From positions 1 through 64,000 of the forward strand of contig CAITEH010000085.1 in the NCBI GenBank assembly GCA_903891415.1: DNA of 64,000 nucleotides, given 5' to 3'. Below are positions 1 to 64,000 of the stretch, piece after piece (the stretch's first letter is position 1; each line of letters starts with the position of its first letter). The DNA comes from Candidatus Firestoneibacteriota bacterium. GTDB taxonomy: Bacteria; Oederibacteriota; D2-FULL-39-29. The translations under genes were made by a program, and so were the position numbers. The notes beneath the pieces were generated by a model, which did not search any database, was not told the origin of the DNA, and worked only from the letters and a program-made list of their open reading frames with translations.

Positions 1-164
1 TACCCCCACAAAGGGAAGCGGGGCTGTTCGTGCCCGGGAAACTTCGGTTTGTTGCTCATAACCGTCTGCCACTCGCCTATCCCGTCCGGCCAGAATATTT
101 TTGCCCGCGGGTCAGGGTGGTAGGAAGGCCAAACATAGGCCGCTATATCGTAAACTTTTTTCAT
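1..164 (-). CDS. Glycoside hydrolase family 99-like / WbsX-like protein, N-terminal fragment truncated by the window edge
   Basis: Minus-strand reading from ATG at 164: MKKVYDIAAYVWPSYHPDPRAKIFWPDGIGEWQTVMSNKPKFPGHEQPRFPLWG; SD-like GAGGAG just upstream; open to the window edge. Confidence 0.75.
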   Translation of the reverse strand, partial: MKKVYDIAAYVWPSYHPDPRAKIFWPDGIGEWQTVMSNKPKFPGHEQPRFPLWG

Positions 165-178
165 GTTTTCTCCTCGTT

Positions 179-237
179 TTTTTCTTGTCATGTTGAGCCA
201 TTTTTCTCTTGGCGAAACATCCCTGCTTTTCAGACTT
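179..237 (-). repeat. 59-bp leader repeat, copy 1 (inverted relative to 5100-5158)
   Basis: Reverse complement AAGTCTGAAAAGCAGGGATGTTTCGCCAAGAGAAAAATGGCTCAACATGACAAGAAAAA matches 5100-5158 with about 4 mismatches. Confidence 0.95.
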
Positions 238-516
238 TAGATTAGGTATGGTGTTAAAAAAGCCATTCCGTTCTCTGGAACGCTCACATTAAAAGTATTA
301 TACCTTCAAGCAATTCAATATGCAAGGAAAAGCAAAAAGCTAAGGCCGGGAACTTCCTCAAGACGGGTTTTTTTATGATTTTGTAGTTGCCATATTTCCG
401 CCTGAGGCGGATCTGCCTATGGCATGACATCGGGCCTCCTTTGCTCCCGCTCTGGTCAATTTATACTATTTACATTTCCGGGATTTAACTATATGATTAT
501 GTTTAAGAGGTGCCAG

Positions 517-1761
517 ATGAAGATAAAGATCATGGTTCTTGCGGTGTTTTTGTGTTTTCTATTGTTTCCGGCGGCAGTATTTTCTTCAGATATTACTTTT
601 GGGAAGAATAACGAAATGTATGTTGACGGCAAACTATTTATGCCTGTACATGCCTGGGCCGCGAATATGAAAGATGCTGACAGATTGCAGAAAATGGGAA
701 TAAATGTTCTTTACGGAATTGATAATACCGCTCTGGCCTGGAAAGATATTTCTCCGGAATCCCTGGAATTCACAAAAAAGACGCTTGATGAACTCGCGAA
801 AAGGAAGATGTACGGTATTTTATTCATTCATGCCTGGTGGGATGAGGATCTTAAAAGAAGAGGCACTATGAAGGAGCCGGGGGAGCTGATAAAAATGTTC
901 AAGGATCATCCCGCGCTTCTGGGCTGGCATATTTCTACTGAAGCCGATATGGGAATGGGAAAAAAGGAAAAAACCTGGAAACCAAAACAGGCCGGAACAC
1001 CTCAGGACCTGGAAATGAAATATAAAACAGTAAAAGAAGCTGATCCCAAGCATCCTGTGGTTTTGATGGTCAGCGGCGGGCAAACCCTTGCAAAAGACAG
1101 GAATTTTGGCTGGACTCTTCCGACCCCTGAAGACTGGTATTTTAGTGCCGCCCGGTGGTGCGATATTTTATACGTTGACACTTTTCCGGTATGCAGTAAT
1201 TATGTGAAAGACCTGAAAATGGTCGCGGATTCTGTTGATAAAATAAAGAAATATTCCAAAGGTGTCAAAAGCTTGTGGTCTGCTTCTGACGCGGGGGACA
1301 GGAAAAGGTGGTCCAAGAATGCCCCGGCGCCTTCCGGAAAGCAGATTAAATGCGAGCTCTGGATGTCGTTAATTCACGGCGCGCACGGGCTCGGTTTTGA
1401 TTATACCGGGTTCAATCCTTTTGCCTCTATCAGGATCGACCCGCAGGCGGAAGAATTGCTTGCCGCAGCGGTAAAAGAAGTTCAGACCCTGAAAGAACCT
1501 TTATTGCTGGGAGAAACTGCCGCTGAAGTAAAAGTTATTTCAAACGGGCAGGGAAAAGTTGATCTGCTCGCGAAAAGATACAATAACAAACTGTATATTT
1601 TCTGCGTAAATGTGGAAGCTGAAAAATGCAGCGCTGAAGTTACAAATACCGGCGGGAAAAGCGCGGAGGCAGTTAACGAAGGCAGGACTGTCCCTCTCAA
1701 GGCCGGGAGTTTTGTTGATACCTTTGAAGCTTATGCGGTCCATTTGTATATCGTAGAATGA
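517..1761 (+). CDS. Secreted glycoside-hydrolase-like TIM-barrel protein
   Basis: ORF with internal Met at 517 followed by a signal peptide (MKIKIMVLAVFLCFLLFPAAVFS); body resembles (beta/alpha)8 glycosidases. Confidence 0.65.
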   Translation: MKIKIMVLAVFLCFLLFPAAVFSSDITFGKNNEMYVDGKLFMPVHAWAANMKDADRLQKMGINVLYGIDNTALAWKDISPESLEFTKKTLDELAKRKMYGILFIHAWWDEDLKRRGTMKEPGELIKMFKDHPALLGWHISTEADMGMGKKEKTWKPKQAGTPQDLEMKYKTVKEADPKHPVVLMVSGGQTLAKDRNFGWTLPTPEDWYFSAARWCDILYVDTFPVCSNYVKDLKMVADSVDKIKKYSKGVKSLWSASDAGDRKRWSKNAPAPSGKQIKCELWMSLIHGAHGLGFDYTGFNPFASIRIDPQAEELLAAAVKEVQTLKEPLLLGETAAEVKVISNGQGKVDLLAKRYNNKLYIFCVNVEAEKCSAEVTNTGGKSAEAVNEGRTVPLKAGSFVDTFEAYAVHLYIVE

Positions 1762-1806
1762 CCTGCTAAAAACTTTGTATTGGTTTTCTGATCTTTTGGA
1801 GTAAAT

Positions 1807-2724
1807 ATGAAATATAATAAAATATATGCCGGGCATGTTCTTGTTTTTATCGCTTTGTTTCTGCTTGGCTCCTTGGAACTATTTGCCGGAACACGTTTTG
1901 CTGTTATGGCGGATACCCATGTTAGCACGAATATCGCCAAATTCACTAAGTATGAAAAATTTATTGCCGCTCTGGACCCAAAACCCGCTTGTGTCCTGAT
2001 ATGCGGTGACTTAACTGATAAGGGCAGTGAAAGCCAGCTGAAATTGTTCGAATCAGGGAAAAAACTTTTTTCCGCTGTTGGAATTCCCGTATATGTAACA
2101 GTGGGAAATCATGAATTGTTCAATAAAGATATTGGACAAACCTACATTCAAAACATATTCGAAATGCCAAAAAACGGGCCAAAAGGTTTCGAAGGGCTTA
2201 CATATTCTTTTGATCATGAGGATGTCCATTTCATAAGCCTCGATTCTGATTACTTTGGAAGCCGGGGCATAATAAACGATGTGCAAAGGGACTGGCTGGA
2301 AAAAGATCTTGAAAAGAATAAAAAATCGCATGTTTTTGCATTTTATCATGAACCTGCGTACCCTATCGGCGGGCATCTGGGCACATCGCTTGATAAAGAA
2401 AGTGATGAAAGAGACCGTCTTTGGGCAATAATAGATAAATATAATATAGACGCTGTTTTTAACGGGCATGAACATCACTACTCGCGTTTATTAGTCGACA
2501 AAAAAATAGATCCTGCCTGGCAAAATGCTGTCTATCAAATAGTAGTGCCCTCGGCCGGAGAAAGGCTTCATGATAGCAATATTCTCAAACCGGAAGTCTA
2601 TATCCCAACGGCCGGCGGATATGTTGTTGTAGACGTTAAAGAAAATGAGTCAAATATTAAGGCCTTTGACAGTTCGAATCATTCAATAGATGAATTTGTA
2701 ATAATTCGTAATTTAAGGAAGTAA
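1807..2724 (+). CDS. Secreted calcineurin-like metallophosphoesterase
   Basis: Motifs ADTHVS, CGDLTDKG, VGNHE, FNGHEHHYSR; N-terminal signal peptide; SD GGAG. Confidence 0.9.
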   Translation: MKYNKIYAGHVLVFIALFLLGSLELFAGTRFAVMADTHVSTNIAKFTKYEKFIAALDPKPACVLICGDLTDKGSESQLKLFESGKKLFSAVGIPVYVTVGNHELFNKDIGQTYIQNIFEMPKNGPKGFEGLTYSFDHEDVHFISLDSDYFGSRGIINDVQRDWLEKDLEKNKKSHVFAFYHEPAYPIGGHLGTSLDKESDERDRLWAIIDKYNIDAVFNGHEHHYSRLLVDKKIDPAWQNAVYQIVVPSAGERLHDSNILKPEVYIPTAGGYVVVDVKENESNIKAFDSSNHSIDEFVIIRNLRK

Positions 2725-2925
2725 CCTGCACTAAACAGTATAACCTTGTCTGAAAAAATTAATATGAAAAAGAAAATATATTTTAACAACTTTGTATTCG
2801 TGGTTTTTGGCATATTTAGGTCTTAGTGATCTGTCCCGGACATTATGCCTTCCATGCTGCCTAAGGGACTTGCTCTCAAACCTTAAAAAATGCTATAAGT
2901 TATAATAGTTCAAAGGAGGAATACA

Positions 2926-4941
2926 ATGAGAAAGGCAATAAAAACAGCGGCAGCGTTATTTTTGCTCCTGAGCACCGTATTTTTGACAAAGTCTCCGGCC
3001 GGAGATGCAAAGGTCTGGACCTGTGACGCGGTAACGGATGAAATCGACAGAAACGCGGTGAAGGAGTTAAAACCGCTTAGACTGGTAGGGGCCAGAAACG
3101 GAACTTTCTCCGGCAAGGTAGTAATAGAGTCCAATACCGCTATTACCGGCATCAGTGCTTCAGCAGGCGCGCTTTCCGGAAAAACCGGGAGCATTCCGGT
3201 TTCTAACATACAAATTCGCTACGGCAAAGATTGGAGTGTGCGGGGCATGGGTGAGAAACGGGATATTCTGCTTGAGAAGCCCGAAGATTGCCCTCCCGTC
3301 AGTGGCCGCGCGTTCGCTGTTGTGTGGGTCACAGTAAATATTCCCAGAGACGCGAAGGCAGGGAATTATACCGGCGAAGTGAAAGTAAAAGCCGCCGGAG
3401 TTGATCAAAAGTATGTGAAAGTAAGTTTGGAGGTTTCGGACTGGGCCCTGCCGGAGCCGCAGGATTACAGGACCTTTATGGATTTCATCCAGTCCCCTGA
3501 TACTCTGGCTCTTGAATACAAAGTTCCGCTCTGGTCCGAAAAGCACTGGAAACTTATTGAACGTGCTTTCAAACTTTTGAGTTCCACCGGCAGCCGTATC
3601 GTCTATGTGCCGCTTATTTGCAGGACAAACCTGGGGAACGAACAATCCATGGTCCGCTGGATAAAAAAAGGCGAGAACAGGTATGATCATGACTACAGCA
3701 TCATGGACAGATATATTGATACGGCCGTTGCGAACCTCGGGAAACCCAAAATAGTCGTTTTTCAGGTCTGGGATCTTTGTATGTCCTCGAACGAAAAATG
3801 GATCATAGGCCGGGGAAATTCCTTTGATCCTGAAATACAAAAGGCAATAACAGAGAACCGCAAAGCGCTGCTCAACAAAGGGCCGCGTGTATCATCCCTG
3901 GATCCCGTGACTAATGAGACAGGTATGTTAACGCTGACCCGTTACGAAGACCCTGCAAGCAAGGCCCTGTGGGCACCCCTGTTTGCGGGAGTAATAGAGC
4001 ATATGAAAAAACGCGGCCTGGAAAAGGCCATTATGCTTGGGCTTATGAATGACATCCAGCCCAATAAAACTGAGGTAACCTTCTGGAATGAAGTATCAAA
4101 AAACGCGCCCTGGGTGAGCCACGGCCATGTCGGAGCCAAAGACGACGTGGTTATAGGTAACAAGGGGCTGTATAAGCTTGCCGATATCGGTTACGCGGCC
4201 TTTGTTGCCGGCCTGACTTATAACGTGAATATTGAAAAAGGACGCAAGTATGGCTGGCAAAATCCCGGAATTATGGCGGCCTATGTCAGAGGCGGGGCGA
4301 GAAATCAGCTCCAGCCCGCGGAAATCCGTGAACTTCCGGCCTTTGATATTACCGGAGGCGCTCTGCGCGGAGAAGGCCGGATCGGCGCCGACTACTGGCC
4401 TGTACTTAACAATAAAAAAGGTGAACGCTCTGCTCCGGTTTATTCCCGCTATCCGGAAAACAACTGGAGGAATCTTGACATCCTCGACTTTTTCTTAGCC
4501 CCCGGGCCCGAGATGGTAGTGTCTACAGCGCACCTGGAGTATTTAAAGGAAGGCACGCAGGTATGCGAGGCGAGGATCTTTCTTGAAGACGCTCTGCTGG
4601 ATTCTTCTAAAAAAGTAAAACTCGGAGCGGAACTCGCGAAAAAATGCCAGGATGCTCTTGATGAACATCACAAAGCGATGTGGAAGATCGTCTGGGACAC
4701 TGATGAAAGTATTAAGAACTTCGGCCAGGTATCCGGCGGCCGCTTTCCTGCTGAGTCCTTATGGGGAGAGCTGTTCAAGACCGGCGCGAGAAAAGCGGGA
4801 TTCTTCGACAAAGATGCCAGGACTGAACTGATGGAAGAGGCGAAAAAAGGCAAGGCAAAGTTCATAGTCGGCTGGCAGGAAAGGGAAAAGAAGATTTTTG
4901 ACCTTGCGGGCGAGGCCTACACGAAACTTAACTCAAAATAG
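2926..4941 (+). CDS. Secreted DUF4091-type glycoside-hydrolase-like protein
   Basis: Signal peptide, beta-sandwich N-terminus and catalytic-like central domain as in DUF4091 proteins; SD AAAGGAGG. Confidence 0.65.
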   Translation: MRKAIKTAAALFLLLSTVFLTKSPAGDAKVWTCDAVTDEIDRNAVKELKPLRLVGARNGTFSGKVVIESNTAITGISASAGALSGKTGSIPVSNIQIRYGKDWSVRGMGEKRDILLEKPEDCPPVSGRAFAVVWVTVNIPRDAKAGNYTGEVKVKAAGVDQKYVKVSLEVSDWALPEPQDYRTFMDFIQSPDTLALEYKVPLWSEKHWKLIERAFKLLSSTGSRIVYVPLICRTNLGNEQSMVRWIKKGENRYDHDYSIMDRYIDTAVANLGKPKIVVFQVWDLCMSSNEKWIIGRGNSFDPEIQKAITENRKALLNKGPRVSSLDPVTNETGMLTLTRYEDPASKALWAPLFAGVIEHMKKRGLEKAIMLGLMNDIQPNKTEVTFWNEVSKNAPWVSHGHVGAKDDVVIGNKGLYKLADIGYAAFVAGLTYNVNIEKGRKYGWQNPGIMAAYVRGGARNQLQPAEIRELPAFDITGGALRGEGRIGADYWPVLNNKKGERSAPVYSRYPENNWRNLDILDFFLAPGPEMVVSTAHLEYLKEGTQVCEARIFLEDALLDSSKKVKLGAELAKKCQDALDEHHKAMWKIVWDTDESIKNFGQVSGGRFPAESLWGELFKTGARKAGFFDKDARTELMEEAKKGKAKFIVGWQEREKKIFDLAGEAYTKLNSK

Positions 4942-5099
4942 CCGGGGTCTATTTACCGGAAAGTTGTGAAGGAACTTTAACTGCCGGTTTTCTGTAAAAA
5001 ATTGTTCATAAAACACTTGATAAAAAGTTATCTGCATAGCTTTGTAATACTGCCAGTCCGCCTGTGGAGGAAGTGCTTTGACGAAGGATCTCTGTATTT

Positions 5100-5158
5100 A
5101 AGTCTGAAAAGCAGTGATGTTTCGCCGGAAGAAAAATGGCTCAACATGACAAGAAAAA
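5100..5158 (+). repeat. 59-bp leader repeat, copy 2
   Basis: AAGTCTGAAAAGCAGTGATGTTTCGCCGGAAGAAAAATGGCTCAACATGACAAGAAAAA, ends just before the SD of the 5168 gene. Confidence 0.95.
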
Positions 5159-5167
5159 GGAGAATAA

Positions 5168-6022
5168 ATGGGCTGGCTCTACGTTGTTCTGACCGCGCTG
5201 AGTTTTGGTTTACTCGCGTTCTTTTCAAGGTTTGGTACCGTCAAAGGCGGAAAACCTGAAGGTATTTGTCTGGGCATCTATAGTTCTGCAGCTCTTGTTA
5301 CTCTTATCATCTGCCTCGCGCAGGGGGATATTACTTTTTCGAAAGAACTCCTGCTTTACGGGCTTATCTCCGGTATCTTCGGTATCGCCGCGTATATCTT
5401 TTTTAGCCACGCTCTAAAGATCGGGCATTACGGCTTCTCGATCTCTTTTGTTTCGACAAGCTTTTTGATCCCGGTCATCTTTTCAATTATTATCTGGCAT
5501 GAAAAACTGGTACCGGAGGGAATATTACTTATAGTGGCTTCAACATTCCTGATAGCTTTCTCTGAAGAAAAGAAAACCCCGGTGAACCAAAAAATATGGG
5601 GAAAATGGCTGGTATTTTCGATACTGGCATTTATTTTTAACGGCTTGTGCCTGATAAGCCAGGCGTATTCTTCATTCCTGCCAAAAGAGGCTACCTTTAA
5701 ATTTCTATTTTTAAATTATATTGTGGGGGCTCTTGTCTCCCTGGTACTAGTGTTTAAGAAAAAAGAATTTACTTTTGTGGAAATGAAATACGGCTTTTTG
5801 GGCGGCCTTTCCAGCATCAGCGGTACTTATTTTACGCTCTATGCCTGCATGCTCCTGCAAAAAAACATAGTATTCTCAGTTTATTGCACTCTCTATATGA
5901 TACTGGGAGCGTTGATCTCTCTTTTATTTTTCAAGGAAAAACTCACAAAAGCGGGTTTTTGGGGTATACTTTGCGGGATAGCAGGAATAATCCTGGTCAG
6001 TTTTAAAATAACATTTTTTTAA
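5168..6022 (+). CDS. EamA/DMT-family permease
   Basis: About 10 hydrophobic segments, internal duplication, EamA-like ending 'GILCGIAGIILVSF'. Confidence 0.85.
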   Translation: MGWLYVVLTALSFGLLAFFSRFGTVKGGKPEGICLGIYSSAALVTLIICLAQGDITFSKELLLYGLISGIFGIAAYIFFSHALKIGHYGFSISFVSTSFLIPVIFSIIIWHEKLVPEGILLIVASTFLIAFSEEKKTPVNQKIWGKWLVFSILAFIFNGLCLISQAYSSFLPKEATFKFLFLNYIVGALVSLVLVFKKKEFTFVEMKYGFLGGLSSISGTYFTLYACMLLQKNIVFSVYCTLYMILGALISLLFFKEKLTKAGFWGILCGIAGIILVSFKITFF

Positions 6023-6039
6023 CACGGGAGAGGTTGGAA

Positions 6040-6177
6040 ATGAAAAAGCTTATATTTCTTTTGTTTCTACTCGCATTCTTTTTCTCCGGCTGCGGCGCCT
6101 TGCAGGAGATCTACAGAATAGACAAGGTAAAGCAAGAAAACTGTAATCCGTGCGAAGAAAAGAAAACACAAAAATGA
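6040..6177 (+). CDS. Small putative lipoprotein (45 aa)
   Basis: MKKLIFLLFLLAFFFSGCGALQEIYRIDKVKQENCNPCEEKKTQK; lipobox FSGC; SD-like GAGAGG; below the ORF-track cutoff. Confidence 0.6.
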   Translation: MKKLIFLLFLLAFFFSGCGALQEIYRIDKVKQENCNPCEEKKTQK

Positions 6178-6502
6178 CCATCCATAAATCACTCAATCTG
6201 GATACAGTAAAAAAGCTGCAAGAATAACCGATTATATTACGTTATCTCAAAGCAAATGCCCTCATCTTTTATTTGTAGTTTCCCAGGGAGGGTACCCTGG
6301 AAGTTACTCATTAGAATATTCAAGGAAAGACATGATGGATCTTATCTTTAAGCCTTTAGAAAAAGATGAAAGTAACCCTATCTGGCAATATATTATTGAA
6401 AGAATAGCAAAAGTAGAGATAGAAAACTCAGTCTGTTTTGAACTATATGATTGCACAATCTTAGACGGTGGCAGTTATTTAGTAGCATTTCAAAAGGAAT
6501 AA
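6174..6502 (+). pseudogene. Frameshifted ~109-aa ORF (pseudogene, or a programmed -1 frameshift at A_AAA_AAG)
   Basis: ATGA overlap with the lipoprotein stop; 0 frame MTIHKSLNLDTVKKLQE* ; -1 shift at GTA AAA AAG gives ...VKKAARITDYITLSQSKCPHLLFVVSQGGYPGSYSLEYSRKDMMDLIFKPLEKDESNPIWQYIIERIAKVEIENSVCFELYDCTILDGGSYLVAFQKE*. Confidence 0.5.
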
Positions 6503-6615
6503 TATTTCAAAGACGTTTACCTTCGTTTTAAAGAATATTTATGGTAAAATCATCTTAAACGTATTATTATTTTTGATTTAGTGGCTATTTTAAAATAGTG
6601 GGGAGTGGATTTTAA

Positions 6616-8592
6616 ATGAAGCGTTCATATTATTCGTCAACAATAAAAGAATTTTTGAAAACAAATTCTGACAAAATTATTGGTCAACTTGTTTCTACAA
6701 GTGTGTTCGCGGACGAGCAGACACAAAAGGTGGCTTGGTTAAAACAGATAGATATACTAAAAATCGTGCTGGTAAATATTGAAGGAAATATTTATTTTGA
6801 ATATTCAATACCTCGTATGGGAGAGAGAATAGACGTAGTTCTTGTGGTCAAATCTGTAATCTTTGTTTTGGAATTCAAAGTTGGGAAAAAAGAACTTAGC
6901 AATACAGATGTTGATCAGGTTTATGATTATGCTCTAGATTTGAAAAACTTTCACGAACCCAGTCATAAAACTTGTATTGCGCCTGTGTTGATCTTAACTG
7001 AAGCGAAAACCAATTCTCCGATTATTGAAACCACAGTCTTAAAGGATGGATTGCTCCAGCCCATTGTTACCAATGTGAAAATGCTGAAAGATGTTATTAA
7101 AGATGTGCTTCTATTTTCTGATGAACCTATAATAAATGTAAAGGAATGGGAAGAGGGTTCATATCGTCCAACTCCAACGATAATAGAAGCGGCGGTTGCC
7201 TTATATGCAGGGCACGATGTTGAAGAAATTTCAAGAAGTGATGCCGGGGCTATTAATCTAAAGCAAACTTCTTCAACTGTCTCTGAAATTATAAGAAAAT
7301 CAAAAGAAACAAGGAAGAAGGCAATTTGCTTTGTTACAGGAGTGCCGGGAGCTGGTAAAACTCTCGTAGGTTTGAATATAGCAACTACTCATAATGACAA
7401 GAAAGATGAAGAATATAGTGTTTTTCTATCTGGGAATGGACCACTTGTGGCAATTCTTAGAGAAGCACTGACAAGAGATCGGGTAAAGCAGGAAAAGGAA
7501 AAAGGGAAAAAAGTTAAGAAAGGCGAAGTGTTTAGCAAAGTTAAAATGTTCATTCAGAATGTACATAATTTTAGAGATGAAGGTCTTAAAGATAGCGTTA
7601 AACCACCTTTTGAGCATGTGGCGATATTTGACGAAGCACAGAGAGCGTGGAATGTACTACAAACCACCAATTTTATGGCTAGAAAGAAAAACACGCCGGA
7701 CTTCAATCGGTCAGAACCGGAATTTCTAATTTCTTGCTTAGACAGGCACAAAGATTGGGCTGTAATTGTTTGTTTAGTGGGAGGTGGACAGGAAATAAAC
7801 ACCGGCGAAGCCGGAATAGGAGAGTGGATTGAATCTCTAAAAAAGAGTTATCCTGACTGGTATATTTATATATCGCCCAAATTACACGACTCTGAATACG
7901 GTGCCGGAAAAGTCCTTGAAGAAATTAAGAACAATAAAAATGTAACCTACAATCCTGACTTGCATCTATCTGTGTCCATGCGATCCTTTCGGGCTGAAAA
8001 TGTTTCATTGCTGGTTAAACAACTCCTGGATTTGGATGCGAAAGAGGCGAAAAAGTCTCGGGAATTACTAAAAGCAAAATATCCAATAGTCTTAGCGCGT
8101 GACTTTGTTAAGGCAAAAAAGTGGTTAAAGGAAAAAGCAAGAGGAACGGAAAGATACGGCATGGTCGTTTCATCACAAGCGGAAAGGCTAAAACCTTATG
8201 CCATTGATGTTAAATCTCCAATGGATCCGGTTCATTGGTTTCTTGACAAAAAGAATGATGTTAGATCATCTTTCTATCTTGAAGATGTTGCAACTGAATT
8301 CGACATCCAGGGCTTAGAGCTGGATTGGGCATGTGTTGCCTGGGATGCCGATTTTAGATACGTTGAAAACAATTGGCAGCATTGGTCTTTCTGTGGTGCC
8401 AAATGGCAAAACATTAACAAAGAAGAACGCAAAAAATACCAAAAGAATGCATATCGTGTATTGTTAACCCGCGCTAGGCAAGGAATGGTCATAGTCGTCC
8501 CCGAAGGCGACAAAGCAGATAAGACAAGACCGCCGGAATATTACAACTCAACTTATGAATACTTAAAAAGTATTGGGTTTGAGGTAATTTGA
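6616..8592 (+). CDS. DUF2075 / schlafen group 3-like helicase with N-terminal PD-(D/E)XK-like nuclease domain
   Basis: N-terminal RIDVVL...VLEFKVG nuclease-like core; Walker [11 protein letters not shown]; Walker [12 protein letters not shown]-terminal [12 protein letters not shown] helicase motif. Confidence 0.85.
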
Positions 8593-8678
8593 AATTACAA
8601 AAGGTTTATTAAGAGGATATTTTTCCTATCTTACACATAAATACTCACTAAAAATAATATTTCGGAGGCTATAACCTA

Positions 8679-9905
8679 ATGCGTTCCTATGAATCACCAT
8701 CCTCACTTAATCTTTACATCGAATGTCCGAAAAAATATTGGTTTAATTATATTGAGAAGCCGGACATTGAAGAGGAAAAGCATCTTTATTTTGCTCTGGG
8801 GACTGCTTTCCATTCGGCCATGGAGTTTCTTTATGGCGAGGTGAAAAAAAGTAAAGTTCCTTCTCTTTCAGAAGTCATTTTGGCTTTTGAGAAAAGCTGG
8901 ACTGAGGAATGCGCGGAAGACGGGATGCCTGAAGAAGAGGGCGGTCTTACGCTTGAAGAAACAAGAAAGGCGGGAATTGACTGCGTTACCAGGTATTATG
9001 AAACGAAAAAACCGTTCAACGAAGGTATCGTTGTAATGATGGAGAGTGATATTGATTTTTTCCTGGAGGGTGATAAGTACAAGGTAAAGTGCAAGATAGA
9101 CCGGGTCATGAATTCCGGGAAACAAAAGTTTGAGATACATGACTATAAAACATCGAAAAAACCCAGTTCTGAAGCCGATCTGAAAAAAGATAACCAGGCG
9201 GCTCTTTATGCCATGGCTCTCAGGTCTTTTTCAACGGATATTAAATATATTTCACTTATCTGGCATTATGTCAGGGTAGGCATGGATGTGCCTTTTAGTT
9301 TCAATGAAAAGGAACTGGAGCTGTTCAAAGAAGAGCTTTCTTGCGTGTATAGAAAGATAAGTGCCGGTGAGTTTGGCATGAATATCGGCAATCACTGTGA
9401 CTGGTGTGACTTTCGTTCTTTGTGCCCCTCAAGGACGCATGCGGTTAAGATAGAAAAACTTCCGGAAAAGGATCTTCAAAAGGATGACGGGGTAAAACTT
9501 GTTGATAAATTGACCAAACTGGACGCGGAAAAGAAAGAACTTAACTCAAAATTTGAAGAGCTCGAGGAAAAAATAGAAGAGGTAAAGAATGACATTGCCG
9601 CTTATTCCAATAAATTCAAATACGCGGTTATAATAGGAAGCGAGAAGCAGGCAAAAGTAGTTCTTGGCAAAGAACTTTCCCTGCCCGGCAAGAATGATGA
9701 GAAAACTGAAGAATTGCAGGCAAAAGTTAAAAAATTAAAACTATGGAACGAACTCTCCATGCTTGATGCCCCAAAACTCAAAAGTTACATCAAAGAGAAA
9801 AAACTCACCGAAGCCCAGGAAAAAGAGCTAAGGAAATTTGCTGAAGAAAAAGAAACCCTAAAAGTAACCCTTTCCAACAAAAAGGAAGAGAAGGAAAAGG
9901 AATGA
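8679..9905 (+). CDS. RecB/AddB-like PD-(D/E)XK nuclease with predicted Fe-S cysteines and coiled-coil C-terminus
   Basis: ECPKKYWFNY, GTAFHSAMEFLYG, EIHDYKTSK, QAALYAMAL, HCDWCDFRSLCPS; Lys/Glu-rich coiled coil after that. Confidence 0.85.
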   Translation: MRSYESPSSLNLYIECPKKYWFNYIEKPDIEEEKHLYFALGTAFHSAMEFLYGEVKKSKVPSLSEVILAFEKSWTEECAEDGMPEEEGGLTLEETRKAGIDCVTRYYETKKPFNEGIVVMMESDIDFFLEGDKYKVKCKIDRVMNSGKQKFEIHDYKTSKKPSSEADLKKDNQAALYAMALRSFSTDIKYISLIWHYVRVGMDVPFSFNEKELELFKEELSCVYRKISAGEFGMNIGNHCDWCDFRSLCPSRTHAVKIEKLPEKDLQKDDGVKLVDKLTKLDAEKKELNSKFEELEEKIEEVKNDIAAYSNKFKYAVIIGSEKQAKVVLGKELSLPGKNDEKTEELQAKVKKLKLWNELSMLDAPKLKSYIKEKKLTEAQEKELRKFAEEKETLKVTLSNKKEEKEKE

Positions 9906-10032
9906 GTATAAGAGCGGTCAAATTGTTATATATGACGCACCGTTCTGAAAATGTTTACTGTTTTGCATATCTAAGAGAACCATGAGGCCTTACCGGGAAA
10001 AAAACAACTAAGCTGCAAATTAATTAATACTA

Positions 10033-10061
10033 TTGACATTTAACTTACAATGTACTAGAAT
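10033..10061 (+). promoter_or_regulatory. Sigma70-type promoter TTGACA-N17-TAGAAT
   Basis: TTGACA 10033-10038, TAGAAT 10056-10061, upstream of the 10109 gene. Confidence 0.7.
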
Positions 10062-10108
10062 TATCATAATGAACAAATACTATACAATACGTCCATTAGG
10101 AGAACACT

Positions 10109-11374
10109 ATGTTACGAGATGTAATAATACAAAATAGGGCAGAACGGGATGAATATATTTCAAAACCATTTATTTCAAGAGAAGATGTAAAGATCCCGGA
10201 GAAACTGCTTGAATCGAAACTTATTAAGGTAATAACAGGAGCCAGAAGGACCGGAAAGTCAGTATTCTGTTTTTTGCTGCTGAAAGGAAAAAAATTCGGG
10301 TACTTGAATTTTGATGACACACAGCTCATTCAGGAAAAAAACACAGATAATATAATAAAAATGCTGCATGATGTATATCCAGAAGCAGAATACTACTTTT
10401 TCGATGAGATACAAAATTTGCCTGATTGGGAGCTTTTTGTAAATAAACTGCAGCGACGGGGTTACAATCTTATACTTACCGGATCTAACTCTAAATTGCT
10501 TTCAGGAGAACTGGCGAGCAGTCTTACCGGAAGATATATTCCGGTAGATGTGCTGCCTTTTAGTTTTAAGGAATTTCTGCTGGCGGGAGGAATAGAGACC
10601 GGAGATGGGAAAATGAGCTTGCCTGAACATAAGGGCAAGGTGCAGAATGCCCTTGAAAATTATCTTTCAGAAGGAGGTTATCCGGAAGTCGTAGTGAATA
10701 AAGTTGCGCCTGATAAATATCTTGAGACCCTTTTTGACGCTGTTTTGCTTAAAGATATAGTTAAAAGATACAGGATAAGAAAACCTGATAATCTGATGGA
10801 ACTGGCATATTATCTTATGTCTAATGTTTGTGGTGAGTATTCGTTTGCAGGGATACAGGAAAGCTTTGGTTTTAAGAGCAGAACAACGGTACAAAAGTAC
10901 ATGAGATACATGGAAGATGTTTACCTGATGTTCGGACTTAACAGATTTTCATATAAAGTGAAAGAGCAAGTTAACGCTAAGAAAAAACTATATATTCTTG
11001 ATAACGGTTTTGTAAAAGCAAAAGCTTTTAAATTTTCTCCGGACAAGGGGCATTTGCTTGAGAATGTTGTGTTTGTTGAACTCATGAGGCGCGGCTTTGA
11101 ACCCAATAAAGATCTTTTTTATCATAAAAATGCCGATAATACTGAAATAGATTTTGTGGCCCGCGATAACAGGAGAATAAGCCGCCTATACCAGTGTGTG
11201 TATGATGTTTCAGGTATTGGCGTTAAGAACCGGGAAGAAAAGTCGTTACTAAAAGCTTCCAATGAATTAGATTGCAAAGACCTGACAATTCTAACCCGGG
11301 ACTATGACGCTGATAAAAAAGTTGAAGGAAAAACTATTAATTATGTTTCTTTATTGACATGGCTGACAGCATAA
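10109..11374 (+). CDS. AAA ATPase with DUF4143 C-terminal domain
   Basis: Walker A TGARRTGKS; FFDEIQNLPDWELFVNKLQRRGYNLILTGSNSKLLSGELASSLTGRY; DUF4143-style C-terminus. Confidence 0.9.
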   Translation: MLRDVIIQNRAERDEYISKPFISREDVKIPEKLLESKLIKVITGARRTGKSVFCFLLLKGKKFGYLNFDDTQLIQEKNTDNIIKMLHDVYPEAEYYFFDEIQNLPDWELFVNKLQRRGYNLILTGSNSKLLSGELASSLTGRYIPVDVLPFSFKEFLLAGGIETGDGKMSLPEHKGKVQNALENYLSEGGYPEVVVNKVAPDKYLETLFDAVLLKDIVKRYRIRKPDNLMELAYYLMSNVCGEYSFAGIQESFGFKSRTTVQKYMRYMEDVYLMFGLNRFSYKVKEQVNAKKKLYILDNGFVKAKAFKFSPDKGHLLENVVFVELMRRGFEPNKDLFYHKNADNTEIDFVARDNRRISRLYQCVYDVSGIGVKNREEKSLLKASNELDCKDLTILTRDYDADKKVEGKTINYVSLLTWLTA

Positions 11375-11389
11375 AAGGATAGAAGATCA

Positions 11390-11412
11390 AGTCCTAGGTT
11401 CTGGGTACTAGG
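11390..11412 (+). repeat. Heptad (GGTNCTA-like) array, 3 units
   Basis: AGTCCTA GGTTCTG GGTACTA GG. Confidence 0.7.
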
Positions 11413-11435
11413 AAAAACGAATAAAAGGAGGAGAA

Positions 11436-12203
11436 ATGTTTTTTGGCTGCAAGAAGGACAAAAAGGATAACAGAGACTATCTGATGAGAGCGTATCTTCC
11501 GATTTTGAAACTACCTATAAAGGTGGATCATACTGCGAAGATGACGCCGGTCAGGGACCAGGGGGATGAGGGGACTTGTGTGGGGTTTTCTTCGGTCGCG
11601 GGGATGAAGGAGTATCAGGAGAAGATCGATTATAAAAAATATGTGGAGCTTTCGCCAAGGTATCTTTATGCGGAGTGCAAGAAGATAGACAGATCTGCGG
11701 GGGAGGGGACGACCATCAGGACGGCGATGAAGGTGCTAAAGCATCTCGGGGTCTGCAGGGAGAAATTTTGGCCTTATAAGCCGCATCAGAAGGACAGGGC
11801 AAAGGCGGGAGCGGTCTCGGACGCGAAGAAAAACAGAGTGCTTACCTATGCGAGGATAGTCGACCTATATGAATTGAAAGCCGGCCTGGCTCAAAAAGGG
11901 CCGTGCGTTATCGGGGTAGATGTATTCCGGGGAATGATGGAAACAAGGACAGGTGTGATCCCGCTTCCAAAGAGAGGCGAAAAGGTCCTTGGCGGCCATG
12001 CGATATGCCCTGTCGGGTACGATGATAATAAAGGCCTGATAAAATTCAAGAACTCCTGGTCAGAAAGATGGGGAGAAAAAGGGTACGGATACCTGAGTTA
12101 CGATTATATCGATAAGTATATGATGGACGCCTGGAGTTCAGTTGATATAATAGATGCAAACCCTCTTACCGTAGGCAAGATAAGCGGATTTATCGATTAT
12201 TAA
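11436..12203 (+). CDS. C1-family (papain-like) cysteine peptidase, no signal peptide
   Basis: VRDQGDEGTCVGFSS around the catalytic Cys; GGHAICPVGYDD (His); KFKNSWSERWGEKGYGYLSYDYI (Asn). Confidence 0.9.
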   Translation: MFFGCKKDKKDNRDYLMRAYLPILKLPIKVDHTAKMTPVRDQGDEGTCVGFSSVAGMKEYQEKIDYKKYVELSPRYLYAECKKIDRSAGEGTTIRTAMKVLKHLGVCREKFWPYKPHQKDRAKAGAVSDAKKNRVLTYARIVDLYELKAGLAQKGPCVIGVDVFRGMMETRTGVIPLPKRGEKVLGGHAICPVGYDDNKGLIKFKNSWSERWGEKGYGYLSYDYIDKYMMDAWSSVDIIDANPLTVGKISGFIDY

Positions 12204-12230
12204 TTTCTGTTACAATACGCACGGTATTCC

Positions 12231-12259
12231 TTGACAAAACACACAAAAATGTATATAAT
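12231..12259 (+). promoter_or_regulatory. Consensus promoter TTGACA-N17-TATAAT
   Basis: TTGACA 12231-12236; TATAAT 12254-12259. Confidence 0.9.
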
Positions 12260-12287
12260 TATACATATAGTTGTATGTAAATGTACA
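12249..12287 (+). promoter_or_regulatory. Three stacked palindromes (candidate autoregulatory operators)
   Basis: ATGTATA-TAAT-TATACAT (12249-12266, over the -10), TACATA-TAGTTG-TATGTA (12262-12279), TGTACA (12282-12287). Confidence 0.75.
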
Positions 12288-12311
12288 AATATTGTATAAA
12301 GAGGTAGTAAT

Positions 12312-12896
12312 ATGAGAATCGATAAGACAGGTTTGCTTGATAGTATCTCGGTTTGGAATAATTTTGTCGGAAGAAAAATAAAGCTTGTTGCTTGCGGAGG
12401 GACCGCAATGACACTGCTGGAGGTAAAAGTATCAACAAAAGATATAGATCTTATGGTGCCGGATGAAAAGGAGTATCAAGCTTTGCTTTCTAACCTTATT
12501 AAGTCAGGTTATAAGCAAACAACCGGCAGCGGGTGGGCAAAGGACGGTGTTTTTGTATACGATATATATTGCGGTAACAGGATACATACGACGGAATTGA
12601 TCGAAAGCCCTCTTTTGCAGGGAAATAGTTTTCTTGTAAAAGAGTTTACTAAAATTGAGCTCAGAGTATTGAATTACTATGATCTGATCACAAGCAAGTT
12701 GATGAGAGGGACAGGAGTTGATCATGACGATTGTACGATGCTGGCAGAAGCAAAAAGGAAGGAAATAGACTTTGAAAAGCTGGAAAGCAGATTTAAAGAA
12801 ACAGTTTCTTATGATATTTCAGAGGAAAGAGTGCTGCAGAATTTTAAAGATTTTAAGAACATTCTTATAAAGAAGAGGATAGCTTATGTTAAATGA
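12312..12896 (+). CDS. Nucleotidyltransferase-fold protein (AbiEii/DUF6036-like)
   Basis: ACGGTAMTLLEVKVSTKDIDLMVP resembles the NTase GG/GS...DxD signature. Confidence 0.7.
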   Translation: MRIDKTGLLDSISVWNNFVGRKIKLVACGGTAMTLLEVKVSTKDIDLMVPDEKEYQALLSNLIKSGYKQTTGSGWAKDGVFVYDIYCGNRIHTTELIESPLLQGNSFLVKEFTKIELRVLNYYDLITSKLMRGTGVDHDDCTMLAEAKRKEIDFEKLESRFKETVSYDISEERVLQNFKDFKNILIKKRIAYVK

Positions 12897-13500
12897 AAAA
12901 CTGAAAAAAGGACTTGAAGGGCTGGGTTTTTCAATGTTTGACACTGACAAGCAGGGTGAAGCTTCGGTTTTATTGGCAGATGTAGTTAAGAGCCGCGATA
13001 TGCGTCTTTGGCACGGGTTTCCGGTTATGCTCGCAAATGCAAATGAAGAACATAAGTTCGTATTTGAAAAGTTCAAAGGAGAAATGGTTAAGAAAAGTGA
13101 TCTGGAGAATGCGAAGCGTCTTGTTTCTCTTTCAGCTGAGGTTTACGACGGGGAGGGATACAAAAACACCTGGTTAAAAGGACTGAGAGAGTTTTATTCC
13201 GGGGCAAAGAAAAATAATGACCTGGATCTAGATAAAGCAGGGGAGCTGTTCAAGCTTTACTTCCTTCCTGCTGCAAGAAAGGTTAATGAGCTGCTTCCTG
13301 TAAAAAACGATAACTCGCTGGAGTATTCTTTATCAGAACTTTTCAGCCCCAAGCAGAAAGAACTGGTTTTGAAAAAATTCAAAAATGAAAAATTCACAAA
13401 GACCGAAAAAGAATACTATTCAAGAGTAGTAAAAAAGAAACTCCTGGCTGTATCCAATCAGGATCTATATAACCTTGCCAGATCCCTATTGAGGCCGTAA
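12886..13500 (+). CDS. Unknown partner of the NTase (possible helical/wHTH C-terminus)
   Basis: Overlaps the NTase ORF by 11 nt; C-terminal FSPKQKELVLKKFKNEKFTKTEKEYYSRVVKKKLLAVSNQDLYNLARSLL. Confidence 0.6.
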   Translation: MLNEKLKKGLEGLGFSMFDTDKQGEASVLLADVVKSRDMRLWHGFPVMLANANEEHKFVFEKFKGEMVKKSDLENAKRLVSLSAEVYDGEGYKNTWLKGLREFYSGAKKNNDLDLDKAGELFKLYFLPAARKVNELLPVKNDNSLEYSLSELFSPKQKELVLKKFKNEKFTKTEKEYYSRVVKKKLLAVSNQDLYNLARSLLRP

Positions 13501-13606
13501 TAACTGACCCTTTCCTGTTGAAAAAGAAGACAGCATAATGACCTTATATTAAACAGGAGTTCGAAAAGCAGATAGTATAGTTATAATAACAAGAAATAAC
13601 TTTTAC

Positions 13607-13635
13607 TTTACAAAAAACCTTATTTTTGCTATAAT
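13607..13635 (+). promoter_or_regulatory. tRNA-Gly promoter TTTACA-N17-TATAAT with extended -10 (TGC)
   Basis: Near-identical block precedes tRNA-Val at 24481-24509. Confidence 0.8.
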
Positions 13636-13687
13636 TTCCTTTCGCTATCATTCAAGTATAAGCAAGATGCAGTTGGTTTTTGTTCTT

Positions 13688-13728
13688 AATTAGTTATTAG
13701 CAATTAGTTATCAGTAATCCGTTATTAC
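13688..13728 (+). repeat. AT-rich heptad array
   Basis: AATTAGT TATTAGC AATTAGT TATCAGT AATCCGT TATTAC; related inverted array at 34525-34559. Confidence 0.7.
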
Positions 13729-13801
13729 GCGGGAGTAGCTCAGTTGGTAGAGTATCAGTTTTCCAAACTGAATGTCGCGGGTTCGAGACCCGTCTCCCGC
13801 T
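13729..13801 (+). tRNA. tRNA-Gly (anticodon TCC)
   Basis: GCGGGAG...CTCCCGC acceptor stem, anticodon loop TTTCCAA, GGGTTCGAGACCC T-arm. Confidence 0.95.
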
Positions 13802-13840
13802 TTTTTTGAGAATACATTCTCAAAAAAAGCGGCAGACGGG
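13789..13840. repeat. 24-bp-arm palindrome overlapping the tRNA-Gly 3' end
   Basis: CCCGTCTCCCGCTTTTTTTGAGAA-TACA-TTCTCAAAAAAAGCGGCAGACGGG, one mismatch in the arms. Confidence 0.9.
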
Positions 13841-13945
13841 CAAGCCCTTGTCCTGACGGACACGACAATAATCAAATGGGATTATAATAAGGTAAGTCGT
13901 CCCGCTCCATTATGATTGCTTATAACTGATAAATAAAGAGAAGTT

Positions 13946-13969
13946 ATTCTCAAAAAAAGCGGCAGACGG
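13946..13969 (+). repeat. Second exact copy of ATTCTCAAAAAAAGCGGCAGACGG (first copy 13816-13839)
   Basis: 24-bp exact direct repeat with 130-bp offset. Confidence 0.95.
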
Positions 13970-14031
13970 TGAATCCGAGATACTGCATTGAACTACAAGA
14001 ACAATAGTAAATATATTAATTCATTAATGTA

Positions 14032-14067
14032 AGACCTTAGACTTTATGGACCTTACAGACTTTTTGA
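14032..14067 (-). repeat. Nonamer array (inverted orientation)
   Basis: AGACCTTAG ACTTTATGG ACCTTACAG ACTTTTTGA. Confidence 0.7.
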
Positions 14068-14082
14068 CTTTTATTTTGTATT

Positions 14083-14169
14083 GGGCAGGTTGCGGAGTTG
14101 GTCAATCGCAATAGACTGTAAATCTATCGGCTGAAGCCTTCGAAGGTTCGAATCCTTCCCTGCCCACCA
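14083..14169 (+). tRNA. tRNA-Tyr (anticodon GTA), CCA encoded
   Basis: GGGCAGG...CCTGCCC ACCA, long variable arm, anticodon GTA. Confidence 0.95.
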
Positions 14170-14417
14170 TTTAAATGTTCAGGTTTATGTTTCTGACCCC
14201 GGTCCACAAGATGCGGGGCAGAAGAAAGAGGCGTATGTGGAAAGTTTAATAACTGTTTTAAGGGTCGAAATAACCGGTTGGCTGTATCCTTTAATAGGTG
14301 CAGGTAAGGCGTGCCTTAAATCCCTTCTTAGATCTGCGGTAAAAATAACAAACCTTGAAGAAAAAAATAATATAAAATCCCGGTTATCGGGTGGTATTTG
14401 TATTAGGGGAGTGGAAA

Positions 14418-14846
14418 ATGGCCTGGCAGGATGATCATTTTTGTTTTGCTTGCGGGGACAGGAATCCGGACGGGTTGAACCTTGATTTCAGGGTGGACGG
14501 CGACAAGTTATTTGCCGAGTATACCTTTCCGAAGAAATTCCAGGGGTATGCTGATGTCGTGCATGGCGGGATGCTTTCGCTGGTGCTGGATGAAGTTATG
14601 GTGAACCTGCCCTGGAAGAAATACAATACCCCTGTCGTAAGCGCGGAGTTGAATATCCGGTTGAGAAAGCCGGTTAAGGTGGGGCAGAAAGTCATCTTTT
14701 CGGCCTGGATAGAAAAAGAGGCAAAGAATCTGGTTTTTATGAACGGAAAAGCGGAGCTGGAAAACGGCGAAGTAGCCGCGACCGCGACGGCAAAGTGTTT
14801 AAAAGTGGATTTTGAAATGATTGAAAACAGGTTAAGTAAAAAGTAA
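14418..14846 (+). CDS. PaaI-type hotdog-fold thioesterase
   Basis: CFACGDRNPDGLNLDF...VHGGMLSLVLDEVM; start at MAWQ. Confidence 0.85.
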   Translation: MAWQDDHFCFACGDRNPDGLNLDFRVDGDKLFAEYTFPKKFQGYADVVHGGMLSLVLDEVMVNLPWKKYNTPVVSAELNIRLRKPVKVGQKVIFSAWIEKEAKNLVFMNGKAELENGEVAATATAKCLKVDFEMIENRLSKK

Positions 14847-14862
14847 AAAAAGGTTCTAGGGG

Positions 14863-14907
14863 TCCGCCTAATGGCGAGATCTCTCCAAAACTTAGTTTTG
14901 GAGGACT
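14863..14907 (+). repeat. 45-bp palindromic element, copy 1
   Basis: TCCGCCTAATGGCGAGATCTCTCCAAAACTTAGTTTTGGAGGACT, flanked by GGTTCTAGG and GGGGGTTAGGT heptad-like sequence. Confidence 0.9.
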
Positions 14908-14918
14908 GGGGGTTAGGT

Positions 14919-14956
14919 GTAGTTGCCTGATTCATCAGGCGGGAATACGCAACTAC
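14919..14956. mobile_element. GTAGTTGC...GCAACTAC short TIR element
   Basis: TIR 14919-14926 / 14949-14956, internal palindrome CTGATTCATCAG. Confidence 0.7.
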
Positions 14957-15008
14957 ATAGTAAAAAAACATTAAATTGATTAAAATCTAATGCTTAAAGG
15001 AGCAGAAT

Positions 15009-17126
15009 ATGTTAGAAAATGCGGATAAAGTGTTTTATCCGAAGTCCATAGCGCTGGTAGGGGCTTCAACAAAGGAAAATACGTTAAGTCGTACCATCTT
15101 CACAAATCTTCAGGAGGGCGGATACAAGGGTCTTCTTTATCCCGTGAATCCAAAAGCTGAGGATATTCTTGGAACAAAGTGCTATCCCTCGGTGACCGCA
15201 ATACCCGGGAATGTTGACCTGGCTGTTATTGTTATCCCTTCCAAATTTATTCCTGCTTCTCTGGAAGAATGCGGGAAGAAGGGGATCAAAGGCGTTATCA
15301 TTATCTCTGCCGGTTTTAAAGAGGTCGGCGGGGAAGGTATTATGCTTGAAAAACAGGTCATTGAAATAATTAAGAAATACAACATGGCTCTTATCGGGCC
15401 CAATTGCCTGGGGGTCATAAATCCTGATCCAAAATCTTCGATGAACGCGGCCTTCGGAAAGTTCATGCCCAAAGCCGGCAACATTGCTTTTATTACCCAG
15501 TCGGGCGCTCTGGGTACGGCGATACTGGATTACGCCAAAGGGCTTAATATAGGGTTTTCAAAATTTATCTCCATGGGCAACAAAGCAGGGCTTAAAGAAA
15601 TGGAGCTTTTGCAGTACCTTAAGGATGATGCCGCTACAAAAGTCATAATACTGTATGTCGAAGACATGTCCAATCCGAGAGGGTTCTTGAAGATCGCCTC
15701 CGAGATCAACGATGATGTGAACAATATGAAACCTATTATTGCGATGAAATCCGGGCGTACCGCGGAAGGTGCAAAAGCCGCGTCTTCCCATACGGGTGCG
15801 CTTGCCGGAGCGGATGAGATGTATGACGCGCTCTTTAATCAATGCAGTGTCATACGCGCCAATACCGTCGAAGAACTTCTTGACTTCTCCATGGCCTTCG
15901 CGCACATGCCTATTCCGAAAGGCAATAGAGTGTGTATCGTGACCAACGCTGGCGGCCCCGGGATCATGACCACGGATGCGGCCATAAAATACGGACTGCA
16001 GCTTGCCAAGCTTGACCCCGCGACAGTCGCGAAGCTTAGAGAAAAACTCCCGCCTACTTCCAACTTTAATAATCCCATAGATGTTATCGGTGATGCCCAG
16101 CACGACCGGTATGAATGGGCGCTTGATAATATAATGAAAGATAAAAATGTGGATTGCGTTATAGTGCTTTTGACGCCGCAGTCCGTGACTGACGTCGAAG
16201 AGATAGCCGCGTCGGTGGTAAAATGCACCAAAGGCACCAAGATACCCGTGCTGGCGTGCTTTATGGGAATAGTGGATGTCGCAAAAGGTATTGATATCCT
16301 GAAAGAGAATAATATCCCTGTTTACAGGTTCCCCGAAGAAGCCGCGCTCACGATGTCCGTAATGTATAAACACGGGCAGAATGTTTTCGCGCCCAAGACA
16401 GAAATTATCAAGTATAAAGCGGATAAAGCCGCGGCGCTTAAAGTAATTGAGAAAGCGAAAAAAGACGGAAGGAAATACCTGCCGGAACTTGAATCGCTTG
16501 AGGTTTTTAACGCGTACGGTTTCCCCACGCTTAGATCTGTCCTGTGTGCCACCTCTGATGACGCGGCAAAATGCGCGAAAGAAATAGGTTTTCCGGTCGT
16601 TATGAAGATAGTCTCCCCGGATATTATCCACAAGATAGATGTTAAAGGTGTTAAAGTAGGGCTGGATACAGAGCTTGAAGTAAAAGGCGCGTACGCTGAA
16701 ATGATGCAGAATGTAAAAAATCTTATGCCCAAAGCAAAGATCTGGGGTGTAAATATCCAGCAGATGGCAAAAAAAGGCGAAGAGGTCATTGTGGGCGCAA
16801 AGAGAGACGAGTCGTTTGGCCCGCTCATAATGTTCGGCCTGGGCGGTTCTTTTGTCGAAGTGATGAAGGATGTGAGTTTCTCCATTGCCCCGGTACGGCT
16901 TTCAAGGGCACAGAAGATGATAAAGTCGGTCAAGACCTATAAGATACTTGAAGGCGTAAGAGGAAAACCGGCCTGCGATACCGACGCGATAGCGGATTGT
17001 ATTTGCCGGCTGTCCCAGCTGATGATGGATTGCGAGGATATCGCGGAAGTTGATATGAACCCCGTGATAGTCCACGCAAAAGGCCTGGGCTGTAAATTAG
17101 CGGACGCGAGGATTATACTAAAGTAA
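15009..17126 (+). CDS. ADP-forming acetate/acyl-CoA ligase, alpha-beta fusion
   Basis: FYPKSIALVGAS N-terminal CoA-binding domain, GPNCLG, SHTGALAG, C-terminal ATP-grasp domain. Confidence 0.92.
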   Translation: MLENADKVFYPKSIALVGASTKENTLSRTIFTNLQEGGYKGLLYPVNPKAEDILGTKCYPSVTAIPGNVDLAVIVIPSKFIPASLEECGKKGIKGVIIISAGFKEVGGEGIMLEKQVIEIIKKYNMALIGPNCLGVINPDPKSSMNAAFGKFMPKAGNIAFITQSGALGTAILDYAKGLNIGFSKFISMGNKAGLKEMELLQYLKDDAATKVIILYVEDMSNPRGFLKIASEINDDVNNMKPIIAMKSGRTAEGAKAASSHTGALAGADEMYDALFNQCSVIRANTVEELLDFSMAFAHMPIPKGNRVCIVTNAGGPGIMTTDAAIKYGLQLAKLDPATVAKLREKLPPTSNFNNPIDVIGDAQHDRYEWALDNIMKDKNVDCVIVLLTPQSVTDVEEIAASVVKCTKGTKIPVLACFMGIVDVAKGIDILKENNIPVYRFPEEAALTMSVMYKHGQNVFAPKTEIIKYKADKAAALKVIEKAKKDGRKYLPELESLEVFNAYGFPTLRSVLCATSDDAAKCAKEIGFPVVMKIVSPDIIHKIDVKGVKVGLDTELEVKGAYAEMMQNVKNLMPKAKIWGVNIQQMAKKGEEVIVGAKRDESFGPLIMFGLGGSFVEVMKDVSFSIAPVRLSRAQKMIKSVKTYKILEGVRGKPACDTDAIADCICRLSQLMMDCEDIAEVDMNPVIVHAKGLGCKLADARIILK

Positions 17127-17171
17127 GTTTATAAAGTTTATAAGGTTTGTAAAGTTTGTAAAGTCTAAGAT
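17127..17171 (+). repeat. Nonamer array, 5 units
   Basis: GTTTATAAA GTTTATAAG GTTTGTAAA GTTTGTAAA GTCTAAGAT. Confidence 0.85.
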
Positions 17172-17203
17172 CGTTGAAGGATATTGTAAGGGTCGAAAAA
17201 GTT

Positions 17204-17249
17204 TGTGTTTTATCTGTGTCATCTGTTTGCGTTTATCTGTGCCATCAGC
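17204..17249 (+). repeat. ATCTGTGTCATCTG dispersed repeat, copy A
   Basis: GTGTTTTATCTGTGTCATCTGTTTGCGTTTATCTGTGCCATCAGC, nearly identical to 17540-17584. Confidence 0.85.
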
Positions 17250-17493
17250 CGCGACTTTTAGCGGCGTAAGGTCTAAGATCGTTGAAGGATGTTTTTTTGT
17301 CTGTGCATCTGCCTTCAAAAATGTAAATATTTTGATATTTGAGCATCCGCCTGGGCGGAAGCCGCGACTTTTAGCGGCGTAAGGTCTAAGATCGTTGAAG
17401 GATGTTTTTTTTGTCTGTGCATCTGCCTTCAAAAATGTAAATATTTTGATATTTGAGCATCCGCCTGGGCGGAAGCCGCAACTTTTAGCGGCA
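17248..17493 (+). repeat. 113/114-bp tandem repeat, two full units plus a partial third
   Basis: Unit starts GCCGCGACTTTTAGCGGCGTAAGGTCTAAGATCGTTGAAGGATG at 17248 and 17361; partial unit at 17475. Confidence 0.97.
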
Positions 17494-17539
17494 GTTGTCA
17501 TCCTCGAGGGTGTTTATCGGGGATCCAGCGTCTTTGCTT

Positions 17540-17584
17540 GTGTTCTATCTGTGTCATCTGTTCGCGTTTATCTGTGACATCAGC
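17540..17584 (+). repeat. ATCTGTGTCATCTG dispersed repeat, copy B
   Basis: GTGTTCTATCTGTGTCATCTGTTCGCGTTTATCTGTGACATCAGC. Confidence 0.85.
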
Positions 17585-17611
17585 TGCGCGTTTCGCAGCA
17601 GGAGGATGGTT

Positions 17612-19066
17612 ATGAGAAAGTTTTTATGGTTGTTGCTTTTGGTGCCTTTCGTTTCCGGGGTACAGGGCGTTGAGCTCCCGGGGATAATTTCCAGCAATAT
17701 GGTCCTTCAGCGGGATGTTGACCTTCCTATCTGGGGGTTTGGAGATGACGGGGAAAAAGTAACCGTAACTTTTCTTGATAAGAAGGTTTCGACCGTGGTG
17801 AAAGACGGCGCCTGGATGGTTAAACTCCCCCCGGCCAAGGCGGGCGGGCCTTTTACTATGACGGTAGAAGGGAAAGACAAAATTGAAATGGATAATATTC
17901 TTGTGGGCGAGGTCTGGCTTTGCAGCGGGCAGTCAAATATGGAATGGCAGGTACAGGGTTCTACCGGCTGGGCGGAAGAAAAGAAGGACGCGACCAATCC
18001 CAATCTTAGGCTTTTTACTCCTCCAAAAGATCCCAAGAAAACGGCTTTATACAGTTCTTTAAAGACAGTGAAAGGCAGATGGAAAGAATGCAATCCGGTA
18101 GCGGCGGGAACTTTTTCCGGCGTGGCCTACTTCTTCGGAAAGTCGCTTCAAAAGACCCTTAATGTCCCGGTGGGCCTTATCAATTCCTCTGTCGGCGGGA
18201 CAGTTATTGAGTCCTGGATGAGCGCGGAAGCCCTGAGCTTAAGCAAAGAAAACGGCCTGAATGAACTTGCCGCGAAGAGCTACAGCGAGTACCTGGCAAA
18301 AGTTAAAGCCAACAACGAGAAGGTCGCGGCCTGGAGAAAAGAGAAAGAAGCCGGCGAAAAAAAGCCGGTCCCTACCGTGAATTCTCAAAATATACTTTAT
18401 AATATGATGATAGCTCCGCTCATTCCCTATCCTCTAAAGGGAGTGCTCTGGTATCAGGGTGAGTCCAACAGGGACGCGAATAAATACAGAGCTATGATGC
18501 CCGAACTCATCAGGAGCTGGAGACGGGAATGGAACAATGAGTTCCCGTTCTTTATGGTGCAATTACCCTATTGCTCGTCCAAGGGCTGGGACTATACTAA
18601 CATAAGGGAAGTCCAGTTCCAGACGGTTCAGAACACTCCAAAAACAGCGATAGCGGTCACAACGGACGTCGGGGATAAAGAGGCCGTGCACCCGCCGAAT
18701 AAAAAGCCGGTGGGAGAACGCCTTGCACTTTGCGCGAGAGCCCTGGCTTACGGAGAAAAGATAGAATATTCAGGGCCTTTCTATGATAAAATGAAAGTGG
18801 ACGGCGACAAGATAATCCTGAGCTTTACGCATGTGGGCAAGGGCCTGGAAGCAAAAGGCGATGTCCTTCGGGGTTTCAATATCGCAGGGGCTGACGGGGT
18901 ATTTCAAAAAGGTGACGCGGACATAGTGGGCGACACGGTCGTGGTAAAAAATTCAGCGATCAGCAAACCTGCCGCGGTCAGATACGGCTTTGAGGCCTCC
19001 ACGGACGTGAACTTATATAATAAAGACGGCCTGCCGGCAAGCCCGTTTCGGACGGACACAAAATAG
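17612..19066 (+). CDS. Sialate O-acetylesterase-like secreted esterase
   Basis: LCSGQSNMEW (SGNH block), WYQGESN, signal peptide; SD AGGAGGA before ATG 17612. Confidence 0.92.
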   Translation: MRKFLWLLLLVPFVSGVQGVELPGIISSNMVLQRDVDLPIWGFGDDGEKVTVTFLDKKVSTVVKDGAWMVKLPPAKAGGPFTMTVEGKDKIEMDNILVGEVWLCSGQSNMEWQVQGSTGWAEEKKDATNPNLRLFTPPKDPKKTALYSSLKTVKGRWKECNPVAAGTFSGVAYFFGKSLQKTLNVPVGLINSSVGGTVIESWMSAEALSLSKENGLNELAAKSYSEYLAKVKANNEKVAAWRKEKEAGEKKPVPTVNSQNILYNMMIAPLIPYPLKGVLWYQGESNRDANKYRAMMPELIRSWRREWNNEFPFFMVQLPYCSSKGWDYTNIREVQFQTVQNTPKTAIAVTTDVGDKEAVHPPNKKPVGERLALCARALAYGEKIEYSGPFYDKMKVDGDKIILSFTHVGKGLEAKGDVLRGFNIAGADGVFQKGDADIVGDTVVVKNSAISKPAAVRYGFEASTDVNLYNKDGLPASPFRTDTK

Positions 19067-19101
19067 GCCGGCCCTGTTCTTTAGGATTTTTTCGGTCTAT
19101 A

Positions 19102-21966
19102 ATGGGAAAGATTATTTGTAATTCAATATTAGCGGTTTTATTCCTCGCGGCTTTGCTCCCGGCCGCCGATTTTAAATTGTTTAAACGGGACCTGAAAAGG
19201 TCGGGAGCCGTAACGGAACAGGCCTATCCCGGGCTTACGCAAAAACTCGAAAAAAAACTTAACGGCGCGTCCAGGACTTCGCCCATTATTTATAAGGGAC
19301 TGGTTTTTCTGGGAGATTCTTCCGGCAAGGTCTGGGCCTTTGACGCCTCGGGGGATAATTCCTCCCCGGTCTGGCAGTATTCCACTTCCGGAAAAGTAAT
19401 AGCTTCCCTGGCTGCTGACAGTGAGGCCGTTTATGCCATAAGCCAGGACGGCTACCTCTACGCTTTTAATTATTCCTCAGGAGCCCTTCTCTTTACCCAT
19501 TATATAGGCAGTAAGGATTCTTCTTCCCCCTTAGTCAGCTCCGGCTTTCTCTACGGCGCGACGGGCTATCCAAATACTTTCGTCTACTGTTTTAATCTTA
19601 CCACCAGGTCCATGGCCTGGACCAAAGATGTTGGCCAGTATATTTATTCTTCACCGGCACTCTGGGACGGGATCGTCTATATAGGAGCCAATAACGGCTG
19701 TCTCTACGCCCTGAACGCGAATACGGGCGAGACAAAATGGTTCTTTCAGACCAAAGGGGATGTTTATCTTTCCAGCCCGTGCGTGTCCGCGGACGGTAAC
19801 TGGGTATATTTCACGCCGGGAAATGATGACAGAAAAATTTACGCGCTTGACGCCAAGACCGGGGAGAAGAAGAGCGGGTGGGCTGCTTTGGACTTCGGGA
19901 CCACACCTACAGTGGTTTCTTCCATCACGGAAGAAGACGGGATCCTGTATTTTATCAGCGGCGCCGCGCCTTCAACGCTTTATGCCGTCTACACCGCGGA
20001 CGGCACTCAAAAATGGGCGAGGCCGCTGGACAATCCTTCTTCTTCGGGGATGCTTTCTTCCCCTGTGGCGGTAAACGGAGTCATCTATGCAGGTTCGGCT
20101 GCCAATAAACTTTATGCGGTTAAGGCCGCTGACGGTACCATCATTAACACCTATACTACGCTGGAACCGGTGCTCTCTTCCCCCGCGGCCGCGAACGGCA
20201 AGCTCTATGCCTGCGCGGGAGAGAACGGGGACGGTTATTTATATGTTTATCAGGCAGCAAAAGTTTCGGCGCTTACCTATCCCGAGGACGGCGCGAAGGT
20301 GAACGGAATGCTGGCGGTGAAAGCCGTGCTGGTGAACAGCGCTTTTATTTCGTATAAACTTGAATACACCTCGACGGCAGTTATTTCCTGGAGCACGATA
20401 AATGAAGCTTCCGTCATCCCGGAGGACGGCGTGGCGGGCAATTTTAACGTGACCGGGCTTGCAAGAGGGGACTATACCTTGCGGCTTACCGTTAATGACG
20501 GGACTTCGTTAAACAGCAAGGCAACTATTAATATTTTCGTGAACAATTATCCGGTGACGGTTACGGGGGTAACTCCGGCAGGAAGGTTCAACAATACCGC
20601 GGCCAGGACCCTTACTGTGACCGGCTCCGGCTTTACCGGAGGAATTGACGGGGGCCCTTCCACCGTGACCCTGGTGGCCATGAACGGGACCGCGTTGACC
20701 CTGCCCGGGGCGGGAATAACAGGGACGACTATTCCCGGTTTGATAATGCCTGCGGGGATAGGGACAGGAGTGTACGACATAACCGTGCAGGCCGTCGGGG
20801 GCAGCGGGACCGGGGCCAATATGGTAACGGTGGATACAAATGTCCCCGTGCCGGTTGGTTCGGCCTATCCCGTAAAACTGGGAGGGGAAACAGAAACCCT
20901 TATCGCTCCCGCGGCGTATAACAGGAGCACGGAAAATTCATTATTTATCGGCGGCACTACCGGAAAACTTTATTCGCTGAACGCGGACGGCACTACCAGG
21001 TGGCCGGCGCCTTTTGATACCGGGTCACCGCTAAGCTCCGCGCCCCAGGTGCTTACGGAAAGCGGCAATATCTATATTTACACAGTGAATGACGCGGGAA
21101 CTATCTTTAAGATACTGGACCAGGGGAGTTCCGGCACCACGGTCTGGACCCTGGCTTTGGGCACGGGGGTCAAAGCGGAGCCGATAATAGACAGGGTGAA
21201 TAAGGCCCTTTATGTGGGCGCGGGGCAGAAATTTTACAAGATAGACACGACCTCTGCTACCGTCATCTGGGATAGTTCGGCAGGCCTTTCCGGGGACCTT
21301 ACGGGTTCCGCGGCGGTTGATAATTTTACGCCCGGGATAAATTCCTGCTGGATAGGTTCGGAAGGCGGCGCGTTATATAATATAAATACCGGGGACGGGA
21401 CGGTGCATGCCTTCTTCGCGACGGCCGGAGCGATAAAGTCCTCGCCGTTCATTGACGCGGGTTATTTCTTCGGGCCGACCAACAATCTTTTTATACCCTC
21501 CGGAGACGGGAAGATCTATTGCAGGGCCTCCGGGAATCTTTCAACGACCCCGTGGACCAACAGGAGCGGGCAGGATGACGGCAGTTATAACACGGGCAGT
21601 CCCATTAATACGGTACCGTTCGTGGACACGGTACTGCAGGATGTCTATTTTGGCGCCAATGACGGGAAACTGTATAAACTTGACGCCGTGACCGGGCTTC
21701 TTAAGGCGGGCTGGCAGGTATTTCAGGCAGGCGGGCCCGTATATTCCTCGCCTATCGCCTACAACGGTACTGTTTATTTTGGTAGTGATGACGGAAAATG
21801 CTACGCCCTGGACGCAAACAACGGTTCTTTGAAGCCCAACTGGCCGGTAATAACGGGCGCGGAAGTAAAGGCGATGCCGGTACTGGGCGGCTGGAACGGC
21901 AGTAATTATACGAGTATTACCTTTACCTCCAAAGACGGAAAAGTCTATACACTGCAGCTGCCCTAG
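19102..21966 (+). CDS. Secreted PQQ-like beta-propeller protein with internal IPT/TIG-like domain
   Basis: Repeated GxVYxGSxDGKxYALDA blades; central VTVTGVTPAGRFNNTAARTLTVTGSGF. Confidence 0.85.
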   Translation: MGKIICNSILAVLFLAALLPAADFKLFKRDLKRSGAVTEQAYPGLTQKLEKKLNGASRTSPIIYKGLVFLGDSSGKVWAFDASGDNSSPVWQYSTSGKVIASLAADSEAVYAISQDGYLYAFNYSSGALLFTHYIGSKDSSSPLVSSGFLYGATGYPNTFVYCFNLTTRSMAWTKDVGQYIYSSPALWDGIVYIGANNGCLYALNANTGETKWFFQTKGDVYLSSPCVSADGNWVYFTPGNDDRKIYALDAKTGEKKSGWAALDFGTTPTVVSSITEEDGILYFISGAAPSTLYAVYTADGTQKWARPLDNPSSSGMLSSPVAVNGVIYAGSAANKLYAVKAADGTIINTYTTLEPVLSSPAAANGKLYACAGENGDGYLYVYQAAKVSALTYPEDGAKVNGMLAVKAVLVNSAFISYKLEYTSTAVISWSTINEASVIPEDGVAGNFNVTGLARGDYTLRLTVNDGTSLNSKATINIFVNNYPVTVTGVTPAGRFNNTAARTLTVTGSGFTGGIDGGPSTVTLVAMNGTALTLPGAGITGTTIPGLIMPAGIGTGVYDITVQAVGGSGTGANMVTVDTNVPVPVGSAYPVKLGGETETLIAPAAYNRSTENSLFIGGTTGKLYSLNADGTTRWPAPFDTGSPLSSAPQVLTESGNIYIYTVNDAGTIFKILDQGSSGTTVWTLALGTGVKAEPIIDRVNKALYVGAGQKFYKIDTTSATVIWDSSAGLSGDLTGSAAVDNFTPGINSCWIGSEGGALYNINTGDGTVHAFFATAGAIKSSPFIDAGYFFGPTNNLFIPSGDGKIYCRASGNLSTTPWTNRSGQDDGSYNTGSPINTVPFVDTVLQDVYFGANDGKLYKLDAVTGLLKAGWQVFQAGGPVYSSPIAYNGTVYFGSDDGKCYALDANNGSLKPNWPVITGAEVKAMPVLGGWNGSNYTSITFTSKDGKVYTLQLP

Positions 21967-22057
21967 CGGTAAAAAAAGCCGGGCGTTAAGCGCTTAACGG
22001 GCAGGAAATAGTAAAAAAAATATGCTATAATCATGAAAGAACGCCAAGGAGTTTAAG

Positions 22058-23527
22058 ATGAAAATAATAATTCAGGTGGTAATATTAGCAGGTTTGCTTT
22101 CAAGTGCCGCCTTTTCAGGGGTGACCGGTAAGGCCGTGCAAAGATATCCCGACGGGCGGTTCAAAGAAATAACCTATTACAACGACAATAAAGAAACCGC
22201 GAAAGAATATTTTGAGGAAAAAGGCGGCAAAGTAATAACGGGAAAACTGCCTGACGGTACGGCCAGGATATATTTTGAGAACGGGGCCCTGGAAGCTGAA
22301 GAGAATTACAGGAATAACAAATTGAACGGCTCCTTCAAACTTTATTATGATAACGGAAAACTTAAAGAAGAAACTTCCTACACGGAGGATAAAAAAGAAG
22401 GGCAGACGCTGAGCTATGATGAGAACGGCCGGCTTTTGGAGGAAGGCAATTACAAAGAAGGCAAAAAAGACGGCCTGCATAAATTTTATGAACCTAACGG
22501 AAGATTAAGCGCGGAGCGGAATTATAAAGAGGATGAGCTGAACGGTTCCTCCAAACTTTACTATGATAATGGAGAGCTCAGTGAAGAAGCCGGTTATAAG
22601 GACGGTAAAAAAGAAGGCCAGGCCTTAATTTATGATGACAAAGGGCAGATAAAACAGGAAGAGATCTATAAAGACGGCAAGTGCATTTATCTGGTAAAGG
22701 GAACCTACGAGAACGGGAAGCTTAAAGAGGAATGGAGCTACAAAGAAACCACGAAAGAAGGGCTCAAGGTAATATATTATCCCAGCGGGCAGGTAAGACA
22801 AGAAGGGAACTACAGGGATGGCAAATTAAACGGCGCGGTGAAAGGGTATTTTGAGAACGGCAAGCTCCGGGAAGAATGGAATTATAAGGACGATAAAAAA
22901 GACGGGCTTGATATAATGTACTATCCTGCCGGGCAGATAAAACAGGAAGGCAATTATAAGGACGGCAAGCTTAACGGCATGTGCATAGGATATTATGAGA
23001 ACGGGAAAATGCAATTCTTAGACACCTACAAGGACGGGGTCAAACTAAATACCAAAAAGTATGACACGCAGGGCAACTGGATCCTGAACCAGAATTATCC
23101 GGATATTACCGATAACGGGGATTACGGCGCGTCTGATAAATTGGCGGAATACCTGCTGGAAACCGGAAAAATAAATATTCTTGACCGGGTTAAAATGAAC
23201 GAACTGCTCAAAGAGCATAAATTCCAGCTGCTTGGCTGCACGCAGGCAGAATGCGCCGCGGAGATCGGCAGGATCCTTAACGTGAAGCTGGTTATTAGCG
23301 GCAGTATTTCTATCATAGCCCGGGAATTTTTGATAGTTATCCGGACCGTTAATACCGACGGCGCAAAAACAGAAGCCATAGAAATTGAGAAATGTGAAGA
23401 GGAGAAAGATCTCTGGGACACAATAAAGAAAATGGCCCAAAAAATATCAACGTCCCTAATAGAAAAACATCCTTCCGAAAAATTGATACCTGTCGCTGTT
23501 TTGGACATGGAAATGATAAAAGAGTGA
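22058..23527 (+). CDS. MORN/YwqK-type repeat protein with CsgG-like C-terminal domain
   Basis: Multiple YYENGKLKEExxYKxGKxxG repeats; C-terminal LLGCTQAECAAEIGRILNVKLVISGSI and terminal IPVAVLDMEMIKE. Confidence 0.85.
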   Translation: MKIIIQVVILAGLLSSAAFSGVTGKAVQRYPDGRFKEITYYNDNKETAKEYFEEKGGKVITGKLPDGTARIYFENGALEAEENYRNNKLNGSFKLYYDNGKLKEETSYTEDKKEGQTLSYDENGRLLEEGNYKEGKKDGLHKFYEPNGRLSAERNYKEDELNGSSKLYYDNGELSEEAGYKDGKKEGQALIYDDKGQIKQEEIYKDGKCIYLVKGTYENGKLKEEWSYKETTKEGLKVIYYPSGQVRQEGNYRDGKLNGAVKGYFENGKLREEWNYKDDKKDGLDIMYYPAGQIKQEGNYKDGKLNGMCIGYYENGKMQFLDTYKDGVKLNTKKYDTQGNWILNQNYPDITDNGDYGASDKLAEYLLETGKINILDRVKMNELLKEHKFQLLGCTQAECAAEIGRILNVKLVISGSISIIAREFLIVIRTVNTDGAKTEAIEIEKCEEEKDLWDTIKKMAQKISTSLIEKHPSEKLIPVAVLDMEMIKE

Positions 23528-23544
23528 CCGGAGTATTTTAACGT

Positions 23545-24327
23545 TTAATTAACAAGAATGAACCTGCCGAAAGAGACCAGAAAATCCCTGAAAACGGGCT
23601 CTTCATTTATATTCGTATTGCCGACATTTTTTATCCTTTTTTCTATTATGGTGCCGTCGCTGGTATCGAGAGTGGAGGTCATTTCAACCATGGAAGGCAG
23701 GCCGCTCATCGTCACGCTTATCGTGCCGACCGAAAAACGCAGATAAACGCTGGCTTCAATAATATGTTCCGCACTGCCGAAGGAAGGGATAGCCAGCAGG
23801 CTGAATTCTTTAAAAACAGAGCCGCTTTCTTGCGGGAAGATCTTGAAATTTTCCTGATCAAAAACCATTGTTTTCGGGTCATACGGGAGCGAAGCAGTCG
23901 AGTCCTTGCCGTCTTTTTTCAAGCTGCTGAGAGGATGCCAGGCCAAAAGCACGTAAACACAGGCGAACTTGCAGTCCTCATATTTGTCTTCAATATAGCT
24001 AACCAGCTCTTTTTTTCTGCCCGGAAGATATGCCAGTGCGTGCAGGCCTTTTGCCGCGTTCTTGAAATTGAACCTGTCGGTAACGGATACAAACCCGGCT
24101 TCGTTCTCCACCTCCAGCGGGCTTTCAGAAAAGATGACATTGCCTATACCGATATCTTTGATAAAGTATTTTCTCAAAAGGACCGGGACGCTTTTTTCAC
24201 TTTTGTCAAGCTTGCGGTAGTTTGAATTTAAGACGGAAAAGGTGAATCCGGGAAGTTCCTCAGGAAAGAGCTCCGGAACCGCCAAAAGAAGGAGGATCAG
24301 AGCGTAGAACAGCGCTATTTTCTTCAT
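23545..24327 (-). CDS. Secreted hypothetical protein
   Basis: Signal peptide MKKIALFYALILLLLAVPELFP; own promoter at 24334-24362. Confidence 0.65.
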   Translation of the reverse strand: MKKIALFYALILLLLAVPELFPEELPGFTFSVLNSNYRKLDKSEKSVPVLLRKYFIKDIGIGNVIFSESPLEVENEAGFVSVTDRFNFKNAAKGLHALAYLPGRKKELVSYIEDKYEDCKFACVYVLLAWHPLSSLKKDGKDSTASLPYDPKTMVFDQENFKIFPQESGSVFKEFSLLAIPSFGSAEHIIEASVYLRFSVGTISVTMSGLPSMVEMTSTLDTSDGTIIEKRIKNVGNTNINEEPVFRDFLVSFGRFILVN

Positions 24328-24333
24328 AGTTTA

Positions 24334-24362
24334 ATTCTATTGTAAATAAAAAAAATTGTCAA
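24334..24362 (-). promoter_or_regulatory. Promoter TTGACA-N17-TAGAAT, 6 nt from the ATG (leaderless)
   Basis: Reverse-complement TTGACA 24357-24362, TAGAAT 24334-24339, ATG at 24327. Confidence 0.8.
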
Positions 24363-24383
24363 CGGGTTAATTCCCGGGATTTT

Positions 24384-24438
24384 TTAGTTGCCAGATCCGG
24401 CGGGCGCTTTAAAACCGCTCAATAAATTGAGCAACTAC
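24384..24438. mobile_element. TAGTTGC...GCAACTAC short TIR element
   Basis: TIRs plus CTCAATAAATTGAG; right half aligns to the reverse complement of 27021-27091. Confidence 0.7.
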
Positions 24439-24480
24439 AAGAAAACCATGTAATTTTTCACGCTAAGGTGTAACTTTAAC

Positions 24481-24509
24481 TTTACAAAAAACCTTGTATT
24501 TGCTATAAT
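24481..24509 (+). promoter_or_regulatory. tRNA-Val promoter TTTACA-N17-TATAAT with extended -10 (TGC)
   Basis: TTTACAAAAAACCTTGTATTTGCTATAAT. Confidence 0.8.
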
Positions 24510-24598
24510 TCCATAAAAGGGCGCTTACCCTAAACCACTTACTAGCGTTCGGGTATAGGGAACAGCTCTTTTGGAAAGAAAAGTTTATTATTGGATGT

Positions 24599-24675
24599 GG
24601 GCGCTTAGCTCAGTTGGTTAGAGTATCAGCTCGACAAGCTGAGGGTCACTGGTTCAAGCCCAGTAGCGCCCACCA
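24599..24675 (+). tRNA. tRNA-Val (anticodon GAC), CCA encoded
   Basis: GGGCGCT...AGCGCCC ACCA; anticodon arm TCAGC-TCGACAA-GCTGA. Confidence 0.9.
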
Positions 24676-24800
24676 TATACCACTCCCCGAGTAGTTCTTC
24701 TGGTCAGGTATATGGCAAGCCATAAACTACTCCGTGTGAAGTGAAATAGTTTGGGGCGGGTACCTGGCATGACCTAAATATAAAGGGCGTAAGCCATGCC
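24673..24800 (+). ncRNA. Candidate structured RNA downstream of tRNA-Val (tentative)
   Basis: CCATATACC/GGTATATGG and GAGTAGTT/AACTACTC pair in interleaved (pseudoknot) order; also GGCATG/CATGCC. Confidence 0.35.
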
Positions 24801-24843
24801 GGAGAAGAAGCGGAAAATTCTCTGATGAGGAAAAGCACAAAAG

Positions 24844-25389
24844 ATGAAATGTTCAAATCATAAAAAAAAAGAAGCCGTTACGGCCTGTTCTCTTTGCGGG
24901 ACGGCTTTATGCGCGAAGTGTAATTTAACGCTTGCCGGGAAGAACTACTGTCAAAAATGCGCGGACGAACTGGTAAGAGACGGCGCTATTGTGACGGTCC
25001 GGAAGCTTTATGAGATACTGGAAGAAAAAAGAAAGCATTACCGGGTACATCTCCTCCTGAATCTTAAAATAGCGTCTGTTGAGAATAAAGAAATGCTCTT
25101 GAAAGGGATCCTCCACAACATAAGTTCAGGAGGCATGGCGGCGCTCAGTGATAAACCTGTCTCTATTAATGAAATAGTTCGTCTTTCCTTTGTTCTGCCG
25201 ACCAGAGAGCACCTGGAAAATCTGCAGGGCGGGGTAATAAGATCAGAAAAGATAGGCGAGAAATATAACCTCGGATTTATTTTTATGAACCTGGGGGAAA
25301 AACAAAAAATTATTGATGACTTCCTGATGGATTTCAGAAAGAAAAAATACGCGCAGGACAGCGCGAACATGTCAAACTACCTGTTCTAA
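24844..25389 (+). CDS. B-box-like zinc finger plus PilZ domain protein
   Basis: CxxHx9CSLCGxxLCxKCNLTLAGKxYCQKC; RKHYRVHLLLNLKI...NISSGGMAAL (PilZ RxxxR...SxxG). Confidence 0.8.
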   Translation: MKCSNHKKKEAVTACSLCGTALCAKCNLTLAGKNYCQKCADELVRDGAIVTVRKLYEILEEKRKHYRVHLLLNLKIASVENKEMLLKGILHNISSGGMAALSDKPVSINEIVRLSFVLPTREHLENLQGGVIRSEKIGEKYNLGFIFMNLGEKQKIIDDFLMDFRKKKYAQDSANMSNYLF

Positions 25390-25415
25390 CAGCTTGCTTC
25401 CCCGTATGAACTGAA

Positions 25416-25444
25416 TTGACAGTTATTGGCCGCTGTGCTATACT
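25416..25444 (+). promoter_or_regulatory. Promoter TTGACA-N17-TATACT
   Basis: TTGACA 25416-25421, TATACT 25439-25444, TGC before the -10. Confidence 0.7.
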
Positions 25445-25501
25445 TTTGTTCAGAGAGATATTTTTGGTTCTTTGGTCCGGCTTCACGGGAAAAGGATTTA
25501 A

Positions 25502-26965
25502 ATGAGAAAATTTACCGCGGTTCTCATATTATTTATTGTATCAGCAAGTTTCTGCGCCGGCGGCGAAGGGACTACTGCCGTAAATTTCCTCAGGATCGGG
25601 ACCGGAGCCAAGGCCTCGGGCATGGGTGAAGCGCAGGTGGCAGTTTCTGACAGTGTTGATTCTGTCTACTGGAACCCGGCGGGCCTGGCTTTAGTAACAA
25701 ACACAGAGATCAGTTTAATGCATCTGGTCTACTGGCAGGGAATAAGTTCTGAGTATGCCGCCGTTGCCTTTCCTCTCGAAAAAATCGGAGTTATCGGCAT
25801 CGGTTTTAATTACCTCAGCAGCGGTAATATTAATAAGACTATTGAGAATCTTACCGGAACTGATTACGATCTCTCCGGTTCCTTCAGTTACACCGCCTTT
25901 GCCGGAACTGTGTCCTTTGGCAGTAAGTTTATGCTTGAAAAAATGCCGTTGAATCTGGGGGCCAGCGTTAAACTGGTCGGGGATAAAATTGAGGACGACC
26001 TTGCTATGGGCGCGGTGCTGGACGCCGGCGCTATATTGCAGTTCACCAAGAATGCCTATCTGGGCCTGATGCTTAATAATATAGGCATTACCTACTCCAA
26101 AAGCCTTCCTATGCCTATGGAACTTAAAGTGGGTACCGGCCTTGCTTTGAATGTGCTTGAAAACAACCATTTTATACTGGCGGCTGTTGATGCTGTTTTG
26201 CCTCTTGACTCTTCCCTTAAATTTAACACCGGAATAGAATACAATTTTCAAAAGACCTTCTTCCTGAGATTCGGGTATAAAATAAATTATCCTCTTGAAA
26301 ATATCACCGCGGGCGCCGGTTTCAGGCTCATGATAGACAAAACCCAGTATGAGCTTAATTATTCTTTCACGCCCGGGCTTGATGACGTGGGTACTTCACA
26401 CAGGATAAGCCTGCTCATTCGCATGGATCAAAAGATCGCCAGGGATACCGGTGAGACGGAGGGCGTAAGCGCGCCTGTTAAACAGATCCAGGTGACCAAA
26501 TATGACGCGGTAAAGGAACCGGTCCCTGAAATACTTCTGCCTGTTAAAGGGTCCAATGATACCGCAAATTATAACGTGACTGTTTCCGATACCGTACGCG
26601 AGGCGTTTAAGGCCTCAGGCAAATTTGAGATCCTCGAGGGCAAGAAAATAGATGAATTATTGAAGGTCAAGCACCTGCAGCTCTTTGGCTGTACGACCAA
26701 GGAATGCGCTATTGAGGCAGGGAAGGCCCTGAATGCCGATTATGTCCTCATAGGAACGGTGAAGAATCCGGACAAAAAATTTGAGATCGCTCTTAAACTT
26801 ATTGATGTTGAAACCGGCAGAGCAATTCTTGCCGAAAGGAAGTTTGAAACAGAGACCATGTCAGAAGGCCTGCAAAAAGTGGCGGCCCAGATCGGCGCTA
26901 TGAACAGGTTCCAGGAAAAGAGACGCACTATTGCAATTCTCGACCTCCAGGATATTTCCAAGTAA
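25502..26965 (+). CDS. PorV/PorQ-like outer-membrane barrel with CsgG-like C-terminal domain
   Basis: GTGAKASGMGEAQVAVSDSVDSVYWNPAGLA; C-terminal LFGCTTKECAIEAGKALNADYVLIGTV and terminal RRTIAILDLQDISK. Confidence 0.88.
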   Translation: MRKFTAVLILFIVSASFCAGGEGTTAVNFLRIGTGAKASGMGEAQVAVSDSVDSVYWNPAGLALVTNTEISLMHLVYWQGISSEYAAVAFPLEKIGVIGIGFNYLSSGNINKTIENLTGTDYDLSGSFSYTAFAGTVSFGSKFMLEKMPLNLGASVKLVGDKIEDDLAMGAVLDAGAILQFTKNAYLGLMLNNIGITYSKSLPMPMELKVGTGLALNVLENNHFILAAVDAVLPLDSSLKFNTGIEYNFQKTFFLRFGYKINYPLENITAGAGFRLMIDKTQYELNYSFTPGLDDVGTSHRISLLIRMDQKIARDTGETEGVSAPVKQIQVTKYDAVKEPVPEILLPVKGSNDTANYNVTVSDTVREAFKASGKFEILEGKKIDELLKVKHLQLFGCTTKECAIEAGKALNADYVLIGTVKNPDKKFEIALKLIDVETGRAILAERKFETETMSEGLQKVAAQIGAMNRFQEKRRTIAILDLQDISK

Positions 26966-27020
26966 CCACACCGGTTTTTATCCCGTATTCCAAAAAATCA
27001 AAAAGACGTCCGATATTTTT

Positions 27021-27091
27021 GTAGTTGCTCAATTCATTGAGCGTTTAAAACACCCGCCTTCGCCAAAGCGCCCGATTAATCGGGCAACTAC
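27021..27091. mobile_element. GTAGTTGC...GCAACTAC TIR element (71 bp)
   Basis: Perfect 8-bp TIRs; internal palindromes CTCAATTCATTGAG and CCCGATTAATCGGG. Confidence 0.8.
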
Positions 27092-27197
27092 AAAGTATCC
27101 TATTCCGCTCCAGTTCCATCTGTGTCTGCCTGCGGCGAGATCTCGCCAAAGTTTTGGCGGACCATCAGTCCCCCGGCACTCCGTCGGACGGTAATCC

Positions 27198-27226
27198 TTG
27201 AATATTCCGCTTATTTGTGCTAATTT
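27198..27226 (+). promoter_or_regulatory. lepA promoter TTGAAT-N17-TAATTT, 8 nt from ATG (leaderless)
   Basis: TTGAAT 27198-27203; TAATTT 27221-27226; ATG 27235; no SD. Confidence 0.6.
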
Positions 27227-27234
27227 AGGTCTCT

Positions 27235-29028
27235 ATGGACGTAAATAAAATCCGCAATTTTTGCATAATTGCTCACATTGATCACGGGAAATCCACACTG
27301 GCAGACAGGATACTTGAGTTTACCGGCGCTATTTCCTCACGTGATATGAAAGAACAATTCCTGGATAAAATGGACCTGGAACGGGAACGGGGAATAACCA
27401 TTAAGGCAAAAGCTGTCCGCCTTAATTATCACTCAAAAGACGGTCAGGATTATGTTTTTAATCTGATAGATACCCCGGGGCATGTGGACTTTACCTATGA
27501 AGTTTCAAAATCACTTTTTGCCTGTGAGGGCGCGCTCTTGATAGTTGATGCCTCCCAGGGCGTGGAAGCCCAGACCATCGCCAATTATCATCTGGCGAAA
27601 GACGCGGGACTGCGGGTCATTCCTGTGATAAATAAAATAGACCTGCAGGGAGCCGAACCTGAAAAAGTCCTGCTGCAGCTTGAAGAGCTCGGGCTTAATT
27701 CCGATGAGGCCATCCTCGCGAGCGCCAAGGAAGGCATAGGGACTGAGGCCATTTTAGAGGCCCTGGTCCGCCTGGTGCCTCCTCCCAGAGGCCACGCGGA
27801 AAAACCTTTAAAAGCGCTTATTTTTGATTCTCTCTATGATGTTTACAAAGGGGTTGTGGTATTTTTCAGGATATTTGACGGCAGTATTAAGACCGGCTTC
27901 AAGGCCTTAATGATGCGGGCCGGTAGAACCTTTGAAGTTACAGAAGTCGGTGTTTTTACGCCGGGTATGAAGCAGATAGAATCACTTTCCTGCGGTGAAG
28001 TCGGTTATTATATCGCCAATATCAAAAATGTTTCTGATGTGAAAGTCGGGGACACTATAACAGATTCTTCAAATCCGGTAAAAGCTCCCCTGCCGGGTTA
28101 TAAAGAGATCAAGCCCATGGTTTTTTGCGGTTTTTATCCGGTAAATCCCAATGAGTACAATCTCCTCAAAGACGCCCTGGAAAAATTAAAACTTAATGAT
28201 TCTCCGCTGGTCTTTGAACCGGAATCTTCCCGGGCCCTGGGTTTTGGTTTCCGCTGCGGTTTCCTGGGCCTCTTGCATATGGAAATAGTACAGGAACGGC
28301 TGGAACGCGAATATAATATCAATATGATAGCGACCTGCCCCAACGTAAAATATAAGGTGATAAAACAGGGCGGGGAAGTGGTTGAAATAGATAATCCCGC
28401 GAACCTGCCGGCGCCGGGCGAGATCGCGAAAGTTCTGGAGCCCTACATACTGGTGTCCATTATCACGCCTCCGGAGTTTATGAGCAATATAATGGAACTC
28501 TGTAAAGCCAAGCGCGGGGTCTATGTGGAAAATCAGTACGTTACCACGACCAGGGTCCAGATACACTATGAGATCCCCATGGCCGAAGTAGTTTTTGATT
28601 TTTTTGATATTTTAAAGAGCGTTTCCAAGGGCTATGCTTCCATGGATTATGAATATATAGACCACAGGGATTCCGAGCTGGTCAAGCTTGATATTCTTGT
28701 GGCCACAGAAATAGTGGACGCGCTTTCTATTATCGTGCACCGCGAAAAGGCCTACTCCAAAGGCAAAGAACTGGCGCTCCGGCTTAAAGAAATAATACCC
28801 CGGCAGATGTTCGAAGTCGCCATTCAGGCCGCTATCGGAAGCAAGATAATAGCCCGGGAATCTATACCGGCGCTGAGAAAAAATGTTATCGCGAAATGTT
28901 ACGGCGGAGATATAACCCGGAAAAGGAAACTTCTAGAAAAGCAGAAAGAAGGCAAAAAGAGGATGAAAAAAATAGGCCGGGTGGATATCCCCCAGGAAGC
29001 CTTCCTAGCCGTACTTAAAATACAGTAA
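27235..29028 (+). CDS. lepA: Elongation factor 4
   Basis: [28 protein letters not shown], full-length LepA architecture. Confidence 0.98.
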
Positions 29029-29034
29029 AAGAAA

Positions 29035-29097
29035 GGTTCTAGGTGCTAGGTTCTAGGTGTTGGGTGCTAGGTTTTAGGTACTAGGTTTTAGGTTCCA
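29035..29097 (+). repeat. Heptad array, 9 exact-period units
   Basis: GGTTCTA GGTGCTA GGTTCTA GGTGTTG GGTGCTA GGTTTTA GGTACTA GGTTTTA GGTTCCA. Confidence 0.97.
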
Positions 29098-29151
29098 GCT
29101 TTTATCTGTGCCATCTGTCTTAAATCTGTGTCATCAGTTATCGGAGATAAC

Positions 29152-30222
29152 ATGAAAATAGCCATATTCGGAATGCCCCAGTCGGGAAAGAAAACCCTGT
29201 TCACGCTTATTGCGGGAAAGAAACTCACTGAGAATGAACTTTCCGCCAACGCGGCGGTTGAGGGTATTGCGGAGATAATTGACCCGCGGTTTGAAAAACT
29301 TGTCGCTCTGTACAATCCGGAAAGCGTTGCCCGGGCAAGAATAAATGTGACCCTCCTGCCCAAGATAGAAAAGGGCTTTTCTTCAAACTCCGAATTCATT
29401 AATGAACTTGATAAATATGACGCTTTTGTCGCGGTTATCCGGGCTTTTACGAATGAAGCGGTCTATCATGTTTCAGGTACTGTCGATCCGGAAAGGGACC
29501 TGGAAGAGATAGTGATGGAACTTGCATTCAACGATCTTTCCTTTGTTGATAAACGCCTGCAGAAAGTGAGCAATGAAAGAGGGGCAAAGACCCCGCAGAC
29601 CGAGAAGGAAAAGGAAATACTGCCGAAGTTAAAAGCACACCTGGAGAAGGAACTCCCGCTCCGCACACTGGTGCTGGCTCCCGAAGAATTAAAACTTATC
29701 TCCAGCTATCCTCTGGTCACTTTCAAGGAGCTTATTGTGGCTTTGAATATTTCTGAGGAGGACCTTAATAACGCGGAGCTGCTCAAGAGATTCGAGGAAA
29801 AATATAAGGATAAAAAAATAAGTTTTATGGCGGTTTCGGCTAAACTTGAAGGGGAGATAGCAGCTATAGAAAATAGGGAAGAACGCGAGGAATTTTTAAG
29901 ATCCATGAATATCGCGGAACCGGTAGTGGATGTTTTGAAACGCACCTTCTTAAAGGCCATGGACCTTATGTCTTTCTTCGGGGTCGGGTCCGACGAGGTC
30001 AAACAGTGGCTGGTAAAAAAAGATTCTCCGGCGCCAAAAGCCGCCGGGGCCATACACTCCGACCTGGAAAAGGGCTTTATCCGGGCCGAGGTAATGAAAT
30101 ATAAGGAATTGATAGAGGCCGGCAGCGAAGCAAAATTGAAAGAGTCCGGAAAATATTACCTTAAAGGAAAAGATTACATTGTTGAAGACGGAGATATTTT
30201 AAGCATCCGTTTTAATGTCTGA
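29152..30222 (+). CDS. Diverged YchF/DUF933-family protein (degenerate GTPase motifs, TGS-like C-terminus)
   Basis: MKIAIFGMPQSGKKTLF; C-terminal FFGVGSDEVKQWLVKKDSPAPKAAGAIHSDLEKGFIRAEV as in YchF. Confidence 0.85.
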   Translation: MKIAIFGMPQSGKKTLFTLIAGKKLTENELSANAAVEGIAEIIDPRFEKLVALYNPESVARARINVTLLPKIEKGFSSNSEFINELDKYDAFVAVIRAFTNEAVYHVSGTVDPERDLEEIVMELAFNDLSFVDKRLQKVSNERGAKTPQTEKEKEILPKLKAHLEKELPLRTLVLAPEELKLISSYPLVTFKELIVALNISEEDLNNAELLKRFEEKYKDKKISFMAVSAKLEGEIAAIENREEREEFLRSMNIAEPVVDVLKRTFLKAMDLMSFFGVGSDEVKQWLVKKDSPAPKAAGAIHSDLEKGFIRAEVMKYKELIEAGSEAKLKESGKYYLKGKDYIVEDGDILSIRFNV

Positions 30223-31363
30223 ACTTATGCCTGAACCTACCGCGGGCCTTTACGTCCATATACCTTTCTGCCTTTCAAAATGCAGGTACTGCGATTTTAA
30301 TTCGAGCCCGCTGGCAGGCCGGAGCGGCCTGGCCGGTGCTTACCTGGACGCCCTCCTGGAAGAAATAGCCGCAAGGTGCCGGGGCCGGAAGATCAGCACT
30401 GTCTTCGCGGGCGGCGGGACGCCCACCGTTCTGGCGGAGAAAGAGCTTGAAAAACTTATCCGGGGAATATTTAAAAATGCCTGCATAGACAAAAATGCGG
30501 AATTTTCCTGTGAAGCAAATCCCGGAACTTTGACGGCCGCCAAGGCAAAACTTCTGTTTGAACTGGGGGTCAACCGCCTTTCTTTGGGCCTGCAGTCAAC
30601 GGAGGCCAAGATATTGAAGGTACTGGGAAGGGTGCATTCCTGGCCTGATTTTCTGAAAAGCTATGATTTTGCCGGGAAAGCGGGTTTTACGAACATTAAT
30701 GTTGATCTTATCTTCGGGGTTCCCGGGCAGACCCTTTTTGGCCTGAAAAGGGATATTTGTAAAGTAAAAGAACTCAAACCCGCGCATATTTCCATATATA
30801 ATCTCATCCTTGAAGAAGGAACGCAAATGCACGCGGATGTGAAGAACGGCCTTTATGCCCTTCCCGGCGAGGATCTGGATGCCGATATGTATTATATGAT
30901 AAAGGAAATGCTTGAAACAGCCGGCTACGTGCATTATGAGATCTCAAACTTCGCCAGGCCGGGAAAAGAATGCAGGCATAATATAATATACTGGAAGGCA
31001 CAGGATTATATCGGGACGGGCGCGGGGGCCTCCGGAAAGCTCGGAAAAGAAAGGAGCGATAATATAGAGGACCCTGAACAATATATAGTCTTGATTAAAA
31101 AAAACAAAAATGCTATAATACGAAGTCAAAAATTAAGCCGGAAGGAAGAGCTCAGCGAAACTATCTTCCTCGGTTTAAGGATGCTGGAAGGACTAAGCCT
31201 TACCACATTCAAGGAAAGAACTGGTAAGGATTTTTTTGTTTTATTTGAAAAAGAATTCAAAAAACTTTCCGGTCTGGAACTGCTTAAAGAAGAGAACGGC
31301 TTTATAAAATTGACCGGAAAAGGGCTATTTCTTTCGAACGAAGTGTTTGTTGAGTTTGTTTGA
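30215..31363 (+). CDS. hemW: Radical SAM HemW-like (oxygen-independent coproporphyrinogen oxidase-like)
   Basis: GLYVHIPFCLSKCRYCDFNS; FGVPGQT; HISIYNLILEEGT. Confidence 0.93.
   Translation: MSELMPEPTAGLYVHIPFCLSKCRYCDFNSSPLAGRSGLAGAYLDALLEEIAARCRGRKISTVFAGGGTPTVLAEKELEKLIRGIFKNACIDKNAEFSCEANPGTLTAAKAKLLFELGVNRLSLGLQSTEAKILKVLGRVHSWPDFLKSYDFAGKAGFTNINVDLIFGVPGQTLFGLKRDICKVKELKPAHISIYNLILEEGTQMHADVKNGLYALPGEDLDADMYYMIKEMLETAGYVHYEISNFARPGKECRHNIIYWKAQDYIGTGAGASGKLGKERSDNIEDPEQYIVLIKKNKNAIIRSQKLSRKEELSETIFLGLRMLEGLSLTTFKERTGKDFFVLFEKEFKKLSGLELLKEENGFIKLTGKGLFLSNEVFVEFV
31091..31119 (+). promoter_or_regulatory. Intragenic promoter TTGATT-N17-TATAAT inside hemW
   Basis: TTGATT 31091-31096, TGC TATAAT 31114-31119; about 265 bp before rplM. 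Confidence 0.55.
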
Positions 31364-31383
31364 AATTACAGGAGGAAAGTAAA

Positions 31384-31812
31384 GTGAAGAGTTATCAGAT
31401 CAAACCCGCCGAAGTCGTGCGGAAATGGTATATCATTGACGGGGCCGATAAAATACTGGGCAGGATAGCTTCAAGAGCCGCCATGGCCGTTATGGGCAAG
31501 AACAAACCTATCTATACCCCCAATGTGGACTGCGGTGATTTTGTTATAGTTATCAACGCCGACAAAATAAAATTAACAGGCAAGAAACTGGAACAAAAAC
31601 TTGATTTCACGCATTCAGGATATCCGACCGGTGATAAATACACGCCTTACGGCATCCTTATGAAAAAGAATCCCGAAAGAGCCGTAATGCTTGCCGTAAA
31701 AGGCATGCTGCCCAAGAATAAACTCAGGGACAGAATGATCAAAAGAATTAAATCATACCAGGGTGACAAGCACCCGCATACAGCGGAAAAGCCCGTAACC
31801 ATTAAAGTTTAA
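31384..31812 (+). CDS. rplM: 50S ribosomal protein L13 (GTG start likely)
   Basis: RKWYIIDGADKILGRIAS...MLPKNKLRDRMIKRIKSYQGDKHPH; SD GGAGG before GTG 31384. Confidence 0.97.
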   Translation: MKSYQIKPAEVVRKWYIIDGADKILGRIASRAAMAVMGKNKPIYTPNVDCGDFVIVINADKIKLTGKKLEQKLDFTHSGYPTGDKYTPYGILMKKNPERAVMLAVKGMLPKNKLRDRMIKRIKSYQGDKHPHTAEKPVTIKV

Positions 31813-31825
31813 GGAGGAGATTAAA

Positions 31826-32230
31826 TTGCAGGAAACTACCAAGAAAAAGAAAGGTTTAGTGGTTGGCAGGCGTAAAACTGCCATTGCCAATGTAAGAATT
31901 ATTGACGGCGACGGCAAAATTACGGTGAATAACAGAAAATTCGAAGAATTTTTTCCCAGGCCGGTGCATCAGATCTTTGTAAAAAAGGCCATAGAGCTTT
32001 TGGGCCTTAATTCCAAGATAGATGTTTACGCGAAAGTCAGGGGCGGAGGTATTACGGGCCAGGCGGAAGCGATGAAGCTGGGTATAGCAAGAGCCCTGAT
32101 CCAGTATAATCCTGATTACAGGTCTTTGTTATCCCAGAACGGTTTACTGCTCCGGGATCCGAGAATGGTTGAAAGAAAGAAATGCGGCAGGGCAGGGGCA
32201 AGGAAGAGATTCCAGTTCAGCAAGCGTTAA
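31826..32230 (+). CDS. rpsI: 30S ribosomal protein S9 (TTG start)
   Basis: GRRKTAIANVRI...GLLLRDPRMVERKKCGRAGARKRFQFSKR. Confidence 0.97.
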   Translation: MQETTKKKKGLVVGRRKTAIANVRIIDGDGKITVNNRKFEEFFPRPVHQIFVKKAIELLGLNSKIDVYAKVRGGGITGQAEAMKLGIARALIQYNPDYRSLLSQNGLLLRDPRMVERKKCGRAGARKRFQFSKR

Positions 32231-32252
32231 TTTTACTATAATAAATAACCCT

Positions 32253-32295
32253 AAACCCGCTCTGTCGGAAACGGCAGAGCGGGTTTCTCTTTTTC
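32253..32295 (+). terminator. Rho-independent terminator after rpsI
   Basis: AAACCCGCTCTGTCGgaaaCGGCAGAGCGGGTTT followed by CTCTTTTTC. Confidence 0.92.
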
Positions 32296-32311
32296 TAAAG
32301 TAAAGGAAAAG

Positions 32312-32336
32312 CTGGGTGCTAGGTCCTGGGTGTTGG
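32312..32336 (+). repeat. Heptad array, plus-orientation arm
   Basis: GGTGCTA GGTCCTG GGTGTTG G. Confidence 0.8.
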
Positions 32337-32396
32337 AAGAGGAAAAGAGCAAGATAAAAAGTGACAGGTGCTGGGAAAAAAGAAAAAGGAAATTCC

Positions 32397-32459
32397 TAAT
32401 TCCTAATACCTAGCACCTAGTACCCAGAACCCAGAACCTTTTACCTCGTACCCATAACG
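32397..32459 (-). repeat. Heptad array, inverted arm, 9 units
   Basis: TAATTCC TAATACC TAGCACC TAGTACC CAGAACC CAGAACC TTTTACC TCGTACC CATAACG. Confidence 0.95.
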
Positions 32460-32482
32460 TTTTCTTATTGAAGGACCGACTT

Positions 32483-33802
32483 TTGAACAAAACCTTTTTC
32501 ATTCATACTTTTGGGTGTCAGATGAATCAATATGATTCTGAACTTGTTACCGGAATACTGGAAAAGGAAGGCCTCAGCAGGGTTGATGCTTATGAAAAAG
32601 CGGACCTCTGCCTCGTTAACTCCTGTTCGGTGCGGGAACTGGCCGCGCAAAAGGCCAGAAGCGAGCTGGGGTTATTCGCTTTATATAAAAGGCGGAGCAG
32701 AAAAAAAGTTTACTACGGAATAATCGGCTGTTTGGCCGAACAGGAGGGGAAAAACCTGTTCAAGAAATTTCCTGATATGGATCTTATAGCCGGGCCCGCG
32801 CATGAAAGGCAGCTCGGACAGTATGTAAGTTCCATACTCGCGGGCAACGGGCCTGTTATTAAGACCGGAGAAGGCGTTCAGGATTGGGATGTTGACGCGC
32901 TGATAAAAAGGGAAAACAGCAGAAGTGCCTGGGTTACGGTAAGCAAAGGGTGCAATTCTTTCTGTTCTTACTGTGTAGTCCCGTATGCCAGGGGCAGGGA
33001 AGAGAGCCGCCCGTTTTCGGCCATTGTCAGGGAAATTAAGGCGCTTACAGGCAGGGGCTATAAGGAAATAAATCTTCTGGGCCAGAATGTAAATACTTAC
33101 GGCCGGGACCTTAAAGGCGCCGCCGCGGGCAAAGATTTTTCTGCCCTCCTTAAAGAAGTAAATTCACTCCCCGGGGATTTTTGGGTACGTTTCTGGACTT
33201 CGCATCCAAAAGACATCCCCGACACACTGATAGATGCCGTGGCCTCGGGAAAAAAGATCTGCCCGCTGTTCCACCTGCCGGTCCAGTCAGGCTCTGATGC
33301 CATACTTAAAGCCATGAACAGAAAATATACGGCCGGGCAGTATCTTGAAATAACGGAAAAGATCAGAAAAAAAATTCCCGGAGCCGCCATTTCAACGGAT
33401 TTTATTGTGGGCTTTCCCGGGGAAACAGAAAAAGATCTTGAGTTATCGCTTGAACTGTACAGGAAGGCCCGGTTTGATACCGCGTTTACCTATAAGTATT
33501 CCCCCAGAAAAGGGACCCGGGCTTTTGACCTGAAAGATGAGGTCAGTAAGGACGTGAAGGAAGAAAGATTAAGGGCGCTTATGACCCTGCAAAAAGAGCT
33601 GGGCCTGGAGATCAACAGGCAGTTCATCGGCACGGTAAGGGACGTCATGCTTTCGGCTCCCGGGCCGGGGCCGGCCGGCGGGCGTGACAGGACGAACAGG
33701 CCTTTCCTGGTGGAAGGAGTCAAGAAATACAAGGAAGGCGAAATTGTCAGCGTCAAGGTTACGGGTGCGGCGCCGTTCAGCCTTAAAGGAATAAGTCTAT
33801 AA
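32483..33802 (+). CDS. miaB: tRNA-2-methylthio-N6-dimethylallyladenosine synthase (TTG start after AAGGA)
   Basis: FFIHTFGCQMNQYDSE; GCNSFCSYCVVPYARGREESR; TRAM-like C-terminus. Confidence 0.95.
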   Translation: MNKTFFIHTFGCQMNQYDSELVTGILEKEGLSRVDAYEKADLCLVNSCSVRELAAQKARSELGLFALYKRRSRKKVYYGIIGCLAEQEGKNLFKKFPDMDLIAGPAHERQLGQYVSSILAGNGPVIKTGEGVQDWDVDALIKRENSRSAWVTVSKGCNSFCSYCVVPYARGREESRPFSAIVREIKALTGRGYKEINLLGQNVNTYGRDLKGAAAGKDFSALLKEVNSLPGDFWVRFWTSHPKDIPDTLIDAVASGKKICPLFHLPVQSGSDAILKAMNRKYTAGQYLEITEKIRKKIPGAAISTDFIVGFPGETEKDLELSLELYRKARFDTAFTYKYSPRKGTRAFDLKDEVSKDVKEERLRALMTLQKELGLEINRQFIGTVRDVMLSAPGPGPAGGRDRTNRPFLVEGVKKYKEGEIVSVKVTGAAPFSLKGISL

Positions 33803-33834
33803 TGGTCTATAAAAGTCTGTAAGAGTCTGTAAAG
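33795..33834 (+). repeat. Period-10 array
   Basis: GTCTATAATG GTCTATAAAA GTCTGTAAGA GTCTGTAAAG. Confidence 0.85.
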
Positions 33835-33846
33835 GAGAAAATTATT

Positions 33847-34527
33847 GTGGAAATTATCAAGACCGACGAAAAGCTGCTAACCTCTCCCATGACCGTTAAG
33901 GAACTCCTTATTTATTATTCCTGCGTTAAAGGTAAGATAAGGGGCCGGCTTAAAGAGTTTGAAGAGGCAGGCAAAGAGAACGACCGGAGATTATTTGAAG
34001 AACTTTGTTTTTGTATCTTTACCGCGAATGCTTCCGCGAAGATGGGCGCTGTCTGCGTAGAAAGGATACGCCCGGTGCTTTTGACCGCTTCTGCGGCGGA
34101 ACTTCAGGAAAAAATAAAGGGGCATTACCGCTTCTGGCGGATAAGGCCTGAATATATCGTGCATACAAGAGAGTATCTGAGGAAGGAATACGGGCTGAAA
34201 ATGCGGAAATTACTGGACTCTTTTAAAGACCGTGATTCGCTAAGGGATTTCTTCGCGAAAAATAAGGGAATTAAGGGGATAGGTTATAAAGAGGCCAGTC
34301 ATTTTCTGCGGAATATCGGCATAAAAGGTTATGGCATAATGGATAAACATATCTTAAAATGCCTCTGTGAATTTGGTATAATATGCGAAGTTAAGCCGGT
34401 CAATACCAAAGAAAAATACCTGGCAATGGAAGAAAAGCTTAAAGAGTTTTCAAAAAAAATAAAAGTTGATCTGGACGAACTTGACCTGCTGCTTTGGTCC
34501 AGCAAGACGGGGGAAATACTTAAGTAA
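33847..34527 (+). CDS. N-glycosylase/DNA lyase, Ogg2-like
   Basis: FTANASAKMG...GIKGIGYKEASHFLRNIG (HhH)...IMDKHILK. Confidence 0.88.
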   Translation: MEIIKTDEKLLTSPMTVKELLIYYSCVKGKIRGRLKEFEEAGKENDRRLFEELCFCIFTANASAKMGAVCVERIRPVLLTASAAELQEKIKGHYRFWRIRPEYIVHTREYLRKEYGLKMRKLLDSFKDRDSLRDFFAKNKGIKGIGYKEASHFLRNIGIKGYGIMDKHILKCLCEFGIICEVKPVNTKEKYLAMEEKLKEFSKKIKVDLDELDLLLWSSKTGEILK

Positions 34528-34559
34528 CGATTACTAATAACTAATTGCTGATTGCTGAT
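34525..34559 (-). repeat. AT-rich heptad array (inverted relative to 13688)
   Basis: TAACGAT TACTAAT AACTAAT TGCTGAT TGCTGAT. Confidence 0.7.
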
Positions 34560-34568
34560 AAAGGAAAA

Positions 34569-35318
34569 ATGAAAAAGAGGATAGTGGGGATGATACCGGC
34601 CAGGCTCGGGTCGACGCGGTTTCCGGAGAAAGTTCTTGCTCCCATTCTCGGAAAGCCCATGCTCTGGTGGGTCTGGAAAGAGGCAAAGAAAGTAAAATGT
34701 TTGTCCGAGGTTTATATTGCTACCGATAGTAAAAAGATATTTGAGGTTGTTGAAAAATTCGGGGGCAAGCCGGTTATGACCTCCAAAAAGCATAAAAGCG
34801 GTACGGACAGGATAGCTGAAGCGGTTAAGGGTATTAAAGCAGATATAGTGGTGAACATTCAGGGTGATGAACCTTTAATAAAAGCCGCCATGATAGCCCG
34901 GGCCGCCGGGCCGCTCCTAAAAGACGCCGGCCTCCGCATGAGCACGCTTGTTTACAGGTCCGCGGACAAAAAGCTTCTTAAGGACGGCAATATAGTCAAA
35001 GTCGCGGTGGATAAGAACGGGTACGCGCTGTATTTTTCCAGAGCTGTTATACCCTCCCTGGAAAGAGCCGTGAGTTTTGAGTATTTTTTTAAGCACATCG
35101 GGGTCTACGTTTATAGAAAAGATTTTCTCCTAAAATATGTTAAAATGAAGCAGACCAGAATGGAAAAGATAGAAAAACTTGAGCAGCTGCGGGTGCTGGA
35201 AAACGGCTTTAAGATCAAGACCGTGGAGACGCCGTTTGACACGCTGCCCGTGGATACGAAGCAGGAATTGGCCAGGGTCATAAAAATAATAAAAAAGGGC
35301 GGGCTAAAGCGGCCTTAA
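34569..35318 (+). CDS. kdsB: 3-deoxy-manno-octulosonate cytidylyltransferase
   Basis: GMIPARLGSTRFPEKVLAPI; VNIQGDEPLI; HIGVYVYRKDFLL. Confidence 0.96.
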   Translation: MKKRIVGMIPARLGSTRFPEKVLAPILGKPMLWWVWKEAKKVKCLSEVYIATDSKKIFEVVEKFGGKPVMTSKKHKSGTDRIAEAVKGIKADIVVNIQGDEPLIKAAMIARAAGPLLKDAGLRMSTLVYRSADKKLLKDGNIVKVAVDKNGYALYFSRAVIPSLERAVSFEYFFKHIGVYVYRKDFLLKYVKMKQTRMEKIEKLEQLRVLENGFKIKTVETPFDTLPVDTKQELARVIKIIKKGGLKRP

Positions 35319-35339
35319 AATATTTTTAAGGAGAGTCTG

Positions 35340-36971
35340 ATGGCAAAGTTTATATTTGTGACGGGGGGTGTTGTTTCCTCACTGGGTAAAGGCATTACAA
35401 GCGCGTCCATAGGATGCCTGCTTGAATCAAGGGGCTTGAAGGTCACTCTCCAGAAATTTGATCCCTATATAAATGTTGATCCCGGCACCATGAACCCTTA
35501 CCAGCACGGTGAGGTTTTTGTGACCGATGACGGCGCGGAAACCGACCTGGATCTGGGCCATTACGAAAGATTTACCAGCGCGGTCCTTACCCGGGACAAC
35601 AACATAACGACCGGCCAGATATATAATTCGGTGATCTCGAAGGAAAGAAAAGGCGAATACCTGGGGAAGACCATCCAGGTGATACCGCATATCACAAATG
35701 AGATCAAAGAAAGGATCCACAAAGTTGCCCGGGACAAGGAAGTTGACGTGGCCATAATTGAAATAGGCGGAACTGTCGGAGATATCGAATCCCTGCCGTT
35801 CCTTGAAGCGATCAGGCAGTTCAAAAAAGATGTAGGAAAAGAAAATGTTATCTACGTACATGTGACCCTGGTGCCGCACATCAGCACGGCCGGTGAATTA
35901 AAGACCAAACCCACCCAGCATTCGGTGGCCCAGCTCAGGGGCATCGGTATTCAGCCGGACATTCTTATTTGCCGTTCCCAGCGGCCTCTCACAAAAGATG
36001 TAAGGAACAAACTGGCGCTGTTTTGTAATGTGGAGGAAGAAGGAGTTATCCAGAATCTGGACGCGCAATCGGTATACGAACTTCCGCTCATGCTCAAGGA
36101 AGACGGGCTGGATATAATAATAATGAAATTATTAAATCTGCGGTACGGAAAACAAAATATCTCCAGCTGGGAAAAGGCCGTGCAGAAAATAGTAAATCCT
36201 TCCAAAACGGTCAATATAGGTATAGTCGGAAAATACGTGGAATTGCTGGATGCCTATAAGAGTATTATTGAGGCCTTCGTGCACGCAGGCAGTGCCAATG
36301 ATGCCAGAGTTAAACTGTGCTGGATAGAAGCGGATTCGGTCATCAAATGCGGCGCTAAAGCATCTCTTTGCGAGGTGGACGGGATCCTGGTTCCCGGAGG
36401 TTTTGGGGGCAGGGGCATTGAAGGCAAAATAGAGGCCATCAGATATGCCCGGGAGAATAAAATGCCGTTTTTCGGTATCTGCCTCGGCATGCAGTGCGCG
36501 GTCATTGAGTTCGCCCGGAATGTGGCGGGGCTTAAGGACGCGAACAGCACGGAATTCGATGAAAAAACCACCCATAAAGTAATAACCCTGCTGGACAGCC
36601 AGCGGAATGTTACCGATAAAGGCGGTACCATGCGCCTCGGGGCCTGGGACTGCAAGCTTGCAAGGGATACCAAGTCCTTTGAGGCCTACGGAAAAGAACT
36701 GATCTCTGAGCGCCACAGGCACAGATATGAATTCAATAATGAATACCGGCAGGCCTTTAAAACAAAAGGTTTGAAACTGGCCGGGACCACAATGGACGGG
36801 GGACTGGTGGAAATAGTTGAGCTTCCATCCCACCCCTGGTTTGTAGGAGTCCAGTTCCATCCGGAATTCAAGTCCAGGCCTTTAAGCCCGCACCCGCTAT
36901 TTGCAAACTTTGTAAAAGCAGCGCTTGCAGGGAAGGAAAAACAGCCTCCTGTTAAAAAGAAGGTAAAATGA
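35340..36971 (+). CDS. pyrG: CTP synthase
   Basis: [21 protein letters not shown]-terminal GATase FFGICLGMQ. Confidence 0.99.
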
Positions 36972-37786
36972 AAAATAATACAGCATACGACTACAAAAAA
37001 AATAGAGGCAGTTTCACTCTGATCTCAGGGCCCTGCGTGATCGAATCCGAAGGGCTTTGCCTTGAAATTGCCCGGGAGATAAAAAAGATAGCCGGGGAAC
37101 TGGAGATACCGTTCGTCTTTAAAGCGTCCTACGACAAAGCGAACAGGACTGCGGTAGAAAATTACCGGGGGCCGGGGCTTAAGGCCGGCTTGAAAATACT
37201 TGAGAAAGTCAAAGAAAAAACGGGAGTACCTGTTTTAACGGATGTGCATAGCTGCGAAGAAGTTGAAGCAGCTTCAAAAGTGGTGGATATCATTCAAATA
37301 CCCGCCTACCTTTGCCAGCAAACCTCGCTTACCATTAAGGTGGCTGAGACGGGGAAAACTGTTAATATCAAAAAAGCCCAGTTTCTTTCCCCCTGGGATA
37401 TAAAAAAAGTGATCAATAAGGTGAAGTCAACGGGCAACGAGAAAATAATAATCACTGAAAGGGGTTCGGTTTTCGGATACAGCACGCTGATCACGGATAT
37501 GAGGGCTTTTACGATAATGAAAGCTTATGGTTATCCCGTGATCTTTGATGTGACGCATGCCGTGCGTATCCCGGGTTTTACCAGCGCTGACGCGAGAGGC
37601 GGGACCCCCGAGATGATATTGCCGATGGCCCTGGCGGGTGTAGGCGCGGGGAGCGACGGCTTGTTCATAGAAACTCATCCGAATTGTAAAGAAGCGCTCT
37701 GTGATGCTTCTTCCATGCTGCAGCTTGACCGCTTAAAAGAACTCCTTATTAAAGCAAAAAAAGTTTATGAGATAGTAAGGAATTAA
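36968..37786 (+). CDS. kdsA: 3-deoxy-8-phosphooctulonate synthase
   Basis: [25 protein letters not shown] overlap with pyrG. Confidence 0.98.
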
Positions 37787-37792
37787 AAGAAA

Positions 37793-37822
37793 GGTGCTAG
37801 GTCCTGGGTTTTAGGTACAAGG
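37793..37822 (+). repeat. Heptad array, plus arm (further units 37858-37874)
   Basis: GGTGCTA GGTCCTG GGTTTTA GGTACAA GG. Confidence 0.8.
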
Positions 37823-37923
37823 AAAAAAAGAAAAAGATAAGAAAAGGAAAAAATAAAGGTTTTGGGTTCTGGGGAGAAAAAGGATAAAGGAAAGTACCGG
37901 GTAACGGAAAAAATCAAAAGGAT

Positions 37924-37986
37924 TTTTACCTAGCACCTAAAACCTAACACCTAACACCCAGCACCTTGCAGTTAACACCTATAACC
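37924..37986 (-). repeat. Heptad array, inverted arm, 9 units
   Basis: TTTTACC TAGCACC TAAAACC TAACACC TAACACC CAGCACC TTGCAGT TAACACC TATAACC. Confidence 0.95.
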
Positions 37987-38009
37987 TGTAGTTCTCTTGG
38001 AGAAGAAAA

Positions 38010-38978
38010 ATGCCATCAGATAAATATATAATAAAAAAAGCCGGGGAAGTTTTAAAAATAGAAGCCGAAGCTGTTAACGGCCTGAAAAAAAGTATGAATG
38101 CTGATTTTCTCCGGGCTGTCAGGTTGATCCTCAATTGCGCAGGACGGGTTATTGTAACAGGTATAGGCAAATCCGGAATAATGGCAAGAAAGATAGCTGC
38201 CACCCTGGCCTCTACCGGTACGCCTGCGATCTTTCTTCATTCAACGGAAGGCCTGCACGGGGATCTGGGGGCGGTTACAAAACGCGATGTGGTTATTGCT
38301 TTGTCCCAGAGCGGAGAATCCAGGGAAGTATTGGAGATCCTGCCGGCAATAAAAAAAATAGGCGCAAAACTGATCGTATTTACGGGGGATAAAAACTCGT
38401 CCCTGGCGGAAAAAAGCGATCTCTGTCTTGATGTTTCGGTAAAAAAAGAGGCCTGTCCTTTAAATCTGGCACCGACAGCGTCCTGCATGGCGCAACTGGC
38501 CATGGGTGACGCCCTGGCTATAGCGCTTCTTATTAAAAGAGGTTTCAAGGAAGAGGATTACGCGCTTTTACATCCCGGCGGCTCCCTGGGCAGAAAACTT
38601 AAGACGGTGGAAGATGTTATGAGGCGCGGCGCGGATATTCCCCGGGTCGGGGAAAAAATGAATATGGAAAAAGTTATTTTTGAAATGACCTCAAAGAAAA
38701 TGGGCTGCACCTGTGTGGTTAACGGCGCGGGAAAGCTTACGGGAATAATAACCGATCAGAATTTAAGGAATCACCTGCAAAGAGACCGCAATATTATGAA
38801 AAAGCGGGCCGCTGAGATCATGACCAGGCATCCCAAAACCATCGCCAAAGAAGCCCTGGTTGACGAAGCTATAACAATGACCGGGGAAAGATCCATAAGC
38901 ACGCTGCTTATCGTGGATAAAGCACAAAAACCGCTGGGCATAGTTCACCTGCATGATCTTCTGAAATTGGACAGATAA
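38010..38978 (+). CDS. kpsF: Arabinose-5-phosphate isomerase (KdsD/KpsF), SIS plus CBS domains
   Basis: VTGIGKSGIMARKIAATLASTGTPAIFLHSTEGLHGDLG; CBS pair. Confidence 0.96.
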   Translation: MPSDKYIIKKAGEVLKIEAEAVNGLKKSMNADFLRAVRLILNCAGRVIVTGIGKSGIMARKIAATLASTGTPAIFLHSTEGLHGDLGAVTKRDVVIALSQSGESREVLEILPAIKKIGAKLIVFTGDKNSSLAEKSDLCLDVSVKKEACPLNLAPTASCMAQLAMGDALAIALLIKRGFKEEDYALLHPGGSLGRKLKTVEDVMRRGADIPRVGEKMNMEKVIFEMTSKKMGCTCVVNGAGKLTGIITDQNLRNHLQRDRNIMKKRAAEIMTRHPKTIAKEALVDEAITMTGERSISTLLIVDKAQKPLGIVHLHDLLKLDR

Positions 38979-38980
38979 AA

Positions 38981-39526
38981 ATGAAAAGTTACCGGATCAT
39001 AATTGTTTTAGGCCTGCTTGCCGTACTCGGCTGCAGCAGGCAGGGCCGGCAGGCCTCGCTCGCGGAGAAGACCCGCGAAGTGGTCACCATGCGCGGATTT
39101 CACATGGTGCAGACCGACCTGGGTGTCAAAAAATATATTATTGACGCGGATGAAGCCAATATCAATCCCCGGGTAAAACTGATAAGTTTCAAAGTTGTAA
39201 AGACAAAATACTACGATAAAGAAAAAGAGATCGCGAACCTGAGATCCGACACGGGAGTTATTCACACGGACACGAATGACATAGAAGTGAAAGGCAATGT
39301 GCTGCTTAAGACCACGGACGGTTCCCGGCTGGAAACAGAAAGCCTGACCTGGAGCAACGCAAAGAACAAACTTAGAACTGAGGCCTTTGTGAAAGTTTTC
39401 AGAGGGGATAATGTAATGTCCGGCTACGGCATGGAATCAGATCTTCTGCTGGAAAATGTAACTATCAAAAAAGTCAGCACCAGAATATCGGATCTGGAGA
39501 CTTTCAAAGAAAAAGGAAAAAAATGA
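38981..39526 (+). CDS. lptC: LPS export ABC transporter periplasmic protein LptC (lipoprotein-like)
   Basis: N-terminal AVLGCSRQG lipobox; OstA-like repeats; gene order. Confidence 0.82.
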
Positions 39527-40176
39527 AGCAGCTTCCGGGCCTCGTACTTGCGCTGCTGCTGGCAGGAAATATTACGGCGGCTGAGATGAAAGTTGATAAG
39601 GATACACCTCTGGAAATTACGGCAAAGAAAGTGGTGGGCAACAGCAAGACGCGGGAAGTCACCTATTCCGGAGAAGTGGTACTCAAACATGACGGAAATA
39701 TATTGAGATCGGAAAAACTGGTCCTGCTGCCGGGCAATAACAAAATAATCGCGGAAACTAACGTAAAATTTTTCAGCGGGAATAAGCAGGTGGAAATAAC
39801 CGGAGGTTATACCGAATACCTGAAAGACACGGGGCAGCTCACCATGAAAATAGCCCCCGTCCTTTTCTTGAAGGATAAAGAAGGAGTAGAGACCAATATT
39901 AAAGGCGATGTAGTGGATGTCTATAATGCAGGCGCTCGCGCGGTCGTAAGCGGGAAAGTTGAAATAAGGCGTGAGGATCTGACCATTTATTGCGGGAACG
40001 CCGATTATGACAGGCCGTCAGACAGGATAAAACTTGAAGGCCACCCGAAAGTACTGCAGGGGAAGAACACCTATGAAGGGGAACTCATTAATATAACCAT
40101 TAAAGACAGAAAATTGACCGCGGACAGGAATGTAAAAGCCCGGATCTACACGGAAGAGAAAAAAAATGTTAATTAA
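39523..40176 (+). CDS. lptA: LPS transport periplasmic protein LptA (OstA-like)
   Basis: Signal peptide; [37 protein letters not shown]; gene order. Confidence 0.88.
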
Positions 40177-40885
40177 AACCGAAGGACTTGCAAAAAAATA
40201 TAAGAACCACTTTGTGGTGGACGGCGTTAATATTGAAGTAAAAAAAGGGGAGATAGTAGGCCTGCTGGGCCCCAACGGCGCCGGGAAAAGCACCACTTTC
40301 TATATGATCGTAGGCCTGATCAAACCGGATGCCGGCAGGGTCTTTATAGGCAGTAATGACGTGACAAAATGCCCGACTTATGAGCGCGCGAAATTCGGGG
40401 TCGGCTATCTTCCCCAGGAACCGTCCATTTTCAGGAAGCTTTCGGTGGCAGATAATATAATGGCCATTCTGGAGTCGCTGGATATACCGCAGGAAGAAAA
40501 AGAGAAAACTTTAAATACGCTGCTTGCCGAGTTTAATATTGAAAGGTTAAGAAAAAACATGGCCTATACTCTTTCCGGCGGGGAAAGGAGAAGAGTGGAA
40601 ATAGCGCGGGCGCTGGTCACTAATCCTTCCTTTCTGCTGCTGGATGAACCGTTTGTCGGGATAGATCCTATTACGGTCACCGATATTCAGCAGGTTATCT
40701 CCCAATTAAGAAAAAAGGGCCTCGGCATACTGATAACCGATCATAATGTCAGAGAGACCCTTTCGATAACCGACAGGGCCTATATAATGTATGAAGGGAA
40801 GATCCTGCTTTCGGGGGACGCAAAAAAACTTTCCACGGATAAGAAGGCCAGGGAATTCTACCTGGGCGAGAAATTTACTCTTTAA
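40166..40885 (+). CDS. lptB: LPS export ABC transporter ATP-binding protein
   Basis: [46 protein letters not shown]. Confidence 0.97.
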
Positions 40886-40941
40886 GATGACAAAAATCAT
40901 AAAAGAAATATGAGAAAAGCTTATAATATAAAATGAAAAAT

Positions 40942-41448
40942 ATGAAGATCCTTAAATACGGCAGCCCGGTGCTGCGCAAGAAGGCCGCGAAAATAACCAG
41001 GATAGACCAGCGGATAAAAGAGCTGGCTGAAGCCATGATGAAAAGCATGCATGCCTCCAAAGGTATAGGTTTGGCCGCCAATCAGATAGGAATACTTGAG
41101 AGGCTGGTCACGGTCGATACCGGCAGGGGCGAAAAAAAAGGCGATGTGCTTTGCCTGGTCAATCCGGAAATAACGGAGCATGAAGGCAGCGCGCGTTTCG
41201 AAGAAGGGTGTCTTTCTTTCCCCGAGATCTTCGCCGACGTTGACCGTCCCGCGAAGGTCCGCGTAAAATACCAGGACCTTGAGGGCGCTGTTTGCGAGGT
41301 GGCCGCCGAGGGCGTGCTGGCCAGGGTGCTGCAGCACGAGATAGATCATTTGAACGGGGTTCTTTTTGTGGATAAAATAAGCAAAATTAAATATTTATTA
41401 TTGAGTAAAAGGCTGAAAGAGCTGGAAAGAGCCACCAGGGCAAAATGA
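40942..41448 (+). CDS. def: Peptide deformylase (alternative start 40933)
   Basis: GIGLAANQIG; EEGCLSFPE; LQHEIDHLNGVLF. Confidence 0.97.
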   Translation: MKILKYGSPVLRKKAAKITRIDQRIKELAEAMMKSMHASKGIGLAANQIGILERLVTVDTGRGEKKGDVLCLVNPEITEHEGSARFEEGCLSFPEIFADVDRPAKVRVKYQDLEGAVCEVAAEGVLARVLQHEIDHLNGVLFVDKISKIKYLLLSKRLKELERATRAK

Positions 41449-42389
41449 AGATACTTTTTTACGGTACGGCGGAAACCTCTGCCAGAGTTCTGAAAAAGCT
41501 CTTTGACACGGGCAAACACGAGCTCGAAGTTATCACGGCCTGCGATAAACCGCGCGGCCGGGGACAGAAGGTCAATTGCTGTGAAGTGAAAGGCCTGGCG
41601 GAACTGCTTGGGTTAAAGTATTATCAGCCGGAGAATATTAAAGAGCCCGGCTTTTACGAAAAACTTTCCGGCAAGGCCTATGATCTTGGCGTAGTGGCGG
41701 CGTACGGGCAGATAATAAGCGAAAAACTTTTAAAACTGCCGGCGGCGGGGACCATAAATCTCCATTTTTCCCTGCTCCCCGGGTACCGCGGGGCCGCCCC
41801 TTATAACTGGGCTTTGATAAACGGGGAAAAAAGTACCGGCGTAACTGTCATGTTCGTGGAAAAAAAGCTGGATTCCGGGGACATTGTTCTCCAAAAAGAA
41901 GTACCTATTGCCCCGGAGGATAATTCCGGTACCTTGCTTGAGAAACTTACGGAAGCGGGCAGCGGGCTGCTTTTAGAAGCTGTGGAACTGATCGGGCAAA
42001 AAAAAGCTGTGAGGATAAAACAGAACGAAACACAAGCGACTTACTTCGGTAAACTGCCGGATTCCATCTTTGAAATAGACTGGCAGAAAAGCGCTTTGGA
42101 AATAAATTATCTTGTTCGAGGCCTGGCGCCGGAGCCCGGAGCTTTTTCAACCTTAAACGGGAAGCTGGTTAAGATACTAAAAACTTCTATACTCTCGCAT
42201 GGGGATTTTTCGGGGAAACCCGGGGAAATAAAAGAAATAGTGAAGGGGCGCGGCTTGCCGGTAGGCACGGGTAAAGGCGGCCTGCTCATAGAAAGGATAA
42301 AGCCGGAAGGTAAAAAGGAAATGTCTGTTATTGATTATATTAGAGGGAACCCTATATTGCCGGGAACAGTATTTGAAAGATCTAAGTGA
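41445..42389 (+). CDS. fmt: Methionyl-tRNA formyltransferase
   Basis: NLHFSLLPGYRGAAPYNWALINGEKSTGVT. Confidence 0.97.
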   Translation: MKILFYGTAETSARVLKKLFDTGKHELEVITACDKPRGRGQKVNCCEVKGLAELLGLKYYQPENIKEPGFYEKLSGKAYDLGVVAAYGQIISEKLLKLPAAGTINLHFSLLPGYRGAAPYNWALINGEKSTGVTVMFVEKKLDSGDIVLQKEVPIAPEDNSGTLLEKLTEAGSGLLLEAVELIGQKKAVRIKQNETQATYFGKLPDSIFEIDWQKSALEINYLVRGLAPEPGAFSTLNGKLVKILKTSILSHGDFSGKPGEIKEIVKGRGLPVGTGKGGLLIERIKPEGKKEMSVIDYIRGNPILPGTVFERSK

Positions 42390-42435
42390 TAGGTACTAAG
42401 TGATAGGTGCTGGGTGCTAGGTCCTGGGGACTGGG
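42385..42435 (+). repeat. Heptad array, plus arm (first htpX leader copy)
   Basis: AGTGATA GGTACTA AGTGATA GGTGCTG GGTGCTA GGTCCTG GGGACTG GG. Confidence 0.93.
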
Positions 42436-42464
42436 AAAAAAAAGTTCCAAAACCTAACACCTAG

Positions 42465-42512
42465 TCCTCCAAAACTGAGTTTTGGAGAGATCTCGCCTTT
42501 AGGCGGAAACCG
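42465..42512 (-). repeat. Palindromic element, copy 2, inserted in the inverted heptad arm
   Basis: Reverse complement TCCGCCTAAAGGCGAGATCTCTCCAAAACTCAGTTTTGGAGGA matches 14863-14907. Confidence 0.9.
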
Positions 42513-42551
42513 AGAACCTGTTTTTAAAGGAGAACGTTGGGGAAATAGGTA

Positions 42552-42625
42552 AGTGATAGGTACTAGGTCCTGGGGGCTGGGGACTGGGAAAAGAAAAATG
42601 TTCCAAAACCTAGCACCTAGAACCC
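42552..42625. repeat. Inverted heptad hairpin (second htpX leader copy)
   Basis: AGTGATA GGTACTA GGTCCTG GGGGCTG GGGACTG GG ... AAAACC TAGCACC TAGAACC C. Confidence 0.9.
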
Positions 42626-42646
42626 TTCTTAAAAAGGAGAACTTAA

Positions 42647-43510
42647 ATGAACGCATTGAAAACAACTGTTTTGCTTGCAGCTTTGATGGGTATTTTTATA
42701 TTTTTCGGGGGGATTTTCGGGGGAAAAAGCGGAGTAATAATAGCTTTCATTATCGGAATGCTGATGAATCTTGTTATGTACTGGTTTTCCGACAGGATGA
42801 TCTTATCCATGTATGGCGCCAAACCGCTTGCGGACGGAGAAGCACCCGAACTGGCCGGTATGGTGCGGAACCTTGCTGCAAGGATGGACCTGCCGATGCC
42901 CAAGGTCTATATCATAAACATGGAAGCTCCAAATGCTTTTGCCACGGGAAGAGATCCGGAACATGCCGCGGTTGCCGTGAGCCCTTCCATAATGCAGCTG
43001 CTTTCCAAACATGAATTGGAAGCTGTGCTGGCACATGAACTTTCCCACATTAAACACAGAGATACTTTGATAGCGACGCTGGCGGCCGGAATTGCTTCCG
43101 CTATCTCCATGCTGGCAAATCTGGCTTATTTTTCGTCTTTCTTTGGAATGGGAAGCAGTAGTGATGAGGACAGGGGCAATCCGCTGGTAATGCTTCTTTT
43201 GGCGATACTGACGCCGATAGTCGCCATGTTTATCCAGCTGGCTATAAGCAGAGCGAGAGAGTTTGAAGCGGACAGCGGTTCGGCCATCGTTACGAACAGG
43301 CCGCAGAGCCTGGTCTCAGCGCTTGAAAAGATCCATGGTTATGCGAAAGAAGCGCCGCTCACGGGCGGTTCCCCCTCAACAGCCAGCCTGTTTATCGCTA
43401 ATCCCTATAAAGAAAGTTTTATGGTAAATTTATTAAGCACGCATCCGACTTTAAGCAGAAGAATAAAAAATCTCCAGAAAACCGCGGAGACGCTGGGAAT
43501 ACCGTTTTAA
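42647..43510 (+). CDS. htpX: M48-family protease HtpX-like
   Basis: VLAHELSHIKHRDTLIATLAA; transmembrane segments; REFEADSGSA. Confidence 0.96.
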   Translation: MNALKTTVLLAALMGIFIFFGGIFGGKSGVIIAFIIGMLMNLVMYWFSDRMILSMYGAKPLADGEAPELAGMVRNLAARMDLPMPKVYIINMEAPNAFATGRDPEHAAVAVSPSIMQLLSKHELEAVLAHELSHIKHRDTLIATLAAGIASAISMLANLAYFSSFFGMGSSSDEDRGNPLVMLLLAILTPIVAMFIQLAISRAREFEADSGSAIVTNRPQSLVSALEKIHGYAKEAPLTGGSPSTASLFIANPYKESFMVNLLSTHPTLSRRIKNLQKTAETLGIPF

Positions 43511-43532
43511 AAATAATACTAAGCGTAAGGAT

Positions 43533-43577
43533 GTTTGTAAGGTTTTTAAAGTCTATAAGGTTCGTAAGGTCTAAAAT
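43533..43577 (+). repeat. Nonamer array, 5 units (plus arm)
   Basis: GTTTGTAAG GTTTTTAAA GTCTATAAG GTTCGTAAG GTCTAAAAT. Confidence 0.93.
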
Positions 43578-43662
43578 CGTTGAAGCTATATTGCCTGAAA
43601 TACTTTGGTCGGGGAAAAGCCGGTAAATACAAAGTACGAAATTGATATTATATTGTTTAAAG

Positions 43663-43698
43663 ACTTTATAAACTTTAGGAACTTTACGAACCTTATGA
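43663..43698 (-). repeat. Nonamer array, 4 units (inverted arm)
   Basis: ACTTTATAA ACTTTAGGA ACTTTACGA ACCTTATGA. Confidence 0.93.
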
Positions 43699-43716
43699 AC
43701 TATTTTAGGAGGCAAT

Positions 43717-44169
43717 ATGGAAAGTTACAGCAATAAAGTCATGGAACATTTTAAGAATCCGAGAAATGTCGGAGAAATGGAAAAACCGGACGGTATAGGC
43801 CATGTGGGAAACCCGGTCTGCGGGGATATAATGGAACTCTATATCAGGGTCAAGGATAACATTATAACCGATGCCAAATTCAAGACCTTCGGCTGCGGGG
43901 CCGCGATCGCGACAAGCAGTATGGTCACGGAACTGGTTAAGGGAAAGAATCTCGAAGAAGCCCTTAAGCTCACGAACCAGGCGGTAGTGGACGCACTGGA
44001 CGGCCTGCCCAAAGTCAAACTTCACTGTTCGGTTCTCGCCGAACAGGCGCTAAAAAGGGCTATTGATGATTATTTAAAAAAGACAACCGGCAAAGGCCTG
44101 GGTTTACCGGAAACGGACCCGGACCATCATGAGGCTTGTGAACATGAGTTGCCGGAAGAATTGAAATAG
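43717..44169 (+). CDS. iscU: Fe-S cluster scaffold IscU/NifU-like
   Basis: MEHFKNPRNVG, GNPVCGDIMELYIRV, TFGCGAAIATSS, KLHCSVLAEQALK. Confidence 0.95.
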   Translation: MESYSNKVMEHFKNPRNVGEMEKPDGIGHVGNPVCGDIMELYIRVKDNIITDAKFKTFGCGAAIATSSMVTELVKGKNLEEALKLTNQAVVDALDGLPKVKLHCSVLAEQALKRAIDDYLKKTTGKGLGLPETDPDHHEACEHELPEELK

Positions 44170-44180
44170 AACCTTTTTAT

Positions 44181-45275
44181 ATGCATTCTTCGCGAAAAAG
44201 GGTCGTAGTGGCAATGAGCGGGGGAGTTGACAGTTCGGTCGCCGCAGCTCTCTTAAAGGAAAAAGGTTTTGACGTTATAGGCATTACGCTTAAGCTTGTT
44301 CCCGACCCCAAGACCAAAGAAGAACCGCGCTACGGTGACTGCTGTTCCGCGGAAGCCGTGCTGGACGCAAAAAAAGTAGCTTTTAAACTCGGTATTCCCC
44401 ATTATACGGTCAATCTGACAAAAGAGTTTGAAAAGTTCGTTATCAAGGATTTTGTTAAGGAATATTCCGCCGGCAGGACCCCTAATCCCTGTATTAAATG
44501 TAATTTTTATATTAAATTTGGATTTCTTTTGAAAAAAGCAGCCGCTTTGAAGGCGGAGTATCTCGCGACCGGCCATTACGCCCGGGTTACCCGCGATAAA
44601 ACAAAGAAAAGATTTATTTTGAAAAAGGGAAGGGACGCGGGAAAAGACCAGTCCTATGCCCTTTATTCATTGACCCAGGAACAGTTAAAGAGGACGCTTT
44701 TCCCCGTCGGGGCCTTAAAAAAAGACCGGGTCCGGAAGCTCGCGGCAAAATACGGCCTTGGTGTGGCGGGAAAAAAAGAGAGCATGGAGATCTGTTTTGT
44801 GCCGGATAATGATTACGCCGGATTTCTAAAGAAAAATTACGGGCTCGAAGCAGCCCGGGGCAATATCGAAGATGCTCAAGGCCGGCTCCTGGGCCGGCAT
44901 AACGGAATAATCAATTATACCATAGGCCAGAGAAGGGGCCTCGGTATCGCGGCAAAAGAGCCGCTTTACGTTACGGCTATAGATAAAAAAAACAATAAAA
45001 TAATAGCCGGCGGCAAAGAAGCCGCGGCAGGCCGCAGGCTCTACGCGAAGAAATTTAATTTTATAGGGCTTAAAAAGCTAAGCGGCAGGCTAAAAGTTTC
45101 GGCCAGGATAAGATACCGGAGCGTTCCCGCGGCGGCTGCCGCCAGGCCGTATAAAAAGGGCGTGCTGGTGGAGTTTAAAGAACCGCAGTGGGCTATTACT
45201 CCGGGCCAGGCCGTGGTCCTCTACCGCGGCGCGGAAGTTCTCGGCGGCGGGCTTATAGAGAAGAAACTTGACTGA
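44181..45275 (+). CDS. mnmA: tRNA-specific 2-thiouridylase
   Basis: VAMSGGVDSSVAAALL; RTPNPCIKCN; ESMEICFVPDNDY. Confidence 0.98.
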   Translation: MHSSRKRVVVAMSGGVDSSVAAALLKEKGFDVIGITLKLVPDPKTKEEPRYGDCCSAEAVLDAKKVAFKLGIPHYTVNLTKEFEKFVIKDFVKEYSAGRTPNPCIKCNFYIKFGFLLKKAAALKAEYLATGHYARVTRDKTKKRFILKKGRDAGKDQSYALYSLTQEQLKRTLFPVGALKKDRVRKLAAKYGLGVAGKKESMEICFVPDNDYAGFLKKNYGLEAARGNIEDAQGRLLGRHNGIINYTIGQRRGLGIAAKEPLYVTAIDKKNNKIIAGGKEAAAGRRLYAKKFNFIGLKKLSGRLKVSARIRYRSVPAAAAARPYKKGVLVEFKEPQWAITPGQAVVLYRGAEVLGGGLIEKKLD

Positions 45276-45293
45276 AATACGGGAGGCGGAAGC

Positions 45294-46205
45294 ATGCCTG
45301 ATAATAGAAAATTGCAGGAAGAAATAGCGAAGCTTAAGAAAGAAAGGGATGCCGTTATCCTCGTGCATAATTACCAGCTGCCGGAAGTGCAGGATATCGC
45401 CGATTTTTTGGGTGATTCGCTGGGCTTAAGCCGTGAAGCCGCGAAGACCAAAGCGAAAGTCATTGTTTTTTGCGGGGTGCATTTTATGGCTGAAACGGCA
45501 AATATCCTTGCACCCGAAAAAACCGTGCTCCTGCCCGACCCTGCTTCCGGCTGTCCGATGGCTGACATGATCAGCGCGAAAGAATTGAGAGCTTTGAAAG
45601 CAAAACATCCAGGGCATATTGTGGTTGCCTATGTTAATTCGTCCGCCGAAGTTAAAGCGGAGACCGACTACTGCTGTACTTCCGGCAATGCCCTGCAAGT
45701 GGTGGAAAAGCTTAAAAATGAAAAAATAATATTTGTTCCGGATAAATATCTGGGTTCCTGGATAGCGGGCCGGCTGAATAAAGAAATGGTGCTCTGGCAC
45801 GGTTATTGCCCTACCCACGCGAAAATATTGCCGGCGCATATAGAAAAAGCAAAAAAAGAACACCCGGGCGCCGTAGTTATGGCCCATCCTGAATGCAGGA
45901 ATGACGTCTGGCCTCTCGCAGACGAAGTCTGTTCCACCGAGGGCTTTTTAAGGTACGTGAAAACAAGCCGGGTAAAAGAATTCATCGTGGCAACGGAACC
46001 CGGCATGCTTTACCGTTTAGCCAAAGAGAATCCCGGCAAAAAATTCTATCCTGCCAGTGCGGAAGCGTCCTGTCCCAATATGAAGAAAAACACGCTGGAG
46101 AAGGTCCTCTGGTCCCTTCAGGACATGGCGAATATAGTCAGAGTTCCTGAAGAGATCCGCCTTAAGGCCAAAAAAGCAATAGAAAGAATGGTAATGTTAG
46201 TGTAA
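45294..46205 (+). CDS. nadA: Quinolinate synthase
   Basis: LVHNYQLPEVQDIADFLGDSLGLS; GVHFMAETA; HPECRNDVW. Confidence 0.98.
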   Translation: MPDNRKLQEEIAKLKKERDAVILVHNYQLPEVQDIADFLGDSLGLSREAAKTKAKVIVFCGVHFMAETANILAPEKTVLLPDPASGCPMADMISAKELRALKAKHPGHIVVAYVNSSAEVKAETDYCCTSGNALQVVEKLKNEKIIFVPDKYLGSWIAGRLNKEMVLWHGYCPTHAKILPAHIEKAKKEHPGAVVMAHPECRNDVWPLADEVCSTEGFLRYVKTSRVKEFIVATEPGMLYRLAKENPGKKFYPASAEASCPNMKKNTLEKVLWSLQDMANIVRVPEEIRLKAKKAIERMVMLV

Positions 46206-46233
46206 GGCAAATACAGCCGGAACAGTTCTCTGA

Positions 46234-46263
46234 TTGAAATACCTGCCTGATTAATAGTATAAT
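46234..46263 (+). promoter_or_regulatory. cysE promoter TTGAAA-N18-TATAAT, 9 nt from ATG
   Basis: TTGAAA 46234-46239, TATAAT 46258-46263, ATG 46273. Confidence 0.65.
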
Positions 46264-46272
46264 ACCTGAGTT

Positions 46273-46905
46273 ATGATAAGCCACATTAAAGCCATATTGG
46301 AAAAGGATCCGGCAGCTAACATCTTTGATGTTATTCTTTACCCCTGCCTGTACGCGATATTTTTCCACAGAATAGCCAACTTTCTATGGAAAATGCATAT
46401 TCCTTTTTTTCCCCGGCTGCTCTCGCAGGTTTCCAGGTTCCTTACCGGTATTGAGATCCATCCCGGAGCGGTCATAGGCAAAGGTTTCTTTATTGATCAC
46501 GGCATGGGTGTGGTTATCGGAGAAACCACGGTTATCGGAAATAATGTCACGCTATTTCAGGGCGTTACGCTGGGCGGGACCGGGAAAGAAAAAGGAAAGC
46601 GCCATCCGACACTCGGTAACAATGTGGTGGTGGGCTCCGGCGCGAAAATTCTCGGTAATTTCAAGATAGGGGACGATAGTTATATCGGAGCCAATTCCGT
46701 AGTGCTCAAAGAGGTGCCGCCGCATTCCACTATAGTCGGAATTCCGGGAAGGGTAGTAAAGATAAAAGGGAAATATGTGCCTAATATCACGTTCAATCAT
46801 GCCGATCTGCCTGATCCTCTGGCCAGCAGGTTAAAAAAAATACAGGCGGAACTTCTTGAAGTGGAGGAGCATGTTAAGCTCTGGAAAAAGAAACGCAGGC
46901 CCTGA
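46273..46905 (+). CDS. cysE: Serine O-acetyltransferase
   Basis: EIHPGAVIGKGFFIDHGMGVVIGETTVIGNNVTLFQGVTLGG hexapeptide repeats. Confidence 0.96.
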   Translation: MISHIKAILEKDPAANIFDVILYPCLYAIFFHRIANFLWKMHIPFFPRLLSQVSRFLTGIEIHPGAVIGKGFFIDHGMGVVIGETTVIGNNVTLFQGVTLGGTGKEKGKRHPTLGNNVVVGSGAKILGNFKIGDDSYIGANSVVLKEVPPHSTIVGIPGRVVKIKGKYVPNITFNHADLPDPLASRLKKIQAELLEVEEHVKLWKKKRRP

Positions 46906-48047
46906 TGAATTTGAACGTTAAAAAACTTACCCTTATCACGCTTACCCATATCATAAATGATTCTTATACCGGTTTTATACCCATGGTGATCCCTGTTTTA
47001 ATAAGCCGGGGCTACAGTGTTGCGCTTGCCGGCTCCCTGGGTATGATCCTGACCCTGGCGACAAATTTTCCCCAGCCTTTGTTCGGACTCCTCTATGATA
47101 AGACCAAAAAATATCTGATCTTCCTGGCTCCGCTTTTTTCGGCTGTTTTTATCGGGACCGCGGCGCTTATGCCTTCGTATTTCCTTATCGCGCTTTTTCT
47201 TGTGACCGGCGGGCTCGGGGTGGCGCTTTTCCATCCTGAAGCCACGCATATTGCCAGGTCCACGGAGAGCGGAAACTCCAATTTTGCTGTTTCTATTTTT
47301 CTGGCCGGCGGCACGGGCGGCTACGCCGCGGGCGGGCTGGCTGCAGGCCTGCTTATCTGGGGCTTCGGGTTAAAGGGCCTGCTCTTTACCGTAATATTCG
47401 GCATTCTTGCCTCTTATTATTTGTACAAGCACCGCGCGTTCCTTTCCGGAGCGGAGGGAATGGACAGCGGGGCCCCGCCGGTCCTGCGGAATATAAAGGA
47501 AGTGAACCGGATCCCGGAATTTTTATTGATCTTTTCGATAGTCACAATAATTGTCTCGGTGCAAGCCACGACCGCAATGTTTTTGCCGGCCTATCTTAAA
47601 CAGAAAGGCATCAGTATTGTTTTTAGCGCTATAGCCTTCATACTTTTTACCGTCCCGGGTTCGCTTGGCGGAATAGCGGCCGGAAAACTGGCAAAACGGT
47701 TCAGCCTAAAAAAACTTATCCTGGTTTCCCAGCTTCTTGCCGTGGCGTTCTTATACGCGTTCGTTTTTACGCCTTATCCTTATTTCATAATATTTATTCC
47801 GCTCGCGGGCTGCGCGCTGCTTTCGTCCTTTCCGCTCCTGGTAAATCAATCCTATACGTATTTGCCGGAAAATAAAGGCGTTGCCGGAGGTTCAATAATC
47901 GGACTGACCTGGGGCCTGGCCAGTGTCTTGATCCTGCTCACGGGTGCTTTGGCCGATCTCGGCGGCTCCCTTGCCTATGCTTATAAGATAATATTTGCCC
48001 TGCCTCTTATTGCCTGCCTGCTGCTTTTGAAACTCAAAATAAAATAG
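46905..48047 (+). CDS. MFS transporter, fosmidomycin-resistance (Fsr)-like
   Basis: 12-TM pattern; HIINDSYTGFIPMVIPVL; FHPEATHIA. Confidence 0.85.
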   Translation: MNLNVKKLTLITLTHIINDSYTGFIPMVIPVLISRGYSVALAGSLGMILTLATNFPQPLFGLLYDKTKKYLIFLAPLFSAVFIGTAALMPSYFLIALFLVTGGLGVALFHPEATHIARSTESGNSNFAVSIFLAGGTGGYAAGGLAAGLLIWGFGLKGLLFTVIFGILASYYLYKHRAFLSGAEGMDSGAPPVLRNIKEVNRIPEFLLIFSIVTIIVSVQATTAMFLPAYLKQKGISIVFSAIAFILFTVPGSLGGIAAGKLAKRFSLKKLILVSQLLAVAFLYAFVFTPYPYFIIFIPLAGCALLSSFPLLVNQSYTYLPENKGVAGGSIIGLTWGLASVLILLTGALADLGGSLAYAYKIIFALPLIACLLLLKLKIK

Positions 48048-48089
48048 AATTAAATTTTAGCCGCGCAATTATTTCCCCGGGAACCGGTG

Positions 48090-48118
48090 TTGACAACCTT
48101 TTACATTAGGAATATAAT
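48090..48118 (+). promoter_or_regulatory. rsmA promoter TTGACA-N17-TATAAT, 6 nt from ATG (leaderless)
   Basis: TTGACA 48090-48095; TATAAT 48113-48118; AACAAA; ATG 48125. Confidence 0.88.
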
Positions 48119-48124
48119 AACAAA

Positions 48125-48943
48125 ATGCAAAAAAAAATACAGGCACCTGCAGCTTCTTACAGGCCGAAAAAACGCTTCGGCCAAAATTTTATGAAAGACC
48201 GGTCCTTGCGGGAATTTATCGTGAATTCCGCCTCTCTCTCCCAAAAGGATACCGTCCTGGAGATCGGCCCCGGCCGGGGGGAGCTTACAGGTATTATTGC
48301 TTCAAAATGCCCCGTTGTCGCGGTTGAAATTGACCGGGACCTGGCGGCGCTCCTTAAGAACAAGTTTGCCGGAAATGAAAGAGTGAAAATTATTGAAGGG
48401 GATATTCTGGCGGTTGAGTTCAATAAAATTAGCGTTCCAAAATTTAAAATTATAGGGAACATCCCGTATAACATAACTACGCCTATTATCTTTAAAATAC
48501 TGGAGAGCCGGTCCGGTATAGAAACCGCGGTCTTAACGGTGCAGAAAGAGGTGGCGGAAAGGCTGGCGGCAAAGCCGGGTTCCGGGGACTACGGGGTCCT
48601 GACCATCATGGCTGGAATATTTGCTTCCGTGGAGATCTTGAGAACTATTCCGGCTGCGGCTTTTTTTCCGGCGCCGAACGTGGATTCCGCGGTGATATGT
48701 TTAAGGCCTCTCAAAGACCCTGCGGTCCCGGAAAAGGAACTTGCCCTATTTGAAAAACTCGTAAAAACCGCTTTCCAGCAGAGAAGAAAGAATATAAGGA
48801 ACGCGCTTTTAAGGTTCGGCCTCTCAAAAGAAAAGGCTTTAAGAGTTCTTTCTGCCTGCGGCATACCTGAAAATACCAGGCCTGAAGGTGTTTCTATCGA
48901 GGAGTTCAAGCAGCTGGCCGGCCTGGCAGGGGCGGAAACTTAG
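48125..48943 (+). CDS. rsmA: 16S rRNA (adenine(1518)-N(6)/adenine(1519)-N(6))-dimethyltransferase
   Basis: RFGQNFMKD; VLEIGPGRGELTG; IIGNIPYNITTPIIFK. Confidence 0.98.
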   Translation: MQKKIQAPAASYRPKKRFGQNFMKDRSLREFIVNSASLSQKDTVLEIGPGRGELTGIIASKCPVVAVEIDRDLAALLKNKFAGNERVKIIEGDILAVEFNKISVPKFKIIGNIPYNITTPIIFKILESRSGIETAVLTVQKEVAERLAAKPGSGDYGVLTIMAGIFASVEILRTIPAAAFFPAPNVDSAVICLRPLKDPAVPEKELALFEKLVKTAFQQRRKNIRNALLRFGLSKEKALRVLSACGIPENTRPEGVSIEEFKQLAGLAGAET

Positions 48944-48955
48944 GATAGGCCCGCT

Positions 48956-51013
48956 TTACTGCGAGGTGAAAGATTCAATATTCTCATGTTTATTGCATAT
49001 TTCCACCGGTGCTGTGCCTTCGATAAAGACTTCTTTAAGGGATCTTTTGCATTTTGGAGAATAAAGCATCCCGGAATCCGGATCTATCTTTACGGTCACA
49101 ACTTTTGGAGGTTTGGTAAAAGGTTCGGGCGGTTTCCCCTTATAGACTTCTTTCATGAACTCACCCCAGATAGGAACAGGCGTATTTGAACTTGATATCC
49201 AGGAACCCAAAGAACGCCTGTTGTCAAAGCCCACCCAGCAGCCGGCGATAAGATCTGAAGTAAAGCCGATGAACCATACATCGGCCTGATTGTCGGTAGT
49301 TCCCGTCTTACCCGCGCAATTAAAGGTGATCCCGTTTCCTCTGATCCTGCTTGCGGTACCTTCATTAACGACACTTTCCAGCATGGAGGTCATAAGATAG
49401 GCAGATTCCGGTTTTAATACATCCTGCAGGCGCGGCTGATTTTCTTCAAGTATCTTGCCCGTGCTGTCTTTCACCGTAAGGATGCAGAGAGGTTCGACTT
49501 TAACTCCCAGGTTGGGGAAAGTAGAATACGCGGAGGTGAGTTCCAGCAGGGTGACTTCCGAGGTGCCGAAAGCAAGTGAAAGATTTTTGTGCAACTGGCT
49601 TTTGATCCCCATTTTGTTCGCGTATGAAACTACCGAAGAGGTCCCGACTTTCATGAGCAGTTTTAAGGTGACGATATTTCTGGAAAGGGTCAGAGCTTTC
49701 CGCAGGGTGGTCGGGCCAAAAAATTTCTTTTCATAATTTTCAGGTTTCCAGACCTGCCCGTCTTTTTCGTTTATGGACATCGGCGCATCAACTATTATAT
49801 CCGCGGGAGTAAAACTGTTATCCAGCGCGGTCGCGTATATGAAAGGTTTAAAAGCGGAACCGGGCTGCCTTTTTGCCTGGACGGCCCTGTTGTATTCGGA
49901 TTCAGAAAAGTCCCTGCCGCCGATCATGGCCTTAATATACCCGGTCTTGGGATCCAGGGCAATAAAGGAGGCCTGGATAGGCAGATTTTTTCTGAATTCC
50001 GCGTCGAAAATATTTTCCACGGGTATGCCGTTTTCTTTTGCTATTTTGATCTCCGCTTCTTCCAGTCCCCGGGCCACTGCTTTCTGGGCGTATTCCTGCA
50101 TTTGCATATCCAAAGAAGTATAGACGGAAAGCCCGCCTTTATATATTACATTGGAACCGTAGGTCTCTTCCAGCTGCTGTCTTACGTATTCAACAAAATA
50201 CGGGGCGTTTTTTTGTTCTATCCTGTGGATCTCTATCGGGGCCAGCTTGGCAGCTTCAGCTTCTTTTTTGGTGATCACGTCCTTTTTTAGAAGCCTGTCA
50301 AGAATGCGGTTACGCCTCATTTTGGCTTTATACGCGTTTTTGTACGGGGAATATTTGTTGGGCGCCCTGGGCAGGCCGGCTAAGAGCGCGCATTCCGGCA
50401 GCGTCAGCCGCTCCACGTTTTTCCCGAAATAGGTCCTTGCCGCGGCTTCCACCCCGTAAGCCCCCGAGCCCATGTTTATCTGGTTCAGATACATTTCCAG
50501 TATTTCGTCTTTGGTATAACAATACTCTATTTTGAAGGAAAGCATGACTTCCTTTATCTTTCTTGAAAAAGTCCGTTCCTGGGTCAGGAACAGATTTTTC
50601 GCCAGCTGCTGGGTAATAGTGCTGCCGCCCTGCGCCACTCTGCCCTGTATCATATTCACTAAAAATGCCCGCAGCATGGATACGGGAGAGATCCCGAGAT
50701 GGGAATAGAAGCCTTCGTCTTCGATGATAATAATGGTCTTTTTTAAGAGCTCGGGTATTTTTTTTAACGGCACCAGCGATCTCTGTTCTATGAATAACTG
50801 GGCGATCAGCGTTCCTTTTTCATCGTAGATCTTGCTGGCAAGAGAAGGCTTGTAATTTTCCAGATCGGCAAGAGGCGGGAGGTCGAGGTAAAAGGCCAGC
50901 AGCAGTCCTATGAACCACCCGAGAAAAATAGTCAGAGAGATAGTGGCGATCAATTTTATCTGCCGGGTCTTCATAGATTGTATTACTTCACGGAACATAG
51001 TATTGAAACTCAT
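48956..51013 (-). CDS. mrcA: Penicillin-binding protein 1A (glycosyltransferase/transpeptidase)
   Basis: EDEGFYSHLGIS, QGGSTITQQLAKNLFL (GT51); KRQPGSAFKPFIYATAL, GKTGTTDN (transpeptidase); ORF extends to 51124 but start MSFNTMF fits the promoter. Confidence 0.95.
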   Translation of the reverse strand: MSFNTMFREVIQSMKTRQIKLIATISLTIFLGWFIGLLLAFYLDLPPLADLENYKPSLASKIYDEKGTLIAQLFIEQRSLVPLKKIPELLKKTIIIIEDEGFYSHLGISPVSMLRAFLVNMIQGRVAQGGSTITQQLAKNLFLTQERTFSRKIKEVMLSFKIEYCYTKDEILEMYLNQINMGSGAYGVEAAARTYFGKNVERLTLPECALLAGLPRAPNKYSPYKNAYKAKMRRNRILDRLLKKDVITKKEAEAAKLAPIEIHRIEQKNAPYFVEYVRQQLEETYGSNVIYKGGLSVYTSLDMQMQEYAQKAVARGLEEAEIKIAKENGIPVENIFDAEFRKNLPIQASFIALDPKTGYIKAMIGGRDFSESEYNRAVQAKRQPGSAFKPFIYATALDNSFTPADIIVDAPMSINEKDGQVWKPENYEKKFFGPTTLRKALTLSRNIVTLKLLMKVGTSSVVSYANKMGIKSQLHKNLSLAFGTSEVTLLELTSAYSTFPNLGVKVEPLCILTVKDSTGKILEENQPRLQDVLKPESAYLMTSMLESVVNEGTASRIRGNGITFNCAGKTGTTDNQADVWFIGFTSDLIAGCWVGFDNRRSLGSWISSSNTPVPIWGEFMKEVYKGKPPEPFTKPPKVVTVKIDPDSGMLYSPKCKRSLKEVFIEGTAPVEICNKHENIESFTSQ

Positions 51014-51021
51014 ATTTATGT

Positions 51022-51050
51022 ATTTTACAGCAAAATAAAAAGTTAGTAAA
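51022..51050 (-). promoter_or_regulatory. PBP1A promoter TTTACT-N17-TAAAAT, 8 nt from ATG (leaderless)
   Basis: Reverse-complement TTTACT 51045-51050; TAAAAT 51022-51027; ATG 51013. Confidence 0.6.
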
Positions 51051-51092
51051 CATGTAATTGGCAATATGGCTTCATGCTTTCCCTTTACTCTA

Positions 51093-51121
51093 TTGACAAA
51101 AAAATCATATTTTGCTATAAT
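51093..51121 (+). promoter_or_regulatory. rpsU-operon promoter TTGACA-N17-TATAAT
   Basis: TTGACA 51093-51098, TATAAT 51116-51121 preceded by TGC. Confidence 0.9.
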
Positions 51122-51227
51122 CAATCAGTCCACTTGACGTGGGCTTTTTTCATTTGGTTTATCTCTTCAAGAATCGCTTATGCTCTGTAAAAAGAACAAA
51201 AATCAAAAAAAGGAAGGGTGATATAAA

Positions 51228-51422
51228 GTGGTCGAAGTAATTGTGAAATACGATGAGTCTTTGGAATCGGCTCTGAAACGGTTTAAGAGAAAATGCCAGA
51301 CTGAAGGCATTCTTACCGAAATCAGAAAAAGAGAGTTTTACGAAAAACCGAGCGAAAAGAGAAAGAAGAAAGAAGAAGCTGCTGCCAGGAAATTAAGAAA
51401 ACGCCTCGAAAAGCTGGACTAA
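51228..51422 (+). CDS. rpsU: 30S ribosomal protein S21 (GTG start)
   Basis: [40 protein letters not shown]. Confidence 0.97.
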
Positions 51423-51437
51423 GGAGTTTTTTAGAGC

Positions 51438-51881
51438 ATGGATGTTAAAGAAAAGCTTAATGAGGACCTGAAAGCTGCAATGAAAGCCGGGGACGCGTTA
51501 AAAACTTCCACCGTGAGGATGCTTAAAGCCGCGATCAATAACGCGGAAATGGCCAAGAAAGTATCCTTTACGGATGAGGAAGTTTTTCGTGTTATCGCTG
51601 CTTCTATTAAACAGCGCAGAGATTCTATCGAACAGTATAAAAAGGGAAACAGGCCGGAGCTTGCGGCACAGGAAGAAGCAGAGCTCGTTATCCTGCAGTC
51701 CTATCTTCCGGCGCAAATGAGTGAAGAGGAATTAAGGGCTCTGGTCGCCAGAGTAATTGCTGAAACGGGCGCGGGCGCGGTTAAAGATATGGGCAAGGTC
51801 ATGGGGAAACTCATGCCGCTTCTTAAGGGCAGAGCCGAGAATTCACTGGTAAGTTCAATCGTAAAAGAAAATCTTAAATAG
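51438..51881 (+). CDS. yqeY: GatB/YqeY domain protein
   Basis: LKAAMKAGDALKTSTVRMLKAAI; GKVMGKLMPLLKGRAENSLVSSIVKE. Confidence 0.95.
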   Translation: MDVKEKLNEDLKAAMKAGDALKTSTVRMLKAAINNAEMAKKVSFTDEEVFRVIAASIKQRRDSIEQYKKGNRPELAAQEEAELVILQSYLPAQMSEEELRALVARVIAETGAGAVKDMGKVMGKLMPLLKGRAENSLVSSIVKENLK

Positions 51882-51884
51882 CTC

Positions 51885-52430
51885 ATGAAAGTTTTAGGCC
51901 GCAATTTTTTCAACAGAGCTACCCGCAAGGTGGCAAAAGAGCTGCTTGGAAAGATACTGGTAAGGAAGTATCGCGGAAAAAGACTTGCCGGGCGCATTGT
52001 CGAAACAGAAGCCTACCTTGGCAAAAATGATCCGGCAAGCCATGCCTGCCGTAAGATAACACCAAGAAATATTGTGATGTTCGGCCCTCCCGGGGTTGCG
52101 TATGTGTATTTATGTTACGGGTTTCACTATATGCTGAATGCCGTAACAGAAAAAAACGGCAAAGCCGGAGCGGTACTTATAAGAGGCGTGGAACCTTTAA
52201 CGGTCCCGGCAGATAAGGCCGCGAACGGGCCCGGGAAATTAACAAAGCTGTTTAAAATAACAAAAAAACAAAATGGCAGGGTGCTTGCACTAAAGACCGG
52301 CCTTTATATCGCCTCTGACGGCATGAAACCTTTAAAAATAAGAAATACCGTAAGGATAGGCATAAAAAAAGGCGCAGAGCTGCCTTTCAGGTACTATATA
52401 GAAGGGAAGCAGCATGTCTCAGGTAAATAA
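51885..52430 (+). CDS. mpg: 3-methyladenine DNA glycosylase (AAG/MPG family)
   Basis: AKELLGKILVRK; GRIVETEAYLGKNDPASHA; GPPGVAYVYLCYGFHYMLN; RGVEPL; NGPGKLTK. Confidence 0.95.
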   Translation: MKVLGRNFFNRATRKVAKELLGKILVRKYRGKRLAGRIVETEAYLGKNDPASHACRKITPRNIVMFGPPGVAYVYLCYGFHYMLNAVTEKNGKAGAVLIRGVEPLTVPADKAANGPGKLTKLFKITKKQNGRVLALKTGLYIASDGMKPLKIRNTVRIGIKKGAELPFRYYIEGKQHVSGK

Positions 52431-52491
52431 ATTTTAGACAGCGTGTGGAACACTTTAGTAATTCTCCTGACTTCAACAAAGGATAGGAAAT

Positions 52492-53454
52492 ATGAAACTA
52501 AAAGAGCTCTACAGAGCAATTGTTGAAAATGGTATCGAAGCAGATCCGCGCGGCAGTGATTTTGTGCGCAAAGAATTGAAAAGGACCGCGGAAGAGTTTA
52601 AAGAACTTAAAGCCGAAGCCAGGAAAGATTATGACCAGGACCGGCTCTTCAATCCTTATGCGGATACAAGGGTCTTGAACGGTGAGCTGAATTCCGAGAT
52701 CAAGAAAATACTGGTAGGCATTGATATTGATTCCGGCGAGCTGGCCGTTGCCGATCTCCTCGCAAAAAAAAGCGGAAAGATAGACCTTGTTTTGACCCAC
52801 CACCCGGCGGGAAAGGCCTACGCAAATTTTTATGAAGTTATGGGCATGCAAAGCGAGATCTTTCATAAAGCGGGTGTACCTATCAATATAGCCGAAAACA
52901 CCATGGCCCCGAGAATGAAGGATGTGGAACGCAGGGTGCTTCCGGCCAACCATACCCGGGCGGTCGATACCGCAAAACTCCTGAATCTTAACCTGATGTG
53001 CGCGCATACCGCCGCGGATAATTTTGTGTCAACGTTTCTTACCGGGCTTTTTGCCGCGCGTAAACCTGAAAAAATAAAAGACCTGCTCGGTATATTAAAA
53101 GAAATTCCGGAGTATAAGCTGGCGGCCGGGAACAATGCCGGGCCCAAGATATTTTCGGGCAGTGAGAATTCGCGCTGCGGAAAGATCTTTGTTGATATGA
53201 CAGGCGGAACAGAAGGGCCGAAAGAGATCTATGAGGCAGCCGCCAAGGCCGGGATCGGGACTTTTGTCGGCATGCATTACTCTGACGAGCATAGAAAAGA
53301 ACTGGAAAAAAACTTCATAAATGTAGTTGTTGCCGGGCATATCAGCAGTGATAATCTCGGCTTAAACCTGCTTTTTGATGCAATAATAAAAAAGAACGGT
53401 AAACTTGAAATAATAGAGTGTTCCGGTTATCGCAGAGTAGCCAGGCTGAAGTAA
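52492..53454 (+). CDS. NIF3/GTP cyclohydrolase I type 2-like metal-binding protein
   Basis: LVLTHHPAGKAY; CAHTAADN; C-terminal HISSDNLGLNLLFD. Confidence 0.85.
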   Translation: MKLKELYRAIVENGIEADPRGSDFVRKELKRTAEEFKELKAEARKDYDQDRLFNPYADTRVLNGELNSEIKKILVGIDIDSGELAVADLLAKKSGKIDLVLTHHPAGKAYANFYEVMGMQSEIFHKAGVPINIAENTMAPRMKDVERRVLPANHTRAVDTAKLLNLNLMCAHTAADNFVSTFLTGLFAARKPEKIKDLLGILKEIPEYKLAAGNNAGPKIFSGSENSRCGKIFVDMTGGTEGPKEIYEAAAKAGIGTFVGMHYSDEHRKELEKNFINVVVAGHISSDNLGLNLLFDAIIKKNGKLEIIECSGYRRVARLK

Positions 53455-53463
53455 CAGGAGTTC

Positions 53464-55248
53464 ATGGGCCTAATTCCAAGAGAAAAAATAGAACTTATTA
53501 AACAGTCTTTTGACATCGTGGATGTTGTAAGCGAGCGCGTGCAGCTGAAAAAGTCGGGCCAGAATTTTAAAGGGCTTTGTCCTTTTCATTCAGAAAAGAC
53601 CTCCTCTTTTGTGGTCAGCCCGGCAAAACAAATTTACCATTGCTTCGGCTGCGGCGAGGGCGGGAATGTTATCCAGTTCATATCTAAAATGGATAACATA
53701 AATTTTTTCGAAGCGGTAAAAGTGCTGGCGCAGAAAAAAGGCATACCGCTGGATGCAGCTGATAAAGCCGGCAAAGACGAGTTTGACGAGCTTTTTAAAG
53801 TTAACGAATTGGCGGTCAGGTACTACAAGCAGAAACTGCAGGAGAATAAAGCCGCCCGGGAGTATCTGGCGAAACGGAAATTAAGCCAGGACACGATAGA
53901 AAAATTCGGGCTGGGCTATGCTCCGGACGAGTGGGAAGGCCTGCTTAATTACGCGGGAAAGAACGGAGTTCCCGCCTTGCTTCTCGAAAAAGCCGGCCTT
54001 TGTATCAAGCGGGACAAAAAAGAAGGCCACTACGACAGGTTTCGCAACCGGATAATTTTCCCGATAGTCAGCAGTTTCGGGAAATATGTGGCGTTTGGCG
54101 CCCGGGTAATGGATGCCGGGCTTCCGAAATATATTAATTCTCCGGAAACACCGGTCTATTCAAAAGGGAAGAATCTCTATGCCTGGAATCTGGCCAGGGT
54201 CAAGATCCCGGAGGATATCGGGATAATTGTAGTAGAAGGGTACCTGGACTGTATAACCTGCCACCAGTATGGAATAACAAATACGGTGGCGACCCTGGGT
54301 ACTTCACTGACCCGGGAACAGGCCGCGCTGTTAAAAAGATACACCGATAAAGTTGTGATCGCTTATGACCTGGACGCGGCCGGGATAAATGCTTCGCTCC
54401 GCGGCATTGCCGTTCTGGTGGAGGCCGGCCTGGATGTAAAAGTGGCCGTTTTTACCGGCAGTAAAGACCCGGATGAATATCTCAATGTGCACGGGAAAGA
54501 CGCTTTTTCCGGGAAGGTCAAAGAGGCCAAGAGCATAGTTGATTTCTGGCTGGACAGCGTAAAGCCGGAGGCGCTTTCCGATCTCAAGGGTAAATTAAAT
54601 ATTTTTAATCAAATGCTTCCGGTGATCTCCGCTGTTAATGATGACGCCAGAAGAGCGGAATATAAAAAGGCCATAGCCGGCAGGATGAATTTGCCGGAGA
54701 AAGTTATCAACGAAGCAATAGAAAAGCATTATGAGAAAATATATAATATGGCCCCGGCCGGCAAAAATATCGCGGTTACAGCGGGGAAAAAAATAAGGCC
54801 GCCGGTTTCCAGGACTGAGCTTACCGAAAAGCAGCTTCTTATTCTGGCTTTGAGCGATATAGAAACTGCAAAAAGAGTAAAGAAAGAAGTGTTTCCGGAG
54901 GACTTTAATAACGGCTCAATAAGGCGCATAATTGAGCTTCTTTTTGAATATTGCGAGAAAAAAAATATACTGGATTATACGGCCATGGTCGAAGAACTTG
55001 ACGGAGAAACGCGCCGTTTGTTCACCGAACTTATACTGGATAAAGTGGAGTATTCTTCAGAGAGCCGGACGCAGGCCGAGAAGGACCTTATAGAGGCCAT
55101 CAGGAACGGCAGGATCGAGAAACGCCTTAAAGAACTAGAGGTGGAGATAAAAAAACTTAATAGAGGTGACGGGGACAAGGATCTGGTAAATGAATATCTT
55201 CAGCTCCAGCGTCATTTAAAAGGCAAGAAGGTTAAGGGGGAAAAGTGA
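53464..55248 (+). CDS. dnaG: DNA primase
   Basis: [31 protein letters not shown] zinc finger; TOPRIM EGYLD, YDLDAAG. Confidence 0.98.
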
Positions 55249-56969
55249 AAGAATCGGCAAAAGCAGTGAAATTATCCAAACTTAAACTGAAAAAAAATGA
55301 AGTGGAAAAACTTCTTATAGAAAAGGGGAAAGAAAAAGGTTATTTAACCTACCAGGAAGTCAATGAGATCATTCCCGAAGATGTTATTTCCCCGGAAGAA
55401 ATAGATAATCTGCTTACCAAGCTGGATGAAATGGACATTAATATAGTTGATGCTCCCAAAGAGGAGAAAGTCCCGGACCTGCATCTTACGGCCTCCTCGG
55501 ATATAGCTATTGATGATCCTATCCGGCTCTACCTGCGTTCCATGGGCCAGATCTCCATACTCGCGCGGGCTGAGGAACTCAGTTTAGCCGAAGAAATAGA
55601 AAAAGCCGAAGAAGAAATAGATAAGATCCTCTTTCAATCGCCCAGTATTCTGGAAAAATTCAAGACCATGGCCAACGAAGTGCTCGAAAGCAGCCGGGGC
55701 ATTCATGAGTTAATGAATATAGACGCGGAAGGGGAGATAAGCAACCGTATCGTAAAAAAGTACAAGAAAAAGCTGCGGGATGCCTTAAAAAAGATCAGGC
55801 AGGAAGAAACCAGGATAGAACTTATCAACAGCCGCCTGAAAAAGAAGTCCATCAATGACAGGCAAAGAGCTTCTCTTGAAGAGAAAAAAATAGTCGGCCT
55901 TGAGAAGATCGTGGAAGCGGTCATTGAACTGGACCTTAATACCGAAGAAAAAAAGGGCATGATAGATAAGGTCAAAACTATGACCTCGCAGATCCATGCT
56001 TTTGAACGGGAAATAGAAGGGGTAATTAAGGCCTGCGGTTTGACCAAGGAAGAACTGAGAAAAGTATTTAATTCCAAAAAAGTCAGCAGTTCCTGCAAGT
56101 ACGGGGTAAAAGAACTTTGCGAGAATTACAAGCTGATAACGGTCAAAGAGAAAAATATAAAACAAATTGCGGATGAATCGGCGAGTACGGCTTCCAAAAT
56201 AAAAGCAGATACGCGCCTTATTACCGAGAATGAATTTCGGGCTTATAACGCCAAGATGAAGCTTGTGAAGGCCAATCTCCGCCTGGTTGTGTCAATCGCG
56301 AAAAAATATACCAATAGAGGCCTGCATTTCCTTGACCTTATTCAGGAGGGAAATATCGGGCTTATGCGGGCGGTCGACAAATTTGAATACAAACGCGGCT
56401 ATAAATTCTCAACTTACGCGACCTGGTGGATAAGACAGGCCATAACCAGGGCTATAGCTGATCAGGGCCGGACCATAAGAGTCCCGGTGCATATGATAGA
56501 AACGCTTAATAAATTAATAAAGAATTACAGGGAGCTGGTACAGAAACTCGGGCGGGACCCGCTGCCGGAAGAAGTTGCCAAAAAAATGGGCTTGCCGGTG
56601 GAAAAGATCAGAGAGGTCTTGAAGATCGCCCAGGAACCCATTTCCCTGGAAACTCCCATTGGCGAGGACAAAGACGGCCATCTGGGAGACATTATCGAGG
56701 ACAAGGAAGTGGTCTCTCCCGCGACAGCCGCGGCACACATGATCCTGCAGGAACAGCTGGAAAAAGTCCTGATCACGTTAAAAAGCAGGGAGGCGGAAGT
56801 GATCCGCCTGCGTTTTGGCATTAATAAACCGTACCCCTACACGCTCGAAGAAGTCGGCAATATTTTTAATATTACCAGAGAGCGGGTGAGACAGATAGAG
56901 GCCAAGGCGCTGAGAAAACTCAGGCACCCCATAAGGGCCAAGTTCCTTAAGGGGTTCATGGAACAGTAA
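55245..56969 (+). CDS. rpoD: RNA polymerase primary sigma factor
   Basis: [70 protein letters not shown]; region 4. Confidence 0.98.
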
Positions 56970-56994
56970 TAATAAAAAGTACCGCAAGGGTAAG

Positions 56995-58074
56995 ATGACC
57001 TCAAAAGAGCTCATAACCACCATACTGAATAGAAAAGCCGCGGAAAGATTCGGTATTTTTGAACATTTCTGGCCTGAAACTATCCGGGACTACTGGACAA
57101 AAGAAGGCTTCCCGGCAAAGACAGATCAGGCTGATTATTTTGACTATGATATTGCCCACGCGGGCGGCTGGTTTGATGTTACTTCCTTTCCCGGAAAAAA
57201 AGAAATACTTGAGCAAACCGAAGAATGGGAAATAATCAAAAATGGCAACGGAGCTTCGGTAAAGCTCTGGAGGCACAAATCAGGCACGCCCGAACATATC
57301 GGGTTTGAAATGACCGGCAGGGAAATATGGGAAAAGACCTATCGCGAGCCGCTGCTTGCTCTTGATAAAAACAGGCTGGATCTCCCGGGCATGAAGCAGA
57401 ACCTTGAGAAAGCCAGGAAGACCGGTAAGTTCACCGTTTTTGGAAATTTTTTTATTTTCGAACTGATGAGGAATACGATAGGGGATGAGCATTTTCTTCC
57501 TGCAATGCTCCTTGAACCCGGATGGCTCAAAGATTTTTGCCAGGTTTATACCGATTTTTACATCCGGCATTATGAAATGATCTTCAGGGAAGCCGGGCTC
57601 CCGGACGGAATGTTCATTTATGAGGATCTGGGGTATAAGAACGGGTTATTTTGTTCTCCCGCGGCTTTGAAAGAGCTGGTAACTCCTTACCATAAAAGAC
57701 TGGTGAATTATTTTAAAGATCACGGGCTTCCGGTGATCCTGCATTCGTGCGGGGACGTGAGGCGGGCCCTGCCGTCAATTTTAGAAGCGGGCTTTGACTG
57801 CCTCCAGCCGATGGAAGCCAAAGCGAATATGAATGTGCTTGAGCTGGCAAAAGAATATTCCGGAAAAATAGCTTTTATGGGAAATATTGACGTAACCGTG
57901 CTGAATACCAATAATAAGGCTGCCGTGAAACAGGAGATAGAATATAAACTGAAAGCACTAAAAAAACTGAAAGCACCCTACGTGTTCCACAGCGATCATT
58001 CCATACCTCCTGATGTGCGGTTTGAAACCTATAAATACGCGCTTGAAGTTTATAAAGCTAATTGCAGGTTATGA
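56995..58074 (+). CDS. Uroporphyrinogen decarboxylase-family protein (methyltransferase-like)
   Basis: URO-D fold pattern, [34 protein letters not shown]. Confidence 0.88.
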
Positions 58075-58081
58075 GACCTAT

Positions 58082-58603
58082 ATGAAAAGACTGGGGTTAA
58101 TTTTATTCAGCTGCCTGCTCTTTTACGGTTGTGAAGATAAAGAGGCAAATATGCAAAAACCAAAGCCGGGAAAAGTTGATATTTTTAATTTTGAAACCGG
58201 AAAAGTTGATACAGTTGACAAAGTCGTTCCTACCGCGGAACAATTAAAGGAACTTCCTGCGGATGTCTGCTATGTTGTAAGAGATAAAGGCACAGAAGCG
58301 CCTTTTACGGGGAAATTTTACAATAACCATGCTAAAGGCGTCTATAAATGCGTTGTTTGTAAAACGGATCTGTTTGTTTCTGACACAAAATTTGAGTCAG
58401 GCACCGGCTGGCCAAGTTTTTTTCAGCCGGTTTCAGAACTGAATATTAAGACCGTTAAAGATACCAGCCACGGTATGGAAAGAAGTGAAGTTGTTTGTGC
58501 CCGGTGCGGAGCCCATCTGGGACATGTTTTTGATGACGGGCCCAAACCTACGGGAAAACGCTACTGCATGAACTCAGTTTCTTTATTTTTTGTGAAACAT
58601 TAA
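58082..58603 (+). CDS. msrB: Lipoprotein-anchored peptide methionine sulfoxide reductase B
   Basis: Lipobox FYGC; CxxC pairs; [21 protein letters not shown]. Confidence 0.95.
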
Positions 58604-58702
58604 AGACGACCGGTCCCGGAACCTGCCTGCCTTTCCAAATCAGATATTGACTTTAATATACCTTTGTGCAATAATAAAATGACTTTTTTTGGGAGGTCTT
58701 TT

Positions 58703-59503
58703 ATGAAAAAAGCAGGACTTTTAAGCTCCATGATAAGCCTTATTTGCTTATTAATGACCGGAACCGGCTTTGCGGGTATTATGGCGCGGCCGGCAGACAC
58801 TATATGCGCTGTCACGGGGGCGCCTCTTAAAGTTAACGATGCAACACCCTTCAGTAAGTATAATAATGATTATTATTATTTTCTAAGCAACAGTGAAAAA
58901 GCGCAGTTCGACAGTAATCCCTTTAAATTTGCAAAAAATATGGATACCTGCCAGGTTTGCGGCAAACAGGAGAGAAAGACCAGAGGCAAATCCTCCTTTC
59001 TGGACTATAGCTACAACGGAAAAAGCTACCATTTTTGCACGCTTATTCACTGTGAGGAATTTCAAAAAGACCCCGGAAAATACATCAGGGGAGGGGAGTC
59101 TTATTCGACCAGGCCGGTTGGAAAGTATAAGGCAAAAAGTACTGTTAAGGCCGGGCTTAAGGATAAGAAGAAGGATGCGACTGAAGATGTCGAAGTCTTG
59201 ACCGAAGAAGCTCCGGCGGTAACTCCGGAGAAAAAACCGGCGATCTTAGGAACAGAGAAAAAGCTCCCGGAAGTAAAGCCGCCTTTGGCCGAGGTAACAA
59301 ATGAGAAGGGCGTGACTGCCGTGGAGAAAAAGGAACCAAAAAATATCCAGGAAATTAAACCGCCTGTTCCGGCTGTGACAAATGAAGCCGTGAAAACTGC
59401 CGCACCGGCTCCCGCGGCTTTAAGCAAACCGGCGGCGGAAAAGACCAAAGCTCCCAAAAAACCGGTAACGATGGAATTTGAAGATACCATTGTTGAAGAG
59501 TAG
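58703..59503 (+). CDS. Secreted tandem YHS-like domain protein with Lys/Pro-rich tail
   Basis: Signal peptide; TICAVTGAPL...YYFLSNSEKAQFDSNPFKFA and TCQVCG...YHFCTLIHCEEFQKDPGKYI; low-complexity C-terminus. Confidence 0.7.
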   Translation: MKKAGLLSSMISLICLLMTGTGFAGIMARPADTICAVTGAPLKVNDATPFSKYNNDYYYFLSNSEKAQFDSNPFKFAKNMDTCQVCGKQERKTRGKSSFLDYSYNGKSYHFCTLIHCEEFQKDPGKYIRGGESYSTRPVGKYKAKSTVKAGLKDKKKDATEDVEVLTEEAPAVTPEKKPAILGTEKKLPEVKPPLAEVTNEKGVTAVEKKEPKNIQEIKPPVPAVTNEAVKTAAPAPAALSKPAAEKTKAPKKPVTMEFEDTIVEE

Positions 59504-59529
59504 GGATCTTTTAGAGTAAATGGAAACCT

Positions 59530-59565
59530 ACACCGTCCGTCCCTGAAAAGGCGGGCGGTGTTTTT
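59530..59565 (+). terminator. Rho-independent terminator
   Basis: CACCGTCCGTCCCTGAAAAGGCGGGCGGTGTTTTT. Confidence 0.85.
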
Positions 59566-59584
59566 ATGAAGAGGGCTTTATAAA

Positions 59585-62500
59585 ATGCCAAAGCGCACTG
59601 ATATAAAAAAGATACTGCTTATCGGGTCCGGGCCTATTGTCATCGGCCAGGCGTGCGAGTTTGATTATTCCGGTACGCAGGCCTGCAAAGCGCTTAAAGA
59701 AGAAGGCTACGAAGTTGTCCTGGTAAATAGTAATCCTGCCACAATAATGACCGACCCGGAATTTGCCGACCGCACGTATATTGAACCTGTCACCGCCGAA
59801 ATGGTCGCGAAAATAATAGAAAAAGAACGCCCGGACGCGCTACTACCCACTATAGGCGGCCAGACGGGGCTGAATGTCGCGGTTGAACTTGCGGAAAGCG
59901 GGATCCTGGCAAGATATAATGTTGAATTGATAGGCGCAAAGATCGAAGCCATAAAAAAAGCGGAAGACCGGATGCTTTTCAAGGCGGCGGTAGAAAAGAT
60001 AGGTTTAAGCGTTCCCTTGAGTTTCGCGGCTTACAGCTCCGAAGATGCCGAAAAGTATTCAAAAGAACTCGGGTTTCCTGTCATCATCCGCCCCGCTTTT
60101 ACACTCGGCGGTTCAGGCAGCAGTATTGCCTATAACATGGAAGAACTTAAAGATAAGGTCAAGTTTGGAGTTGAAGCCAGCATGATCGGCCAGGTCCTGC
60201 TCGAGCAGTCCATAATCGGCTGGAAAGAATATGAACTGGAAGTCATGCGGGACCTTAAAGATAATGTCGTAATAATCTGTCCTATAGAGAACTTTGATCC
60301 CATGGGGATACATACCGGCGATTCCATAACAGTTGCTCCCGCCCAGACTTTGTCCGATAAGGAATACCAGGTCCTGCGTGACGCCTCCATAGCCATCATG
60401 CGGGAAATAGGCGTGGACACCGGAGGCAGTAATGTTCAGTTCGGCATCAATCCCGCTAACGGTAAAGTGGTTGTTATAGAAATGAACCCCAGGGTTTCCA
60501 GAAGTTCCGCCCTGGCCTCAAAAGCTACAGGTTTTCCCATTGCTAAGATCGCGGCCAAACTGGCGGTAGGTTTTACGCTGGATGAGATCCCCAATGATAT
60601 CACCAAATATACCTATGCCGCGTTTGAACCTACTATTGATTATGTGGTTACAAAGATCCCCCGCTGGACCTTTGAAAAATTCCCCGGGGCTGACGATATT
60701 CTCGGAACCCAGATGAAATCCGTGGGCGAAGTTATGGCCATAGGCCGGACCTTTAAGGAGTCGTTTCAAAAGGCCATAAGGTCCCTGGAAATAGATAAAT
60801 ACAGCTTGTACTGGAGCGGGCCCAAACCGACAAAAGAACAGATAACAGAGAAACTCCGCACGCCGAATTGCGACCGGCTGTATTTTATCAGAGAGGCACT
60901 AAAGAATGATTTCAGCCTGGAGGAGATATTTAATTTAACCAGGATAGATAAATGGTTTTTAAGCAACTTAAAAGAACTTGTGGATATGGAAGCGGTGATA
61001 ATTAAGGCCGGCAAGAATAAAAAGCAGCTTCCGGATGTTATTAAAGAAGCAAAAAAATACGGTTTTTCTGACCGCTATCTGGCGAAACTGCTCGGTATGG
61101 AAGAGGCAAAACTGCGGGCCCTGCGCCTGAAGCATGGCATAAAACCGGTCTATAAAATGGTGGATACCTGCGCCGCGGAGTTTGAGGCCTTTACGCCTTA
61201 TCTTTATTCCACATACGAAGAGGAAGAGGAAGCCCTGCCGACAAAAAATAAAAAAATAGCAATTCTGGGGGGAGGGCCCAACCGGATCGGACAGGGAATT
61301 GAGTTTGACTACTGTTGCGTGCACGCGGCCTTTGCCTTAAGAGAAGACGGTTATGAGGTCATAATGATAAATTGCAATCCCGAGACGGTTTCTACCGATT
61401 ATGATACCTCCGACCGGCTGTATTTTGAACCTTTAACCCTGGAAGATACCCTGCATATCCTTAAAAGGGAAAAACCGGACGGGGTCATAGTCCAGTTTGG
61501 CGGGCAGACACCTCTTAAACTGGCGCTTCCGCTTTTTAAAGAGAAGATAAAAATAATCGGTACCAGCCCTAAAAGCATAGATGCGGCGGAGGATAGAAAA
61601 CTCTTCGGGGCTATTTTGAATAAATTAAAGATACCGCAGCCGGAGAACGGCACCGCCCGCAATTTGAAAGATGCGCTCAAAGTAGCCCGGCGGATCGGCT
61701 TTCCGGTGCTTGTGCGGCCGTCCTATGTTCTTGGCGGAAGAGCGATGGAGATAGTCTACGATGAAGAGAGCATGGTGAATTTTGTTAAAATGGCTCTTGA
61801 GGTATCCGGAAAACATCCTGTACTTATAGATAAATTCCTGGAAGATGCCGGGGAGATAGATGTGGACGCGGTCTGCGACGGTGAGACCACCGTTATCTGC
61901 GGAATAATGGAGCATATAGAAGAAGCGGGCATTCACTCCGGAGATTCGGCCTGCGTCATCCCTGCTTTTTCACTTGCTGAAAACCAGCTGGCCACCATAA
62001 GAAAATACACCTGTGCCCTGGCTAAAGAGCTCAAAGTCATAGGGCTTATGAACATTCAGTATGCCTACAAAGGGGACACCATCTATGTGCTGGAGGTCAA
62101 CCCGAGAGCTTCAAGGACCGTGCCTTTTGTTTCTAAAGCCACAGGAATACCCTGGGCCAAGGTGGCAGCCCGGATCATGACGGGCCAAAAACTGAAAAAA
62201 ATGGGCCTCACCGGAGAAATTCAATCAAAACATTTTTCCGTCAAAGAATCGGTCTTTCCTTTCGGGAAATTTCCGGGTGTGGATTCCGTGCTGGGGCCGG
62301 AAATGAAATCGACCGGCGAGGTAATGGGCATTGATGCTGATTTTGGCCGTGCTTTCGCAAAATCCCAGATGGCGGCGGGTTCCGCGCTTCCCGTTAAAGG
62401 CAAGGTCTTCATAAGTGTCAAGAACAAAGATAAGCGGAATATAATATATGTGGCCAAACTGCTTGTGGACCTGGGTTTTAAGCTTGTGGCCACCGGCGGT

Positions 62501-62800
62501 ACGGCAGCCGCACTTTCCAACAACGGAATGGAAGTTGAAAAAGTTAATAAGGTAGGGGAAGGCCGGCCCAATATCGTGGATTATATAAGAAATAAAGAGA
62601 TAAATCTTATCATAAATACCCCGACCGGCAAAGGCCCCAAGACCGATGAATATCACATCCGCAGGGCCGCGATAGTCAATAACATACCCTGTATTACCAC
62701 GGTCTCCGGCGCGCAGGCGGCGGTCAACGGTATAGAGTCCCTGCTTAAAAGCGAGCTTACGGTAAAGTCTTTACAGGAATACCATCTTAAGAAAAAGTAA
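59585..62800 (+). CDS. carB: Carbamoyl-phosphate synthase large subunit
   Basis: [25 protein letters not shown]; two ATP-grasp halves; C-terminal MGS domain. Confidence 0.99.
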
Positions 62801-62827
62801 TATAGGTTCCAAGCGGTAAAGGAGATT

Positions 62828-63589
62828 ATGCGAACTTCTTTGCAGCCCTTGACGGTTGTCGGACATCTCGAAGAACTTAGAAAAAGAATAATAGTCTGCC
62901 TGGTGATATTCCTGGCGGTTTTTTTAGCGCTGGTAACCCTGCCTTCGTTCACGGATTCCTTTGGTACCCGCATTATGAACTTTTTAAGGGAATTTTTCCT
63001 CAAAGACCTCGTCAAAGGCGCCGCGTTAAAACTGGTTTTTCTTGATCCCCTGGAACCGGTCTTTACCGTACTTAAATTATCCCTGCTTACTTCTCTTTTC
63101 ATACTTTCTCCGGTCTTCTTTTATCAGGCCTGGGCTTATATCGGCCCCGCTTTTAAGAAAAAAACAAAAAAATATATGCTCCTGCTTTTTTTCGGGGCTT
63201 TCTTTTTCCTGTTCTTAGGCGCGGTCTTTTCGTTCTATCTGCTCATGCCTATCTCCTTTAAGATACTTATTCAATACGGGCTTTCCGCCGGTGCTGAGCC
63301 GGTCTTAAGCATGGGCAAATTCTTTGATATGTTCATAGTGATGCTCGTCCTCTTTGCTATACCGTTCGAACTGCCTGTGGTTATCGGAGTATTAAGTAAA
63401 GCGGGGATAGTTTCCGCCAGAGCTCTGGCCAAAGCCAGAAAAATAATGTATTTTGGCATGGCCGTATTTGCCGCGGCCGTTACGCCGGATCCTACGCCGG
63501 TTTCAATGCTCATACTCTGGGCTATGCTGGTCCTGCTTTTTGAGTTCGGGATCTTTCTGGCCCGGTTATTTGAAAGGAGTAAAAAATAA
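62828..63589 (+). CDS. tatC: Sec-independent protein translocase TatC
   Basis: VVGHLEELRKRIIVCL; 6-TM pattern; FELPVVIGVLSKAGIV. Confidence 0.96.
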   Translation: MRTSLQPLTVVGHLEELRKRIIVCLVIFLAVFLALVTLPSFTDSFGTRIMNFLREFFLKDLVKGAALKLVFLDPLEPVFTVLKLSLLTSLFILSPVFFYQAWAYIGPAFKKKTKKYMLLLFFGAFFFLFLGAVFSFYLLMPISFKILIQYGLSAGAEPVLSMGKFFDMFIVMLVLFAIPFELPVVIGVLSKAGIVSARALAKARKIMYFGMAVFAAAVTPDPTPVSMLILWAMLVLLFEFGIFLARLFERSKK

Positions 63590-64000
63590 TGGGAGTCTCG
63601 GTTCAATTCTTCGGCGCCGCGAGAACAGTAACGGGTTCCAAATACCTCATCACCGGAGATAAAGGTAAAATTCTGATAGATTTCGGCATGTTTCGCGGTG
63701 AGGACCGCCTGACACAGCGGAATTACGAGGAGTTTGATTTTAATCCGGAAGAAATTCAATATGTTATTCTGACGCACGCGCATATTGATCACAGCGGTTT
63801 GATCCCGAGATTGGTGAAAAAGGGGTTCAGAGGGCGGATCCTTTGCACCAAACCCACTCTGGAACTCTGCAAGATAATGTTCCTGGATGCCGCGCATGTG
63901 GAAAGTATAGAAATTGAATGGCGTAACAGAAAAAGACAGCGGGCGGGAAAACCCCTGCTGGAGCCGGTCTATAACGCTGAAGATGCCGCCTCCTGCATGC
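63589..64000 (+). CDS. MBL-fold/beta-CASP-type metallohydrolase, N-terminal part (runs off the window)
   Basis: ATG in TAATG overlap with tatC; MGVSVQFFGAARTVTGSKYLI...ILTHAHIDHSGLIPRL. Confidence 0.9.
   Translation, partial: MGVSVQFFGAARTVTGSKYLITGDKGKILIDFGMFRGEDRLTQRNYEEFDFNPEEIQYVILTHAHIDHSGLIPRLVKKGFRGRILCTKPTLELCKIMFLDAAHVESIEIEWRNRKRQRAGKPLLEPVYNAEDAASCM

Follow-up and report, generated by a model that had tools for sequence, protein, structure and literature searches.

Identification of a tRNA-anchored hairpin repeat

The intergenic segment at the 3' end of tRNA-Val in the window (the whole 64,000-nt stretch of DNA that was analysed) is probably a REPIN-like hairpin repeat, present as a solo copy and partly decayed, of a kind that is linked to GIY-YIG nuclease genes and, in several bacterial phyla, lies exactly on the 3' ends of tRNA and tmRNA genes. 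A covariance model of this repeat family, R1, which was trained without the window copy, matched positions 24672–24716 (29.5 bits, E = 6e-7), and comparison with the other hairpins showed the segment to be a member of the family. The one-off “pseudoknot” of a preliminary description is replaced by a defined, searchable repeat family whose structure is conserved and whose position is precise, and which has a likely nuclease partner.

The preliminary description had reported two interlocking perfect helices, and both were found at their positions in the order 1-2-1'-2': helix 1 of 9 bp (CCATATACC, 24673–24681, with GGTATATGG, 24707–24715) and helix 2 of 8 bp (GAGTAGTT, 24689–24696, with AACTACTC, 24725–24732). 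Its smaller helices were recovered as well, TATGGC/GCCATA at about 24711–24724 with a 2-nt loop, and GGCATG (24766–24771) with CATGCC (24795–24800). The element abuts tRNA-Val, but it overlaps the end of the gene rather than starting right after it, because the CCA tail supplies the first three bases of helix 1. The view of the segment as structured and non-coding was borne out, with helix 1 backed by comparative evidence; on the minus strand, a 50-aa ORF with a TTG start extends across part of the segment, and nothing suggests that it is a gene. The proposed Rfam scan, at gathering and relaxed thresholds, matched the tRNA and no other Rfam family at the segment. The features of the locus are listed in Table 1.

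Table 1 Features of the tRNA-Val locus in the window.
Feature	Position	Strand	Basis
Promoter-like site TTTACA-17-TATAAT, with TG before the second hexamer	24481–24509	+	Consensus scan, 11/12 matches; kept in G001
GGGCGCTTA, repeat of the initial 9 bases of tRNA-Val, directly ahead of the leader hairpin	24519–24527	+	Direct repeat D6
Family hairpin in the tRNA-Val leader	24527–24561	+	Model R1, 32.2 bits, E = 7e-8; orthologue in G001
tRNA-Val(GAC) with encoded CCA (24673–24675), anchor of the element	24599–24675	+	ARAGORN, Rfam
CCA-anchored family hairpin	24672–24716	+	Model R1, 29.5 bits, E = 6e-7; same arms at tRNA-Glu of this genome
Helix 2 of the preliminary description, apical loop to downstream DNA	24689–24732	+	Sequence alone; no comparative support
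Possible second, degenerate hairpin GCCATAAACTA/TAGTTTGGGGC	24719–24757	+	11 nt at 82% complementarity; R1 5.5 bits, weak
PilZ-domain gene downstream, outside the element	24844–25389	+	Pfam PilZ, E = 6e-11

Structure and covariation of the hairpin family

In the R1 consensus, the outer stem is variable and is followed inward by ACY/RGT, a bulged A, a Y-R pair and a 2 × 2 internal loop, which reads TC/TC or, on the opposite strand, GA/GA; the inner stem is short and ends in a small loop. Comparison of the members showed that the stems of the family are compensated. A regular expression for the core identified 39 distinct sites in the fetched loci versus 0 for the reversed control; at 29 of these 39 sites, at least 6 of the 7 flanking bases were paired, and the stems were of 18 different kinds. 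When 28 hairpins were aligned, 94.5% of cells were paired and both sides changed in 9 of 13 pairs, and the covariation score was 0.403 compared with 0.174 in shuffles (0/500; 28 hairpins), although these counts are inflated because several hairpins come from related genomes. Since the outer seven pairs of the alignment were partly pre-selected for pairing (≥5 of 7) and the inner pairs were not, the cleaner evidence of covariation comes from the inner pairs, where column 10 with column 27 gave 22 C-G and 6 U-A pairs, and column 12 with column 26 gave 16 C-G and 12 U-A pairs, both with no exception. Full elements contain a further downstream arm complementary to the 5' arm at a mean of 12.3 of 14 positions (11–14); when arms were swapped between elements, complementarity was 10.97 of 14, and 0 of 2000 reached the observed value.

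In the window copy, the outer stem is helix 1, followed inward by a bulged A (24682), a C24683·A24706 mismatch, a TC/TC loop (24684–24685/24704–24705), CC/GG at the top (24686–24687/24702–24703) and an apical loop (24688–24701); the bulged A and the TC/TC loop of the family are thus present, and the Y-R pair is represented by the C·A mismatch. The outer downstream arm is absent, with 9 of 14 positions complementary to the 5' arm, which is chance level and is likewise the value for the tRNA-Glu copy of this genome (L040). Because full elements reach 11–14, the window copy appears to be truncated or decayed.

The pseudoknot as originally drawn was not upheld. Helix 2 uses the 14-nt apical loop of the window copy, a loop that measures 3–5 nt in nearly all aligned copies, and it is missing in the second copy with identical arms, at tRNA-Glu, being particular to the window copy. 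The covariation called for in the preliminary description was found across the family for the stem of helix 1, whereas helix 2 is without comparative support, and chance is its default reading.

We also considered chance for the arrangement as a whole, with an unrelated sequence allowing both helices by coincidence. In the 64-kb window, the one already noted was the single H-type arrangement of perfect 9+8 bp helices to fit within 70 nt, and 30 dinucleotide shuffles of the window yielded 2 such arrangements in total (0.07 per window; 2 of the 30 shuffled windows held one), so that the arrangement is uncommon, not decisive. Folding of the single sequence was likewise unremarkable: the 90-nt fold was not unusually stable (RNA z = −1.2, DNA z = −1.6), and helix 1 was present in the DNA fold and both centroids and incompletely in the RNA minimum, with a program that is unable to draw pseudoknots and single-sequence folding being uninformative here. 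Against chance stand the independent R1 match and two further occurrences of these arms in this genome, one on another tRNA CCA and one next to a GIY-YIG gene, which leave this explanation with hardly any credibility. For helix 1 itself, a chance origin was ruled out by the arm pattern in this genome, the covariation and the R1 match.

Distribution of copies in this genome and its relatives

A DNA search of the relatives with the spacer returned short scraps only, and the family was therefore reached through the copies in the same genome. There, the spacer search gave two informative short matches, one at the 3' end of tRNA-Glu(CTC), where CCATATACCACTC..GGTATATGGC is read from its CCA, and one in the terminal part of contig C40, which has a GIY-YIG ORF preceded by tandem repeats that contain GGTATATGGCnnGCCATAAAC and GAGTGGTATATG. 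The genome has exactly two instances of the pattern CCATATACCACTC-N(4-34)-GGTATATGG, each on a tRNA CCA; the count was 0 in 43 related genomes and also 0 for the reversed control.

The R1 model matched 33 places in this genome, forming 21 clusters, and had matches in 20 of 44 genomes of the phylum. The zone within 250 nt of tRNA or tmRNA genes, which makes up 0.68% of the genome, contained 10 of the 33 matches and 6 of the 21 clusters (P ~5e-9 for clusters), and the other 23 copies were located away from tRNAs. Four copies in this genome begin on a CCA, namely those at tRNA-Val, tRNA-Glu, tRNA-Gln and, in the opposite orientation, tmRNA. When maximal perfect stems of at least 8 bp were counted independently of the family, 6 of 22 tRNAs in this genome and 18 of 48 in relatives had one starting −4 to +3 nt from the CCA, compared with about 1 and 2.3, respectively, at neighbouring positions; some of these stems belong to other hairpin families or are plain-terminator-like.

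Comparison of orthologous tRNA-Val genes in 9 genomes showed that the inserts at their 3' ends differ between relatives, indicating turnover between species: the CCA is followed by unrelated hairpins in G001, G002 and G008, by ACCACTC-type starts in G005, G006 and G007, and by nothing recognised in G003 and G004. At tRNA-Gln (L249 versus L120), the neighbouring gene is common to this genome and G001, with 81% DNA identity over 1.2 kb. Its location on opposite sides of the tRNA in the two genomes suggests a local rearrangement, and for this reason the tRNA-Gln locus and its G001 counterpart offer no clean empty-site comparison.

Other repeats were noted alongside the family. In G063, a longer dispersed inverted-repeat element CGTGTCCGG..AATTTTTCTATGG.. 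lies away from tRNAs (L167, L175, L180, L186, L189–L192) and has the family hairpin in its middle. An A+T-rich repeat, GAGCAATTGA..ATCGAAAATAGA..GCGGTCTATT, follows tRNA hairpins in several genomes (L154, L198, L203, L204, L207, L210). A second tRNA-anchored hairpin family, GCCA..TGGCGAGATCTCGCC..GGATCCGCC, is located 3' of tRNA-Ser or tRNA-Asp at L158, L161 (the tRNA-Ser of this genome), L091, L107 and L114; the last three loci include a GIY-YIG gene, and none accompanies the copies in this genome.

Leader hairpin and possible roles in transcripts

An unexpected second R1 match was located in the leader of the same tRNA-Val (Table 1); its G001 orthologue was part of the R1 training set. The two orthologues, CCCTAAACC..GGTATAGGG here and CCCTGAACC..GGTACAGGG in G001, a genome of the same genus, differ in sequence with pairing kept, including a C-G versus T-A pair beside the bulge. 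GGGCGC, the start of the tRNA, precedes the leader hairpin in both genomes. Co-transcription of the segment with tRNA-Val, as proposed preliminarily, is plausible from the promoter-like site ahead and from a scan that found no terminator-like site on the + strand, although a promoter-like consensus match by itself is not evidence of function.

These features raise the alternative that the tRNA-Val transcript contains a functional RNA structure, in which leader and trailer hairpins would guide 5' and 3' processing or termination to the benefit of the host. The leader hairpin with its pairing kept through changes, the promoter-like site ahead of it, and the frequency of CCA-anchored hairpins in this genome and its relatives, some of them terminator-like, are consistent with such a role. 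However, the majority of copies lie away from tRNAs, the tmRNA copy has the opposite orientation, the tRNA-Val genes of relatives carry unrelated inserts or none, and inverted doublets occur beside nuclease genes, so we consider this explanation of the segment unlikely; a host RNA role is possible chiefly for the leader hairpin.

The segment had also been proposed to regulate the PilZ gene, and a pseudoknotted RNA controlling this gene would fit the position ahead of it and the possible co-transcription. Yet helix 2 is not conserved, and relatives show no tie between the element and PilZ: another gene lies between tRNA-Val and the PilZ orthologue in G002, G004, G006 and G008, and G003 keeps the tRNA-Val/PilZ order yet has no recognisable element. 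Family members are mostly located elsewhere, also within this genome. Regulation of the PilZ gene by the element is thus unsupported, and a regulatory RNA of this kind would be a most improbable explanation.

Linkage to GIY-YIG nuclease genes

Comparison of loci across genomes showed that the family is linked to tRNAs, anchored on the CCA and linked to GIY-YIG genes. In the relatives, stand-alone GIY-YIG genes are often located directly 3' of tRNA genes, and inverted repeats beginning on the CCA of the tRNA lie between the two. At L120–L123 and L126, a hairpin on the CCA is combined with an inverse hairpin before the GIY-YIG ORF, and such inverted doublets between tRNA and GIY-YIG gene were found in related genomes and Patescibacteria; in this genome, an inverted doublet adjoins the GIY-YIG gene of contig C40. 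The repeats flanking the C40 gene carry the arm variant of the window copy; no GIY-YIG nuclease gene adjoins the window copy itself.

A search with the four closest GIY-YIG proteins (A1) against one genome per species revealed 26 loci, from Firestonebacteria, several Patescibacteria lineages, FCPU426, Termititenax, Kiritimatiellae and Bacteroidota, most of which follow a tRNA (Gln, Asn, Glu, Met, Ser) or tmRNA gene. The proportion of genes with a tRNA or tmRNA within 500 nt upstream on the same strand fell with decreasing similarity to A1, from 15/22 (≥60 bits) through 9/21 (45–60 bits) to 1/26 (30–45 bits). The linked genes belong to the PF01541 GIY-YIG family, and 14 proteins showed no variation at the positions generally regarded as the active site (two Tyr, the Gly of YIG, Arg and Glu); the clade includes a protein of Ulvibacter antarcticus DSM 23424, a marine bacterium in culture. 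At the genome level, co-occurrence was weak, with the repeat in 4 of 4 nuclease genomes but also in 16 of 40 others, and the physical linkage of nuclease and repeat is the stronger evidence. A scan of viral contigs, a weak test that rested on two short peptide patterns, found no A1 relatives.

Several loci showed further arrangements. In L130 (Patescibacteria, JAQTMH010000001.1), two tRNA-Met genes flank the GIY-YIG gene and each has a family hairpin on its CCA, as if tRNA-Met had been duplicated together with the element. In L131 (Bacteroidetes, PLYR01000137.1), a GIY-YIG gene of the clade lies 361 nt downstream of a tmRNA gene, and a long inverted repeat starts near the tmRNA 3' end. In L127, L129, L132, L134, L137 and L142, mostly from Bacteroidota, the 3' arm of the hairpin appears, as judged by eye, to match the last bases of the host tRNA (GCC/GCT/GCG-ATGAAG with CTTCAT-GGC/AGC/CGC), with L136, L126 and L130 as exceptions. 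This genome also contains GIY-YIG genes of another clade (GFTKKYN.NKLVYFE) at L102 (contig C54) and L103 (contig C52), flanked by TGTCATTGCGAGGAATACGGCG..-type repeats as another nuclease/repeat pairing.

Partial tRNA copies were present in several loci (L040, L090, L127, L136). At L040 (contig C27), the tRNA 3'-end fragments GGTTCGAATCCTCCGCCAC and GTATGCGCCACCATA are located downstream of tRNA-Glu, and an ORF upstream of the tRNA reads like the C-terminus of a tyrosine recombinase. Together with insertion at tRNA 3' ends, this recurrence of the tRNA-Glu end and the integrase-like ORF would suit the remnant of a conventional integrative element, whose tyrosine recombinase uses a tRNA 3' end as the att site. 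The window copy, however, has no integrase beside it, the element is ~100 bp with a covarying hairpin, and the gene that repeatedly adjoins it encodes a GIY-YIG protein, all of which make an attachment-site remnant very unlikely.

Proposed mechanism of spread

With some reservation, the solo-copy reading of the segment can be extended to a tentative general proposal, namely that these are miniature mobile elements, distributed across phyla, in which a single-domain GIY-YIG nuclease copies a bulged, internally looped DNA hairpin into the CCA ends of tRNA and tmRNA genes. We infer that the nuclease recognises, cuts and mobilises the hairpin and that the window copy is inactive. A full element is laid out as tRNA, hairpin, inverse hairpin and GIY-YIG gene, a REPIN-like inverted doublet, and its first arm uses the CCA, so that the tRNA stays intact. 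In single-stranded or cruciform DNA, the nuclease may recognise the hairpin by its bulged A and TC/TC loop or by GA/GA on the opposite strand; it would cut at the tRNA 3' end, and repair would copy the element in with the CCA restored. Gene-less copies would have been moved in trans, that in the window perhaps by the contig C40 nuclease. Points that weigh against this reading are the weak genome-level co-occurrence of nuclease and repeat, the 23 of 33 copies in this genome that lie away from tRNAs, and the C·A mismatch, long apical loop and missing outer arm of the window copy. The partial tRNA copies fit a repair-associated duplication of this kind. If true, the proposal could explain to a large extent why tRNA 3' flanks turn over between these species, and the nuclease might be a compact structure-specific enzyme.

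Comparison with known systems

In the literature searched, which was covered in part, we found no description of GIY-YIG hairpin elements at tRNA ends, the closest lead being Ssn. The Ssn proteins of Neisseria are reportedly site-specific single-strand nucleases of single-domain GIY-YIG type that are accompanied by NTS repeats with hairpin potential, and these are said not to be tied to tRNA 3' ends. On this account, both systems link a single-domain GIY-YIG nuclease to a repeat family with hairpin potential, and the tie to tRNA 3' ends distinguishes the present family. The dRS3 repeats of Neisseria are the CGTC-1 REP family (PMC3733652). The nearest solved structures by sequence are UPF0213 GIY-YIG proteins (PDB 1ywl, 1zg2; E = 9e-12); unlike the genes closest to A1, the less similar GIY-YIG clades (30–45 bits) are almost never beside a tRNA (1/26).

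SegB, a free-standing GIY-YIG homing endonuclease, is reported to cut within phage tRNA genes at sites enriched for RAWTSGAAC and to drive the duplication of tRNA segments (PMC13096335). The present loci resemble this system in having a GIY-YIG gene beside tRNA genes, tRNA fragments and a duplicated tRNA (L040, L130), an adjacency that holds for the family and not for the window copy. They differ from it in that SegB is described in phages, with no mention of a hairpin repeat family found in its description (PMC13096335), whereas the genes here are bacterial, single-domain and hairpin-linked. The SegB motif, read on the other strand, would resemble the tRNA T-arm, which suggests how one GIY-YIG enzyme may find many tRNAs and a tmRNA.

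A parallel in organisation is provided by REP/REPIN sequences and RAYT (PMC3116915, PMC2817692), which share with the present family short extragenic hairpins, inverted doublets, compensatory stem changes, clusters beside a presumed mobilising gene and many dispersed gene-less copies. Whereas RAYT is a tyrosine (HUH) transposase, the enzyme linked to the present family is a GIY-YIG nuclease, and the copies are anchored on the CCA of tRNA or tmRNA through a hairpin with a bulged A and a TC/TC loop. Because the linked gene belongs to PF01541, the element may work like a REPIN, but it is not one; if the nuclease acts on the hairpins, the system would be a testable GIY-YIG counterpart of REPIN/RAYT.
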